From: [Phialemoniopsis] sp. UDSM-2020 | Lineage: Eukaryota > Ascomycota > Sordariomycetes > Thyridiales > Thyridiaceae | Reading direction: 5' to 3' | Length of the DNA stretch: 64,000 nt | Assembly: GCA_018873225.1 (NCBI GenBank) | Contig: JAEILZ010000005.1 | Location: forward strand, 4,216,001-4,280,000 | In this document: one piece after another, positions 1 through 64,000 of the stretch | Position numbering within the stretch: position 1 is the first letter of the stretch | Layout of the letters: the number at the start of each line of letters is the position of its first letter | Program-made: the position numbers and the translations under genes | The notes under the pieces: model-generated | Told to the model about the DNA's origin: nothing | The model's input: only the letters and a program-made list of their open reading frames with translations | The model's database searches: none

Positions 1-593
1 AGCTGCCCGCGGTAGCCCCACATCACCGCCGTACAAAGCCTCAATCCCCATTCTGGCCCGGTAGGTTGGTAACGCTCAAGACCCTTGAAACTGCCAACAG
101 GTCTTGACTCTACAAGTGCCTTGCTCCAAAGAGGCAAGAACGATTCACAATGACTGGTTTCTTTGGAGATTTGGACGGTATGAATATAGTGTGTTGTGGT
201 TCGTGTTGATTGGGTCCCTTCCAGTCGGCGTACTCAAACTGGCGGGAGAAGCATGCTCGCAAACTACGCCGGACTCGTCAAGACTTAGACGGCCACTCGC
301 TCAACTCTCCTGCCTATTGCGGGGGATCATGGGTCATTCGAATACGATGGGCATTCTGCCATTGGGCTAGCTTGAGGTCGTATGTGGGCTCCCGACTAGG
401 ACCAAAGCTAAAAACGCCAGCCGAGGCATCCTCACACGCTTCATATGAATGCCGGTCGCCACCCCCAGAGAGGGGAAATGGGGATGCGGATGGGGATGCT
501 TTGTTGCAAAGACCTTTAAATGGAGTCGATGAACCACTGTCCGGGCATGGAAGAGCCAGTAATAGCAGCAAAAGAAGATACCCCCGTTCCAAG
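1..593. other. Intergenic, no supported gene
   Basis: Upstream flank of the first gene. An open frame runs in from the left in frame with the hydroxylase gene, but its first ATG with family-like sequence is at 594; the upstream translation is low-complexity Arg/Ser-rich and looks non-coding. Nothing else recognised. Confidence 0.5.
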
Positions 594-1421
594 ATGCTGG
601 CCAACCCCCTTCTCCAACTGCAGCTCTTCTGGGCCCAGCTCATCGTGAGATACGGGCCTTACAAGGTCGACTTCGTTGGCGGAGCCATTGTTCAGATCCT
701 GTTCTTCTGGGCTACCTCGGCCTTTTACATCTCCCTGCCGTTTCTCTTCCCGTCCTTCTCGGAGCGCCACAAAATCCAACCGGCCCCGAAACAGCCCACG
801 GGCGCCGAGATCCGGCACTGCCTCGCCCACGTCCTCCGCAACGAGCTCATAACCCGCGCCATCGCCCTCGCGGGCACCCTGTCCGCCGCCGCCGCCGGCC
901 GCCCCCCGCTGTTCCGCGTGGAGCCGACCCTGCCGGGGCTAGGCGAGTTCGCGCGCGACCTGGCGGCGTGCTGCCTCCTGCGCGAGGTGCTCTTCTACTA
1001 CGCGCACCGCGCGCTGCACGCCTCCCCCAGGCTCTACCGGCTCGTGCACAAGACGCACCACCGGTTCACGGCGCCCGTGGCGCTGGCGGCGCAGTACGCG
1101 CACCCGGCCGAGCACGTCGCGGCCAACGTGCTGCCCATCGCGCTGCCGCCCGCGCTCCTGCACTCCCACGTGCTCACGGCGTGGGCGTTCTTCGCGTGGC
1201 AGCTCGTCGAGACGGCGACGGTGCACAGCGGGTACGACTTTTTCGCGGGGGCGGCGCGCAAGCACGACGCGCACCATGAGAAGTTCAACCTCAACTACGG
1301 TGTGATTGGCGTCATGGACTGGCTGCACGGTACGAACGGGCTGAGGGGTCCGAGGGCGGCGCCGGCGGGCAAGACGAAGGCGAATGGGAATGGGAATACG
1401 GTGGTCAAGAAGACGGAGTAG
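594..1421 (+). CDS. Fatty acid hydroxylase / sterol desaturase superfamily membrane protein
   Basis: Uninterrupted frame of 275 aa. The ATG at 594 was chosen because the upstream in-frame extension shows no conserved features and begins with a non-ATG codon. The protein has N-terminal hydrophobic segments and the histidine boxes of the di-iron fatty acid hydroxylase/sterol desaturase superfamily: HRALH, then HKTHH, then HDAHH near the C terminus. Family members are ER membrane enzymes that hydroxylate or desaturate sterols, fatty acids or sphingoid bases using O2. The exact substrate cannot be read from sequence; it resembles the fungal C-5 sterol desaturase-like group in general layout only. 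The coding region is very GC-rich at third positions, which creates long spurious frames on both strands. Confidence 0.85.
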   Translation: MLANPLLQLQLFWAQLIVRYGPYKVDFVGGAIVQILFFWATSAFYISLPFLFPSFSERHKIQPAPKQPTGAEIRHCLAHVLRNELITRAIALAGTLSAAAAGRPPLFRVEPTLPGLGEFARDLAACCLLREVLFYYAHRALHASPRLYRLVHKTHHRFTAPVALAAQYAHPAEHVAANVLPIALPPALLHSHVLTAWAFFAWQLVETATVHSGYDFFAGAARKHDAHHEKFNLNYGVIGVMDWLHGTNGLRGPRAAPAGKTKANGNGNTVVKKTE

Positions 1422-1907
1422 GCGTTGCTCGTGGCGCGGGGACAACATGGAAGATCTCAAGGTTGCAATTGCATGATGTCCTTCACTTCTATTGTGTCAT
1501 TTTCAAATGTAAGATGCTGTGGGTGTTAATAACATCAAATTGAATGTAATATCAAAGTCAGTTCGGAAACAAGAGAATTTCTTGACTGTGTCAATATCCT
1601 GACCGGAGCTTAAAGTGTTGCAGATGTGACTGCTGTACCAATGGCCCGCAAATTCCTAACGCTCGGGCAGGTAGCGCTGGACGGGCTGTCACGGGCGGAC
1701 GCCGTAGCTCGACGGCAATTCCCCGAAACAGATTTTGTCGGCTTCACAGCAAAGAGCAAGAGTCATAGAGCTCACAAATCACCAAAGCAAATCACAAAAT
1801 CGTGCTTGAAATATCGCGTGAACAAGAGAACATCACCACAGTCAAGGAAGAGACAAAGGCGGTCGATATAAAGAGCCAAGCAAACTCGCCGGACGCCAAC
1901 TTTCACC
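1422..1907. promoter_or_regulatory. Intergenic with TATA-like box before thioesterase
   Basis: AT-rich terminator-side sequence after the hydroxylase, then the thioesterase promoter. TATAAA at 1867-1872 lies about 40 bp before the ATG. No gene recognised. Confidence 0.4.
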
Positions 1908-2390
1908 ATGACCAACGACCCCGCATCGCCGTCTCCGTCGCCGGAGCTCGCCCACGTGCAGAAGCACTGGGACGGCATCCGCCCCAACTCGCCCGTCTAC
2001 GGCTTCTTCTTCAGCGACATCCGGCTCGTCTCGGCCACAAAGGTACCCGAGGGCCGCGTCGTCGCCCACCTGCCGCTCGGCCCGCAGCACATCAACAGCA
2101 AGAAGATCCTGCACGGCTCCGTGTCGGCGACCCTCGTCGACTGGGCCGGGGGGATGGCCATCGCCGCGGCGACGGGGCTCGATCGCACGGGGGTCAGCGT
2201 CGACATCCACGTCTCGTACGTGTCGGCGGCCCGCGAGGGGGACACGCTCGAGATCGAGACGTGGGTGAGCAAGGTCGGGCGGTCGCTGGCCTACACCAAC
2301 GTGGAGATCAGGAAGCTCGGAGGGTCTGGGGAGCAGGGCAAGAAGACGGTTGTGGCGACGGGCAGCCACACCAAGTACCTCAATGTCTGA
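1908..2390 (+). CDS. PaaI/ACOT13-like hotdog-fold thioesterase
   Basis: Single-exon 160 aa protein starting at an ATG with a good context (CACCATGACC). It shows the PaaI/Them2 (ACOT13) thioesterase pattern: an LHGSVSATLVDWAGG-type segment around residues 67-81 (HG-x-[ST]-x2-[LVA]-x-D helix), followed by beta strands with a DIHVSYVSAAREGD-type segment. Family members hydrolyse acyl- or phenylacetyl-CoA thioesters, often in mitochondria or cytosol, as homotetramers. Length is typical. No clear targeting peptide. Substrate is not predictable. Confidence 0.88.
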   Translation: MTNDPASPSPSPELAHVQKHWDGIRPNSPVYGFFFSDIRLVSATKVPEGRVVAHLPLGPQHINSKKILHGSVSATLVDWAGGMAIAAATGLDRTGVSVDIHVSYVSAAREGDTLEIETWVSKVGRSLAYTNVEIRKLGGSGEQGKKTVVATGSHTKYLNV

Positions 2391-2613
2391 AAGAGCTAGA
2401 TGATGGCTCGTATGAACGCCTCCTTCATGGACCGACCTGATTGGGCATTCGGGGTTGACAAAACAAGACAGCAGCAAGCAGGCTCGCATTTATGGAATCA
2501 AGACTTAGAATACATAGATATCATTGTTATTCATCGTTATCTGGTCATGCCAGGCCCAGAAACACTGTTCGCGCCCTTCCTGTATCCCATAAGTCCGTCA
2601 TTCTTCGACTCTA

Positions 2614-3034
2614 CTAGCCAAGCTTGGTCTCCTTGTCCTTGATGGGGAAATCGGTGCCCGTGGTGTTCTTGTACTGGCCGCGAATGTAATCGGAGATCTG
2701 CTCGTCCTTGGCCTGCTCGACGGCGCTCTCGTTGCTCTGGTCACCCTGGCCCAGGACGTGCTCCTGTACCCAGTCGACGCCTAAAGAGGAGGAAGAGAGC
2801 AGGGGATTAGTGACAGTCCATATGAAAGCACAATTAAGGGCAGAGAAGGCAGGAAGGCTCACCCTTGTCGAGAGCATCCTCGTTCTTCTCGCTCTCCCGG
2901 CCGCCACCGGCCATGCTGTTGATCTTGTCCATGAAGCCTCCTCCGCTGCTGCCAGACGACTGCTGGTTCTGGGTCTGAGCTTGCTGCTCGCCCTCCTTCT
3001 TGTCGCCTCCGGTGAACTTGTTGACGAAATCCAT
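2614..3034 (-). CDS. Small Gly/Gln-rich conserved fungal protein
   Basis: Two exons on the minus strand, 3034-2863 and 2780-2614, joined over an 82-nt intron (donor GTGAGC, acceptor TTTAG) to give 112 aa. It starts MDFVNKFTGG, continues with a Gln/Ser/Gly-rich stretch and ends in a charged, probably helical tail (VDWVQEHVLG...). This architecture is common among small fungal stress-associated proteins, some annotated as DNA-damage-responsive 48-like, but no enzymatic domain is visible. Both exon ends and the phase agree, so it is probably a real gene; its function is unknown. Confidence 0.7.
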
Positions 3035-3839
3035 GATTGGTCTGCTCTGGTTTGAACTTGAAGTTGGAGATGGGAGATTGGAGATTGATGATGATCTTCT
3101 ACTTGGGTGATTATGAAGATTTGAAAGAGAAACCACCTTGGGAATTATGGCAGCAGCAAGCAGGCTTTTAAAGAAGGAGGCATCGCTGGCAATGAATGGG
3201 GTGTGACAAGCGTCGTCAAAGCCGGTTCAGCTGTCGCACGCAGGCAAGTGATGTCACAGCCCACGACGCTACTGCCTTGGCGGGTAGCTCCTGCCCTACA
3301 GAATGGATGCAGCAGTGGCAGCTAAGCATGCAAAGAGCAGGAAGCGTAGAGCAATTAATCTGGGTACAACACCTGAGTCGATGTCTTGCAAAGGTTCTAC
3401 GTTACTCGAGAGGAAAGACGATCAATTATTGATCAACATCGATGACGAGAAATCACTGGATGTTGGGGGGAGGACGCATCTGCTTAAGCTCCATCTTGGT
3501 GGGTCCTTCAGGTCCCTGAGCAGCTGAACAGGGGTTCATTTAGCGTACCAAGCCAGCTCTGGAGCTCCAGATTTCAGTGCGGGTAGCCCATCACTGCCGC
3601 TGAGCAGACTTCGACAATTGCGTCGGTAGCCACAGCGCACAGACCAACCGGGTGCTGCACCAGACTGGTGACGCGGGGGTCTGCGGGATTCTCTTTTTCC
3701 GACAGCTGTCGGAACATCAACAATTGAACCCAGCCTCACCATCTCAGATCAGCCTTGAGCGTCTCGAGCCAACCCGCAACTGATAGTCTATCGCCCCGAT
3801 ACTTTCTCCCCTACCGACTGACCCATCGCACCTCGCAAC
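3035..3839. other. Intergenic between divergent genes
   Basis: Shared upstream region of the minus-strand small protein and the plus-strand DAP1-like gene. Short frames here (for example around 3300-3530) have no recognisable content. Pyrimidine-rich tracts precede the ATG at 3840. Confidence 0.5.
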
Positions 3840-4430
3840 ATGGACTACGTCGAGCAGCGCATGGCCCAGGAGGCTCAAAAGCATGCCGAGAACCCGGCGA
3901 CGTACGCTTACCCATCACTTTTCTATGCGATGATGCTGTTGCTGACACTTACTGCTCCCAGTACTGCGTTCCTGACGCCGCTCAACCTGATCCTCCTCGC
4001 CCTCGTCCTCTACACCGTCTACGTGATCCTCCGACCCTCGCCCCCGGCCACCCTGCCCAAGGAGGCCCCCGCCACCGTCTTCCGGACCTTCACCCCGCGA
4101 ACCCTCCTCCCCAACAACGGCGAGAACGGCGCCCCCGTCTACCTCTCCGTCCGCGGCAAGGTCTTCGACGTGACCTCGGGCCGTAATTTCTACGGGCCCG
4201 GCGGACCCTACGCCAATTTCGCCGGCCGCGACGCGTCGCGCGGGCTCGCCAACCACAGCTTTGACGAGGACATGCTGACTAAGGACTTGGATGGACCGCT
4301 CGACCCGCTCGAGGGCCTCGACAAGGACCAGCTCGAGGCGCTGAGGGACTGGGAGGAGAGGTTCAACAGCAAGTACTTGGTTGTCGGCAGACTTGTGGCC
4401 GCCGGCGATGAGAAGCCGGCTCAGGAATAA
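3840..4430 (+). CDS. DAP1: DAP1/MAPR-like haem-binding damage-resistance protein
   Basis: Exons 3840-3901 and 3962-4430 give 176 aa; the 60-nt intron (GTACGC...TTGCTGACA...CCCAG) is a multiple of three, so an unspliced frame also stays open but inserts 20 aa before the membrane segment. The spliced protein has a short N terminus, one transmembrane helix (roughly residues 26-46: LNLILLALVLYTVYVIL) and a cytochrome b5-like MAPR domain with VYLSVRGKVFDVTSGRNFYGPGGPY and AGRDASRGLA motifs; the tyrosines of this motif bind haem in the family. Family members (yeast Dap1, human PGRMC1) sit in the ER membrane and support cytochrome P450 enzymes of sterol synthesis. Confidence 0.92.
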   Translation: MDYVEQRMAQEAQKHAENPATYAYPSLFYAMMLLLTLTAPSTAFLTPLNLILLALVLYTVYVILRPSPPATLPKEAPATVFRTFTPRTLLPNNGENGAPVYLSVRGKVFDVTSGRNFYGPGGPYANFAGRDASRGLANHSFDEDMLTKDLDGPLDPLEGLDKDQLEALRDWEERFNSKYLVVGRLVAAGDEKPAQE

Positions 4431-5745
4431 ATGTGTTTGCACGACGTGTGATTCGAGATGCGAGCTACACCATTGACGGAATGATAGAACAACACATCGG
4501 AAATTCGGTTAGATCTAAAACAGACCTTCAGAGCTGACTAGACACTACCGTGGTGATTTCCCAACCTGTTTGTTGCGTTACACATGTACCCGCCTTAATT
4601 ATCAGTTGTGCCTTGAACACGGGTGATGTCGGTAGTCCTAAAGACAAAAAGAGCATGTCCACAACCATCTTCACCTTGTGACCGCGAGCAAGTACACAGA
4701 GCAACAGGCGAGCGAACCGAGGTGGAGGTCCGCGAGGAGATGCCCCTTCATGACTGCGAGCCCAATCATCTTAAGATTGAGCCAGTCTTCTCCTCCGGGC
4801 TGGAGACTCACTTGACTTGTCAGGTGTGTAAGAGTGACTGAAACATGCCTTTTCGGATGGCAGGCATCGCCCCATAGATCGAGTGATCCGGAGCGCCATG
4901 CATCTCTCCTGACCGCACCGTCGACTGATGGCGGAGGCGTCATGGCAAGTCGAGAATAAGCTGCGGGCTAAAATATCGACCTCGTTGTTAGGTACTGAGC
5001 CTTGACTAGAAGACTATCCTGTCGCCCAAGCATGGGCAGAGAAGTACTTGACATATGTGCTTTCATTCTCTTTACCACTGTAGACCAAACCCGAGCGCGG
5101 CTGACTGATAATTGGCTAAACCACAAGATCGTGTGTCAGGGTCTCCCCCGTGCGTCAGTGTCCGTCTCAGATCTACGGTTCAGATATTTGCCGTTTTGCA
5201 CGGCGCCCGCATGACCAAACAAGCTTCGTCTGAGCGCAGAAACTCTAAAACACTATGCTGGGACCCCTGCCAGATGCACCCATTCGCTTGGGCCGCCAAG
5301 CCCTTCCGGGTGCATGCGACACAGCTCAAATGGCTGTGGCAGCATGCTGTCCGGATAGCTGACAGCCGCATGATCGATGCGCGCTGTTTGGCGGATCTTG
5401 GGCCAAGTCGAGGATCGCCGGGCAGGGCGGTCGTACATGAACTTGACGATGCCCTGATTGACGTTCTTGGCTCTCCCAGCTTTTCCATCCTTCTTTTCTC
5501 ACTCTCATTTGTCTTGTGTCTTAATAGTGTGCGGGTTTTCTGTTTTTCAAAGAGTCATTGCAGGTCACAACTCTCTACGCGGCTGGATCTCTTCACATCG
5601 GTACTTCCTCGATCGCTTGGCTCTGGGGTCGTGGAATGCCATGTGAACGAGAGCTGCCTCAGCCATAACATAATATCATCCTTCCATTCTCGCTTTCGCC
5701 GAACCATTAATCCCGCCAATCCCGCCACGCTCGATCTAGCACAAG
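4431..5745. other. 1.3 kb intergenic region
   Basis: No supported gene. Overlapping short frames at 5112-5810 on both strands lack recognisable domains. A pyrimidine-rich stretch (about 5480-5510) and CCGCCAAT-like sequence near 5711-5720 could belong to the promoter of the next gene. Confidence 0.4.
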
Positions 5746-6063
5746 ATGGGGAACAGCATATCATCACTTGTCTCTCCCGACCCAGCACGGCCTGTCATGG
5801 GTGCGGGTGACACGGTCTCCCAGATCCTTCTGGCCATCTTATGGGTGGGCTCTATTTATGGCCTCGCCATGGTCTGGACAACAATAGCGTTGATCGACAG
5901 ATGGAGGGGACCCCACGGAGAGCACTCAATAAACTTCTGCTCGGTCCTCGCGGCATTCTTTCTATCTGCAGTGTGGCCTGCGGTGCTTTTCTACTTGTTG
6001 TGGACCTCATCGCCTGGTTCACTGGGAAATTCTCGAAGACCATTGATGCCTCAAGGGAGATGA
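5746..6063 (+). CDS. Small putative membrane protein with N-myristoylation-like start
   Basis: Open frame of 105 aa from ATG (AAGATGGGG). The N terminus MGNSIS fits the N-myristoylation pattern MGxxxS. Two hydrophobic stretches, about residues 26-49 and 62-84, could span a membrane. The C terminus after residue 85 is polar and could be altered if an intron was missed. I do not recognise a family. Evidence for a real gene is the start context and the two membrane segments; it could be a chance frame. Confidence 0.4.
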   Translation: MGNSISSLVSPDPARPVMGAGDTVSQILLAILWVGSIYGLAMVWTTIALIDRWRGPHGEHSINFCSVLAAFFLSAVWPAVLFYLLWTSSPGSLGNSRRPLMPQGR

Positions 6064-6480
6064 CATGACGGGAACATCATCACGAAGAAACGGGATACCC
6101 AGCACCACGCTTGATACTAGTGGGGCGAAGGGACGAAGCAAGCCGCTCGAGGTCTTGCAAGGGTTGATACCTCTACCATCCTGCTGGGTCGAGAACCGGG
6201 GGTCGAAGTGACGCCTTTCTGTCAGGGGAAAGAAACAACACTCATGTTGCCTCATTAGCGCTATGACCTGAGAAATCAGACAGAGATTCTATGTATGGTT
6301 TAGTTCAATACACAAGCCATCTTTGGCATTTTGCACCTTTCCCCGATCTCCCAAGCGGGGCCGTCCGTTTTTAAGACTCTAGTGCACCGACCTCCGTGGT
6401 TTGACCCGGCACGGCCGACCGAGCTGCTCAACGTCGCTCATGCTCCCGAATGGGAAGCCGAATTTCACGGAAAGGTTTCT

Positions 6481-6491
6481 GGAAGTCGGTC
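6481..6491 (+). promoter_or_regulatory. GGAAGTCGGTC element, copy 1
   Basis: The 11-mer GGAAGTCGGTC lies 380 bp upstream of the sulfatase ATG. The identical 11-mer occurs at 9009-9019 upstream of the sugar transporter, and its core GTCGGTCA recurs at 13275-13282 between the two oxidoreductases. It may be a second regulatory site of cluster A. Confidence 0.4.
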
Positions 6492-6606
6492 GGATGTCTT
6501 TAACAGGCAGTCGGAACAAGACATGTGCCCATGAAATGTATTTGGATCTGGGATAGCGCTGATCGATTTGGTGTGCGTCCGTCAACCACTTGCCTTGAAA
6601 CGGCAA

Positions 6607-6621
6607 TGCCGACACTCCGCG
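6607..6621 (+). promoter_or_regulatory. Cluster A 15-bp element, copy 1
   Basis: TGCCGACACTCCGCG, 254 bp upstream of the sulfatase start. It differs by one base from the copy upstream of the transporter (9067-9081). The consensus of the four copies, TGCCGAYWCTCCCCG, contains two CCG triplets spaced by 7 nt (the second is GCG here), a layout like binding sites of some Zn2Cys6 regulators. Confidence 0.6.
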
Positions 6622-6860
6622 AGGCTTGAAACAGCGTCTTTCAAGCTCATTAGCGCCATCTTCTCCGCATTCTGAGACTACCTACCCCATATTGACCCGA
6701 CTTTGGCACATAGAAGAAAATATTCTGTCATTGGCAGTTGCTTCCATGATATACAGACTGAAGCAATAAACATAGCGCAGCGTCGCGTCACAGAAACCGC
6801 CGTGAAGGATCACAACACCATAGATCACGAACTCGTCCTCTTGACGCACTACTGCCCAAT

Positions 6861-8408
6861 ATGGCCAACAAGAAAGCACCCAACATCGTGTTCATCATGG
6901 CCGATGACCATGCCGCAAAGTCCATCTCTGCGTACGGTCACGGCATGAACTCAACGCCTCACATCGACAGGATCGCAAAGGAGGGTATGCTGTTCAACCA
7001 CTGCTATGTCACAAACTCGCTGTGCACTCCGTCTCGCGCGGCCATCCTCACGGGGCAGCACAACCACGTCAACAATGTCATGACGCTCAACTCTGTCATC
7101 AATAACCGCATTCCCAACGTTGCGAAGCAACTGCGTGCTCACGGCAACTACCAGACTGCCATGTTCGGCAAGTGGCACCTGGGAGAAGGCCCGACACATT
7201 CGCCCACCGGGTTTGATGATTGGAGCGTTCTTCCCAACCAGGGCGAGTACTGGGATCCCCATTTCATCAACCCGGGCGAGAAGGAGATGAAGCGCGTTCC
7301 TGGCTATGTCACCGATATCATTACGGACAAGTCTATCGACTTCATGAAGAACAGAGACAAAGACCGTCCTTTCCTCCTCATGTGCCACCATAAAGCACCG
7401 CACCGTGGGTGGGAATTTCACCCCCGCCATAAACACCTTTACAACGATAAAATCGCCATTCCCGACACCTTTACCGATGATTACAAGAACAGAGCCAAGG
7501 CGGCCGCAAACGTAAAGATGCGAGTAGCCGACGACTTGACCTACCACGATCTGGGCCTCGTGCAGCCGCAGGGCGGTCGCGATGCTGTTGGAGCGAAACT
7601 GTTTGATGCCGTGTGGAACTTCCCCCAGCGCAAAGTGCCGCACCCGGAAGACGTCACGCAGATGGTTCTGCGCGATTCTGATGATGGGACCGAGTTTAGG
7701 TTTCAGACCCGGGAAGAACTCGCCGAGTTCAAGTTCCAGCGTTACATGCAACGGTATCTGCGCACGATCCAGTGCATCGACGACAACGTCGGGCGCATGC
7801 TTGACTGTCTCGAGCAGGAAGGCATCGCGGAAGATACTGTTGTCGTGTACACGTCCGATCAAGGCTTCTTCCTCGGAGAACACGGCTGGTGTGACAAGCG
7901 CTTCATGTACGAGGAGAGCTTCCAAATGCCGTTCCTTGTACGATACCCGCGAGAGATCAAGGCCGGAAGCGTGAACAACGACATGGTGCAAAATGTCGAC
8001 TTTGCTCCAACCTTCTGCGACCTGGCGGGCCTGTCGGTTCCTTCTTTTATGCAGGGTGTATCCTTCCGCCCGTTGCTTCAGGGCACTACCCCAGAGACAT
8101 GGGAACAGGTGGCGTTCCACCGCTACTGGATGCACAACGACTCCTGCCATAATGCCTACGCCCACTATGGAGTTCGTGACCACCGGTACAAGCTGATATA
8201 CTGGTACAACGACGATCTTGGCATTGAAGGCGCCATCCCGGGCGGTACCGAGCCTGAGTGGGAACTTTTCGATTGCCAGGAGGACCCTCTCGAGCTGCTG
8301 AATATTTACAACGACGCCACTTACAAAGATGTCGTTGTAAAGATGACCAAGATATTAGAGAAGAAAATGATGGATATTGGTGACATCCCTCTGCATCCAA
8401 GATTCTAA
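6861..8408 (+). CDS. Formylglycine-dependent sulfatase (S1 family), cytosolic
   Basis: Intronless 515 aa protein beginning MANKKAPNIVFIMADD. The alkaline-phosphatase-fold sulfatase core is clear: metal-binding DD at residues 15-16, the active-site signature C-T-P-S-R at 55-59 (Cys converted to formylglycine), a GKWHLG motif near residue 112, MCHHKAPHRGWE near 175 and a TSDQGFFLGEHGW segment near 330. There is no signal peptide, so it should act on a sulfate ester taken up into the cell. The APHR-x-W segment resembles bacterial glycan sulfatases more than fungal arylsulfatases, which is an inference from memory of the families. It sits beside a sugar transporter and two sugar-type oxidoreductases, pointing to a sulfated sugar or glycoside as substrate. 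Absence of introns in a 1.5 kb gene is unusual beside its neighbours. Confidence 0.9.
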   Translation: MANKKAPNIVFIMADDHAAKSISAYGHGMNSTPHIDRIAKEGMLFNHCYVTNSLCTPSRAAILTGQHNHVNNVMTLNSVINNRIPNVAKQLRAHGNYQTAMFGKWHLGEGPTHSPTGFDDWSVLPNQGEYWDPHFINPGEKEMKRVPGYVTDIITDKSIDFMKNRDKDRPFLLMCHHKAPHRGWEFHPRHKHLYNDKIAIPDTFTDDYKNRAKAAANVKMRVADDLTYHDLGLVQPQGGRDAVGAKLFDAVWNFPQRKVPHPEDVTQMVLRDSDDGTEFRFQTREELAEFKFQRYMQRYLRTIQCIDDNVGRMLDCLEQEGIAEDTVVVYTSDQGFFLGEHGWCDKRFMYEESFQMPFLVRYPREIKAGSVNNDMVQNVDFAPTFCDLAGLSVPSFMQGVSFRPLLQGTTPETWEQVAFHRYWMHNDSCHNAYAHYGVRDHRYKLIYWYNDDLGIEGAIPGGTEPEWELFDCQEDPLELLNIYNDATYKDVVVKMTKILEKKMMDIGDIPLHPRF

Positions 8409-8974
8409 AGCCGTGGATGGCGTATTATGCACATAGATATCCTCAGCGTCAGGCATTCAGATAGACTCATAGTAGAATGTATTTCTCCCAAGTCGCAATC
8501 TTGATCGAAAGAATAGCAGAAGTACTTCGTTGAGGTAACCTTCAGCTTGATGGCTAGATTACGATAGTCATTCGTATCGTTTCATTCGGCACTGACATCG
8601 CGGTCTATTAGTCACAACAAATTCGACGGCGAGGCTGGATGCATCGGATCAATCGTTCGTTCCTGACCCTTGTACTCAGTGTTGACTTGTGAACCATGTA
8701 AATATGCTCGCCTTTGCTCCAGACGCACACGGAATCATTGGAAGGTCTAGAACATTGTGACATGTCGCCGACATTCCCGCTCGCTTATCCTCAAGCAGCC
8801 TTTGCTTGTGAAACTCCACCACTCTTCAAGACTCATGCCATCTTAGCGGACGGTGCTTCTACCTCGCATTATCCCCACTGAACCTTTCCCAATTGCGCAA
8901 GAAGGCTTGATCATGTACGGAATTGTGGGAGTAGAGGCGAAGATGGCCTGGACATTTGAGAGACAACAACCAAT

Positions 8975-9020
8975 TGACCGACTAGGACGGTCTTCCGTTT
9001 CGAAACTCGGAAGTCGGTCA
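8975..9020. promoter_or_regulatory. Inverted repeat TGACCGACT / AGTCGGTCA
   Basis: Perfect 9-bp arms at 8975-8983 and 9012-9020 separated by 28 nt, with outer GACAAC (8962-8967) and GTTGTC (9021-9026) also inverted. The right arm includes the GGAAGTCGGTC 11-mer (9009-9019) shared with the sulfatase promoter. This looks like paired operator sites for a dimeric regulator. Confidence 0.5.
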
Positions 9021-9066
9021 GTTGTCAAGTTATAGCCAAAGTGCCCAGCCCGCAACCTAGCGCTGG

Positions 9067-9081
9067 TGCCGACACTCCCCG
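9067..9081 (+). promoter_or_regulatory. Cluster A 15-bp element, copy 2
   Basis: TGCCGACACTCCCCG, 294 bp upstream of the transporter start. Contains CCG-N7-CCG. Confidence 0.65.
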
Positions 9082-9360
9082 CCCCTAGATTAGCTGTTCA
9101 CCTGACGCTACAGAGTTAAATTTGCAGGGCTATTCGGTTGACTTTGCCATTTGGATTGCTAACATGTGGAGTACCGCTGATGACTCCACCACCCAACAGC
9201 TGAGACTTGCTGGGGATGCGGGGGATCTGGAGACAAGGCTTCAGGAGATCTTCAGGTATTAAATGCAGGGCCAGTCCATCCTGCTTTCAACCAGGGGGAC
9301 TCACAGTCTTCATCGATCTCACCAATCTCTTTCGTTCTGGTCTTCATTCCCTGCTTCGCG

Positions 9361-11204
9361 ATGGCTTCGACAGACCACAAAGTAACAGGAACCGCCGACG
9401 TGTGGGTTGACTCGACTATGCACGACAAGGAAGCGGCCCTCGAGGATGGCGGTGCTGAACTCCTCGGTGTCCAGGCTGATGCCCACATGTCCTTCCGTGA
9501 TGCCTTTAGATACTACTACAAGGCTATCGTTTGGTCCTTTCTCATCTCCAACGCTACGATCATGGAGTCCTACAACCTCATTCTGATTCCCCTCTTGATC
9601 GCGTTCCCCGAGTTCCAGAAGACTTTCGGCGAGCAGTTGAAGAACGGCACCTGGAGCATTCCTACGCAATGGCAGATTGCTCTCAAGCTGTCGACGAATA
9701 TCGGTCTCGGCTTCGGGGTCATCGCATATGGTTGGATCGCCGAGAAGTGGTCTCCACGGTACATCATGGTCGTGGCACACATGGGCGTGATTGCCTTTGT
9801 CTTCATTCAATTCTTCGCCAAGAGCCTCGGCGTCCTTCTTGCGGGAACACTGCTCGGGTAGGTCCCTCGCACGAAGCCACAATTGGTCGGACAGTTGCTT
9901 ACTTCCTTGACTTTCCTCTAGTTCCGTCCCGTGTGGCATGTTTGTACCTGCCGTCTCCGCCTACGCTGCCGAAGTCTGCCCGACCAAACTCAGAGGTTAC
10001 ATGACTACGTAAGTCTATAAGCTCATACGTCAACATGATCTTTGCAAGCAAGGACGATAGCTGACGGATACTCGCACAGATACGTCAATCTAGGATGGGT
10101 GATCGGCCACTTGATTGCGGCCGGCGTCTGCCAGGGACTTCTACGAGTGCATTCTGAGTGGTCGTGGCGCATCGTATTTGCTGTACAATAGGCCTGGCCC
10201 ATTCCCCTTGCCATATGCTGCCTTCTGGCGCCCGAGTCGCCGTGGTGGCTTGCTCGTCGAGACCGGGCCGAGGACGCCAAAAAGTCTCTGCAGAGACTCT
10301 GCACGGCTCCTTCCAACATTGTCAACCTGGACCATACCTTCGCCATGATCCAGGGGACCCTTACTCTCGAGAGGGAGGAGATGAAGATCCAGGGCGGTTA
10401 CCTCGATTGCTTCAAGTCCACCAACCTGCGCCGAACCGAGATTGCTGTAGTCAGCTGGGGTGGGCAGATCCTTCCCGGGTTCGTCATCCAGAACTTTGCT
10501 ACGTATTTCTTCACCTTGGCTGGTTTGAGCGCTAGCGATTCTTTCAAGATCTCGATAGGTATGAGAACGACAACCTTGCTATCTTAACCCCTGACAGTCT
10601 GCTGATGGTGCTTTCTAGGCAACTACTCCATTGCCTTCGTGGGAACTGTTCTTTCCTGGTTCCTCCAACCTCACTTTGGCCGTCGTACCATATACTTTAC
10701 GGGACTTTGCGTCATGGCTCCTCTGATGTTCATCATTGGCTTTGTTGAACTGGCACCTCAGAATGACGGAACTCTCTGGGCGAAACCAGCTGTTCTGATG
10801 GTCTGGGTAAGTCCTACCTCTCTTCCCAGGTGCCATCTTGCACCTCCTAACATGGCTTCCAGTTCTTTGCATACAGCACGACCATCGGCCCCGTCCCATT
10901 CACCATTGGCGCCGAAGTGGGTGCTGCACGTCTGAGGGCCAAGACCATCTCGCTCGCGCGTACCTCGTATTACTTGCTCAACATCATCAACACGGTGGTC
11001 GCCCCTTACATGTTGAACCCTACTGCCGGAAATCTCAAGGGCAAGGCTGCGTTCCTGCCCGGAGCATTGGGAATCTGCATGGCTATCTGGACTTGGTTCC
11101 GTCTCCCCGAGACCAAGGACATCACTCCCGAGGCTCTCGACCGGCTTCTTGAGTCCCGAACTCCGACCCGGAAGTTTGTGGAGGAAGCCAAGAAGTATCA
11201 GTGA
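9361..11204 (+). pseudogene. MFS alpha-glucoside/sugar transporter with in-frame stop
   Basis: Five exons are readable: 9361-9857, 9922-10008, 10080-10558, 10619-10806 and 10863-11204, all with GT-AG introns of 56-71 nt and matching phases; total 531 codons. The product would be a 12-TM sugar porter of the fungal alpha-glucoside/maltose permease type (motifs PTKLRGYMTTY, PESPWWLARRDRAEDA, FGRRTIYF, VPFTIGAEVGAARLRAKT, PETKDITPEALDRL). In exon 3 a TAG at 10189-10191 interrupts the conserved stretch WRIVFAVQ-stop-AWPIPL, where relatives have Trp. The change TGG to TAG is a single transition. All downstream exons keep frame and splice sites, so the lesion is recent, a sequencing error, or read through. 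The gene shares the cluster A promoter element with the sulfatase. Confidence 0.8.
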
Positions 11205-11707
11205 GACCCGTGGCAATGATATGCTCGGAGTCGTTACGTCTCACCAATTTCTGCCCGAATATTCCAAGATTTCTTCTATTGAAGAGTCAACGGTGTTGAT
11301 GTTCCGGTTAGGCGCCCTTCCGTAAGACTTAGTCTTTACCAGTGTATGTAGTGTCAGACCTATAGCTCGATCAAATTGAAGCTGGACCACGGCTTTACTA
11401 GGTTGCTCTCTGAATAGTTTTACATATCTATAATAAGACTACGTCTCATATTTGACTTTCTGCCTTGGCTAGTGTTTCTCTCCTGAGTGTTCCGCCTTTC
11501 GAACGTGTAAACTTTAATAAAGTATGCCATAAAACTACATGGACTAGGCTACAGTGCTTTGACTCTGATTCTCTCGCCCCTGCATTCGCCGAGAAGGCCA
11601 GGCTGCAAACATACCGAGAAGGTTTCGTGGTAGGGTCCGATACATGTGAAGGATTGGCATGTCTGAGTCTTTGCTTTATGCAAGTCTATTCTCACTATCC
11701 TGTAGCC
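11205..11707. other. Intergenic between convergent genes
   Basis: Tail-to-tail region between the transporter and the minus-strand oxidoreductase. AT-rich, consistent with two 3' UTRs. No gene seen. Confidence 0.5.
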
Positions 11708-12917
11708 TTATTGCTCATAGCGTTTCCTGTCCGCCTGAAGGATCATCTTGTACAGCTCGATATCGTTCCTTGCATCTTCAGCGCTAGTCTTCGGAGTCTT
11801 TCCAGAGATTACACAATCATAGAGGTCGAGGAACTCCAGTGTGTAGGCGTCGGTGTAGGTCTTGCGGATCTTCCGTTCTTGGAAGCCCTCTTCGCCGATT
11901 CTCTCGCGAATAGTCATCGTGATAGGCAGACCCTTTACATAGGGCGTGTCATAGTCAACACGGACAATCTTGTCCGCCGAGTAGACCTCGATATGGGCGT
12001 CAAATTGGGGCACCGAGTTGAGACCGGACTCATACGTGACCGGGAAGTCATCGTATTGGAACAACACGCTGAAGATCCCCGGGAACGACAGACACGCTCC
12101 AGCAACAGCCTTTGGCATGCCTATTATCTCCCTCATCGCTGACAGATCGTGGGTGCCAAGGCTATGTTCGATGTTAGAATGCTTAGAATATCAAGATCGC
12201 CTCTAAAGGTGTCAAATGTAGAGGGCAAACTTACCCTCCCAGGACTCGGAGCATCCTTTGAGACAACGGGTTGACCGGGATACCAAACTCCTTAAGCAAC
12301 GCTTGTTCAGAGATGTCCTTCTCGCGGGCCAGACGATCCTGGTTGTCCGCTTCGCTAAAGTCCGTAAAGCGCTGAGGGTAGGTGCCGGATTGGTTGACAA
12401 AGACCGAGTTGGGGCCGATGATGTCGCGAATGCGTGCGTACTGAATCTTCTCCATACCTCCCACCTCTTTTACAGCATCGACAAAAGCCGTGGCGAACCG
12501 GCGCATTGTGCCGACAAACACTTTGCCCTTGGACTCCTTCTCGGCTGCGATAAGCCTGTCGAGGTCCCTGAAGCATACGGCCGCCGGCTTCTCAATCAGG
12601 CAGTACTTGTTGTTCTGAAGGGCGAGAATGCCATGGTCAACGTGGTAGGCGTCTGCGTTGGCAATGAGCACAACGTCGACCTCGGGAGAAGAGCACAGCT
12701 CTTGCGCGTCGCGAGTGAGCTTCGGGACACCACCCAGAACCTTCTGAGCGCAGTGCTGGAGAGACTGCTCCGAGATATCGCAGAGATATGTCGTGCGGAA
12801 CTTGTGTGCTAGGAAATTGATGTTGGGAATGTGGGCAACCTGGGAGATTTCCCCGCAGCCGATGATGCCGACTCGCAGAACGCGGTCTGCGTTGCCATTC
12901 TGTTCCAGACTTCCCAT
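11708..12917 (-). CDS. Gfo/Idh/MocA family oxidoreductase (cluster A, first)
   Basis: Exons 12917-12235 and 12161-11708 with a 73-nt intron (GTAAGT...ATAG) give 378 aa. The N terminus has the Rossmann motif VGIIGCGEISQ (residues 16-26), and LIEKPAAV carries the catalytic EKP lysine. The C-terminal domain has a GTHDLSAM segment whose histidine is positioned as in sugar and inositol dehydrogenases. Family members oxidise or reduce sugars, inositols or sugar acids with NAD(P). It is transcribed divergently from the second oxidoreductase, and the 458-bp shared promoter holds a cluster A element. It probably processes the sugar released by the sulfatase, but the substrate is not predictable. Confidence 0.9.
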
Positions 12918-13375
12918 GTTGATTGTTAGACTTGCCGCGCGCCCTGGTATCGCTGTTCGACTTATTGACTGACTTGAGAAAAAAAAACCGTTTCAGATGA
13001 GCAAGACAAGGGGACTTCTAGATGAGCATGCGTACGAAGATAAAGTACTGGAGGCGTTCATTGTATTGCGGAGTATCTATTGATCCAATGACATGTGCCA
13101 ATGGAGTCTAGACAGCACTGTCACGAGCACATTTCCGACGGCCGGAGACATTGCCGATACTCCCCGGGCCTGGCCTGAAAAGTACAGGCGGCGTTTTTCT
13201 TCCCCACAAGACCGGGACGCTAGAGGAAGCGGGCCCCGTCCCACCACTACTAACACAGTGGATCAGTGCCGATGGTCGGTCATGTCATGACCAAGCTACT
13301 GTGCAACGTAAATATCAACAAGCTTGGATCACACGTCTTGACTTTGCAAAGAACCTGATCAATCCTCTCGCCAAC
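12918..13375. promoter_or_regulatory. Bidirectional promoter of the two oxidoreductases
   Basis: Holds the cluster A element at 13152-13166 and GTCGGTCA at 13275-13282 within TGCCGATGGTCGGTCATGTC. Short frames in it are not supported as genes. Confidence 0.5.
13152..13166 (+). promoter_or_regulatory. Cluster A 15-bp element, copy 3
   Basis: TGCCGATACTCCCCG, 224 bp upstream of the plus-strand oxidoreductase and 235 bp upstream of the minus-strand one. Contains CCG-N7-CCG. Confidence 0.65.
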
Positions 13376-14434
13376 ATGTCTGCCGAGCTTCCAACCCTGC
13401 GTTGGGGCATCATAGCCACCGGCCTCATCTCGTCATGGTTCGTCCAAGATTTAGTAGTTGACCGAAAGAATGTTCGGGCTAGGCATATCGTCCAAGCGGT
13501 TGGATCATCATCGGTCGAGAAAGGACGAGGTTTCGTCGAGAAGAACTTACCAGGACACTCCCCGACGGTATACGGTTCTTACGAAGAAGTCTACGCGGAC
13601 CAGTCGGTCGACATCGTCTACATCGGCACCCCGCACGCCTTCCATAAACAAAACTGTCTCGATGCGATCAGCCACGGCAAGCACGTGCTCTGTGAGAAAG
13701 CATTCTGTCTCAATGCTGCGGACGCAAAGGAAGTCTTCGAGGCGGCGAAGGAGAAAGGTGTCTTTGTGATGGAAGCCATGTGGACGCGCTTCTTCCCTCT
13801 GATGGCCAAGCTCCGAGACCTGGTTCACAACCAGAAGGTCATTGGCGATGTCAGCCGAGTGTTTGCCGACTTTGCGATGAAGACTGATTTGGCATCACTC
13901 GGACCGGAGTCAAGACTGAAGAACCCGGCCCTCGGCGCCGGAACGCTGCTGGACATCGGAATCTACAGCTTAACATGGGGCCTGTTAATGCTAGACTCGG
14001 GCATTGGTGATGACGCTACAAAGCCGGTCATCACGGCCACACAATCGCTTGAGGACGGCGTCGATGTCGCGACGGCAATGATTCTCCGCTATCCGAGCGG
14101 GAAGCAAGGCATTCTGACATCAGCAATGTCTTTCAAGACACCCGCCCAATTCTGCCGGATAGAGGGCAGCAAAGGCCACATCGTCGTGGAGGGCTTCACC
14201 GGATCTGTGCCGGCGTCATTCACCGTTCATCCTACCTCGGGAGAGCCACAGAAGCATGAGTTTGAGCGACCAGGCAAAGGATTTTACTGGGAGGCGGACG
14301 CAGTGGCGCTCGACATTGCTGCCGGAAAGAAGCAGAACGATCTGATGCCGTGGGCGGAGACAGTGCGAGTTTTGGAGATGATGGATGAGATTCGTCGACA
14401 GGGCGGCGCTCGCTTTCCGCAAGACCGCGTCTAG
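13376..14434 (+). CDS. Gfo/Idh/MocA oxidoreductase, dihydrodiol/xylose dehydrogenase-like (cluster A, second)
   Basis: Intronless 352 aa from the ATG at 13376 (AACATGTCTG); upstream in-frame sequence lacks family features. The N-terminal NADP-binding segment is LRWGIIATGLISSWF, and VLCEKAFCLNAADAKEVFEAA contains the catalytic Glu-Lys pair in the form typical of trans-1,2-dihydrobenzenediol / D-xylose 1-dehydrogenase (NADP) proteins. The C-terminal half has GAGTLLDIGIYSLTWG, also typical of this subgroup. Probable role is oxidation of a pyranose at C1. Context: cluster A, divergent from another family member, downstream of a cluster A element. Confidence 0.9.
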   Translation: MSAELPTLRWGIIATGLISSWFVQDLVVDRKNVRARHIVQAVGSSSVEKGRGFVEKNLPGHSPTVYGSYEEVYADQSVDIVYIGTPHAFHKQNCLDAISHGKHVLCEKAFCLNAADAKEVFEAAKEKGVFVMEAMWTRFFPLMAKLRDLVHNQKVIGDVSRVFADFAMKTDLASLGPESRLKNPALGAGTLLDIGIYSLTWGLLMLDSGIGDDATKPVITATQSLEDGVDVATAMILRYPSGKQGILTSAMSFKTPAQFCRIEGSKGHIVVEGFTGSVPASFTVHPTSGEPQKHEFERPGKGFYWEADAVALDIAAGKKQNDLMPWAETVRVLEMMDEIRRQGGARFPQDRV

Positions 14435-15053
14435 CATGGATATTGTACAAGAAGAAGGCTGAATACAATTTACAATATAGACTTCAACACTGAAATTGTT
14501 CTTCTTGAATGCTCCTTTCACTCGAAGTCCTGGATTGAAATGCGAGAGTCGCGTCACCGCATGATTGACACAGTATTAACAAATGGCTGTTTACTTCTTT
14601 AGCTTCATTGAGGCCCTGCTAGTGACTTGCTAGCGGTCCAACCCCAGATCCAGATCCAGAGACAGGGGTGGCAATGGAATGAAGGGACCTGAATCGCACT
14701 AGGCCCTGATCAAGTTCCATTTAAATGCCCCGTTGCCGACTCTCCCCGGTCCATCCCAGAGACACGCAAACTCAGTTTCTCCATCTTCACTCTTCCACCA
14801 GAACGACGGATAGCCCATGGCTGAGGCTTGATTGATCCTTTCGCGGCTGTCAGACCCGAGCTGCAGGCTTCTCTGATACTTGTGGATCCCACAACCATTC
14901 GGTCGGGATTCGCGCGTACGGGACCATTACCAGGGTCGTCGTGAACCGGTGGTGCCGCGCTCTCGGTTCCGTGCCAGGCTGTCCGATGAGCCGCGGGCTC
15001 TCAAGGGCGGGTCTTACGATAACGATAGCACAGTCACATTGATCCCTTGAACA
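14435..15053. promoter_or_regulatory. Upstream region of cluster A regulator
   Basis: No gene supported. Contains the fourth cluster A element at 14734-14748. Confidence 0.5.
14734..14748 (+). promoter_or_regulatory. Cluster A 15-bp element, copy 4
   Basis: TGCCGACTCTCCCCG, 320 bp upstream of the regulator ATG, which suggests autoregulation. Contains CCG-N7-CCG. Confidence 0.65.
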
Positions 15054-17161
15054 ATGTCCGCGCCTTCCACAGGCACCAGCATTTCTGCCCACAGCAAGAA
15101 GCGCAAGCGAGCGCCGGGGACATACGAGAGAAGGCGTGCCGTCACCGCATGCCAGCCATGTCGTTTTCGTAAGACCAAGTGCGACAACCAGCGGCCTATC
15201 TGTGGCTTCTGCCAAGCCAACAATGGTAACTGCGTATGGCCAGATACCGCAAAAGACCATTCTTCGTAGGTCCAGCCTGCACGTTCTCCCCTAAGGGGTC
15301 TTTGCGTCGCGATGCTGATTTTAAACTTTCGTAGCTATGACCCAGCGAGCATAGCAATTCTGGAAAGGATCAATCATGTCGTCTCTCTCCTCGAAACAAC
15401 CCGACCTGTCGGCTCCGATACCCCAGAAGCCGGAGCTTCACAGCTCACAGCGGACGGACCAATCACACCGGCGACAGGCCAGATCTCGACCGGCCTGCGT
15501 GGCACGACTCAGTATGGCGAGGAAGACTTTTCCAAACTCCTCGAGCTTCCGGATTTCCTCGCGACAAGTACCAACTGTGAAGGGATCTTGACGTGGCCGA
15601 TATTTCTCTCAGAAGCCCCCGCAGTTCGCTCTTTCGTGCTCGAGAGCAACGAATACGTAACGGGGCAATACTTCAGTCAAGATGCCATTCGGAAAGAATC
15701 ACAGCATGGCCTCGGAAAGGGAGTACAAGAAGATGACTTCATTCCTCTGTCGAGGAGATTTCTCACTTATGTTCACGTGAAGAATCCCATTCTTGATGTC
15801 ACTTCTTTCAGGGCCATGGTACGCGACATCTCCGAAAATGGCACTCGCTGGGACGGCCCTTCATGTCTTGTTGTACGTTACACCCGCCACTCAAACAACT
15901 TTGTGTCATGGTCCACATGTTAACATATTCGCTCGGCAGCTCATTGCATGTGCGCTGGCATGCCTAGCCTCTCCCTTCACCCCCGGTCTCAGCTCCTATG
16001 AGAGCCCAGAGTCTGTCCGGTCCACTGGCACACTCCCCACAGATACTGACACTGCAGCATCATACTACCTTGCTGCAAGGAAGAGACTCGGTCTCCTCCG
16101 GCCGTCCTTGATACACATCCAGTGCCTATTTCTGTGCGGTGTGTTTGAAATGTACAGTCTTAACCCCATGCAAGCCTGGTTCTACATGCACCAAGCCAGC
16201 GTTCAATTTCAAAACCTTTTATGGGCTAGGAATCAAGGAACTGCGATGATCACTCCGGCCATCTCCCCCGATGTTCGGCGCCTCGAGCAAAGACTTTACT
16301 GGTCTTGCATGAAGTCAGAATGGTGAGCGTGTTCATTGCAGAGTGAGCCTGTCGAGATCGCTGACCGTTTTCTGAAGTGAACTGCGGAGCGAGATACCTC
16401 TTCCACCTAGTGGTATTATTCGATTCGACTATCCCGATCTTTTCCCGTCACCTCCAACCGAGCTGGTGTCGCCCGCCGCTGGAGACTTCCAATTAACGAC
16501 TTGGGGTGACGACCTTGAACCAGAGGAAGAGCGGAGCTGGTTCTACTACCTCGCCGAGATTTCCTTTCGAAGGATGATGAACCGCGCTATTATCGCCGTC
16601 AGCCGGAACGGTTTCCACAACTGTGTGAGTAACTTGGACGAGGCCATCGGCATCTGTCACGACTTTAACGAGCAGATCGATGTCTGGTGCTCTCATCTGC
16701 CGCCCCAGATCAATGTGGACGAAACCGCGCTGGTGCCCAATGAACTGGCTCACTACGTGCGCAATCGCGCGAGGGCGTGTCGCGAGTGGATACACCGGCC
16801 ATTTGTGTATTATCTGGTGCACTACGGACGCATCAATGAGATTGAAGGGGCAGGGGCCACGCCAGATCCGAGGGCGCTGCCACTTGCTCAGCGGTGTCTC
16901 GAACTTTGTGTGGAGCTCACGCTGCAGTCTTTTCCACATCACCGCCACCATGGAACGTGGTACGTTGCTCGGACTTCGATGACGCGTGCCCTCATTCTCC
17001 TGGCCGCCGCCAGGAGTGGGAGGATCGCAATGCCGGACCGTTGGATGGAAGCTGTTGATCTTTCGAACAACACGTTGCAGAGGTGGGCCGAGGAGGCACC
17101 GGATCTAGATTCTGCTGTCAAGGTGCTCAACGACATTCGAGCGAATACGTACAGCGGCTAG
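15054..17161 (+). CDS. Zn2Cys6 transcription factor, candidate cluster A regulator
   Basis: Exons 15054-15265, 15335-15872, 15940-16322 and 16378-17161 (introns 69, 67 and 55 nt, phases consistent) give 638 aa. A basic N terminus (KKRKR) precedes a complete Zn2Cys6 cluster with cysteines at 33, 36, 43, 50, 53 and 60 (CX2CX6CX6CX2CX6C). The middle and C-terminal parts read as a fungal-specific regulatory region, with the characteristic W-S-C-x(3)-E-C-E-L-R-S-E-I-P-L-P-P-S-G-I segment spanning the third intron. It is nuclear and DNA-binding by family. Its own promoter carries the element found before the sulfatase, transporter and oxidoreductase, so it is the obvious candidate activator of cluster A. 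Confidence 0.92.
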
Positions 17162-17303
17162 AAGTTCTGTATGGGTTGACATATCCCTGTACGGGATACT
17201 CTCAGCAGCAAAAGCGCGAGATGAATGTAACAGTGCTATGAACAAGTATTGTGTATGTTCCTATGAAGATATGGCTGTTGTAGGCCCTGCTAAGCAGCCC
17301 CCA

Positions 17304-19265
17304 TCAAGGGTTGTTCTCTCGATCTTCCCAGCTTCGTGAAGCGTGTGCATTCTCGGGTGCTCTCAAGTCCACTTGGCAGGGTTTGTGTCGTTTGGTTCTC
17401 TTCACGATCTTCCACCAAACCACGTTGATGGCAAAAATAACGATGCCAATATACTTGACGACAAATGTCTGAGGGTTGAAACGAGGAATGAAAGCATCAT
17501 ATCCTTTTTTTGGCGGATAGTTATCAGTTATTGGCCTTTAGAGCAGAGCTTTCCGAAGTCAGAGCAGAGAGGATGCTTACCGTTGAATAGGATAATCAAG
17601 GTGGAGACAAATATCGCGTAATAACTCCCCCAGGGCTGGAACCAACTAACATAGGGAAGCTCGGACAAAGGAATGTGTTGTGCTTTGAGTGCCCTGCGGA
17701 AGGATAGATGCGACACCAGAATAGCGATCCAGTTGAGAACTGCAAACACCGTGACCAGACTCACGAGTATATCAAACACTGACTTGGCTGACTTGGATGC
17801 ATTCATAAAGGCCAAAGCACCAAAGGCGGACGTCAGCAGCACTGCGAAGATAGGGTTGCCGTTGTTAAGAACGCGCCCGAATATCTTGGGTGCTTGACCG
17901 TCCCGCGCAAGGCCGTACAGCGACCGTGAAGCACAATAAATGTCTACCAATAGTAGGTTAGTATCAAGCAGCTGCCTCGTCATATTTCGGGGTACCTCCC
18001 TGAGCTTGCTGCACTGAGGGCAAAGATCAAGAGTGCGCCGTTGATGACATGAGAGAAGACTCTGATTCCCGCGAGACTTATTGCGACAACATAAGGAGAG
18101 GCCGCTGTGATATCAGACGTCAGCCGAGAACCGTTTTTGAGACTCAAGTAATGCAAGTACCTGCCCTAGTCGACTTCTTGGTTGCCCTTATCAAGTCTGG
18201 ACTGTCGTACGGAACCGTCATACCAAGGACGAGGACTCCTAGGACGTAGAATGTAGCGATGCGCCAGAAGGTTTGCTTCACAGCGCGAGGGACATTCTTG
18301 CGCGGGTTCGGTGTCTCCCCAAATGTCATGCCGACAACCTCGGTGCCCGTATATGCAAAACAGGCTGAGCACATTGTCGCCCACCACCCCAAGAACTGTC
18401 CCTTGCGGCCCTCCAACAGGTACGGGGCAAAGGCTCCGGGGGTGTTCCAGTACCAAAAGCCGGTAGCGTGGTGATTGGGGCCACCGCCCACGGCAATGAT
18501 GAAACAAGTCAATATGAGCACCACAAGGGTAATGACCTTGATGACGCTGGCCCAGAATTCCACCTCGCCGAAGCTCTTCACATGGATGACCTGACGGCAC
18601 GGATGTTAACGAGGCTGGATTTCAAGGTTGTGGGTAGTGAGGTATCAACCATACATTTATTGCCACTACCAGTACCCCAAAGATGGCAACCCAGATCGCG
18701 ACGTTCAAGTTTGGTGCCCAGTACTGAATGATGAGGCCAGCGGCAGTCAGGTTGGTCGGGGTCGCAATGATGTATTTACACCAATAATTCCATCCAGTAG
18801 CAAAACTGGGACGATGTCAGATACCCAAGAAGACACCGGGTGGAGATTGTTCAAACAGAGGACGGGACTATCCTTGTCCACTCACCCATAAGCCGGGTCT
18901 ACCATACGCGTGGCGCATCCCCCGAAGCCCTTGTTCATGGGGACATAAGCTGCCATCTCCCCCAGAGCGGTCATGACGCAAAAAACCGTGATTCCAACGA
19001 TGATGTAGGATATGAACATGCTCCCTGGACCCCCTTTGGCAAGCGCCGTTCCGGAGCCGATGACGAGGCCTACCCCAACAGCGCATGCGAATGAGAACAT
19101 GAACAGCTGGTGAGGCCGAAGCTCGCGATGAGGTTCCTTGGTTTGGACGCTTGTTTCGCCATCTAGACTCGGCGTTGCAGTGGCGGCACTAGCATTGTGA
19201 CCTTCTGTTTTATCGTTCATAGCCGCTGGGGCGTCGATTGCTGTTTTGTTCTGAGCTTGGATCAT
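17304..19265 (-). CDS. Amino-acid permease (APC/YAT family), one aberrant splice junction
   Basis: Exons 19265-18886, 18805-18655, 18590-18161, 18104 to about 18000, 17943-17581 and 17503-17304 give about 542 aa, the normal length. The protein has 12 predicted TM segments and family motifs GLVIGSGTALAKGGPGS (a variant of the usual GTGLFIGSG), GFATGWNYW, GTEVVGMTFGETPNPRKNVPRA and YCASRSLYGLARDGQAPKIF. ATG at 19265 is the first in frame. Four introns are canonical. The fourth is not: to keep frame between AASS and DIYCAS the exon must end at 18000, but the next bases are GGAGGT rather than GT. The GT five bases further would frameshift and an upstream weak GTGCAG donor would delete six residues. 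Lies between cluster A and cluster B; I assign it provisionally to B as an uptake protein for an amino-acid-like substrate. Confidence 0.8.
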
Positions 19266-20078
19266 CGTGATATTGAGTCTGGTCAAATAAACAGGAGAGT
19301 TGTATTGTTGTCTGTGCTGGCTGTACCCATGGCTTACGGAGGTGTCTTGTTGGCGCTCTTAAGTGAGTCAACGAGCGCATTTGGGTAGTGGCACTTGCCT
19401 CTGGTCAACGGAGGGCTCCCTGACGATGCTTGATGATCCTGGGCATACTGCTGGCTTAAGTCCTAGCCCTCCCAACATGTACATTCCCTTTCCACATGAG
19501 TGGTATTATCGTAATGAATTAGCGCTGGCTACTTGTCAGAGGGTGCGTTATGTCAAGTTGCCATCTTCGTAGCTATCAAGCACGTGGGAAGGCTAATGGC
19601 TCGGTACCGCATTCCGAGTTGTCGGTTTGGGTACACCGAGGCGGATCCGCACCCGATCAAGACACTTTGAGTGCAACAGCAGCCTTGCTATCATGCAGCT
19701 CCCCACGAAGCAACTCTAGAGATAGTTGACTTGGCTAAACGGTTTTACATTAGACCCAGTTTGGATTCTGGGGGACCAGTCGGCTCTTCCACATCCCACA
19801 CGTGAATCGAACGCCTGAATTTGAATTTAAGGCAAAGAATATGAGCCTTGGCACTGGATACGATTCATTGCACGACATGCTTGTTGTCACAATCGATGTT
19901 GTATACCCATGGAGTTCGACGGAAGGGGAACACCCCGCCGAAGATCGAAGTCTTGTAAACATCTTTGCATCTCCTCAATCCCTCCTGTTTTGCTCGGGCT
20001 ACCAAGATTAAAAGTGCGAGCCGAGGCTTGTGGAGGGAAAATAGTGAATTCTAAGTGGCCTGAATTTTGGAAGGACAA
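19266..20078. promoter_or_regulatory. Permease upstream / aminotransferase downstream region
   Basis: No gene supported. A CCGAGTTGTCGG palindrome-like site (CCG-N6-CGG) lies at 19614-19625, about 350 bp upstream of the permease ATG. Confidence 0.4.
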
Positions 20079-21451
20079 TCAAGAATATTCAGTAACTCTT
20101 CTAACGACGTCATCTACAGCTCGTGCAAAGTACTCGACATTGCTGTTGTTCAGACCAGCCATACTGATCCTACCATTAGTGAGCAAGTATATGTGCCACT
20201 TATCTCGAAGCTCCAATACCTGAGCTTCCGTAAGCCCGGTAAAGCTGAACATTCCAATCTGAGTTGTGATATGACTCCAGTCACCTGGGGTTCCTAGGTC
20301 CTCTAGCAGCTCTCTCAACTTGTCCCTCATGTCTTTGATACGTCCTGACATGGTCCTCATGTCCCTTTCCCATTCAGCGAATAGCACGGGGTCGTTCAGA
20401 ACAATGGATGCGATTTTTGCTCCATAGATCGGAGGTGTAGAAATCTCCGATCTTTGCAAGACCGCCAGTTGAGAGGAGACACGAGCCACGACGTCTTCAG
20501 TGTTGGGGTCAGAAGGCGGGCTGACATAGTGAAAGCAGCCAACACGTTGACCGTATAACCCGAGGTTCTTTGCGAATGACTGTGCGATCACCAGCTCAAT
20601 ACCCTGATCGACAAAGTGACGCACGGCAAAGCTGTCATCTTCGAGGGAGCCGGAGGCAAAACCCTGGTAAGCGCTGTCAAAGAATGGGAGGAGCTTGCCG
20701 TGCTGCACCACTTTCGCCACTTCACGCCATTGCTCACGCGTCAAATCCAGACCCGTGGGATTATGAGCGCAAGGATGTAAGACAATGATGCTGCTTGGAG
20801 GTGCAATCTTGAGTGTGGACATCATGCCGTCAAAGTCGATAGCTTTAGTCTCTTTCGAGAAGTAGGGGTAGTACTCGATTGGCAAGTGGACGTTAGAGAA
20901 GATTTGTGCATGGTTGTCCCATGTGGGCGTCGAGAGGTAAACCCTCGTCGGTTGAGGTAGGAATTTTGCCAGAAAAGCGCCACCTAAATGAACCGCTCCA
21001 GTTCCCGAGATTGTTTGGAGCGAGCACACCTTGACACTTAGTGCAAGGGATATCGAAGACAAATGGACAGCAGACTTACACTGCCTTGTTTGATTGCAGG
21101 TGAATGCGGGCCCAAAATCAGCCGCTGTGCCGCTTCAGTGAACGAAGTCAGGCCGGGTATAGCCAAATACTCGTTATTTCGCTCGTTGTCGTTATGGAAC
21201 ATTTCGTCGGCCTATGAGTGGTTGGATAAGTCTCTTTGTAGGGATTGAAGACGTTGACTCACCTTCTTTACCACCGGGAGAACCCAGGGTTTGCCATTGT
21301 CATCACGGTATGCGCCGATGACTAGGTTCAGTTTGGTTGTCGCATTGTCCGCTTGATAAGCAGCTTTCAGCCCATAATGAGGATCTGGAGGTGCTTGAGG
21401 AACAAGCATGGGAGTAAACACAGTGGCTGGAGCGTCGCTAACACGTTTCAT
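20079..21451 (-). CDS. Aspartate-aminotransferase-family PLP enzyme (candidate phosphonoalanine transaminase)
   Basis: Exons 21451-21263, 21211-21080 and 21029-20079 (introns 51 and 50 nt, all phase 0) give 423 aa. Class I aminotransferase features are evident: NLVIGAYRDDNGKPWVLPVV near the N terminus, YLAIPGLTSFTEAA, SGTGAVHLGGAF, HPCAHNPTGLDLTREQW, FFDSAYQGFASG and the PLP-lysine segment AQSFAKNLGLYGQRVG. This is the aspartate/tyrosine aminotransferase pattern. It starts without an obvious mitochondrial presequence. Standing next to a phosphonopyruvate-hydrolase-like gene and an amino-acid permease, it could convert phosphonoalanine (an aspartate analogue) to phosphonopyruvate; that is inference from context. 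It may instead be an ordinary aspartate aminotransferase paralogue. Confidence 0.88.
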
Positions 21452-22152
21452 GATGATAAGAAGGCCAAGGGACGATACGGTGGTGGCTCTACAATAACCA
21501 GAGTGTTTACAATTCTTGCATTTTTGGATAGCAGCAGTGATTACCTGCAGTGTATAACAGCTACTTAGTCGTTTTGAACATGCAACCGAAACAAATTGGA
21601 TGGTATGAAGATGGCATGAAAACGGCAAGCTTTCGGCTGTGCTCCGTCCCCTTCGGGTATTTTTTTCGGGTGGGCGATCCCGGGTTAATGACTACTGAGT
21701 CTTGCGCGCTTGACCATATGGAAGCACTATTCTAAGTAGTCTAGGGAGCCCCTCGGGTCCTCGATGACCTGGAATCCAATCAAAGTTGAAAAGCTACTTG
21801 TCGTCCAATTGTAGTGGCTTCTGCAGTCGCGTGGTTAGTGATCCGGAGTGTCTGCGGGGCACCACGACCCTCTTGGCCCAGGCCCTAATCAGGTTTAGCA
21901 AGCACCGAAAACACTGGAGCCAGAGGGGCTAGTCAGGTCACGTAATGGGCCTGGAGTACCAAGACATGATCCCGCTTCAGCCCTGGTCTAATCGAGAAGC
22001 ACTGCGAACAACAACAATGCAGAGCGGCAGTGTCGGTCCCTGAAGCCACTGGTTTGACGCACCAGCGTGCAACCTGTTGAATTGCTGCAAAAGATGCGGA
22101 TGGCCCTACCGAACTCAGAGCTGTGCCACCCTCGGTAATTACAGACTTCTTT
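21452..22152. promoter_or_regulatory. Bidirectional promoter, aminotransferase and cluster B regulator
   Basis: Head-to-head intergenic region. Contains CGGGTGGGCGATCCCG near 21669-21684, an inverted-repeat-like site, but no convincing match to the CCGAG-type sites of neighbouring promoters. No gene supported. Confidence 0.4.
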
Positions 22153-24680
22153 ATGGCCGAGCAGCTGGTTGCGGCCGGTGGCCAGGAGAAGAGAAGAATC
22201 AGCAATGCGTATGTTCCCTGTCAGACAAGCCAACATATATTATCGTCAGGGACTGACTCAGCCTCCTCTTGAGCTGCCGGACGTGTCGTCAGCGCAAGGT
22301 CAAATGCTCGGGCGGCACGCCATGTCGAAACTGCTGAACCGCCACCAGGATTGCATCTATGACGAAGCTGACAGGAGGGTGGTAATCCTAGAGCGGTATG
22401 TATTCGCTTGTCTATTCCTGATCAGCCTATGGGTCGTGTCGGTGACACCAAGAATGTCGAGTAGCCACCTGCGCACTCTTCAACGTCGTGCAGAGACGGC
22501 TCAACACTCTTCACCCTCGTCGGTATTAGCCGATACCCTGTCTCCGGACCCGAGAATCGGTAGTGATCACAGAGAGGAACCACCGCAGGCCCCCTGCGAT
22601 GGACTTGACACGCGGATCTCTGTGCAACGCGCGGACAGCCCAACTCACGTCCGACAAGGTGTGCTGTCCTCAGAAGAAGGACATCCGCAGCGTGGGAACA
22701 TTTCTGACAGGGTAAACAGATGGGAAGTACCAGAATGTATCGACATGGGCACTGGCAAGGGAGGTAGAGGATCTACTAAGCGCCCATTGCCATGAGAAAG
22801 GAGGACTATCTCCTACCGACGACGGGTTGTACAACATTCACCTCGAGACCAACGAGGCATCGACTAGAGCACCGAAACCTCTGCCCCCGCCAGAGCAGGT
22901 CGCTCATCTAGCACAAATCGCACACTTTCACCTAAGTCCTTGTCATCACGTCTATGATCTCACGACTTTCCTTGAACAACTCGATGTAAGCAATGGCCGG
23001 CATGGAGCAAGGAGACAGTCGCGTCTATGGCTTACTCGTTCATGGGGAATAATCGCTTTGGGGAAGTTGTTCCTAGAGAAAGGAGCCAACACCTCTGGTC
23101 CACCAGGGCTAAGTGACTTTCTGGAAGCTGCGCGGATGCTTCCATCCACCATTGCCATCTGCAGGGACCCTGTGATAGGCGTTGAATCCTTGTGCTTATT
23201 GGCCATATACGCTGAGACCGCGAACATGCATGATGTGGCATATCTTTTTGTAAGTCGACCCTTTGAGATCCGGTGACGAGCACTTGATGCTGATACGAAC
23301 TTAGGCTGGTCAGGCAGTCCGGTTGGCACGCCAAGGTCGACTAGATCAAAATCGTGATCAGTCGCCAACACGCAGTAATCACTTAAAAGAGTTGTGGTGG
23401 ACGGCCTCGATTCTGGACCAACGGCTATCTGTCGCCGTCGCCGTCAAACCGGAAAGCCTGGCAGAAGAAGTTGTACCCGGCGACTTATGCACTACCACTT
23501 CCGACGCAGGTCTGCGACTCACCATCGCTATCACTAATACCTTGGCAAAGATAACTACTTGTAAGCTACTTGATGACGCCCTCGATAAAGACTGAGGCCA
23601 CATTGACTGACTGTTCTCCTAGCTGCGCTGAAACATGTTCGAGACCATCGCTTCTCTAGCCCTTCCATGATTGCATACATGAGAGCCACTGTTATACCCT
23701 TGGGAGTTCTACGACAGCTCGGACGTCAGCTGCATCACTGGAACAGCCTCTGTTGTGACCATTCTCTGTCTACCATCTCTCGCACAGTAGCTATATTGCA
23801 TCTGGTCTACTACCACGTAAGCTCTCTAGGGTCTCGTCGATGCTTTAGCTGACTAATTCTAGTGTGCGATGACTTCTGTCAAGCCACTGATCCTTTACCT
23901 CGTTCGACAGCATCTAGAAGACCATGAGACGGTCGATAATGTAGAGGTCTCGGAGCCAGATCTTGTCTCTGCATTCGTCAAGACCGGCATCACCTGTGCG
24001 ACGAGTAGCCTTCACATTCTCGATGCGCTTCATAATGCAAGTCTTTTAGGTCAGTTATGCCACGTCTGGATAAGCTACATAAGTCTAACATGAAGCCTGA
24101 AGAGTCCTTCTCTTTCTTTAGTGCCGAAGTGGCGTTTTTGTCCTCGGTGTTGTTGCTGTTGACTGGCATTACGAGTCCTGGGACAACCGAGGGCGACTGG
24201 CTCAAGACAGCGATCAAGATACTCAGTGAGATGGCAGGCCGAGGGTACTTGCCGGCGAAAGCGTTGCGAGCCAGGCTTCAGAGAATAGCAGAAGTGTCGT
24301 TCGATCAGGGCGTCAGGGCAAAAGTTAGTCGTCTGCCACCGACTTGGGACAAGGTCCGAGCGGTTGCACACGACGGCCGGTCCCTGAACGACGCCATCTT
24401 GGCAGCGATACAGCTGCAGACCACCGCATATGCTGTCACTTCCAATATGGATCTCGACCCTGCCAACTCGTTCGAGACAATCCCGAATGATGCCGTGTTG
24501 GATCTATCCGCGGCCCAAGCAGTATTGCAACCACAATCAGTTGGCGCGTCGTCACTTATACCGTCGACTCAAAGCACTACACAGGTAATGGAGGATTTAT
24601 TCCTCGACGATTTTGGAACGCTGGGAAGCAATGCCAATATCGACTTTATAAATATCCCATGGCTGGACACCATGGAGTAG
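22153..24680 (+). pseudogene. Zn2Cys6 transcription factor with frameshift in zinc cluster
   Basis: Readable exons: 22153-22208, 22274-22395 (containing the frameshift), about 22465-22660 (start could be 22453), about 22734-23249, 23305-23560, 23623-23816, 23863-24053 and 24122-24680. Exon 2 encodes five zinc-cluster cysteines (CRTCRQRKVKCSGGTPCRNC) and then hits TGA at 22335-22337; the sixth cysteine (NRHQDCIYDE) continues in another frame. One base is missing between TGC (22332-22334) and AAC. Downstream exons encode a normal fungal_trans domain (LWLTRSWGIIALGKLF, ELWWTASILDQRLSVAVAV) and have standard introns. The 22400-22740 linker is my least certain part. The gene is divergent from the aminotransferase and next to the aldolase and hydrolase, so it is the candidate cluster B regulator. 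A single-base assembly error would make it intact. Confidence 0.75.
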
Positions 24681-25080
24681 ATTCTCTCGAGGCTAGATCA
24701 TGCGAGCTGCCATAGTAATCCATCGTCTGAAATTCATGCATAACGAAAAGCTCTGTGCATGTGACATTGCGTTAAGTCGAGCCAACTGATCTCAGTGGTC
24801 ACGGTCATTGCATGCAGCCGAGTGATGCAAGCCAGGTCGGTGGTGGGTTGCCGAGCTCGGTGGTGGGGTTCCGAAACCGACGGTGCCACTCCAGACATTC
24901 CAATGATCCACCCAGATACGCGCACTGGTACCAGACCTGAAACACCACACTCGCCCAAGGTCGAGGATCTTCCTGGCCACAGTGAGCAGATGCATATTCA
25001 TTCAAATCAGTCTTGTTGTATCACCCAAGGAGACTTCGACATAGCGTCGTAAGAAGGAGAAGAGCAGAAATCAGAGCCGG
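24681..25080. promoter_or_regulatory. Aldolase upstream region
   Basis: No gene supported. CCGAGCTCGG palindrome at 24851-24860, about 220 bp before the aldolase ATG. Confidence 0.4.
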
Positions 25081-25990
25081 ATGTTGGTCAACAACCTCTT
25101 GCGCAATACGGCGCAAGGTCGTGCTTGCACAGTGAGTTTCTTTGACTACATTTCACAAAACTGAGGCTGAACAATGTAGGCCGTCGGCGCCAAGGTGATT
25201 TGTAGCGACGAGTTCGTGCTTCTAGCGAAAGCAGCAGGCTATGACAGTATCTTTGTCGATCTGGAGCATTCCACATTCTCTCTGAGCGAAGCAAGCAGTC
25301 TATGTTCTTCGGCTCTGTCATCAGGCGTGACGCCCTTTGTAAGAGTGCCCTACGAATGCGGCAGTGGCTTTGTGCAGAGAGTCCTCGACGGTGGCGCAAT
25401 GGGCATTGTGTTTCCTCATATCAGCACCGCAGGTCCGTTGAATTCCATCAAATGTTCGCTGTTACTTAAATCGTCGCATCTGACCTTTGACCCCAGATGA
25501 GGCTAGAAAGGCCGTGGCCTCCACCAAGTTTCCGCCGATGGGCAAAAGGTCCCTGACAGCAGCCTTGCCGCAATTCGGGTTCCAAAGGATAGGAGCGCGG
25601 GAGATGATTAGACAACTTGACAGTACTGGTTCAACAGACTTTGTCATGATTGAGACAGCCGAGGGCCTCGAAAATGTTGAAGACATCGCGGCGGTAGAAG
25701 GAGTTGATGTTCTACTCCTGGGGGCAAACGACCTTTCACTTGAAATGGGGATTTTGGGTGAGTGGGAGCATTCGGCCTTTCAGAATGCGCTAGAGAAGAT
25801 GGCAACAGCTGCGCACAAGGCTGGGAAGATTCTCGGCATATCTGGACTGTATACGAGGCCAGACATCACGAGACATGCTGTCAGAGACCTGGGAGCCAAA
25901 TACATTCTGGGTCACATTGACATAGGGCTGCTTTCTATGGCTATGAATACCAACATGGAGCTGCTGAGGGATATGACTGGTGCTAGTTAG
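25081..25990 (+). CDS. HpcH/HpaI-family aldolase
   Basis: Exons 25081-25131, 25180-25432 and 25497-25990 (introns 48 and 64 nt) give 265 aa. The TIM-barrel HpcH/HpaI aldolase pattern is present: GYDSIFVDLEHSTFS (catalytic histidine and metal context), FVRVPYECGSGFVQRVLDGGAMGIVFPH, MIETAEGLENVEDIAAVEGVDVLLLGANDLSLEMG. Family members are metal-dependent class II pyruvate aldolases acting on 4-hydroxy-2-oxo acids, or related malyl-CoA/citramalyl lyases. It lies 400 bp upstream of and in the same direction as the phosphonopyruvate-hydrolase-like gene. Its link to phosphonate metabolism is unknown; it could make or cleave a pyruvate-derived intermediate. Confidence 0.9.
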
Positions 25991-26389
25991 TCTCGATGTA
26001 AACAGCTGTAGAAATAGCTTGAGAGTCTAGTGTCATGTCCAATTGGTTGGGTTGGACATCGCCATCTCCGTTAAGCGCACAGTTGCTATCTCGGACTGCA
26101 CGTGTTATTCGTTCAGGAGTGCATCATTCCGTTGTTGCAATTTCTGCGGTTCTCGGTGTTCCGAGCTCTCGGCTTAGCGGACCCGAATGATGACTAGGCT
26201 TGCACACCTATTGTCGTTCAGTGACTAGTATCCGTGATGTTATGTTATTGACCTTGGAACAGATTGTCTCGAGTACGGTCGGGATTGAAACTGACTTAAC
26301 CCTCTTGACTTACGTCTTACCTAGGCCCGCCACAATAACAGTCAAACTACAACGATCATCCAGCGTTCTATTCGAGTCCTGCACCCATC
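25991..26389. promoter_or_regulatory. Promoter of phosphonopyruvate-hydrolase-like gene
   Basis: No gene supported. CCGAGCTCTCGG (CCG-N6-CGG) at 26161-26172, 229 bp before the ATG, resembles the sites at 19614-19625 and 24851-24860. Confidence 0.4.
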
Positions 26390-27271
26390 ATGGCTCCCCA
26401 ATCTATTCCTTCTAACAAGCTGAGGGAAAGGCTCCAGCAGAGATCCACGCCAGCTATAGCTATGGCTTCGCACAACCCCATCGCGGCTAAGCTTGCTGTC
26501 GAGGCCGGCTTTGATGCCATATGGGTCAGTGGCTTCGAGATATCAGCCTCTCATGCCGTACCAGATGCTAGCATTCTGCCACTGAGCGTCAACCTCGAAG
26601 TGACTCGCCGAATTGGAGAAGCTGTGCCGGACATCCCCCTGGTTGTCGATATTGACACTGGATTCGGTAATGCTGTCAACGTGGCATACACTTTGCCACA
26701 ATTCGAGGCAGCTGGGGCGGCGGCTGTTGTCATGGAAGACAAAATGTTCCCAAAGGATACTAGTTTGAGGTCCAACGGGAGGCACACCTTGGTCTCCATA
26801 GAGGAGTTTCAAGGCAAGATTGCCGCAGCAAAGGCTGTCAGCTCAATGGTCGTCATAGCAAGGGCAGAAGCCCTCATTGCTGGTCTGGGCCACGAAGAGG
26901 CCGTCTCGCGAGGTGTCGCCTATGTCCAGGCCGGCGCTGACGCCGTGCTCATCCACAGCAAGTCCAAGTCCCCGGACGAAATACTATCCTTTTGTCGCGA
27001 ATGGCCATTGCAAGCACCACTGGTCATCGTCCCGACTAGCTACCCGCAGCTCTCCTTCGCCGAGATTGGGGCACTAAACAAGGTTGGACTGGTCATTTGT
27101 GGCAACCATGCGATTCGCTCGGCTGTGTCTGGCATGCGGCGCACATTCGCCCGCATACTCAAAGAGGGCGGACTTGCGGGAGTGGAGTCAGATATCACCA
27201 CGGTATCGGAGGTATTTGACCTTCAAGGCGATGCACAGATGCGTGCTATCGAGCAAGCATTTCTTCGCTAG
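26390..27271 (+). CDS. Phosphonopyruvate hydrolase-like (PEP mutase/isocitrate lyase superfamily)
   Basis: Intronless 293 aa from ATG in context CATCATGGCT. It is a full-length PEP mutase/isocitrate lyase-superfamily TIM barrel: WVSGFEISASHAVPDA (residues 45-60), Mg-binding DIDTGFGN (87-94) and the gate motif EDKMFPKDTSLR (116-127). PEP mutases carry Asn-Ser in that gate motif (EDK-x-FPK-x-NS), whereas phosphonopyruvate hydrolase of Variovorax carries Thr-Ser; this protein has T124-S125. ADAVLIHSKSKSPDEIL and LVIVPTSYPQLS also follow the hydrolase subgroup. It does not show the KRCGH motif of isocitrate lyase or fungal oxaloacetate hydrolase. The predicted reaction is phosphonopyruvate + H2O to pyruvate + phosphate, cytosolic. 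Subgroup assignment rests on remembered motifs, so PEP mutase activity remains the main alternative. A bacterial origin is possible given the lack of introns. Confidence 0.82.
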   Translation: MAPQSIPSNKLRERLQQRSTPAIAMASHNPIAAKLAVEAGFDAIWVSGFEISASHAVPDASILPLSVNLEVTRRIGEAVPDIPLVVDIDTGFGNAVNVAYTLPQFEAAGAAAVVMEDKMFPKDTSLRSNGRHTLVSIEEFQGKIAAAKAVSSMVVIARAEALIAGLGHEEAVSRGVAYVQAGADAVLIHSKSKSPDEILSFCREWPLQAPLVIVPTSYPQLSFAEIGALNKVGLVICGNHAIRSAVSGMRRTFARILKEGGLAGVESDITTVSEVFDLQGDAQMRAIEQAFLR

Positions 27272-27596
27272 CTCATGGAACTCTACAGGCGGGCCTTTCT
27301 AGTATTCGAACCAGGTAACATCGTATTGTGAATACATACGGAGGTACATCTGCCTAAATGTCAAAAGTATTCCCGAATCACAAATTGTGGCATTCTGTTG
27401 GTGGAGTAGGGAACCATGCGTTTTGCCGCAAGCTCATATCCGTCCCGGCAATTGGGCATTGCAAGGGTTGACCGGATCAGGGGTTCTGTATAACTGGCTC
27501 TCCTGATGCCGGGTCGTTTTCAAAGCCAAGCTTGTTGTAGCTCACCAAGCCGAATTCCGACAGTATCGGCGTCTTTTGTCAAAACCCCCATTCACG
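27272..27596. other. Short intergenic region
   Basis: Holds 3' sequence of the previous gene and the promoter of the secreted-protein gene. Nothing else seen. Confidence 0.4.
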
Positions 27597-28397
27597 ATGA
27601 GATTTACCGCCTTGACAAGCAACCTGGCACGAGGTGCTGTTGTCTTGATCGCAGTTGGGGGCCAATGCGTGTTAGCCGAGTGCACCAGAGAGAGTTTGCT
27701 AGCTGAGGCTGCAACTTACGTTGCTGCACAGACGGCTGGCAAAGTCGATGGCTTGAAGTTGGCAGCAACAAACTTCACATATCGAGAGAACAACAAGGTC
27801 GTAGATCTTAAAAGTGGAGTGATCAGCCAACCTCTCAAGATCGACCTGAATCGGACCACAGCCGACACTGTTGCTTGCGCGAGCTATACAATGATGATCT
27901 CGACGACCGGCTCGAAGCCGTACGTACTCTCCACTCAGATACGGCATGCCGAGAACGACACAAGCTCCATAAGCATGATTGATACCATCGCCGCAACTAC
28001 CGGATCCCTCTTCTTCAATGCGGGACAGACACTCAAGTACATACAACAGGAAACGTGGACACCTCTAGACGAAGCCAAGAGGCCGAGTCGGGAGCTACTG
28101 AAGAAGGTCGGAGATTCTTATTTGGATATGTGGACAGACAAGAATGCGGCTGACTCGATCCCGTGGGGTACGCAATGCGAGCGGGTAGAGGGCTCCCGGT
28201 TGACAAAGCCGTGTGGTGGCCAGCTTCCCCACGGAGGAAGTGCAAAGCCCAATGGCATGCGAAGATATGTGATTGATGAGGTGAATGGCTCCGTTGATGT
28301 CCTGTGTTCTTTCGATTCGCTGGGAAATCTGCCAGACAGCCACGAGATCCGGGTCGAAGATGGCAAAGTGAAATACGTTCATACTGTTACAGTATGA
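27597..28397 (+). CDS. Secreted DUF8021-like protein
   Basis: Intronless 266 aa from the ATG at 27597. A hydrophobic signal peptide (about residues 1-25, ending GGQCVLAE) precedes a domain with ECTRESLLAEAATYVAAQTAG, CASYTMMIS and RRYVIDEVNGSVDVLCSFDSLGNLPDSHEIRVEDGKV. This layout matches a widespread fungal family of secreted proteins now grouped as DUF8021. Probable N-glycosylation sites are present (NFTY, NRTT, NDTS). Function unknown; members are thought to be extracellular. Confidence 0.75.
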   Translation: MRFTALTSNLARGAVVLIAVGGQCVLAECTRESLLAEAATYVAAQTAGKVDGLKLAATNFTYRENNKVVDLKSGVISQPLKIDLNRTTADTVACASYTMMISTTGSKPYVLSTQIRHAENDTSSISMIDTIAATTGSLFFNAGQTLKYIQQETWTPLDEAKRPSRELLKKVGDSYLDMWTDKNAADSIPWGTQCERVEGSRLTKPCGGQLPHGGSAKPNGMRRYVIDEVNGSVDVLCSFDSLGNLPDSHEIRVEDGKVKYVHTVTV

Positions 28398-28750
28398 TGG
28401 CACTATGTCAAGGCAGCTCCGGGCTCTTTCACGGTTCAATCATATGTTACGTCTGCTTGATGTGTATCAGCCCTTCTTTGTGTCAAGTAAACATGTTTGT
28501 CACAGTGAACAAGCAAACGTGGTATCAAGGTTCAAAACGGTGGTGGTAAAGATCGAGAGTTTGCAACGCCCTGAGCATGGGAAACCATGTTGAGTATGGA
28601 CAAATGATAGTTGAATTCCGATTGAAAGGCAACGATGCTTTTCCTGTTAGGTGTGCGCTGAGCTCTTATGTACTTAAAAGAAATGGAACCGACATCAAAG
28701 CTCCTTCAAATATGTACATGAACGTCGCAGCAATGTCTTTAGTTGTTCCC
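28398..28750. other. Intergenic between convergent genes
   Basis: 3' regions of the DUF8021-like and esterase genes. No gene seen. Confidence 0.4.
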
Positions 28751-29953
28751 CTAAGCAGATCCAAGGTTGATCTTGGGTGCGGTAGACCAACTACCAACCC
28801 AGTCACTCATGGTGACAGTCGCCTTGCTAGTCTCAACATCCTTCGTCTCACCCGTCCCAAGGAGGAACTTGTTGATGTAGGAGTTGAGGTTCTCGGTAGT
28901 TCCCGAAGGGAATTGACAATGCTGGTGGCCACCGACAAGGGAGAAGCCCATGTTGGGCCTGACACCGAGACCTTCGTAGATCATGCGGCCAGCCTTCATG
29001 CAAGCAGTAGTGCTGACAGGTCCGAGCCAATCGATATCGTTCTCGATGATGAACAGGCCTCGGGGAGCAACGAGGGCAGCAAGGAAGTGATGATCCTCGG
29101 GGATCGATGTCGTCTTGCTGGTGAAGCTGTTGAACTTGGGGGAGAACCAAGCATTCTCGCCAACAATCTGGCCGGCGGTCTGGATGTTCTTGCCTTTGCT
29201 CTTCTCAGAGTCGGAGATGCGCCAGCAGGCGGCGCCTCCAGAGCCAGACTCCTGAGGGATGGTTAAGGCGATACGCTTCTCGAGGGCGCCGACCATGAAG
29301 GCACCCTTGCCATTTCGACTGCAGCCGGTAACACCGAGCTTCTTAGGGTCAATACCGGTCTTGTCAGCGCCGAGCTGCTCGAGACCGTCAATGATGCGAC
29401 CGACACACCAAGCCCAAGCGGTGGTGGCACCAGCGCTGTGAGACTTTCCGTGTAGGTCGAAGAACCATCCAGAGCCGTGACTGCTTGGGTTCGCCTGGGC
29501 GGCACACGCGTCGTTTCCAAAGTTGATCCTACCGACACTGGCGGGCACGGGGACCGAGATGCCGCCGACGCCAATGATAGCAGCGCCGCCCGATGCGCCT
29601 CCGCCGCTGGGCTTGGTAATGCTCACGGAGATCGACTTAGTGTTGCTGCCGACCTTGATGGTCAAGCTCATGCTGTTTCCGGACATGGTGGCCGAGACAG
29701 ACTCTGGCGGCGGGGGGTAGTCGCCGAGTTCGTACTGCTGCATGATCTTGCTCATCTCTGCCTGACGGCACTTCCAGTCCTCGGCAGTGGCGACGGCCTT
29801 GCCATCGGCAAACTTCCAAGGATCAGGCAGGCCCTTGACGTCGACGGCGGCGTAGCTGTCGGAGACCTTGCAGGCGTCTTGGCGTGCGAAGAGCTCAGCC
29901 GCTGGCAGGGCCAGGGCGGGCACCGCCATGTAAAGAAAAGAAGAGCCAATCAT
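28751..29953 (-). CDS. Glucuronoyl methylesterase, CE15, secreted
   Basis: Intronless 400 aa from ATG at 29953; an upstream extension begins at TTG and is not needed. Signal peptide MIGSSFLYMAVPALALPAAEL is followed by a mature N terminus with paired cysteines (CKVSDSYA, WKCRQAEM). Catalytic features of carbohydrate esterase family 15 are all visible: nucleophile motif GCSRNGKGAF, acid in PQESGSGGAACWR, and histidine in GGHQHCQFP. CE15 enzymes cleave the ester between lignin and 4-O-methylglucuronic acid of xylan. There is no cellulose-binding module. The product indicates growth on plant biomass. Confidence 0.95.
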   Translation of the reverse strand: MIGSSFLYMAVPALALPAAELFARQDACKVSDSYAAVDVKGLPDPWKFADGKAVATAEDWKCRQAEMSKIMQQYELGDYPPPPESVSATMSGNSMSLTIKVGSNTKSISVSITKPSGGGASGGAAIIGVGGISVPVPASVGRINFGNDACAAQANPSSHGSGWFFDLHGKSHSAGATTAWAWCVGRIIDGLEQLGADKTGIDPKKLGVTGCSRNGKGAFMVGALEKRIALTIPQESGSGGAACWRISDSEKSKGKNIQTAGQIVGENAWFSPKFNSFTSKTTSIPEDHHFLAALVAPRGLFIIENDIDWLGPVSTTACMKAGRMIYEGLGVRPNMGFSLVGGHQHCQFPSGTTENLNSYINKFLLGTGETKDVETSKATVTMSDWVGSWSTAPKINLGSA

Positions 29954-31460
29954 TGCGAGAGATGGACTCCAAAGGGGCTGTAAAGAAGCTTTGGGTGTAA
30001 TGGAAGTGAACTGTCGGTACTTCCTGGCAGAGAAGAACGAGGTTGGAAGCAATAGTCCTATTTATGCACTTCTTGACTATTCTTCATTACATGGACTCTT
30101 GCATCCAGCTCGGAACAATAAAAATCACCCGGGCAATATTCCACCTTTTTCCCGATGTCATGCTGTCAAAGTCCTCAGTGCAACCCCCTTGGGCCTGTCT
30201 GCGTGCTCTTGCTAATCTCGAATATGCGCCTCATTTGGGATCTGGCATTTCCTCATATGGGTGTGGGTAGGACGTTTGCTTGGCAAACCGGGTTGTGGGT
30301 TGTTGAGGGGTTGTGAGCACCCACAGGCCCGATGATCATGTCAAGATCAATCGTAAGGACGATGCTATGGGTAATTGCCAAAGGTAGGTGGCCACGGGCT
30401 GGTATGGTCTGGGCACTTTGGGTGATTACAGTATGCCACATATCTCAACTTGCTTGTACAACTAAATAGGACCTGAACGCTGCCACTTTGCATTGGGTTT
30501 GTTGCATCAGTTACAAGAGAAAACACCAAGACGAGGCGTGTTTTTGACTGCAAGTGCCTTCACTTTAAATACCGCCAAGCAATACGAAATTTCGAGCAGC
30601 TGAACAAACGATCTATTCACCATTGAGGATTTCTTCGCGATGGAAGATGTACTCTTCCAAGCTCCCTTAGCATCTTGGCGCGCCACGCCAGTCCCTGAGT
30701 TCCCCGCAACGCCGAGCAGATGCCAAAGGTGGCCAAGAAAGCCAAGAAGGCAAACACCGGTAAAACTCAATCGCCAAGCAATTGCACGGAGCCACTGAAA
30801 TAGGAATTAGAAATGCTGAATGTGGCTGCATCGTGACTAATCATCTGTTTTCTCGAGTCCCGTGATACTGTAACTTGGACAAGTCAGTCCCGGCGCTAAG
30901 TTGCACTCTCAGGGCTTTTGGGGTTACAGAATTGACGTATAAGTGTGGAAGGGCAAGAGCTGGGCTTTCAGGGTCTACGTTGTACCTGCGAGGCAGTTCC
31001 CAGCAACACATGCTTAAACAATTACGGTTTACGATAAGGAAGAACGGCATGCTATTCATGCTGTAGAGTGAGCGCAACAAACATAAGCGAAGACGAGTTC
31101 CGATAAGAGACAATTTGGCGTGTTTCCGTATGTAGAACTTTTAACCCACGGCAAGAAGGGCTACTGTTGCCTTACTAAGCTGTCCATCCGATATTGGCTC
31201 CGATCCTCAACCGGGTCGACAAGTCGAAGTCTTGCCTCTCAAGTCACAGTCTGGATCAATCAAATACAAACTTGGTCATGTCTGTGTGGAGATCTGCCCC
31301 ATATTCTTATTCGTAATGCATTTAATGTTGCTACAAGGTGCTGACCTTCTTTACGCCGCAAACGCCCGAACAATGATCCGTCATCCAAAAGAGCCCGAGT
31401 ACCAAGTATCACACCGATCATAGGTTGTACATGCATTCCATTGTAGTTCCAGTCCTTGCC
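29954..31460. other. 1.5 kb intergenic region
   Basis: No supported gene. A short frame at 30640-30798 (52 aa, Arg/Pro-rich) and other frames below 100 aa lack recognisable content. The part next to 29953 is the promoter of the esterase gene; the part near 31460 is the 3' side of the rhodopsin-domain gene. Confidence 0.4.
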
Positions 31461-32912
31461 TTAAAACGCCTTGCCTATGCCTTCCTTTTTCTCCCACTCC
31501 ACCGATACCTCTTCAGTCTGCACAATTTTGCCTGGTGGTGGCTCAGGAGTGGCTGCCATTTGGCGGAACCAGTCGTCCGAGTCACGCTTGTACTTGGCCA
31601 TCCACGAATGCGCCCAGGTTAATGATGACCTCGACGGCCTTGTCTGTGAGCCGGACCGGCGTCTTGATGAGATGGTAGTGCTGTTCCTCCCCGTGGATTC
31701 CCTGTCCCCCGTGTACATGTTGAAGTCGTGATAGAACCGCGCGGGTGCGGGCCGTACCGGGACGTCTCTGATAAGAGCCCTCAAGATCGGTATGGAGGAC
31801 GCCATAATAGTGACTGCGCTTTCTGCGGTGCCGAGAGCAGACAGCATGATTCCATCGACTGGCAACAGTTAGACATGCAGCTGGCCTGGTATGGGGAGTG
31901 TAATGACTTACTCAAATCGAACTTGTTGATCGCCCCAAGTTGGGTTATCTTCACAATGGATGCAACACCGGCACTGAGAATGTTTAGTAGATGCCGGACA
32001 TGATTGGCGGGCCTCTCCTCCATGGAAACTTACAAAACACCCATGCTCATAGCAAGCAACACGCCAATCTTTTCCTTTTTGTTCATCGTAAGAGACCAAA
32101 TAATTTTCCAGGGTAAAACTGCAAGCACGATGTCCATCGCGCCAGAGTAGCCTGTAATTTCTAGTCAATACCCTGTACATACGTTCCGGTTCTGGTTAGA
32201 ATAGTGAGACTCACAAGCAGTGAACTTGTTGTACACAATGATGACCTCCTTCGGCCAACATGTCCCTGGGATTAACGGCTTCCATAACTTCTCGCTGGGC
32301 GAACATTGTATGTAGGTCGATGCTGCTCCGAACGCGAGCACTACGTTGACCGAGATGATAACGAACCACACGAATCGTTTGGTCCATCCTTCCGAGATGC
32401 GAAGTACGGTGATTGCAAAGGACGTCTTGCTCCACATGGCAGCCAAGATCGAAAAGAAGCCACTGGTATTCGAGACGAACAGGAAGGTTGTGAGATCCTC
32501 CGGCCTAAAGTCCCAAATATGCTGACCGTACCCGATGGAAATATTGTAGGATATCAACGCTGTCTGCACGACGAGCATCACCTGGGCTTTTGTCAGTCAT
32601 TGTCTTGGCAACAGACTTGGAGATCCAACTCACCCAACTGAGGATGAGCACATAGTCGTCCCACCACAGTCCACGATGCCGAAGGAACTTGCAGTATATG
32701 CGCAGTCCCATGAACCCGGCTGCCAGCATCGTCAGGGACCAGACAGCATAGTTGAGCTGAGGCCCAAAGTTATCATGTGGAAAGCCGCTGTAATCGAAGG
32801 GCCAGCCTTTCCAATTCCCTGGCGGCGGTAATGCCGAGCCATCGGGCGCCGTTCCTGCCGACTGCGTGTTGTTCCTCCGATACAAAAAGAAGCCACTTTC
32901 GTCTTCCATCAT
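31461..32912 (-). CDS. Rhodopsin-domain (PTH11-like) seven-TM protein
   Basis: Five exons 32912-32634, 32581-32215, 32151-32034, 31973-31912 and 31858-31461 (introns 52-63 nt) give 407 aa. Seven hydrophobic segments can be followed; hallmark stretches include LRIYCKFLRHRGLWWDDYVLILSW, YGQHIWD, KTSFAITVLRIS, C-S-P-S-E-K-L-W and AMDIVLAVLPW. This is the fungal integral-membrane rhodopsin domain found in PTH11-type receptors. The C-terminal tail is polar and Ser/Arg-rich, as expected for a cytoplasmic tail. No CFEM domain is present at the N terminus. Two adjacent ATGs at 32912 and 32909 could start it. Confidence 0.88.
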
Positions 32913-34044
32913 TTGTATCTTGATGTGCCACCGGAGAAGTGGCAGTCGGGAAGGGAGTGTCTCAAAGTGGTCATCGACCGTCAGATAAGCACGTAGCTTG
33001 CGCGCCGTGACTCGCCGCTGGAAGTCGCAACATGAATTCCCGGGGAACCAAGACCAAGAAAACAAAAGAGACGAAGAAGAAGCAGTTCTTCCGAAGTCGA
33101 GTGGGGAGGGGGAACACCATGCGATATATCGGACGGCTCGGCACCGCCCAGGAACGTGGCAATCCAGGAAATGTCAAATTCCTCGTTCGTTTGCAAGTCA
33201 TCAGCCTGAAGGGAGAAACGCTAGACGAGGTCGATCCAGAGTGTCGAACCAGAGTCTGGGCGCACAGTCGAGATGGTGCAGAGGCCAAAGCGCAGAGCCG
33301 GGGTAGAAACGTCGACTGGTCGCCGTGCGGCTTCGTGATGGAATCAAGGCGTAGGCACTAACCGAGCATGGCAATTCTGGATTGAATACGCGACCATTGG
33401 TGTCTTGTTCGGCACCGGGATCTTGGTCTGGCTGCTTGACAAATTCTTCTGGGGGCATGGATCTGTTGCGAGCCGTGTCGCAGATCCGCATTAAGGCAGA
33501 CGGGGTTTGGTGTCTCACAATGCGCCACAGCCCAGACAAGTTCATGCCCAGGTTTTCCCCATGCCCCGGATTGGCCCGTGAGGGTTGATCGCTAGCTGTT
33601 TGTAAACCTTGCTTACCTGCCGTTTCGGCAATAGTTAAAACCAGACTGGTCCAAGGACTTTATGCTTCAAGGGAGTAGAGTCAACTGCTCGGGCGTGAAG
33701 TCCCTGGTCAAACGGGGCTTCAGACCTGGGGAATCTCGGCCCTCATGCGCTCGGACCCTTTCTCGAAGCTTTCATCGACACACACCACATGGCAAACAAG
33801 GTATTGACTAGTGCGCCAGATCTTGATCTGTCCGTTCCGATCAAATTCTGTCTTTGCAGAGCAGGGGCTACGAAGTGGTCGTATTATTCTCCAGCTGAGC
33901 CGTCGCCACCACCAAAGCAAGTATTTACTGCTACCCACAGCACTAGCTAATGCGCGGCGTCATAAGTACAGTCGGCGTCTGTTGAGACTAACTGTGAGGC
34001 TCTAGATGCATTGATCATATTCGCGAAGCCTATCTGTGTTTGAA
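32913..34044. other. 1.1 kb intergenic region
   Basis: Upstream of the rhodopsin-domain gene and downstream of the glycosidase-like gene. A lysine-rich frame near 33032-33361 has no recognisable domain. No gene supported. Confidence 0.4.
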
Positions 34045-36852
34045 CTAGAGAGCGGGACGCATGTCCTCGTGAACGACCGTCCAGGTTCCGTCCTTCGGGA
34101 ATCCTGGAGCGTCCTCTTGGCAACCTTGCCATCCTGCAGTCATGAAGGAGACTAATGAACCATGTTGTCAGCATTTCTATCACATAATGTAAACTTAAAG
34201 TCAAGAAGCGAACTCACTTGCGTAGAGGAAAGCAGCATTCCCTGGGATGAAGGGCGGGGGGGTTGCACCTGCGATGCCACGTCAACAGAAGAAAGCTAGA
34301 AGGTTGCCGGTACTGCACTTACCACCATCAGACCGAGATGCAAACCCTAAAAAAGCGCGGTCAGATTAGCAAGTGGCGTGCGTGATTTAAAGCGACAAAG
34401 CTTACCGGCATCGTCAAAAGACCAATACTCGTACTGTGTCAGGAGCTTGATAGCCCGTTCGGGGTTTCCGACCTTAACCGAATTGATAGCAAAGACAGGT
34501 CGGCCCCAGCCTGTGATTTTCTCATCATGCCAGACTTCCATCACCCGGTCTGCAGTTCGTCGTGCGATCTCAGGGTCCACGGCCGGGGTGTTAGGCAGGA
34601 TGCCGCGTAGCATGATGACACTGCGCGGATCCTTGATCAACTTGGCGTCATCCCACCACGAACTATTTAAGCCCTCATATACGGTGTACAGTCCATCGTC
34701 CGCGATGGGCGGCGGCGCCATATGCTCGGAGACTTGGACCCACTGCTCGGGGACGGGCTGGCCGAGACGCTGCTTCCATTGGCAAGCGATGTCAAGCCCA
34801 TACTTCCAGTATGCGACCTAGTTACAGTGATATGGACATAAGATTTTCCTGTAAGTACTTACCAAGACGGACTTAGGACATACCTCGTAACCCAGATTGA
34901 CGCTTTCCATCACTGGAGTATTCTCCGTAACCCCTATGGCACTGCAACCAGTGAGCTTCCAAACTATACGACGACTTTCGGTTGCGCTTACGGTGGCCCG
35001 AGGTCATAACGCCCTGAGGTGTCGTTCTTCCATGCATATGATACCATGTAGTCCGCCGCGGCCGTCAATACCTTGTCCCATGATTGGAGCATCTCGAGGG
35101 TTGGTGAAGCTTGGTAGGCGAGCTCAGCCAGGTACATCGTATGTGGCTACGAGGTCGAGTTAGCAATTCGAGCATCGAGCTTGCATAGAGGGAGAGGGAA
35201 TCTGTACCTGTTGCCAGTTCAAAAAGGCATTGATGCCTCCGGGAGAGCTGTGCTTTGTCACGAGCTCGGTCATCTTGGGCCATCTTGCTCCATCCCAGCC
35301 CATGTTCTTCGCCCTTTCGATCGAAGAAGGCAGCATTGTGTTGTACAGCTCTGGGAAGATTCTGTCGAAATATCTCTGACGGCCCCAGGTAGACCAGTGA
35401 CCGTGATGCCAAACCAGCATCTCCATATGGAATTTGCCTTCACAAAGGTCAGTCTCTCTAGTCGGATCTAAGCGTACCCCAGGATTCGGGGAATTGGGTG
35501 GGTAGGTTTACTTACCATACCAGCCATTGTTCATAAGCCCACTTTCCTGGGGAGACTGGCCCGTCGCTGCGCTGTTCACTCGAACATGGTATTGTGACAA
35601 GATGATTCGCCGCTGTAGCTCATTTGCGCTAGGGTTGGACGAAGAGCTGAGGTCAACGAACCCGCCATCGTTCCAATACTTGTTCCACTCCTCCGGATTC
35701 CGCCCTTGGATCTCACTCGGCAGATCTGCGTTCCTTTTTTCCGGAGAAAATTGAGCAGTGAAACTCATCGTCGATGTTTGAGAAACCGGAGAGAGTGTAT
35801 ATTGATGTGCCGTGCGAGCGTCAGTGCCGTGCTGTTTGCTCGGCGACAGGTTGAGACGAGAGCTCTGCGGCCAACGTAGATTGACATGATAACTTGTTGC
35901 CGGTAGCTTATGGAGTATGTGTGCTCGGTCTCCGGTGACACAGCCCTTGCTCATAGTCGTTGAATGGTTGGCTGGAAAATCGTAGGACCCAACAAAGACC
36001 TCAAACTTGTACTTCGTCGTATGGATTGGAGGGAAGGGGAAGTCCAGGTACACTTTGAGCGCACCAGAGAGGATCAGGTCAGATTCAACCTGGAATGCCA
36101 CGGCATCCGAGTCAAAGTCACCCTGAGTGATGACTTTGACATATTGACCGTCCACCTTGAACGATGATGTGATGATGCCATTCCAGACATCAAGTTCTTG
36201 GTGGGGTTCCGAAATCTGAGAGGGCGAGATGGCGTCATTGTTGTAATAAAGACCAATGCGACCTAGGTTGATGCGGTTGGGATTGCCAATCAACCACTGC
36301 GTCACATTAGGGAGATTCTTGTCTGTGTCGTCGTATGAGACGTTTCGCCCATGAGTGAGGTATGGTACTCCATGATAGTCGCTTAACTGTTCACTATTCG
36401 AGGCCTCTTCATTAGTTGAGATACTTTGAAAGGTAGATCGTGTCTCTTAAAAGGATATATGCAACTTACCCGTTTGTGGGTAACGAGTCGTTGTGCCAGG
36501 CCCAGCTCGATAGAGTGTTGAAAGGCAGAAAGGTCTTGAGTGAAAGGCAGTACATGAGTTAGCATTTAATTCAAGGGCTTGGATCAATACGAGCGTGTAT
36601 ATGTACCTGCATGCCTGTGTTGTCTACATTGAAGGCAAAGTTTCCATTCCCAACTTGGAGCGGTGTGGTAGCGTTGGTAATCAGTTCCTTACGAACCACA
36701 TTGTACCTCTTGACTACATCTTGTCTGAAAGACGGCGTCAGCAAGGTATCGACAGGAGGCTTCGTGCAACACAACTGCTCAACATACCTATCGATGCGTC
36801 CAGCCACTAAGGCCGGTAGCAATGCGGCACACCATAAGAGACTTGAAACCAT
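34045..36852 (-). CDS. Secreted six-hairpin glycosidase-like protein (11 exons)
   Basis: Exons 36852-36788, 36724-36607, 36534-36470, 36393-35516, 35437-35208, 35146-34992, 34941-34884, 34817-34406, 34346-34323, 34268-34218 and 34151-34045; every junction is GT-AG with matching phase, giving 720 aa. Signal peptide about residues 1-19 (MVSSLLWCAALLPALVAGR). The N-terminal part (FNTLSSWAWHND, HGVPYLTHGRNVSYDD) forms a beta-sandwich-like region; the rest (WNKYWNDGGFVDLS, FHMEMLVWHHGHWSTWGR, NWQQPHTMYLAELAY, WSFDDAGGFASRSDGG) reads as an (alpha/alpha)6 barrel of the six-hairpin glycosidase superfamily, related to clans containing GH65 and GH95. The substrate is unknown. Exon 9 is only 24 nt. Confidence 0.85.
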
Positions 36853-37478
36853 GGTCACGTCTGCGTTACACGCGATAGCCCGTTCCTGCTCTTGGGATGT
36901 AACCCCTGTGGTTCTCCAAAAGTCGCCTTTATGTTATTTTCTGACTTGACGGCCATGAGCTCTACCCCGGCAGTGATCGACATGGAGTCTAGAACAAAAC
37001 AAGGCGCAATCACCGACCATGGGGAGACACGCTGTGTTCACCGCTCTCAATTGACCCGAAAGCCTAGCTAGCGAGAGCTCGTCATGACGGAGTTTACCCC
37101 AGAAATTTTCCGGACATGAAAATCGGTGGGTCGCCAAAGGGGGGAAATAGAGAAGAATTGGGGAGCCTCCGCATTCTACTCCGCATTTCGGGCATTCGGT
37201 AATTGACATCCGGAGCTTTGATATCAGTTACTGCTCACTGATGACGATGGCACTGGTACACAATCTAAGCATAGGACCATCGCAGAAGACGCAAGAGGTT
37301 GACGTTGTAAAATTCTACTTCCATTCTCTACCGGCAACATAAACTTCAGCTTCACGATTACTATGAGCGGTCGCACTCGAGGCGACGCGCATTGATAAAC
37401 AACGAAAAAACCACCAGCCCGTCTCGATACCCTGTGCTCGATCCACCATCAGCGATGAATCGGAACGAAGCTCCTTTG
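36853..37478. other. Intergenic region
   Basis: Promoter of the six-hairpin gene and 3' flank of the chitin-binding gene. No gene supported. Confidence 0.4.
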
Positions 37479-38324
37479 CTAATCACACTCTCCGAACTGA
37501 GGCTGACATCTGACAACCGTGGAACAAAACTGCGAGTCATTACCGCAGTAGCCGAATTGAGAACAGCAACGCCCGAACGTTGACCCGATGCAAGTGACTC
37601 CATTTCCACAGGCGCCATCCGTGCTAGACCGCATACCGGCCGGGATGCTGGGAGACGGGGCGGCGCTTGTGGGGGGCGTGGTCGGTGTGGTGGCAGGGGG
37701 CGGTGCGCTTGTGGTTGGCGGCGCCGAAGATCCTGGAGGAGGTGCTGATGAACCGGGAGGAGGTCCCTGGCCACAGGTGCCGAATTGAGATTGACAGCCA
37801 GTGCCGCAGAATTCTGTGCTGGAGCCGCACCAGAAGAATTGTGAACAGCAGGTCCCGAATCTCGAGCCCACGCAGCCGGTAGTGTTGCCGCACATGCCGT
37901 TCTGACTGATGGTCAGGCCCGATGGGACCGGAGCTGAGGTGCTCGGCGTGGATGGGCTGGTGCTGGGAGGTGTCGTAGGCGGCGTAGTCGTCGTGGGCGG
38001 CGTCGTGGACGGAGGCGCAGCTCCTCCGCAGTTGGCTCCGCAGCATCCAAACTGAGACTGACAGCCCACGATGGCAAGACAGAACTGGTCTCCGTCACCG
38101 CAAAAGCCGAACTGGGAGCAACAAAGGTTGTCCGCACACTTTGCATTCCCGCCGTCCGCGCCGCAACGGCCTCCAGTCTGCCGCCGGCCCAGGGAATTGG
38201 CCATCTCGTACTCCAGCTGCTTGATGCTCAGCTCCAGGTCGACAGCATTGCCGGGTGATGACATGCAATAGGCAACCCCTGAGAGGCCTAGGCCAATGGC
38301 AAACCCGAGTCGCGCCCACCGCAT
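37479..38324 (-). CDS. Secreted protein with three CBM18 chitin-binding domains
   Basis: Intronless 281 aa. Signal peptide about residues 1-20, then three hevein-like CBM18 modules each with the CCSQFG(F/Y)CG core (the middle one is CCSQFFWCG), separated by Pro/Thr/Ser-rich linkers containing PPGSSAPPPGSSAPP-type repeats. No catalytic domain follows. CBM18 modules bind chitin or GlcNAc polymers. Fungal proteins consisting only of such modules are candidate effectors that shield hyphal chitin or bind fragments, which is inference here. All eight cysteines per module appear present in modules 1 and 3. Confidence 0.9.
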   Translation of the reverse strand: MRWARLGFAIGLGLSGVAYCMSSPGNAVDLELSIKQLEYEMANSLGRRQTGGRCGADGGNAKCADNLCCSQFGFCGDGDQFCLAIVGCQSQFGCCGANCGGAAPPSTTPPTTTTPPTTPPSTSPSTPSTSAPVPSGLTISQNGMCGNTTGCVGSRFGTCCSQFFWCGSSTEFCGTGCQSQFGTCGQGPPPGSSAPPPGSSAPPTTSAPPPATTPTTPPTSAAPSPSIPAGMRSSTDGACGNGVTCIGSTFGRCCSQFGYCGNDSQFCSTVVRCQPQFGECD

Positions 38325-39502
38325 GTTGTCTGATTTCTCAAAGATTCAGTAACCTTGAGCAAGAGGCACGAAAAGAACCTTGCGCGCCCGAGTCTCGTGG
38401 AAAGTGAGGCATGCGTACAAAAAATATATCTTTTTGAAAAGATCTGCAGGGCTGGAGCGGCCGCATGCATCGGGATATAAAGGGCTCATGGAAGCAGACA
38501 CATCCACAATTTGGGGCCAGGCACAGAGCAGGACCCGATATTGGTGCAATATCGATCCATTCAATGGGTAAGAGGCCCCTCCAACAGGTCGAAGCGACTT
38601 CAATATCATACCCCAAGCCGGGACTTCGGCCGCGGAGTGTTGTCGACGAGGACAACCCAGGCAGAATGTGGGATGATTTGTTGACATTAATTACTAGATT
38701 ACTACGGAGAAGGCCTCGAGCAAGACGCGAGGTTGAGGCTAAATTCCGGCTCGCCGTCGTTTTCATTGGAAGCTTGCTTGGCACCGGGATCCCGGCCAGA
38801 CGCCGACTGATATGTGTAGTAGCATGGCGCTTCGTATCACGCGAAAGATCTAGGGGCTCTCGGAAGCGCCCGCAAGCTGGAAACTGCTATCAGGCATGAG
38901 ACAGTAAAATACACACTCTTGATTCTATCCTATGTGAGCCCCTCACTCATGTTGCTTCGGTCATTGCATGACTTGAATGGTCCTTGCTCCTTGCAATTAG
39001 CCATTTTGCCCGGCTACGACCACGGAGGGCGCGAGCCGCTTACGACGCTTCCAATATGTGATGTATCTCATAGCATGACATGGGTAATATCATTACAGCG
39101 TCTCTTATCTCTCTTCCCAGTGGGTGTACTTTCGTTGTCTTGATGCTACTGAACATTTCTTTTAGGGAAGCACTGATGCAACAGAAGGGAGCAGGTGGAG
39201 TCGAATGCATGAGCAGCATATTGTCCCCCATGTAACACTAAGCTCAGGGTAAATGAGAACTTCGGCGCAGTGAAGCCAAGAAAACCCCCGCGTCGATCCT
39301 TTCGGATAATATCCGAGCCCTCGAGAACGGCCCGTCTTGTCAGGTACCCAATGGGTGCCAGCACATCTCAGCTGAGGAGCTCCCACGTGTGTGCAATACC
39401 TCGTAGCGAAGAGCACCACAGGGAACAGGACCTGAAATGGTAGGTACAAAGTATATTGATAGGGTTGCCCAAGCATTCTAGAACTTTCCATGTCACAGTA
39501 CC
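38325..39502. other. 1.2 kb intergenic region
   Basis: No supported gene; several frames under 150 aa have no recognisable content. Includes the promoter of the CBM18 gene. Confidence 0.4.
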
Positions 39503-40147
39503 TCACTCCCAGTTTTGTTGGATCACATCCACGATAACCCCATGGTCCTCGTGTTGCTTGAGACCGCTCACAACCACAATGGCCACGACCCCTTCAACGC
39601 CCTGCACGCGAATGGGTATAGCTCCACCGTGAATGGCATACTCGTTTGTCTGCTCGGGGTTGACTCCATACTTGGCCCGAAAATTCTCCTCGTCGCCATT
39701 GAATTTGCAGTGCATTAGCCAGGTGCTGCAACCCCATCGCAGCACAGTATTTCGCTTGCGGCGCACCCAGATCTCGTTGTCCGGCGACGTACCGGTGCCA
39801 GTCACGCAGTGGAAAAGGAGCTGGCTCGTGTTGGCAGTTGCAATGGAGATGACGGTGGGTTGCTCTGCTGCCAACGGGGCGAGCCTGGCATGCAGGAGAT
39901 GACCCAGGTGCCATGCATCATCCACGGTGAAGGAGCTCAAAGTGAAAGAGTCGCATTGACTTTTGACCTGGTCAGGCTAGTAATATTCGAAAGAGACCGT
40001 CAACACGTGCGCCCATGATAGTAGAGTAGACCAGGGTGATCATATGTTACTTACGTCTGTCGGTGGTGACGGGATGGGCTTGGGCGATTCCGATGCATAT
40101 GTGCTTCCCTGACCGCCATCGCGGCGACGCCATACTTTCACGGCCAT
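39503..40147 (-). CDS. UPF0303 / haem-degrading-domain (HbpS/GlcG-like) protein
   Basis: Exons 40147-40055 and 39976-39503 with a 78-nt phase-0 intron give 188 aa. The first exon is a short basic leader (MAVKVWRRRDGG). The second carries the UPF0303/HbpS-like fold: FTVDDAWHLGHLLHARL, ISIATANTSQLLFHCVTGTGTSPDNEIWVRRKRNTVLRWGCSTW, YAIHGGAIPIRV, GVVAIVVVSGLKQHEDHGVIVDVI. Proteins of this group are small, cytosolic and often induced by stress or specific carbon sources; the biochemical role is not established. Confidence 0.85.
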
Positions 40148-40832
40148 TGTTAAGTTAGATGACACAAGATATGGTAGGTGTCAGGAGTGAGGCGTTTGAC
40201 GATGATGTAGAGCAAAATCTTTTCATCTCTCGAGATCTTGTGAGGGTCCTTTTTCGGTGATTTCCTCAAAGTGGAGAATGGAGGGGGCAAGAATGACCAA
40301 TCGACTCCACAAGCAATGCCTGGAAAGTGGAAGTGCCCTCGACTCTGGTGATATATTACATCGACCTTTGTTGGTCACGATGCTTTTCGTTCTTCGATTT
40401 TGATGTTTTTGATCTCCTTTGTCCAAGGTGAGAGCGCGCGGTGGTAGCGGTTGTTTCCTCAAAAAGTTGCCAGACTCCCCGAAACAGACAGATGAGGTCA
40501 TCGTTGGGGGAGATTTCGTTACGGAACTCTTGAGCGGGGCAGTAATTCTGGTGCGTAGAAGACTAACAGCGTGAACCTCTTCGAAGACATAGTGGATGCG
40601 GTAGCCCATGTACCCTGAGATAAGCAAGCGGGGGCGTCATGGATGCTTCTATGGCGTATTGGCCTGGAGGTCTAAAAGTGTGGGCCACGGGCTGAAACAC
40701 ACCGGACAAGATCATTGATTCATACATTCCACTGCTTAGATTCCATGCCCCGTGCTTCAACACGGACCTGGACACGGACAGTTGGGGGAACTGACTTGAA
40801 CTATCGAGCCTCAACTTCAAGACAAGACAAAC
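40148..40832. other. Bidirectional promoter region
   Basis: Head-to-head between the UPF0303 and transporter genes. No gene supported. Confidence 0.4.
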
Positions 40833-42253
40833 ATGATGGCGACGTCAGGTCTGTTAGAGTCATTCGTGGGCGCCATCCAGGCCAGTCTGTCCGTCCTTCT
40901 CGTGATTTGCTACGGAGGCATTGCCGCATGGCTTGGAATCCTCAACAGTACCAATACGAAGGCCGTCTCCAAGGTCTGTGTGCGCATGTTCCTCCCCGCG
41001 CTGCTTGTCACCAAGATCGGATCCGAGCTGCATCAAGGTTCGGCCGCTCGTTACGGAATCATCTTACTCTGGGCCTTAGCCTGCCATCTCGCATCCTTCT
41101 TGGCAGGCATCGTTGCACATCTTGCATTCGGAATGCCTGACTGGACAACAGTTGCACTCATGTTCAATAACACTACCAGCTACCCGCTGTTGTTGATTGG
41201 TGCCCTTCAGGAGACCGGCATCCTGAAAAGCCTCATCGTAACTGATGAGTCAGCACTGGATGCAATTGAGCGAGCCAAGTCGTACTTTCTCGTCTTTGCT
41301 ACAGTATCCAGCTGTCTAACCTTCGCCGTCGGTCCTCGATTAATTGACTCGGAACACGCGCCAGAGGACAATGACAAGTCAACAGACTCTACGCAGGACC
41401 AGCCATTATTACATGGCGACATCGAGGAAGTGGACGAAGCCAGTCGGCTGTTACCGCCTCATCCTGCAACACCTGAGGATGGGCCGCGCCTTCACAATTC
41501 TTTCTTTCCTTCTCGTCGCCAGTCCCTATCCGGGCCATCACAAACCCGGCATGGCACGGCTGACCGAAGAATGGGACGCTTTGTACCCAAAAACTACTGG
41601 AAACGCCTCAGTCCTCGAACCCGATGGTGGTTTCTTCTGCTCTCTGATTTCTTCAATGCACCTCTTGTCGGTGCTGTCTTGGGAGCTGTGATCGGTCTGG
41701 TGCCCTTTCTGCATAGGGCGTTCTTCAACGATACGACAGATGGTGGTATCTTCACCGCTTGGCTGACTGCGTCCTTGAAGAACATCGGAGGACTCTTTGT
41801 CCCCTTGCCTGTGGTGGTTGCAGGGGTCTCTCTGTATACCGCAATGCAGGAATCCAGATCACAGGATGGTAGGTCTGGCATAGGTTTGCCCTGGATACCA
41901 GCAATCTTCATCCTCATCATACGCTTCGTCCTCTGGCCAATCATTTCGATCACATGCATCTACCTACTCGCATCCAAGACGACTATTCTCGGCGACGATC
42001 CCATGCTGTGGTTTGCGTTGATGTTGATGCCGACCGGACCACCTGCGATGAAACTCATCACACTTGTTCAAGTCAGCGATGCAGATGCAGAGGATGAGAC
42101 TAGCATTGCAAAGCTCCTAACGGTGAGTATGACGTCCACTGCCATCTCGCCGTGTATTACTGATGACGACATCAGATTTCCTACCTCATATCTCCGATAC
42201 TATCCCTGACAGTGGCGGCTGCGTTGAAAGCCGCCCAAATGGCGATGCGTTGA
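40833..42253 (+). CDS. Auxin efflux carrier (AEC/PIN-like) family transporter
   Basis: Exons 40833-42122 and 42176-42253 with a 53-nt intron near the 3' end give 455 aa. Five N-terminal TM segments (VLLVICYGGIAAWLGIL, ARYGIILLWALACHLASFL, MFNNTTSYPLLLIGAL) are followed by a long hydrophilic loop (about residues 170-265) and five C-terminal TM segments ending MLMPTGPPAMKLITLVQVSDADAEDETSIAKLLTISYLISPILSLTVAAALKAA. The NTTSYPL and GPPA segments are typical of fungal membrane transport (Ecm3-like) AEC proteins in the ER or plasma membrane. Unspliced reading would end early in a wrong frame, which supports the intron. Confidence 0.92.
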
Positions 42254-42709
42254 GCCCGCTGTAATGGGTGTGCAGCTATGACCGGAGGCGCGCCGACACA
42301 GCGGGCTGGAGGTTCTTGTAGAGAGTTGGTACTGCGGCGGTCGAATCACATTATGTCTTATTTCAGAAATCAGCTTATGAATGTTGCTCGGGCTATGTGC
42401 TTCTCTTCTCTCCGACGCAGTGTCCCGTGGTTGATACCGGCTAGATCACATTGGTAGTTCTGTTCGGCCGGTTTATGGATGTGGGACTGGTCCGCCGACT
42501 CGGCGGAGCGGCGCGGCGGAGCAGAGCCGGGACCCGATCTTGACTCTTATACACAGTGATCACGGAAACAAAGTATTTAAAACATGCGATCGAGATGCTT
42601 TGCAAAAGAGATCCACACTGCAACTTTTGATACCTCTTCATGCAATTTCATTTATTCTGTGCAAAGATCTGCACAAAGGCAACTCCACCCTCGCTTCGCC
42701 GCCGTAATC
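42254..42709. other. Intergenic region
   Basis: Promoter of the aldo/keto reductase gene; GC-rich CGG/GCGG repeats near 42490-42530 and a TATTTAAAA stretch at 42570-42580. No gene. Confidence 0.4.
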
Positions 42710-43855
42710 ATGGAAGCACCGCCAGAGCCTGTCAGTCCTCTGGCCAAGTATCGCATCCTTTCGCCAACATGTGGGCTGCGTGTTTCGCCCTTTCAATTCG
42801 GCACCATGGGCCTAGGAAATGCATGGGCTGGTCATATGGGCCCTTGCGACAAGGAACAAGCCTTCAAACTTCTCGACACCTACTTTGAAGCAGGAGGCAA
42901 CTTCATCGATACGGCTAGCATGTATCAGAACGAAGAGGCTGAGACATGGCTCGGGCAATGGATGCAATCACGGAACAACAGAGACCAGCTCGTCATGGCC
43001 ACCAAGTACACAACTGACTACAAGTCCTACCAGTTCGGCAAAGGAGTCATCCCTAACCATTGTGGAAATCACAAACGGAGTCTCCACATGAGCCTTCGTG
43101 ACTCACTGAAGAAGCTTCAGACGGACTGGATTGACATCCTATATCTTCACTGGTGGGACCACACTACCTCGATCGAAGAAATCATGGACGCGCTGAACTT
43201 GGTGGTTCAGCAAGGCAAGGTCCTCTACCTTGGAGCCTCGGATACACCGGCCTGGATAGTCAGCGCAGCCAATACATATGCTCGTCTTCAGGGGAAGACT
43301 CCCTTCGTCATCTATCAAGGACGCTGGAATGTCATGCTTCGGGATTTTGAGAGGGATATCCTCCCCATGGCTCGCCATTTCGGAATGGCACTGGCCCCTT
43401 GGGAAGCTCTTGGAGGGGGCAAATTTCAGACCAAGAAGGCTCTTGAGGAGAGGGAAAAGCGTGGCGAGGATCTCCGAGGATACTTTGGCAACAAGCAGTC
43501 CGAAGACGAACGGAAGATCAGTGACGCCCTCGAGAGCGTCGCTAATCAAGTAGGTGGGACTTCTCTGACTGCTGTGGCTCTCGCCTATGTAATGAGCAAG
43601 GCTCCCAATGTGTTCCCCATTGTCGGAGGCCGCAAGACAGAACATCTCCAGGCCAACATTGAGGCGTTGAAGGTCAAATTGACCAAAGAGCAGATTGAAT
43701 ATCTGGAAGGGGCTCTTCCTTTCGATGTAGGGTTCCCAGGGAATCTTTTCGGGGCTGATCCAAAGTTGACCGGAAAACCACATCCTAATCTGGGCGCCTC
43801 TGGCATTGTGGAATTTGTCCAGTCCTCTAGGGCTATTGGCTATGAGGGCTTCTGA
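42710..43855 (+). CDS. Aldo/keto reductase, aryl-alcohol dehydrogenase (AAD/norsolorinate reductase-like) type
   Basis: Intronless 381 aa from ATG at 42710 (ATCATGGAA). Aldo/keto reductase signatures are clear: GNFIDTASMYQNEEAETWLGQWM (catalytic Asp and Tyr), MATKYTTDY (Lys), DILYLHWWDHTTSIEEIM (His), and the NADP pocket YQGRWNVMLRDFERDILPM and FPIVGGRKTEHLQANIEAL. The sequence pattern follows fungal aryl-alcohol dehydrogenases and norsolorinic acid reductases (AKR9 group). No cluster partners indicating a specific secondary metabolite are nearby. Confidence 0.93.
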   Translation: MEAPPEPVSPLAKYRILSPTCGLRVSPFQFGTMGLGNAWAGHMGPCDKEQAFKLLDTYFEAGGNFIDTASMYQNEEAETWLGQWMQSRNNRDQLVMATKYTTDYKSYQFGKGVIPNHCGNHKRSLHMSLRDSLKKLQTDWIDILYLHWWDHTTSIEEIMDALNLVVQQGKVLYLGASDTPAWIVSAANTYARLQGKTPFVIYQGRWNVMLRDFERDILPMARHFGMALAPWEALGGGKFQTKKALEEREKRGEDLRGYFGNKQSEDERKISDALESVANQVGGTSLTAVALAYVMSKAPNVFPIVGGRKTEHLQANIEALKVKLTKEQIEYLEGALPFDVGFPGNLFGADPKLTGKPHPNLGASGIVEFVQSSRAIGYEGF

Positions 43856-43923
43856 TCTGCCCAAGTTGTTGTACCATCGGATTCCCTTCTCTCAATTCTC
43901 ATTTAGACTAGGTCCCTTATGTA

Positions 43924-45595
43924 TCATAGGCCTGCTCGGCCACATTCAAGATGCTCTCCTCCGTCACCTTGCTCTACTTTTGAATTGTCGCCCATTGCCT
44001 CTTCACTGACGTCAGGAATCGACATAACTGTTTCTACATGCGGCCCCTCGTAATTCTTTCTGCCATCGAAGAGCCATTGAATGGTAGCTATGAGCAGGAT
44101 GACACCGAAGGCCACTATGCAGTAGTTCATGTTCTCCCCGTCGACGGGAAGTTCTGGAGGGAAGACAAACAAGACGGTTGTCATGATGGTCCACGCAATG
44201 CCAATCTGGTACAGGTAAGCAGGTGTGTGACGCATGGTTTCAGAGGGAAATTCATACTAGGTTGATAATCCAACCCCAGGGTTCGTGGAGCTTGAAGGGC
44301 CTCTGATCTGGCAGCATTCGCCGACCGCGAAGACAATTGATGGCCGGGGGGATAGCGTAGGTAACTCCAAGAGCAACCACGCTCGCAGAAACTATAGCAT
44401 TAAAGGCACTGGAAGAGCCTAGAAAGATGCAGCCGAACACAATGACCCATCCTTCAGTCCAAGCGAGGGAGTACAGAGGGACATCCAATGTTGGGTGAAC
44501 ATGGGCAAACAAGCGGCTGAACGGCAGTCCTCGATCTCTCGCAAAGGCATAGCTCATCCGGCTGCTCGTAGCCATCAGGCTTGTGGTAGTAAAGATCAAG
44601 CAGCCCAATGGAAAAACCAGGAGGCAAATGGCACCAGCTTTGTTTTGGGTGGCATCGTAAAGCATCTGTAGCAGCGGGCCTGCTGTGGAATTGATGACCG
44701 CATCGATATCTTTTAGAACGAAGAGCAAGCAGCTTAGGAAGATGAACCCAGTGAACATGCCAATGCCGATGCAGATCATCATGATTCTGGGTCCTTCAAC
44801 CTGTGGCTCAGGGATCTCTTCGATCATGTGCACCGTGGCATCAAAGCCTGTGAGAGCAAATGCGCCCTGGAGAAGCCCAAGCATCCATGCCAGACCGTCT
44901 GGCCAATGCACGTCGTTGATGAAGGCCCCGTAAACGAAAGAGCCTCGCTGAAAGTCGGGAGAAGCGCATGCTAGCACGGTGATGCAGATGATGGCGAATC
45001 CCCCGAGAGACCAAAATAGTGCGACTTTGGTAAAATAGGGAAGAATCCGTGTCCACAGAGCATTGATAACGAACGCCACTGCGGTGTAACCGATGTATAT
45101 AAGAAACTGGTGCCATGGCTTGGATTCGTAATCTGGGTGCATCAACGATATTGCTCCGACGATCAATTCGCTACCGAGGAGTCCACCGGTGGCAGTAAGC
45201 GCAACCCACGCCGCCACGTTGATCCATCCGGTCGCAAAGCTGATAGCCCTCCTTGAACGGCCCCAGCTGATGATAGCAGCCCAATGGTACTGGCCTCCTG
45301 CCGTGGGATAAGCAGAGAGGAATTCGGCTAGAGACGCCGCGAGGCACAGGTTACAGCAGCCAGCGACGAGAAGACCCCAAAGGACCGCACTGGGTCCCCC
45401 GGAGGGAAGGGCTAGCGACAGCGACGCTGACAGAGCCGTCCAGCTGTTCAGGATCGCGAATGCGAGGCCCAACATGGACACAGTTGAGAAACCGCGCCGC
45501 AGTTCTTGTTTGACTCCGAGTCTTTCTAGAGTATGGGCATCTTCGTCCACAGCAGCGGCTTGTCGCCGGTTCTCACGAGGAAGGTCGGACGTCAT
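43924..45595 (-). CDS. Amino acid/choline/GABA permease (APC superfamily, ACT type)
   Basis: Exons 45595-44258 and 44205-43924 with a 52-nt phase-0 intron give 539 aa. ATG at 45595 gives a soluble N terminus (MTSDLPRENRRQAA) followed by LGVKQELRRGFSTVSMLGLAFAILNSWTAL, the standard entry of fungal GABA/choline permeases. About 12 TM segments; EFLSAYPTAGGQYHW and GWINVAAWVALTATGG are family motifs, and GFDATVHMIEEIPEP corresponds to TM6-loop. Imports a nitrogenous substrate across the plasma membrane; which one is not predictable. Confidence 0.92.
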
Positions 45596-46690
45596 GTTGC
45601 TTCGTCGAAAGACCAAGGAATCAAGACAAGACGATATTTCGCAATGTGGCAGACAGTCTGATGGATAGTAACCTTTGAGACGAAGTTTGAATCTTTCTTG
45701 TGCAAAGAGACAGAACAGTTTTGTGTCGGTAGGCAAGGCGCGTGCTAAACCCCCTCCTCGGTCTATGTCATGACGCAGGTTGCTGATGTCGATCCTGGAT
45801 CCACAGATGATCCCAAGCGGACACTAGGGCTTCCATTGGCAGTCAGTGGATGACAAGCTTTCACAAGCTTTTCGCTTCTTCCCATTGTCGATCAAACTGT
45901 CTCATGGTCTCCGTGTTAGGGAGCTCAAGACACATGCACGTAAAGGAACGGCTCGTAGACCATTTTGGACACGACTTCATTTCAAATCGCTCCGTGTGGT
46001 ACTGGTTCGGCCACGAAGCACAAAATTGCATAATTGCACAACATCTTGTATAAAAGTTTAATCAAACGTCACACAGTACTTTTGTAGCAATGATGTCATG
46101 TTAATCGGGCGCGCCATTGTCGCGACCCATCTGATGCGCCAATGAGTAATAAGATACCAGGGTAGGGCGCTCGCCTTGTTACATAGCGCGTTCGTACTGA
46201 AACGGAATAGTCACTCTGACCCCGGACCTTTAAAGATCTCCGGTAAGCATGCATGCTTGCTCTACCCGGAAAAGCCAGACTCAACTTCGTGGGTCGAGTC
46301 GACTTTGTTGCGATGACTAAGACAAATGCTGAACAACAGCCGAGACCGTAGGTAGGCGGAGAGACTACTGCCGGGTTCGCACCCGATGTCTACGCTGTGC
46401 ATGTGCCTGGTATGGATCCCAGTATTTAACCGGTGCGTGACCTTCCGCCATCTTCTCTCGGAACACGATAGAATACCACATTCAGAGGGATCTAATACAT
46501 ATGTTCGGTTGGGGTGGGGCAGATGTCATATAATATCAAGGCATATAAACCCAGTCGGGCACATCGGCATGCCAGGTAGGAAGCACCAGCTTCCTTCTGG
46601 ACTTTAGCTAGCTAGGGGTGTTGAGATTCCCAAGAACTGCAGATATTCGCAATACGACCAACACAGACTGCACCACGGCCAGTCGCACAG
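45596..46690. promoter_or_regulatory. Intergenic region with AA9 promoter
   Basis: Head-to-head region of the APC permease and AA9 genes. TATAAA at 46544-46549 lies about 140 bp before the AA9 ATG. No gene or tRNA supported. Confidence 0.45.
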
Positions 46691-47513
46691 ATGAAGATCG
46701 CTGCAGTGTTCACGATCGCTTCGGCTGCTCTAGCCAACGCAGCTCCTCATTGTATGCCGAGATGAGACCCCGATCAGGATGGGACTGACGATATAAATCT
46801 GCGCAGATACCTTCCCAAAGCTGTCAGGCACTCAGGATTGGCAGGTCGTTCGAACCACCTCGAACCACTACAGTAACGGTCCCGTGACCGATGTCAATTC
46901 AGAAGCTATCCGCTGTTACCAGCTCACACCCGGCGGCGGCGGATCCACACAGACCTTCAAGGCAAATGCTGGGGGTTCTATCTCGTGGAGCGCGAACCCA
47001 AACATCTATCACCCTGGCGCTCTTTCGGCGTACATGGCCAAGGTGCCGTCGGGACAGACAGCTGCCTCTTGGGATGGTTCCGGCGCTGCGTGGTTCAAAG
47101 TCTACCAGGATCTTCCGTCGATCTCCAACTCGGGTATGACATGGCCGTCCATGAGTAAGTCCAGACTTCCGTAACACGGCGACGACACCTTTTTCATAAA
47201 CCTTGCTGACGACATTCTTTGCGTAGACAAGGCCAGCGTCAATTTCCAAATTCCCTCCTGTATAGAGAGCGGCGAATACCTCTTCCGCATTGAGCACGTG
47301 GCGCTCCACTCAGCCTCAGCTGCGGGTGGTGCCCAGTTCTACATCTCCTGCGCACAATTGAGTGTGTCTGGTGGTAGTGGATCGAAGAAGCCAACGGATC
47401 TCGTCGCTTTCCCTGGGGCATACAAAGCGACCGACCCGGGGATTATGATCAACATCTATAGCAACTTCCCGAAGCAATACACTCCTGCAGGACCTCCAGT
47501 ATTCAAGTGTTAA
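46691..47513 (+). CDS. AA9 lytic polysaccharide monooxygenase
   Basis: Exons 46691-46751, 46807-47154 and 47227-47513 give 231 aa. Signal peptide residues 1-19 (ending NAAP) exposes His20, which together with His89 (IYHPG) forms the copper histidine brace; the axial Tyr and its Gln partner are in QFYISCAQL. Other family stretches: LSGTQDWQVVRTT, SEAIRCYQL, GAAWFKVYQD, SGEYLFRIEHVALHSA. Secreted copper enzyme that oxidatively cleaves cellulose or xyloglucan. No CBM1 or linker; single-domain form. Both introns are canonical. Confidence 0.95.
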
Positions 47514-47866
47514 AGTTGTGAGTAATGTATTGGTTGCGAGTGGGGGAGTTGCACTTGGCGCGCATAATTTCCAGAAAATATTAGCATACAATGCAATACA
47601 CTCTTGTGTCATCAAGGTGTCAGTTTCCTGGTTGAGAACATGTCATTTGAATGAGAAATGTAGTTGGTACATGATAAAAGTTCGTTGAGTTACAAAGGAT
47701 TTGACACCTGCGTTGACGAGCCTACCTTGCTTCCAGGTAAGGCAGTCAGCATCGATGCGGTGGGGCGAGCCCCCAGGTTAGGTTAGGCAGCCATTCAGCT
47801 ACATGAAATCGCGCTCGATGAAATCGCGCACCGTCGCTCTGCTTCATCATCAGACAACTAGTGTGA
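47514..47866. other. Intergenic region
   Basis: 3' flank of the AA9 gene and promoter of the next gene. A short repeated phrase ATGAAATCGCGC occurs twice at about 47802-47829. No gene. Confidence 0.35.
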
Positions 47867-49312
47867 ATGATCAGTTTACCTATGAAGAACGCACCAGGAC
47901 CTCTGACGATGCTTGAAGACCTGAGTGTCGAGATCCTTGAGTTGATCGCAATCGAACTACACCGTTCGCAGCCAGAGTCTCAGACTAGCCTCTGTGAGCT
48001 CCGATTTGTCTCGCGAACAATCAAGCACAAACTCACGAACATTTTCGCCAAGCTCGCTTTCAGCACTGTCACAACGAATCTGTCCCGCCAAAGTCTCGAA
48101 AAGCTCCAACATATTGCCCAAAATGACCTCTATCGCAATGCTGTACGGCGCATACGCGTCAGGCGTTTCGTCCTATCTTCTCTGGACGGGATGGGCCCTT
48201 TGGGCCAAGACCTGGTCTGGAAGCGCGGAACGGGGACCGACACCGGCCTCGACCTAACAGCTAGCCCTGTGCTTGATTTCGCTGTTACCATTGCCAAGTT
48301 TACGAGATGCACACACTTCCACTTGTCTGGGCACGTCTCGAGTAGCCGGCAGGACAATGTGAACAGCGCAGACATGCTCCACATCTTGCTCGCCGCGCTG
48401 GCACAAGACGGGGCACCCGCCATAAAGGGGTTTAGTATGCATACGAAGGATTACGACAAGCTCTGGAGCTCCCAAGTAGACAGTGTATTGAGCACGTCAT
48501 CGTTTCAGAAGGCGTGGTCCACACATCTCATGGATCTCCGCATCCGCTGCACACTGCACAGCGACAGGGACATGGATATGGTCTTCACTCTGATCAAGTC
48601 TGCCTCGAATCTCAAGCGTCTATATCTTGAAGCCACAAGTTTCCCTAATGTTTACGAGTACAGTGAGGATCGTCGCTTTTGGACCATGCTGGCAAACACC
48701 ACTGGGCCCTTACCTTTGGAGGAGCTGGCGATTGGAAACGCACCTGTCCCCGAAGCCGGACTACTGCTGGATATCTTCCGCAATTATCACAAGACGCTCA
48801 AATCGATCCGATTATCTCATGTCGGGTTCATCCCGACCGCGGAAGACAGCTGGGTGGACGTATTTGGGGGTTTAGAAGACATGGATCTTCCTGCGCTCGA
48901 AAGCTTTAGTTTCTTCCAGCTAGGCGCTCAGCCGTACTACACAGTTGTGCTCTTCTGTCCACTCCGGCAAGATCTCGCATCACTGAAGGACTGTGCTGGG
49001 TCGTTCGACTTCCTTGGCTTTCCCATGTCGCAAAAGTACCAGACGGCCGGTGTCATGTACAAGGGACAGCCTGGGAGGACGGGTGATGCTTTTCGGCTGT
49101 TGAAGACAAAGCATCACGACTACGGGCTCCCGTGTCTGCAACAATACGACTGCCCTGAGTACCGGATTATACGCGATGCTGGGCCACAAGTCCTAGAGAT
49201 ACCGGACCTTGCTACATTCTACGGTTCTACGGGGACAGACAACTTACAGGTGAGAAATGAAGAATTCTGGAAGGATGAGATGTCCAAGGGAGACAACATA
49301 CCGGGGTTTTAG
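47867..49312 (+). CDS. F-box-like protein of unknown function
   Basis: Intronless 481 aa. The N terminus LEDLSVEILELIAIELHRSQPESQTSLCELRFVSRTIKHKLTNIFAKLAFSTV (in part) resembles an F-box: Leu-x-x-Leu-Pro-like start, then a conserved helix pattern with a Leu-Arg-x-Val-Ser-[RK] element. The rest contains leucine-rich, repeat-like segments (LKRLYLEATSFPN, LPLEELAIGNAPVPEAGLLLDIF, TLKSIRLSHVGFIP) typical of fungal F-box/LRR-like proteins. It could serve as a substrate adaptor of SCF ubiquitin ligases. The second ATG (residue 6) is an alternative start. Confidence 0.75.
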   Translation: MISLPMKNAPGPLTMLEDLSVEILELIAIELHRSQPESQTSLCELRFVSRTIKHKLTNIFAKLAFSTVTTNLSRQSLEKLQHIAQNDLYRNAVRRIRVRRFVLSSLDGMGPLGQDLVWKRGTGTDTGLDLTASPVLDFAVTIAKFTRCTHFHLSGHVSSSRQDNVNSADMLHILLAALAQDGAPAIKGFSMHTKDYDKLWSSQVDSVLSTSSFQKAWSTHLMDLRIRCTLHSDRDMDMVFTLIKSASNLKRLYLEATSFPNVYEYSEDRRFWTMLANTTGPLPLEELAIGNAPVPEAGLLLDIFRNYHKTLKSIRLSHVGFIPTAEDSWVDVFGGLEDMDLPALESFSFFQLGAQPYYTVVLFCPLRQDLASLKDCAGSFDFLGFPMSQKYQTAGVMYKGQPGRTGDAFRLLKTKHHDYGLPCLQQYDCPEYRIIRDAGPQVLEIPDLATFYGSTGTDNLQVRNEEFWKDEMSKGDNIPGF

Positions 49313-49624
49313 GAGGGTTGCAACTCGTTCCTGCAGAGGTGCTTTTTAGCTCGAATTGTTCGCGTTATTTTGGTTTGCACAGCTTGGTAGCGAGATGACT
49401 AAATAGCTTACGAGTTTCTGGGGACAGCATGTAGGTCACGTATCATCTGTGCTTTTATCCATATTAACGCATGCCATAACCCGATCAGTGAGCCACAAAG
49501 TAACGTTCAATGATCTCAAAAGCTTTTGGGGGCCGTTCAATGTGGTTCTCAAACGTATAATAAGAGCAACCTGCTCAACCTAGTGATGCTTTGAACATTC
49601 AAAAGTACAGTACACTTTACCAAC
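49313..49624. other. Short intergenic region
   Basis: AT-rich; 3' flank of the F-box gene and promoter of the secreted-protein gene. Nothing else seen. Confidence 0.35.
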
Positions 49625-50792
49625 ATGAAGAATAATTTCCTAAGGATAGCAGCTCTGTTCGCTGGAGGAATCGCGGCTAGTTCTCTTCCACAGCCTGGCT
49701 ATGAATGGTCCGTTTCCAAGTGGACAGCTCGTTGCGAGCATGGCTTTTGCAACTTTAGTGGGTGTTGTCTCATCAAGTACTCTAGATGACTTCTTTAACC
49801 TCTGTGTCCAGATTTCAGAATCGATGTCCCACCAGCCACCGTTGAAGGGATCTCTGTTCCTTCTGTCTCAGGGCAATGCTCTGGTGGTACTCGGCGGAAA
49901 GCGATTCATTGCGTGACAAATGCCACAGACAGCGAGAAAAACGGCAACATACTATACAGCGTGCAGGGTTCGCCTGCCAACCACACATTCATGGTTTCTT
50001 ACCTCTTCTATTCGCCAGAGAAGCATGTTCAACATTCCGTGACTGATCATGAGTGCTGCCTCGCTGACTATTCTATACAATGTGTAGGTCTAAAAGCTTC
50101 AACATTTCTGCATATGGCGACGCTTTTCTTTCACAGTCCTGGAAGAACGAAAGTTTCGCTATTGCTCCATCGTCGATCACCGAGACACAGACCTGCCACG
50201 ACCGTCTCGCACCATGCCCAGCTCAGACTCCTCCTGCCGGTAACTATTGGCCTCCAGACTCTTCAGAGTATAGTTGGACCATAGTGAAGTGGAATGTGTC
50301 TGAAAGCGCCCATACTCAAGGTGAATCCTTGTCCAAAGTTGAATATCATGTATACTGATCATCTCCAGATTTCAATATCACTGGTCCCGGCCTAGATTAT
50401 GGAACTGATCTTATTGGTGGCAAGGTCATCCCAAGCTTCAATGCGCACTGCAGTGGATATGGAACATACCAGTATGATGACGGATACACCCCTCTGAGGT
50501 ACTCTCAATGCACGGTTGACTCTCGCTGGGTGACTGCAGGCTATTGGGTCCGCCAACCCGCCCCGGGAAGCCAGAAAGTCACGCTTGGCTTGGTCGTGCG
50601 GCTCGGCCGCGGAGATGAGTACGCGATGCTTTTCACATATCTCAACAACCCCGTTGACTAACGAACAACTTCAGTACTATGTGGGATCTTTATTCGACCG
50701 CCGAGCAGGCCTACACCCAAGATGGGACTGAACTTGCGAGTTTTAGCACCACGATCAACAAAGCTTCGCAGGTAGCAAACATCGCCGCTTGA
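49625..50792 (+). CDS. Cysteine-containing secreted protein, frame problem in middle
   Basis: Readable exons 49625-49757, 49812 to about 50038, about 50088-50320, 50369-50618 and 50675-50792. Signal peptide about residues 1-19 (MKNNFLRIAALFAGGIAA). Cysteines and N-glycosylation sites are frequent (NATD, NHTF, NISA, NESF, NVSE, NITG). I do not recognise a domain. Splices 1, 3 and 4 are canonical and in phase. The second (donor GTGACT at 50039, branch GCTGAC, acceptor TGTGTAG at 50085-50087) does not keep frame: exon 2 ends in phase 0, while the following exon reads well only after two leftover bases. Either one base is missing or extra in this stretch, or the splice sites are different from those I chose. 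Confidence 0.55.
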
Positions 50793-50954
50793 GATCCTGC
50801 GTATAAACACAAGGGGAAGAACATGGTCACAAAGAGAGCAGAACCACGGTTGGGTTTTGAACGCATAAGAAATAAAACAGGATGCGTTGATTATTGAGAA
50901 AATGCATATTCAAGATCTCCTCCTCACTTGATCAATTTCCAATTTTCTTTAAAA

Positions 50955-54482
<3,528 letters not shown>

Positions 54483-55622
54483 ATGGCTGACATACACACC
54501 TGCCCCCCTTTTTCACGAAGCTCTGTTCAGGCAGCTGCTGATCGAATCTCTGGCCATGTTCACCGGACCCCGGTCATGACAAGTTCCTACGTCGATAAGC
54601 TGGCCAGCACCCCCCAAAGTGCAGAGGGAATAGCGGATACCGAATGGGTGGGCCAGACTCCCGCTTGTCCCAAACTCCGTATCGTATTCAAATGCGAGAA
54701 CCTCCAGCGCATTGGAGCCTTTAAACCCCGTGGAGCATTCAATGCTCTGCTCCGGTACAAGGAGGAGCAAGGCAACACAGCTGGCGAAGACTCCCGCCCC
54801 GTTCGATTTGTTTCCCACTCTTCTGGCAACCACGCCCAGGCGGTGGCCCTAGCCTGCCGCGAGATCAACCATCCTGCTGCCATTGTTATGCCCAGCATTT
54901 CCACGACAAACAAGATAGCTGCGACGAAGGGATATGGTGCTGATGTCCACTTCAGTGGCCCGACGGCACAAGAGCGACAGACGCGGGTGGACGAGTTGAT
55001 GGCTGAGAAGGAGTGGAGTAATGTCTTCGTCCCGCCGTATAACCACCCTGACGTTATTATCGGTCAAGGCACGGCGGGACTGGAACTACAAGCGCAGGCG
55101 GAAGAATTGTTCGAGAAATCTGCTTCCGGTAGACGTGCCCTAGACGCCATCATGACCCCGTGTGGTGGCGGCGGCCTCCTTAGTGGTACGGCATTGAGCT
55201 GTCAAGGCACCGGAATCTCGGTGTTTGGCTCCGAGCCGTCCTTCCAGGGCGCGGATGACTGTCGACGTGGACTTGGACAAGGTTCGCGTATCGAGACTGT
55301 CAAGAGTTTGACTATTGCTGATGGTCTCCGAACGCCTGTCGGCCCCATACCTTGGACCATCATCAGCAATCCCAGCTTGGTCCGCTCAGTGTTTTCGGTC
55401 AATGATGCGCAGATTTGCCGTGCGACGAAGATAGTCCTTGAGCGCATGAAGATCCTGATCGAGCCAAGCTCTGCCGTTCCTCTGGCTGTGGCCTTGTATA
55501 ATGAAGACTTCAGGAGATTGGTCGAACAAGAAGGAGGCGAGACTGGGTGGACTCTCGGTATCGTGGTGACGGGTGGCAATGTCAGCTTCGAAAATTTGCA
55601 ACGAGTGATGGAGATGGCGTAG
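54483..55622 (+). CDS. PLP-dependent serine/threonine dehydratase / serine racemase family
   Basis: Intronless 379 aa from the ATG at 54483; the in-frame upstream start at 54435 is GTG and was rejected. Fold-type II PLP enzyme: lysine K81 in IGAFKPRGAFNALL, SSGNHAQAVALA (residues 113-124), tetraglycine loop TPCGGGGLLSG binding PLP phosphate, and C-terminal VVTGGNVS. The arrangement fits serine racemase, L-serine/L-threonine dehydratase and threo-3-hydroxyaspartate dehydratase. No regulatory ACT domain, so a catabolic or racemase role is more likely than isoleucine biosynthesis. Residues 42-62 form an insertion relative to short family members. Confidence 0.92.
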   Translation: MADIHTCPPFSRSSVQAAADRISGHVHRTPVMTSSYVDKLASTPQSAEGIADTEWVGQTPACPKLRIVFKCENLQRIGAFKPRGAFNALLRYKEEQGNTAGEDSRPVRFVSHSSGNHAQAVALACREINHPAAIVMPSISTTNKIAATKGYGADVHFSGPTAQERQTRVDELMAEKEWSNVFVPPYNHPDVIIGQGTAGLELQAQAEELFEKSASGRRALDAIMTPCGGGGLLSGTALSCQGTGISVFGSEPSFQGADDCRRGLGQGSRIETVKSLTIADGLRTPVGPIPWTIISNPSLVRSVFSVNDAQICRATKIVLERMKILIEPSSAVPLAVALYNEDFRRLVEQEGGETGWTLGIVVTGGNVSFENLQRVMEMA

Positions 55623-55820
55623 CGGCCAAGTACCTCTGTCAACCTTCATATTGACTGTCATAGACAACAACATTAGATAGAATGGCATCATCCATATTGT
55701 TGAACTTGTAATACATGCTACTCCTCCCAAGCTCGACTTCGAGTTGAAAGCCGCCTGCCTTTTCTTGGGCTAACTCTGAGAAGAATGAATTGCTAGAAAA
55801 CATGACCGGAATCAATTACT

Positions 55821-58193
55821 CTAGGTCAGGCTCAGTCTCCTCCCGCCGAGAATTGTGAGTGCACTCTCCCATGAGTACTGCTTTGTGTGGTCCGCAGTTC
55901 CATCTTGCTGTGCTGGGTAGTATGCAGCTCGGGGGAACTGTTCGGACTGTGACCTCCGTTGGATTGAACATGCTTTCCACGTTCGAAACGGCCCGTGGTG
56001 CGAGCTCGCTGTCCTTGGATTCTCGTCACAGGTCAAGTCCCTTTGCCGCCAGACAGTCTCGATAACTTCGAGAGCAGGCGGGTAGCTCTGAAGAAGATTC
56101 ATCAGTATTTAACAAAGATTCCGTCAGCGGAGAGACGAACAAAGGGACCACTTACTCCAAAACGAGTATTTTCTAATAACTTGAAGATACTCAGGACGCT
56201 GAGGCGCTGTTCTTCGGTTGAAGCGACGCAGCCTGCAATAAAGACAGCCCATATTGGGAAGGCAGCGGTGATATGCTCGGGGGCGATGCTTAATGAGAGC
56301 CGGAAAATGTCGTTGATCATGTCATGTCGCCTTTTCCTACACTCTGGTATGATGCTAGGCCAACAAAGCGCACAGGTTTCGTCCAAGAACAAGAGTGCTG
56401 CCTGTCTGTGTGCCTCAGCCGTCGCGAGGACAACCTGTGTCTTGTCATCTTCGAGGGTTTGCTGTTGCCCACAACCCTCATCCTTGACTAGTTGCGCGTC
56501 AGAGTCAGGATTCCAAGGAAGTACCTGCCGCAGATTTTGCAGATCGTTCTCAATCCGTGTAACTCGCGCCTCTATGGCGTAGACCGCTTCGTTGGTGTGT
56601 TTGAGCTCGGCGATTTCCTCAATTAGTAGGAGCAGTTCATTGCTGAAGCCCTGGAACCCGTTTATGTAGACAAGACCATCCGCGTCTAGCCCGTACGGGA
56701 CATTGTCCAACCCGTCAGTTCCATGACAAGAAGGGTGAAATGCTTCGGCGCCAAGATCGGGGGTGTCCATCAGCCAGTCCATGCTGTCAAGCCAGTGAGG
56801 CGGATTCACGGCAGGCTCTTCATCAAGATTTGCCTCCATGAAGGTAGACAGGAAAGGTGAATCCAATAGATGTTGAGTGCTGCTTGTACGAATTTGTCTA
56901 GCTGGCGAAAAGTCGACCCTGAACACCGTTTTCGCCATGATGAGATGATAGGCAAAGTATTGCTTGCAGAATCTGATCACCTCTTCTGTAGAGGGTGACA
57001 TGGAAGAATGGTCTTCACAGGCATCGAGCAGTATCGAAATGGCGTGTAAATGGTCGGTCCATGTTGATCGACAATGGTCGGCTACCTAACAAGGCAGAGT
57101 TAGCTAACATCTTTGCTGTTCAGGCGGCTTTGAGTACGCCTAACGGCAGCCACCGTTTCGTCATCAATCATACGCACCTCAAACCAACAAAGAAGAAGCG
57201 CAGACGCAAGTGCGTCCGCCAAATCATCAGGACTTCGACTCATATTGGCTAGAAATTGCCTCAATCCAGAGAGAGCATGATGTAGATGAGAGAGCGCAGC
57301 AGCCCGATAGGTTCTGGATGTCCTCGCCAGCTTGTCAGCCGCGACTGCCAGCACACCGTGATATATCCTCCTGGACGATACAGCCATGGGCAGGATAATG
57401 TTCCTGAAAGGATTCTTGGCCCTGTCATCCATCATTGTTGCCATGCTGCATACTGATGCCTCGTAGAAGTCGAGGATGTATGCCTCTGTCGGTGTGATGT
57501 CTCCAAATATGCAAGACCAGCGACCACTGAAAACGGGTGATATGCTGTAACGATCACCGCTGGCCTCGGTTCTTAAAGATGACAATTCATGCGTGTCTGC
57601 TATATCGATCTCCACTTCGGTGTCAATGTCCTCGTGGCTAGGCTGGGTCGATTCCCAGTCGACTCCCGAGCCGATCTCGGTGTTGTCGTCGCAAGAATAC
57701 TCTGGCAGTGCCCGGAAGTAGATGCTGAGATCCTTGAAAGACGTATGGAGAAAGTGGTATGCGGCATCAGGGGAATTTGCGTATCGTGACTGAAGTGGCG
57801 TCCGAGATTGAGCCCCGGCGGCTGATGTTATTCGAGGCAGTCGGTTCTTGGCCAATTTAGAAGGGTGTATTTTTTTCGACTTCTTGAGCGCTACGCCTTC
57901 TCGACCGTGGCAAACTCCCCTGGCGGCAGAGTCTTCCATCCAGATCAGGCGCATCCCGTATGAACAAGATAGATTGGCCTTGCGGCATTTCAAACATGCG
58001 GGTCGCTGTTCTATAAGGTGAGCTGCTGTCAGTACGTAGCGTGGACGTGACACGGATAAAAAGTTGAGCCATGGGCTGTCGGGAACCCAGAATGTCTTCC
58101 CCGCAAAGAATCGAGTGACGTACCGTCGCATTTGACACTGCGATCGCGACAGGTCCAGCAACCTGTACGTGTCCGTTGATTTCGTCCGCTCAT
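55821..58193 (-). CDS. Zn2Cys6 transcription factor
   Basis: Exons 58193-58124, 58010-57145, 57085-56156 and 56087-55821 (introns 113, 59 and 68 nt) give 710 aa. The first exon holds MSGRNQRTRTGCWTCRDRSVKCD; the full cluster has cysteines 12, 15, 22, 29, 32 and 39 (CX2CX6CX6CX2CX6C), split by the first intron as in many fungal regulators. Downstream: a polar linker, then a fungal-specific domain (YILDFYEASVCSMATMMDDRAKNPFRNIILPMA, TWTDHLHAISILLDACEDH, PIWAVFIAGCVASTEEQR) of the Fungal_trans_2 type. The donor of intron 2 (GTTAGG) is slightly unusual but phase and branch (CTAAC) agree. Target unknown; neighbours are a dehydratase and an amadoriase. Confidence 0.9.
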
Positions 58194-58850
58194 CTCGAAT
58201 GATTCTCTGATCTTAAAGTGCCGCTGTCGAGTCTGTCAAGCCTGTCTACAGTCGATGGACAGTAGTCTTAGAGGAGATGGAGACGGTGAGGTCGGTCCTC
58301 CAGAATGCTACAGATGCGGAGGCATTTGGGTTCGCGAGACCGCCAAGGGCTTATCTGTGGGGCAAATCAGCTCCAGGCCAGGAGGGGTCTGGGGGTATCA
58401 CTTGTTATCCTAGCCACTGCGTCTGGGAACATGCTAACATCACTAGCACGTCGGACGGCGTCAATTCCAGAGTGGACTTGAGGACATTTGTGGTGTGGGC
58501 GGGAGAGTTCGGCGAGTTGTCACCTCCAACAAACTACATGCCTTCATGCGCGGTATCGCGAGCCATCCGAGCTCCTCCTAGATAGACCCCGTTGATGTCA
58601 ACTTGTCCTGATATACGGTTCATAGCCTTTGGAGTTGTGATGTCCAATAGGCGCTTGTTGATTCTCGAATCGTGTAGCAGAAAGACATCAAACTCGAATG
58701 TAATTCCAATACGCACAGTCCTTGCACTTCACAATGAACCCTTCGAGTGCAGTGAGGATTAACTGATGCTTATTCTGCTGAAAGGCTTTGTCTCTATGTT
58801 ATGTCCACCTCTAGGCTAGTATCTAGCTTTAAAATGTGTGTATGCTGTGC
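58194..58850. other. Intergenic region
   Basis: Promoter of the Zn2Cys6 gene and 3' flank of the amadoriase gene. A frame at 58277-58585 is not recognised. No gene supported. Confidence 0.45.
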
Positions 58851-60201
58851 CTAAAGTCTAGCACGCAGGGCCTCGCCGAGATCTTGAGTCTTGCTTGCTC
58901 TCCAAACAATGTGCTCGGGCACATCACCGGAGTTCTTCCACCTCCACCTAGTCGTCTCCTGTGCACCAGCTTCGAGCAAACGCAGAACAAAGTCGCCAAA
59001 AATTGGGAGCATCTTGAATCCATGGCCAGAGTCTCCTGACAACACTGCCAGAGACTGGCGGCTTCCTGGCGCAAAGTCGATGATGTAGTCAGAATCGCCC
59101 GTGTCAGCAAACCAGCACAAATGCGCGTCGATGAACGGGCGATCTGCGAAGCGTGGCACAGCCTCTCTGAGAAGCCGACGCATTTGCTTCTCGTCCTCCT
59201 TCAAGATGTAGTCGGATTCTTCGAGGGATGGATAAGGCAATGACGCCTTGTTCGGGGAACCGCGTCCATAATTTGTGTAGCCACCACCCATATGGCAGAT
59301 CTTGACTTTGTTCGTGGCCGGATCCGGCTCGAAGAAGAAGCCCATGTCTCGGACGTTGGCAACAGGCATTCCTCGCAAGGTCTCCGACTCCTCGGGCGTA
59401 AGTTGTATGTGCGCGACTCCCCAACAGCGCCCTACTACCTGGCGACTGATGGACGGTAGTAGACTGCCAACAGCAGCTCCCAAGGCTAAAATCGTTGTCT
59501 TTGCTTTGTGCACAGTCCCACCCCGACTTCGTGCGCCGATGCAGGTCTGCGTTCCAGGTGTGTACAGTAGCTCAACGACTTCACCATCTAGAGGACCCAT
59601 TTCGAAAGTCACACCAAGCTTGACACATGCATCGTAAACCGCTTGCATCGCGTTGGACGAATGTGCATATCCTGCTAGGGTATTGAGATATCCATTCCAC
59701 CCTGGCAGCTCGCCATCTAGTTGTTTCACAATATCTTTAATAGCCTTCGAGTCCGGACAGGGCTTGATCATATCCTTGAACTCGGAGTTGTTCTTGACCG
59801 ACGACAGGTACTTGGCCAAGGCCCCTTGGATGACGGGAGAGGCTTTGCCAGAAACGACGTTGAGAAAGCCCACCTGACGGAAGTGAGGCTGGTATAAAGA
59901 GTCGGTCTGCCATTTTCGAATAGCATCCTGGTATCTGTCAGTCGGAGTTCGGCGTCTGGTTCTGAGAAGGGGAGACAATGCTTACCAAAGCGTATTTGGT
60001 GTAGAACGGGTCTACGTATTCCGCCCGTATAATCTTGTTGATGTCGAAAGCTCCGGAGAAACGACTGGGAATCTTGTCATCTCTCTCAAGCACGGTGACA
60101 TTTGTGTACCCGGCGCGCGCAAGACTGTAAGCAGTGGCCAAGCCAAATGTGCCCGCGCCAAGGATAAGGACAGGGTCGCTTTTCTGTTGTTTTGAGGCCA
60201 T
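58851..60201 (-). CDS. Fructosyl amino acid oxidase (amadoriase), peroxisomal
   Basis: Exons 60201-59986 and 59927-58851 with a 58-nt phase-0 intron give 430 aa. FAD-binding GAGTFGLATAYSLARAGYTNVTVLERD at the N terminus (GxGxxG at residues 15-20), RFSGAFDINKIIRAEYVDPFYTKYA typical of the fructosyl amino acid oxidase/saccharopine oxidase group, and C-terminal GDSGHGFKMLPIFGDFVLRLLE where FAD is covalently or tightly held near the active site. The C terminus ARL is a PTS1-like tripeptide, suggesting peroxisomal location. It oxidises glycated amino acids, releasing glucosone and H2O2; saccharopine oxidase activity is an alternative. Confidence 0.93.
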
Positions 60202-60684
60202 CTTGTCTTGTCGAAGATTTCGTCTGAGGCGCGAGGCAAAGAGTGTCCGTCCAATACAGCTACAGTGGGCCAAACTTAGGTCGCACCCAAGCCGGTAATG
60301 CGATAAAGCAAATCGACACAGATGCTCACGGATTGCGGCCTGTGATGACTACGTCTTATGAATACTCGGTATGAATTGAGGAGTTCCGAAATGCGGCGTG
60401 TTGGCCTCAAGGTCTCCAGTTTTGGTGGTGTCACCTTTGACCAGCAGAACGCGGCAATCTCCACACCCGGAACCCACCATGCAGCTCCAAGCGACAGCCA
60501 CTCGGGCCACCTTATCGTTTACGCAACATGGAGGAGAATCAGTCTGCTCAGTGAGTTTGCGCCCTGTGATCGACGCTATTGGCGCTACTCTGCCAGCTCT
60601 GCCTGGTGTTGAAATTGAGGGGGATTGTGCCGCTATCAGGACAGCTGGCTCCACGGACGTATCGGCGGATTTGGGGAAGCCTAG

Positions 60685-60909
60685 CTCGCTAGATCAGGTG
60701 GGCATTGGCATGGATGGGCTGACGGGGGCCCTGCTCGAGAGGAAGTTCGAGGCGAAAAGGCTAGGGCCTCAAGCAGAAGCCCAAAAGTGGAGCGTGACGA
60801 CGACGGCTCGTCTCTACCCCAGGTGTTGTGGAGACCACACCCACTTGCCGAGCTTTTGAATGACTCTCTTATCAACCAGCCCCCGCTTCAGGGGCAGCAT
60901 TTTGACTGA
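60685..60909 (+). other. Possible 3' coding remnant or unrecognised small gene
   Basis: A 74-codon open stretch ends with VLWRPHPLAELLNDSLINQ followed by PPLQGQHFD and TGA, which looks protein-like rather than random. A separate frame from an ATG at 60479 covers the same DNA. No start or splice join gives a convincing complete protein. I do not recognise the family; it may be the tail of a decayed or mis-assembled gene. Confidence 0.2.
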
Positions 60910-61259
60910 TCTAGTAAGGGGGACAAAGTAGCCTTGATAGTGACAAAGCACACACAATTTCGTGCATGCCGCAAAGACTAGCACGGGCCAAGGCACTTTG
61001 TTGATTGTACACCAGTTGCGTAGAATGATGGTCACTGTGCTCACCTTACCCCAGTTGCCACCTTCGACTCGCGAGGTTCCCCAATTACATGTCTGACCAA
61101 GGACCAGGAGACGGGATTGAGCTGGATCACTCTGCCAGGTGCACATTGACAAAGCCACACAGCTGTCTTTCCTTCCTACCCCAACTCTTCCCTTTCCATG
61201 CCATGGAATTGGCGGACCTTTTGATAAGAACCGAAGAGGGATCGCACGTCTCTTTGGTG

Positions 61260-61266
61260 TATAAAA
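61260..61266 (+). promoter_or_regulatory. TATA box of MFS transporter
   Basis: TATAAAA about 150 bp before the ATG at 61412, followed by pyrimidine-rich sequence. Confidence 0.5.
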
Positions 61267-61411
61267 GGTTGCTCTGGCTCATGACCCAACGCAACCACCC
61301 TAGTGACTTCCCAACAGTGGCTGGCATCACTCGTCTACGGTTTTTCTTCATACTTCTTTGACCAACATTGTCCATCTCAACCATATCATCACTATCATTC
61401 CGACACAGATC

Positions 61412-63097
61412 ATGTCTCACCAACACGGGCAAGATCTCGAGGAGAAAGAGGCAAGGCTGGCCGCCCAGCCATCCAACACCCAGGGCGAGACCCGGCCTGT
61501 GCCTGCTGGCGCAGGTGCCGATGTAGCCGTCACGTTCCTGGCCAACCTCGACCCTGCCATCATCAACGAGCCTATCAGTGCCAAGGAAGCACGAAAGGTA
61601 CTCTGGAAGATCGATCTCATCATCCTGCCTCTTGTGACGTTCTCCGTCATCATGTCCGCAGTCGACAAGGTGATCATATCTAATGCCGCCATCTACGGCA
61701 TGCGGACCGACACGAAGCTCGTCGGCGACCAGTTCTCCTGGGTTGCCAGTATCTTCTATTTCGGCTACCTCCTTTTCGAGTGGCCTGCAAATCTCCTTAT
61801 CCAACGCCTACCTCTTCGAACCTTTTATTCCACCACGTTGTTGGGATGGGCCCTCTTGACCTTCTGCACGGCCGCCACGCATAACTTTGCAGGCTTGGCA
61901 GTTGTGAGGTTCCTCAGTATGTTGCATACGATCAGGTCTCTTGATTCTACTCGATGCTAACGCGTTATTGCAGTGGGTGCCTTCGAGGCTGTCGTCTTCC
62001 CGGTCTGCACCATCGTATCTGCGATGTGGTGGACTCGCAAGGAACAGCCAGTTCGCGTCGCTATTTGGTTCAACACACTGTCCTCGGTAATCACGGGATT
62101 GCTATCATACGGAGTCGGTCATGCACACAGTGCTGTGGCTCCGTGGAGGCTGCTCTTCATCGTTCTCGGCGCCATCACGACGCTCTGGGCAGTGATTGTG
62201 TACGCATTCCTCCCGAGCTCCCCCGTGGAAGCTTGGTACCTGACCGACCGCGAAAAATACATCTGCATTGAGCGCGTCCGAGGAAATAATACCGGTATTG
62301 AGGACAAGACAATCAAGTGGTACCAGGTCAAGGAGTGCTTGCTCGACCCGAAGCCTTGGCTTATTGCGATTTTTGCATGCAGCCAAAACATTCCCAATGG
62401 TGAGACACCAGACCCTATCAGAGATCTATCATGGTCGAAATACATCTGTGTGATACTGATCTAGACTCCAGGAGGACTGGTGACCTTTGCCGCAATCATT
62501 GTGACTGGCCTGGGCTTTGATCCGTTGACTACCACCCTTCTCGGTGTCCCTACCGGTGTCATTGCTACCATCTGGCAAATTATTCTTGCTTTGCTCTCGG
62601 CAAAATTGGACGGCTGGCGATGCGCAATCATCGCCGCTTCGCAAGCATTCCCCATCATCTCGGCAGTACTCATGTGGCAGCTTCAGGGCCACGCGAGCAG
62701 GCTCAGTCTGCTCGGCGCGTACTACGGCTTCTACTCCTACTGGGCACCATACGTGTTGTGTACATCCTTGCCACTAGCCAATACCTCTGGACACAGCAAG
62801 AAAGTCACAGCGAACGCCATGTTCTTCATCGGCTATTGCGTGGGCAATATCTTAGGACCGCAGGTCTTTCGCGCCAGTGACGCTCCAGAGTACAAGAATG
62901 GATATATTGGGCTTCTGGCATGCTTTATCGTTTCTGCGATCAGCATTTCCATCTATGGCTTCCTCTGTCGTCGGGAAAACAAGCGGCGCGACAAAGCCCA
63001 AGCAGGTGGCAATATGGCAACAGAGGGCGTCACTGAGTCTGAGTCGTTCTCGGACAAGACGGACAAGGAGAAGCCCGAGTTTCGATACGACTACTAG
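61412..63097 (+). CDS. MFS anion:cation symporter (allantoate/nicotinate permease-like)
   Basis: Exons 61412-61916, 61974-62399 and 62472-63097 (introns 57 and 72 nt, both phase 1) give 518 aa. A polar N terminus of about 60 residues is followed by 12 TM segments. Characteristic ACS (Dal5/Tna1-like) features are LWKIDLIILPLVTFSVIMSAVDKVIISNAAIYGM (variant of the usual LDRxNIGNA), FSWVASIFYFGYLLFEWPANLLIQRLP, and the loop ENPKR-equivalent after TM6 replaced by EAWYLTDREKYICIERVRGNNTG. Substrates in the family are allantoate, nicotinate, pantothenate and other carboxylates. The C terminus is charged and cytosolic. Confidence 0.92.
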
Positions 63098-63378
63098 CAT
63101 TGGGACTGCCACATGAAGTCATATTTCTGGAAGATTTGACTTCATCGTAAAGCATGACCTCGTGCCCGAGATACTGACAATCTCAAAATCTATTAGGAAA
63201 GCAGGATTGGTCAAATAGTTCAACGTCTTGATTTCGAATCGACCTTTAGTTTAGATGGAACCGTCTCAGGGTTGCTGTATTTGGTATAGTCTTTCAATTG
63301 ATTGCCTACAAGCAGTTTGGACTCAACGGCTAGAAAAGCTCCATTCACCAGTCCTTGTAATTCATATGCTCTAGACGA

Positions 63379-63825
63379 CTATTGTATAACTGCGGTGCAC
63401 TTCATCTCCACAAGTACAGACTTGTTGGGTGGCAGCAGGCTGACCTGAACACAAGTTCGAGCAGGCAACACATGTGCAATACTATCGTGCTCTTTGACAG
63501 ATATTCTGCGATTCCAGACTTCATTAACGGCGGCGTAGTCTCGTTCCATGTGAGTCAAGAATAGCGTGGCGTCAACAATATTTCCCAGGCCTGCCTTTCC
63601 CGAGGAAGCCGAGTCTATAACCTGCTCGACTTTGTCGAAAATTGCTTCCATCTGAATCCGAGCAGCATTGCCAGGTGTATTCTCGGGTGTCTGATCAGTG
63701 AATGGAGGGATAGTGCCGTCGGACTGTCGCGCAGTGGTTCCAGAGACGTACAGGAGGTGTTGGGGTCCAGTACCAAGTGGTACTTTGCGTCCAAGAGAGT
63801 AGGCAGCGAGTGGTGGAGGGGCCAT
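63379..63825 (-). CDS. RidA/YjgF family protein
   Basis: Intronless 148 aa from ATG at 63825; an upstream in-frame ATG is possible at about 63882 but adds an unconserved leader. RidA-type trimeric fold: QHLLYVSGTTARQSDGTIP, QMEAIFDKVEQVIDSA, DATLFLTHMERDYAAVNEVWNRRI, HVLPARTCVQVSLLPPNKSVLVEMKCTAV, with the conserved arginine in PART (Arg needed to bind the carboxylate of enamine/imine substrates). RidA proteins hydrolyse reactive 2-aminoacrylate produced by Ser/Thr dehydratases; a dehydratase gene lies 8 kb away, but no direct link is implied. The remaining 175 bp of the window hold only its upstream region. Confidence 0.9.
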   Translation of the reverse strand: MAPPPLAAYSLGRKVPLGTGPQHLLYVSGTTARQSDGTIPPFTDQTPENTPGNAARIQMEAIFDKVEQVIDSASSGKAGLGNIVDATLFLTHMERDYAAVNEVWNRRISVKEHDSIAHVLPARTCVQVSLLPPNKSVLVEMKCTAVIQ

Positions 63826-64000
63826 GTTGCCCCTGAATGATTGAGGATGTTCGACTCGACACAACACTACTTCCGTGATCAACTCAAGTCAAACCGAGAA
63901 GAGGAGTGGCGAAACGCGGCGAGCACAAAATAACGAACAGGACAGATGAACTCATTACCTGCCCGTGTGAGTGCCGAGATACTCTCTCCGAAGTTCTCTT

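Follow-up and report, generated by a model that had tools for sequence, protein, structure and literature searches.

A five-gene locus within a 64,000-nucleotide stretch of the genome of [Phialemoniopsis] sp. UDSM-2020 (contig JAEILZ010000005.1; hereafter, the window) is, with a probability of about 0.68 on sequence evidence, a fungal L-phosphonoalanine catabolic cluster. The locus contains genes for a phosphonopyruvate hydrolase (PPH), an aspartate aminotransferase (AAT) paralogue, an amino-acid permease, a Zn2Cys6 regulator, and a pyruvate-type aldolase, and the family scores place these identifications far beyond chance. In the proposed pathway, the permease would import phosphonoalanine, an aspartate analogue. 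The specialised aminotransferase would convert phosphonoalanine to phosphonopyruvate, with a 2-oxo acid accepting the amino group, and the bacterial-derived PPH would hydrolyse the C-P bond to release pyruvate and phosphate. The cluster would most likely supply the fungus with phosphate, nitrogen, and pyruvate. A phosphonoalanine route using PPH and an aspartate-type transaminase was proposed in the first-pass annotation; such a route is supported by family cut-offs, a phylogenetic tree, active-site residues, a distinct transaminase clade, and the co-location of gene pairs in other genomes, while its substrates, direction, and regulation are inferred.

Identity and origin of the phosphonopyruvate hydrolase

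The intronless gene at 26390..27271 (+ strand) encodes a 293-residue protein of the PEP-mutase superfamily. The gate motif EDKMFPKDTS and the D-x-D site (D87 and D89), by which it was originally recognized, were both confirmed. By sequence, the protein is a PalA-like PPH and not a PEP mutase, because it exceeds the cut-off of the NCBIfam equivalog TIGR02321 (387.8 vs. 374.4 bits), scores below that of the PEP mutase model TIGR02320 (247 vs. 319.55 bits), and has Variovorax PPH (PDB 2dua) as its closest solved relative. It is the only one of six TIGR02321 matches in the genome to surpass the cut-off. The protein shares 172 of 269 aligned residues with Variovorax PPH and 108 of 277 with Mytilus PEP mutase. 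All 12 positions that we take to form the PPH active site (W45, S47, D59, D87, D89, E116, K122, T124, S125, L126, R158, and H189) are identical to those of the Variovorax enzyme, and 11 of the 12 are identical to those of the Mytilus enzyme, the exception being the gate Asn (Asn122 in Mytilus), which aligns with Thr in the window PPH. The metal would be held by D87, D89, and E116, and the gate loop would carry Thr124-Ser125. The first-pass annotation emphasized Thr-Ser in place of Asn-Ser at the gate. The Asn is indeed absent and the Thr is shared with Variovorax PPH, but Thr was dropped as a diagnostic mark because Ser occupies the gate position in 117 of 121 proteins (P0001-P0121, counting that of the window). 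The relevant gate feature of PPH is the missing PEP-mutase Asn.

If the protein were instead a PEP mutase, an oxaloacetate hydrolase, or a relative of methylisocitrate lyase, the locus would not cleave a C-P bond. The superfamily fold is common to all of these enzymes. In the AlphaFold model (pLDDT 87.8), 2dua was the top Foldseek match, which agrees with a predicted fold nearest to that of PPH, and the Streptomyces PEP mutase 5unc was nearly equal to 2dua by TM-score. The phylogenetic tree did not include oxaloacetate hydrolases, which were compared by scores. The top PDB match was 2dua at E 5e-108; the best PEP mutase reached 3.8e-70, an oxaloacetate decarboxylase 7.4e-22, and an oxaloacetate acetylhydrolase 4e-18. 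The score against the methylisocitrate lyase model was also far below its cut-off (140.5 vs. 354.4). Together with the failed PEP mutase model, the tree position, and the replaced gate Asn, these values led us to reject a PEP mutase or oxaloacetate-hydrolase identity, and we regard this whole group of assignments as extremely improbable.

The PPH tree comprised 103 rows, namely 101 on the PPH side and two PEP mutases on long branches. The 101 rows, which include the window protein and the characterised Variovorax PPH, were split from the two PEP mutases with starred support of 99/97; no grouping of the window protein with PEP mutases was found. The window PPH and all 15 named fungal PPHs belong to a single 38-row clade (98/97, starred); fungal PPH annotations already exist. 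The sister rows of this clade are alphaproteobacterial, which suggests a probable transfer of the PPH gene from bacteria to fungi. The GC content of the gene showed no foreign signature, and we found no literature on horizontal transfer of C-P-bond phosphonate genes in fungal genomes.

Transaminase, aldolase, permease and regulator genes

The aspartate-aminotransferase-like gene noticed in the first-pass annotation (20079..21451, - strand) proved to be an intact GT-AG model of three exons (21263-21451, 21080-21211, and 20079-21029) encoding 423 residues. It is of the PRK09257 type, a class I AAT in the cytosolic AAT lineage, and alignments to AATs in the PDB indicated conservation of Lys258 (PLP), Arg292, and Arg386, presumably the functional residues of the class. 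The protein clusters with homologs from Clonostachys (P0263) and Stachybotrys (P0253) with starred support of 99, and the grouping survives the omission of either homolog, although the branches of this clade are long. All four clade members, including the window and Clonostachys proteins, have Thr297 (AAT numbering), whereas all 118 other rows have Asn. Three core members also share G36V, H68N, and A141D, and all four share F18Y. The clade and Thr297 make the window protein a candidate phosphonoalanine-specialised transaminase. The genome also encodes another AAT of the cytosolic type (C11). PMC10539519 describes position 297 as close to the phosphate of the cofactor, not to the side chain of the substrate.

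The aldolase gene (+ strand; exons 25081-25131, 25180-25432, and 25497-25990) is likewise an intact model, encoding a 265-residue class II pyruvate aldolase of the HpcH/HpaI type with relatives in the PDB; the last exon alone exceeds the PF03328 cut-off (61.4 vs. 25 bits). The window aldolase is located in starred clades of 34 and 28 rows, together with aldolases from PPH-containing contigs, which do not form a separate subclade within the 28-row clade. Its most likely role would be on the pyruvate side of the pathway, in a reversible pyruvate aldol reaction, and not at the C-P bond.

The remaining two genes were present as proposed but with apparent defects in this assembly. The exons of the permease gene (AAP/APC type; 17304..19265, - strand) extend from 19265 down to the stop codon at 17304. 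Four pieces were scanned, leaving out exon 18104-18001 and the last exon, and they match TIGR00913 piecewise at positions 2-83, 84-134, 134-272, and 309-430 of 480. A non-canonical junction near 18000-17944 has no GT donor that would keep the conserved stretch, and a GT-AG alternative costs a few residues. The Zn2Cys6 regulator gene (approximately 22153..24680, + strand), which would act as the switch of the cluster, matches PF00172 over 22260-22334 (E 3.4e-7, model positions 2-23 of 39), and the remaining scanned pieces had no Pfam match. In this assembly, its frame is broken in the zinc cluster after 22334: a TGA directly follows the fifth Cys, and the sixth is in a different frame; none of the introns tried across this region retains all six Cys. 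A 21-residue stretch at 23460-23522, inside the regulator region, gave a tblastn match to a metagenomic aldolase (P0135; 57%, E 3.3e-4).

The regulator frameshift and the permease junction may reflect either a decaying locus or sequence error. That this strain retains a once-complete phosphonoalanine cluster minus its regulator, and perhaps its permease, is a possible but doubtful reading. The two defects favor decay, but the PPH, transaminase, and aldolase genes are intact across about 980 codons, and a single-base assembly error would account for the regulator. Decay in this strain would be compatible with the phosphonoalanine-cluster explanation for other fungi.

Conservation of the locus and comparison with known systems

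Linkage in other genomes was judged from species and identical contig size, plus one fused gene model. PPH and the transaminase are both listed on a contig of 122,085 bases in Clonostachys rhizophaga, and the transaminase paralogue on this contig carries Thr297. PPH and the aldolase occur on matching contigs in Sarocladium implicatum, Coleophoma cylindrospora, and a JGI contig of 37,898 bases. The aldolase gene model in Sarocladium is fused to a regulator homologue, its N-terminus being homologous to 22893-23246 of the window regulator, which points to adjacency of the two genes in that genome. On multi-megabase contigs, sharing a contig is not adjacency, and identical matching also yielded two chance-like aldolase-transaminase pairs on such contigs (Exophiala viscosa and Cladophialophora immunda). 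A shared contig in Fusarium solani-melongenae (P0112 and P0221) was dropped as linkage evidence, since a gap of about 940 separates the two locus tags and the aldolase falls in a different clade. The expectation that the genes are conserved together is thus borne out for pairs on one contig, while the PPH-transaminase pair was found in one other genome.

The bacterial pal cluster was described in Variovorax sp. Pal2, and the pathway is also present in Burkholderia cepacia Pal6; palR encodes a LysR regulator and palC-E putative transporters (PMC10574752). The window resembles this cluster in having a PPH of the same family with transaminase, transport, and regulator genes nearby, and the two-step chemistry would be alike. 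The first-pass annotation regarded the fungal locus as reproducing the bacterial set, which is not supported in the sense of descent. PPH neighbours in five other bacteria with a pal-like set, standing in for Variovorax PalB, comprise an aminotransferase of another subgroup (PRK06107-like in the two scanned), a LysR regulator, and ABC genes, whereas the window has a PRK09257-type aminotransferase, a Zn2Cys6 regulator, and an APC-type permease. On these differences we reject descent of the whole cluster from a bacterial pal cluster; the fungal genes probably came together independently. The fungal transaminase and aldolase, used as tblastn queries at 1e-5, had no match in any of 80 bacterial loci.

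The transaminase can also be compared, by description, with PnaA, a Streptomyces enzyme of the AAT family that evolved specificity for phosphonopyruvate/phosphonoalanine in phosphonoalamide biosynthesis (PMC11867202). Both are AAT-superfamily enzymes acting reversibly, with a shift in specificity that is a candidate one here. PnaA is bacterial, biosynthetic, and coupled to PEP mutase, whereas the window enzyme is fungal, of the cytosolic AAT lineage, and located beside a hydrolase. Uptake of phosphonoalanine by a yeast amino-acid permease is cited in PMC3905195, which also describes transaminase/phosphonatase activities in phosphonate degradation by Geomyces. Fungal phosphonate degraders and the Fonsecaea enzyme PhoF are cited in a review (PMC10574752). 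The Geomyces and PhoF systems share fungal C-P bond cleavage with the window, putative in our case, but use other enzymes on 2-aminoethylphosphonate. C-P cleavage in a eukaryote is therefore not new in itself. The Sclerotinia sclerotiorum gene Sscle03g026100 is, like the window gene, a fungal gene annotated as PPH; PMC7749757 discusses it as alternatively spliced, in a passage that mentions no cluster, transaminase, or origin.

Alternative functions and significance

The same chemistry could have been selected for a different reason, namely detoxification, with the transaminase and PPH destroying aspartate-mimicking phosphonoalanine released from antibacterial phosphonoalamides of soil bacteria or from host phosphonates. 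Phosphonoalamide gene clusters are present in Streptomyces and Bacillus (PMC11867202), and a detoxifying role was suggested for the putative Sclerotinia PPH (PMC7749757). Elsewhere in the genome, no PhnX, PhnW, or PEP mutase match was over the cut-off, in a search that intron-split genes could escape, and the lack of PhnX and PhnW matches would suit detoxification. However, an uptake permease would run counter to pure resistance, and the toxicity to fungi is only putative, which makes this reading unlikely in our view.

The aldolase raises another question, since together with the transaminase it might handle a hydroxylated glutamate-type amino acid, such as 4-hydroxy-4-methylglutamate, in either direction, leaving PPH as a neighbour with a separate or pyruvate-supplying side role. 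An aldolase and a transaminase make this compound in fungal tetramic-acid clusters (PMC7421883), and P0215, a protein named 4-hydroxy-4-methyl-2-oxoglutarate aldolase TasA, shares 49% identity with the window aldolase. Window-clade aldolases occur in many fungi, leaving PPH content aside, and a PPH-free group on C8 contains an aldolase, an aspartate aminotransferase, a permease, and a regulator. This group is not a duplicate of the window cluster, its transaminase being about 33% identical over 370 residues. Against such a function, TasA, one of three outgroup rows, falls outside the clades that unite the window aldolase with those from PPH contigs, and the Thr297 paralogue accompanies PPH in Clonostachys; we give this possibility little weight. 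If the aldolase adds a new step, as suggested, the cluster might degrade a larger, as yet undescribed phosphono amino acid, in a route in which transamination is followed by aldolase cleavage of a C-C bond in a hydroxylated phosphono-oxo acid, giving phosphonopyruvate (or pyruvate) for the hydrolase. We know of no organism with a pathway combining retro-aldol cleavage and C-P hydrolysis, and consider this version quite unlikely.

If the phosphonoalanine catabolic cluster is real, it would represent a eukaryotic phosphonoalanine pathway that joins a bacterial C-P hydrolase to a remodelled fungal aspartate aminotransferase, and an example of a metabolic cluster that arose independently of the corresponding bacterial one. 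AAT residues 18, 36, 68, 141, and 297 provide a short list for how an aspartate transaminase might adapt to a phosphonate, and the locus opens the use of phosphonoalanine by soil fungi to direct testing.

Identity and origin of the hydrolase

The protein encoded at 26390-27271 (+), in one uninterrupted frame of 293 aa with no intron, almost certainly belongs to the phosphonopyruvate hydrolases (PPH), judging from its sequence. It scores 387.8 bits against TIGR02321 (phosphonopyruvate hydrolase, NCBIfam), above the cut-off of 374.4, and 247 bits against TIGR02320 (PEP mutase, NCBIfam), under the cut-off of 319.55; TIGR02321 was also matched, by E-value, in 23 of the 23 proteins of the close-relative alignment. 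Its PDB relatives are Variovorax PPH (2dua, 5e-108), PEP mutases (from 3.8e-70), and an oxaloacetate decarboxylase (7.4e-22), with identities of 172/269 to the Variovorax chain and 108/277 to Mytilus PEP mutase. At 12 positions, which we take to be those of the active site, the window protein agrees with Variovorax PPH throughout and with the Mytilus enzyme at 11; the twelfth is the PEP mutase gate Asn, replaced here by Thr124. The first-pass annotation, which had called the protein a PPH and not a PEP mutase, is therefore borne out by both family models and the gate. The AlphaFold model (mean pLDDT 87.8) is nearest to 2dua (TM 0.87/0.90), but the PEP mutase 5unc follows so closely (0.87/0.88) that the fold alone is not decisive, and residues 121-130, in the gate, are its lowest-confidence block (pLDDT 55).

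The gate tripeptide is DSS in 117, DTS in three, and NSS in one of the PPH set formed by the window protein and its 120 listed relatives. The 80 bacterial loci have VTS (36), DTS (23), DSS (18), MTS (1), VSS (1), and one off-pattern sequence; V-T-S, rather than D-T-S or D-S-S, is found in the PPH relatives of most of loci L062-L104, many of them from Reyranella.

The PPH protein search returned 2768 proteins at E ≤ 0.001 (7999 scored), of which 120 were listed. A separate scan for bacterial loci gave at least 465 relatives, from which 80 loci were retained, many with 10-kb flanks and some short. The 103-row tree comprises the window protein, 46 of the 120 listed proteins, sequences from 53 of the 80 retained loci, and three PDB chains, and includes only two PEP mutases, both on long branches. 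One 38-row clade (98/97, starred) holds the window protein, all 15 rows with fungal names, 22 unlabelled rows, and no bacterial-named row in this tree. The unlabelled rows are interspersed among the named ones (10 label changes) and are therefore presumably fungal too; branching inside the clade is poorly resolved. Its sister is a 26-row group whose labelled rows are alphaproteobacterial (94/92), the two being joined at 98/93 (starred), and a 21-row beta/gammaproteobacterial group apart from these (99/91, starred) includes Variovorax PPH. The proposed phylogeny thus places the window protein in a presumably fungal PPH clade whose sister is alphaproteobacterial where labelled. The lack of introns fits a bacterial source; GC content (0.553 for the gene vs 0.527 for the window) gives no clear contrast.

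Gene models across the locus

The five genes span 17304-27271 of the window, which covers bases 4216001-4280000 of contig 7 in a genome of 44.18 Mb and 11 contigs. An ascomycete-like fungus is suggested by the protein matches, the introns, and the Zn2Cys6 regulator. The transaminase (20079-21451, -, 423 aa) and the HpcH/HpaI-family aldolase (25081-25990, +, 265 aa) splice cleanly, each with two GT-AG introns. The amino-acid permease (-) runs from 19265 to 17304; the four pieces scanned cover positions 2-83, 84-134, 134-272, and 309-430 of the 480 in TIGR00913. Its exon ending near 18000 is expected to join the exon at 17943, and the two bases that follow its expected end are GG, not GT; an alternative GT-AG splice is available at the cost of a few residues. 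In the regulator, with its Zn2Cys6 motif at 22260-22334, a TGA stands immediately 3' of the fifth Cys codon, the sixth Cys and the following linker lie in a different frame, and no intron preserving all six Cys was found among the candidates tried. All five gene types of the annotated set are present, but in this assembly the regulator frame is broken and one permease junction is non-GT; these defects may be either sequence error or true decay.

A metagenomic aldolase (P0135) matches inside the regulator region at 23460-23522 (21 residues, 57%, E 3.3e-4). Adjoining the permease is a second fungal transcription-factor gene (15270-17161, +; PF04082 match in one exon), which may or may not be part of the cluster. 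Just downstream of the PPH gene lies a fungal glucuronoyl esterase (28754-30061, -; PF22244, 321 bits), and between the two an open frame (27597-28397, +) has a secreted-like start and no Pfam match over the cut-off.

A distinct transaminase lineage and its linkage to the hydrolase

The listed matches of the window transaminase (120 of 7742) are fungal aspartate aminotransferases (AATs), with identity up to 68%; a separate copy on contig C11, 64% identical, is taken as the housekeeping one. In a 69-row tree including 65 of the 120 listed matches, for which the program gave a long-branch warning, the window enzyme groups with those of Clonostachys (P0263) and Stachybotrys (P0253) (SH-aLRT 99, starred), and Viridothelium (P0296) joins next (92). 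When P0253 or P0263 was omitted, the window enzyme still paired with the remaining one (99-100), and with P0296 at 88-93. Compared with 118 other rows (117 listed matches and the C11 copy), all three core members are changed at 18 positions conserved in >85% of rows; G36V, H68N, and A141D are shared by these three. F18Y occurs in all four members, and position 297 is Thr in 4/4 and Asn in 118/118 others; the mark is thus also present in Stachybotrys chartarum and Viridothelium virens. According to the accessible text of PMC10539519, N297 lies near the cofactor phosphate and is among six positions altered in the E. coli HEX variant, which gained aromatic substrates. Streptomyces PnaA, as described in the available part of PMC11867202, demonstrates that an AAT-family enzyme can specialise for phosphonopyruvate and phosphonoalanine.

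No homologue of the window transaminase or aldolase was detected in the 80 bacterial PPH loci (tblastn, 1e-5). In seven loci a class I aminotransferase lies no more than 7 kb away, all seven enzymes belonging to a single similarity cluster; five of these loci also have LysR and ABC genes. Among these seven, where neighbour functions were examined, both scanned aminotransferases (two loci) match PRK06107 best, and at locus L041 the neighbours resemble PhnT2, PhnU2, and LysR models, none of these scores reaching its curated cut-off; this arrangement agrees with the pal cluster as portrayed in the accessible portion of PMC10574752. Judged against these loci, the fungal locus, earlier suggested to reproduce the bacterial set, does not appear to descend from it. 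Its transaminase derives from fungal AATs, so on this evidence the hydrolase alone would be of bacterial descent.

Linkage in other fungi was read from the longest contig on record per protein, matching the lists (PPH 120, aldolase 119, transaminase 119) on exact size in bases. PPH and aldolase share contigs of 3477858 (Sarocladium implicatum), 2197234 (Coleophoma cylindrospora), and 37898 bases (JGI), and PPH and transaminase share one of 122085 bases (Clonostachys rhizophaga), the sole match between these lists. As a control, when lengths were shifted by 1 to 20 bases, PPH and aldolase entries coincided only at contigs <10 kb. A second control found two multi-megabase contigs (Exophiala viscosa and Cladophialophora immunda) common to the aldolase and transaminase lists; the transaminases on them carry Asn297, and a large contig in common is thus little evidence by itself. 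The 37.9-kb and 122-kb contigs reflect genuine proximity. The expected synteny is seen as pairs of the genes on shared contigs, PPH-transaminase in one other species. A 6494018-base PPH-aldolase match in Fusarium solani-melongenae was discounted, as the two locus tags are distant from each other. The Sarocladium aldolase model (415 aa) has an N-terminal segment that matches the regulator at 22893-23246 (tblastn, 121 aa, 31%, E 3.8e-13), its only match at E ≤ 1 in the 64-kb window; the two genes are thus likely neighbours in Sarocladium, as they are in the window.

The aldolase and the putative phosphonoalanine route

In a 46-row aldolase tree including 45 of the 120 listed matches, a 28-row clade (98/86, starred) unites the window, Sarocladium, Coleophoma, and JGI proteins with many from Exophiala, Hypoxylon, Talaromyces, and other fungi. 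These four form no subclade of their own in this tree, and TasA (P0215), a named 4-hydroxy-4-methyl-2-oxoglutarate aldolase, falls outside the clade. An amino-acid gene group on contig C8 (L105; G000:C8:3581501-3591500), which has no PPH, combines two aminotransferases, one an aspartate aminotransferase and the other of class III, with an HpcH/HpaI aldolase, a D-glutamate cyclase, a regulator of the Fungal_trans_2 type, and a frame that by eye resembles a permease; the aldolase-transaminase pairing is therefore found outside a phosphonate context too. This is the chief support for the alternative that the pair acts on a hydroxylated glutamate-type amino acid, the PPH being a neighbour with a separate or side role.

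The literature on PPH, fungal phosphonate use, and phosphonoalanine transaminases, as far as covered (mostly outside subscription journals), yielded no account of a phosphonoalanine cluster in a fungus. Several of the 120 listed PPH relatives are fungal proteins already named phosphonopyruvate hydrolase in database sources, and the accessible text of PMC7749757 describes Sscle03g026100 as a putative fungal PPH with a suggested role in detoxification. A yeast amino-acid permease takes up phosphonoalanine, as cited in the part of PMC3905195 available. We put the probability that the cluster-bearing fungi have a working phosphonoalanine route at about two in three.
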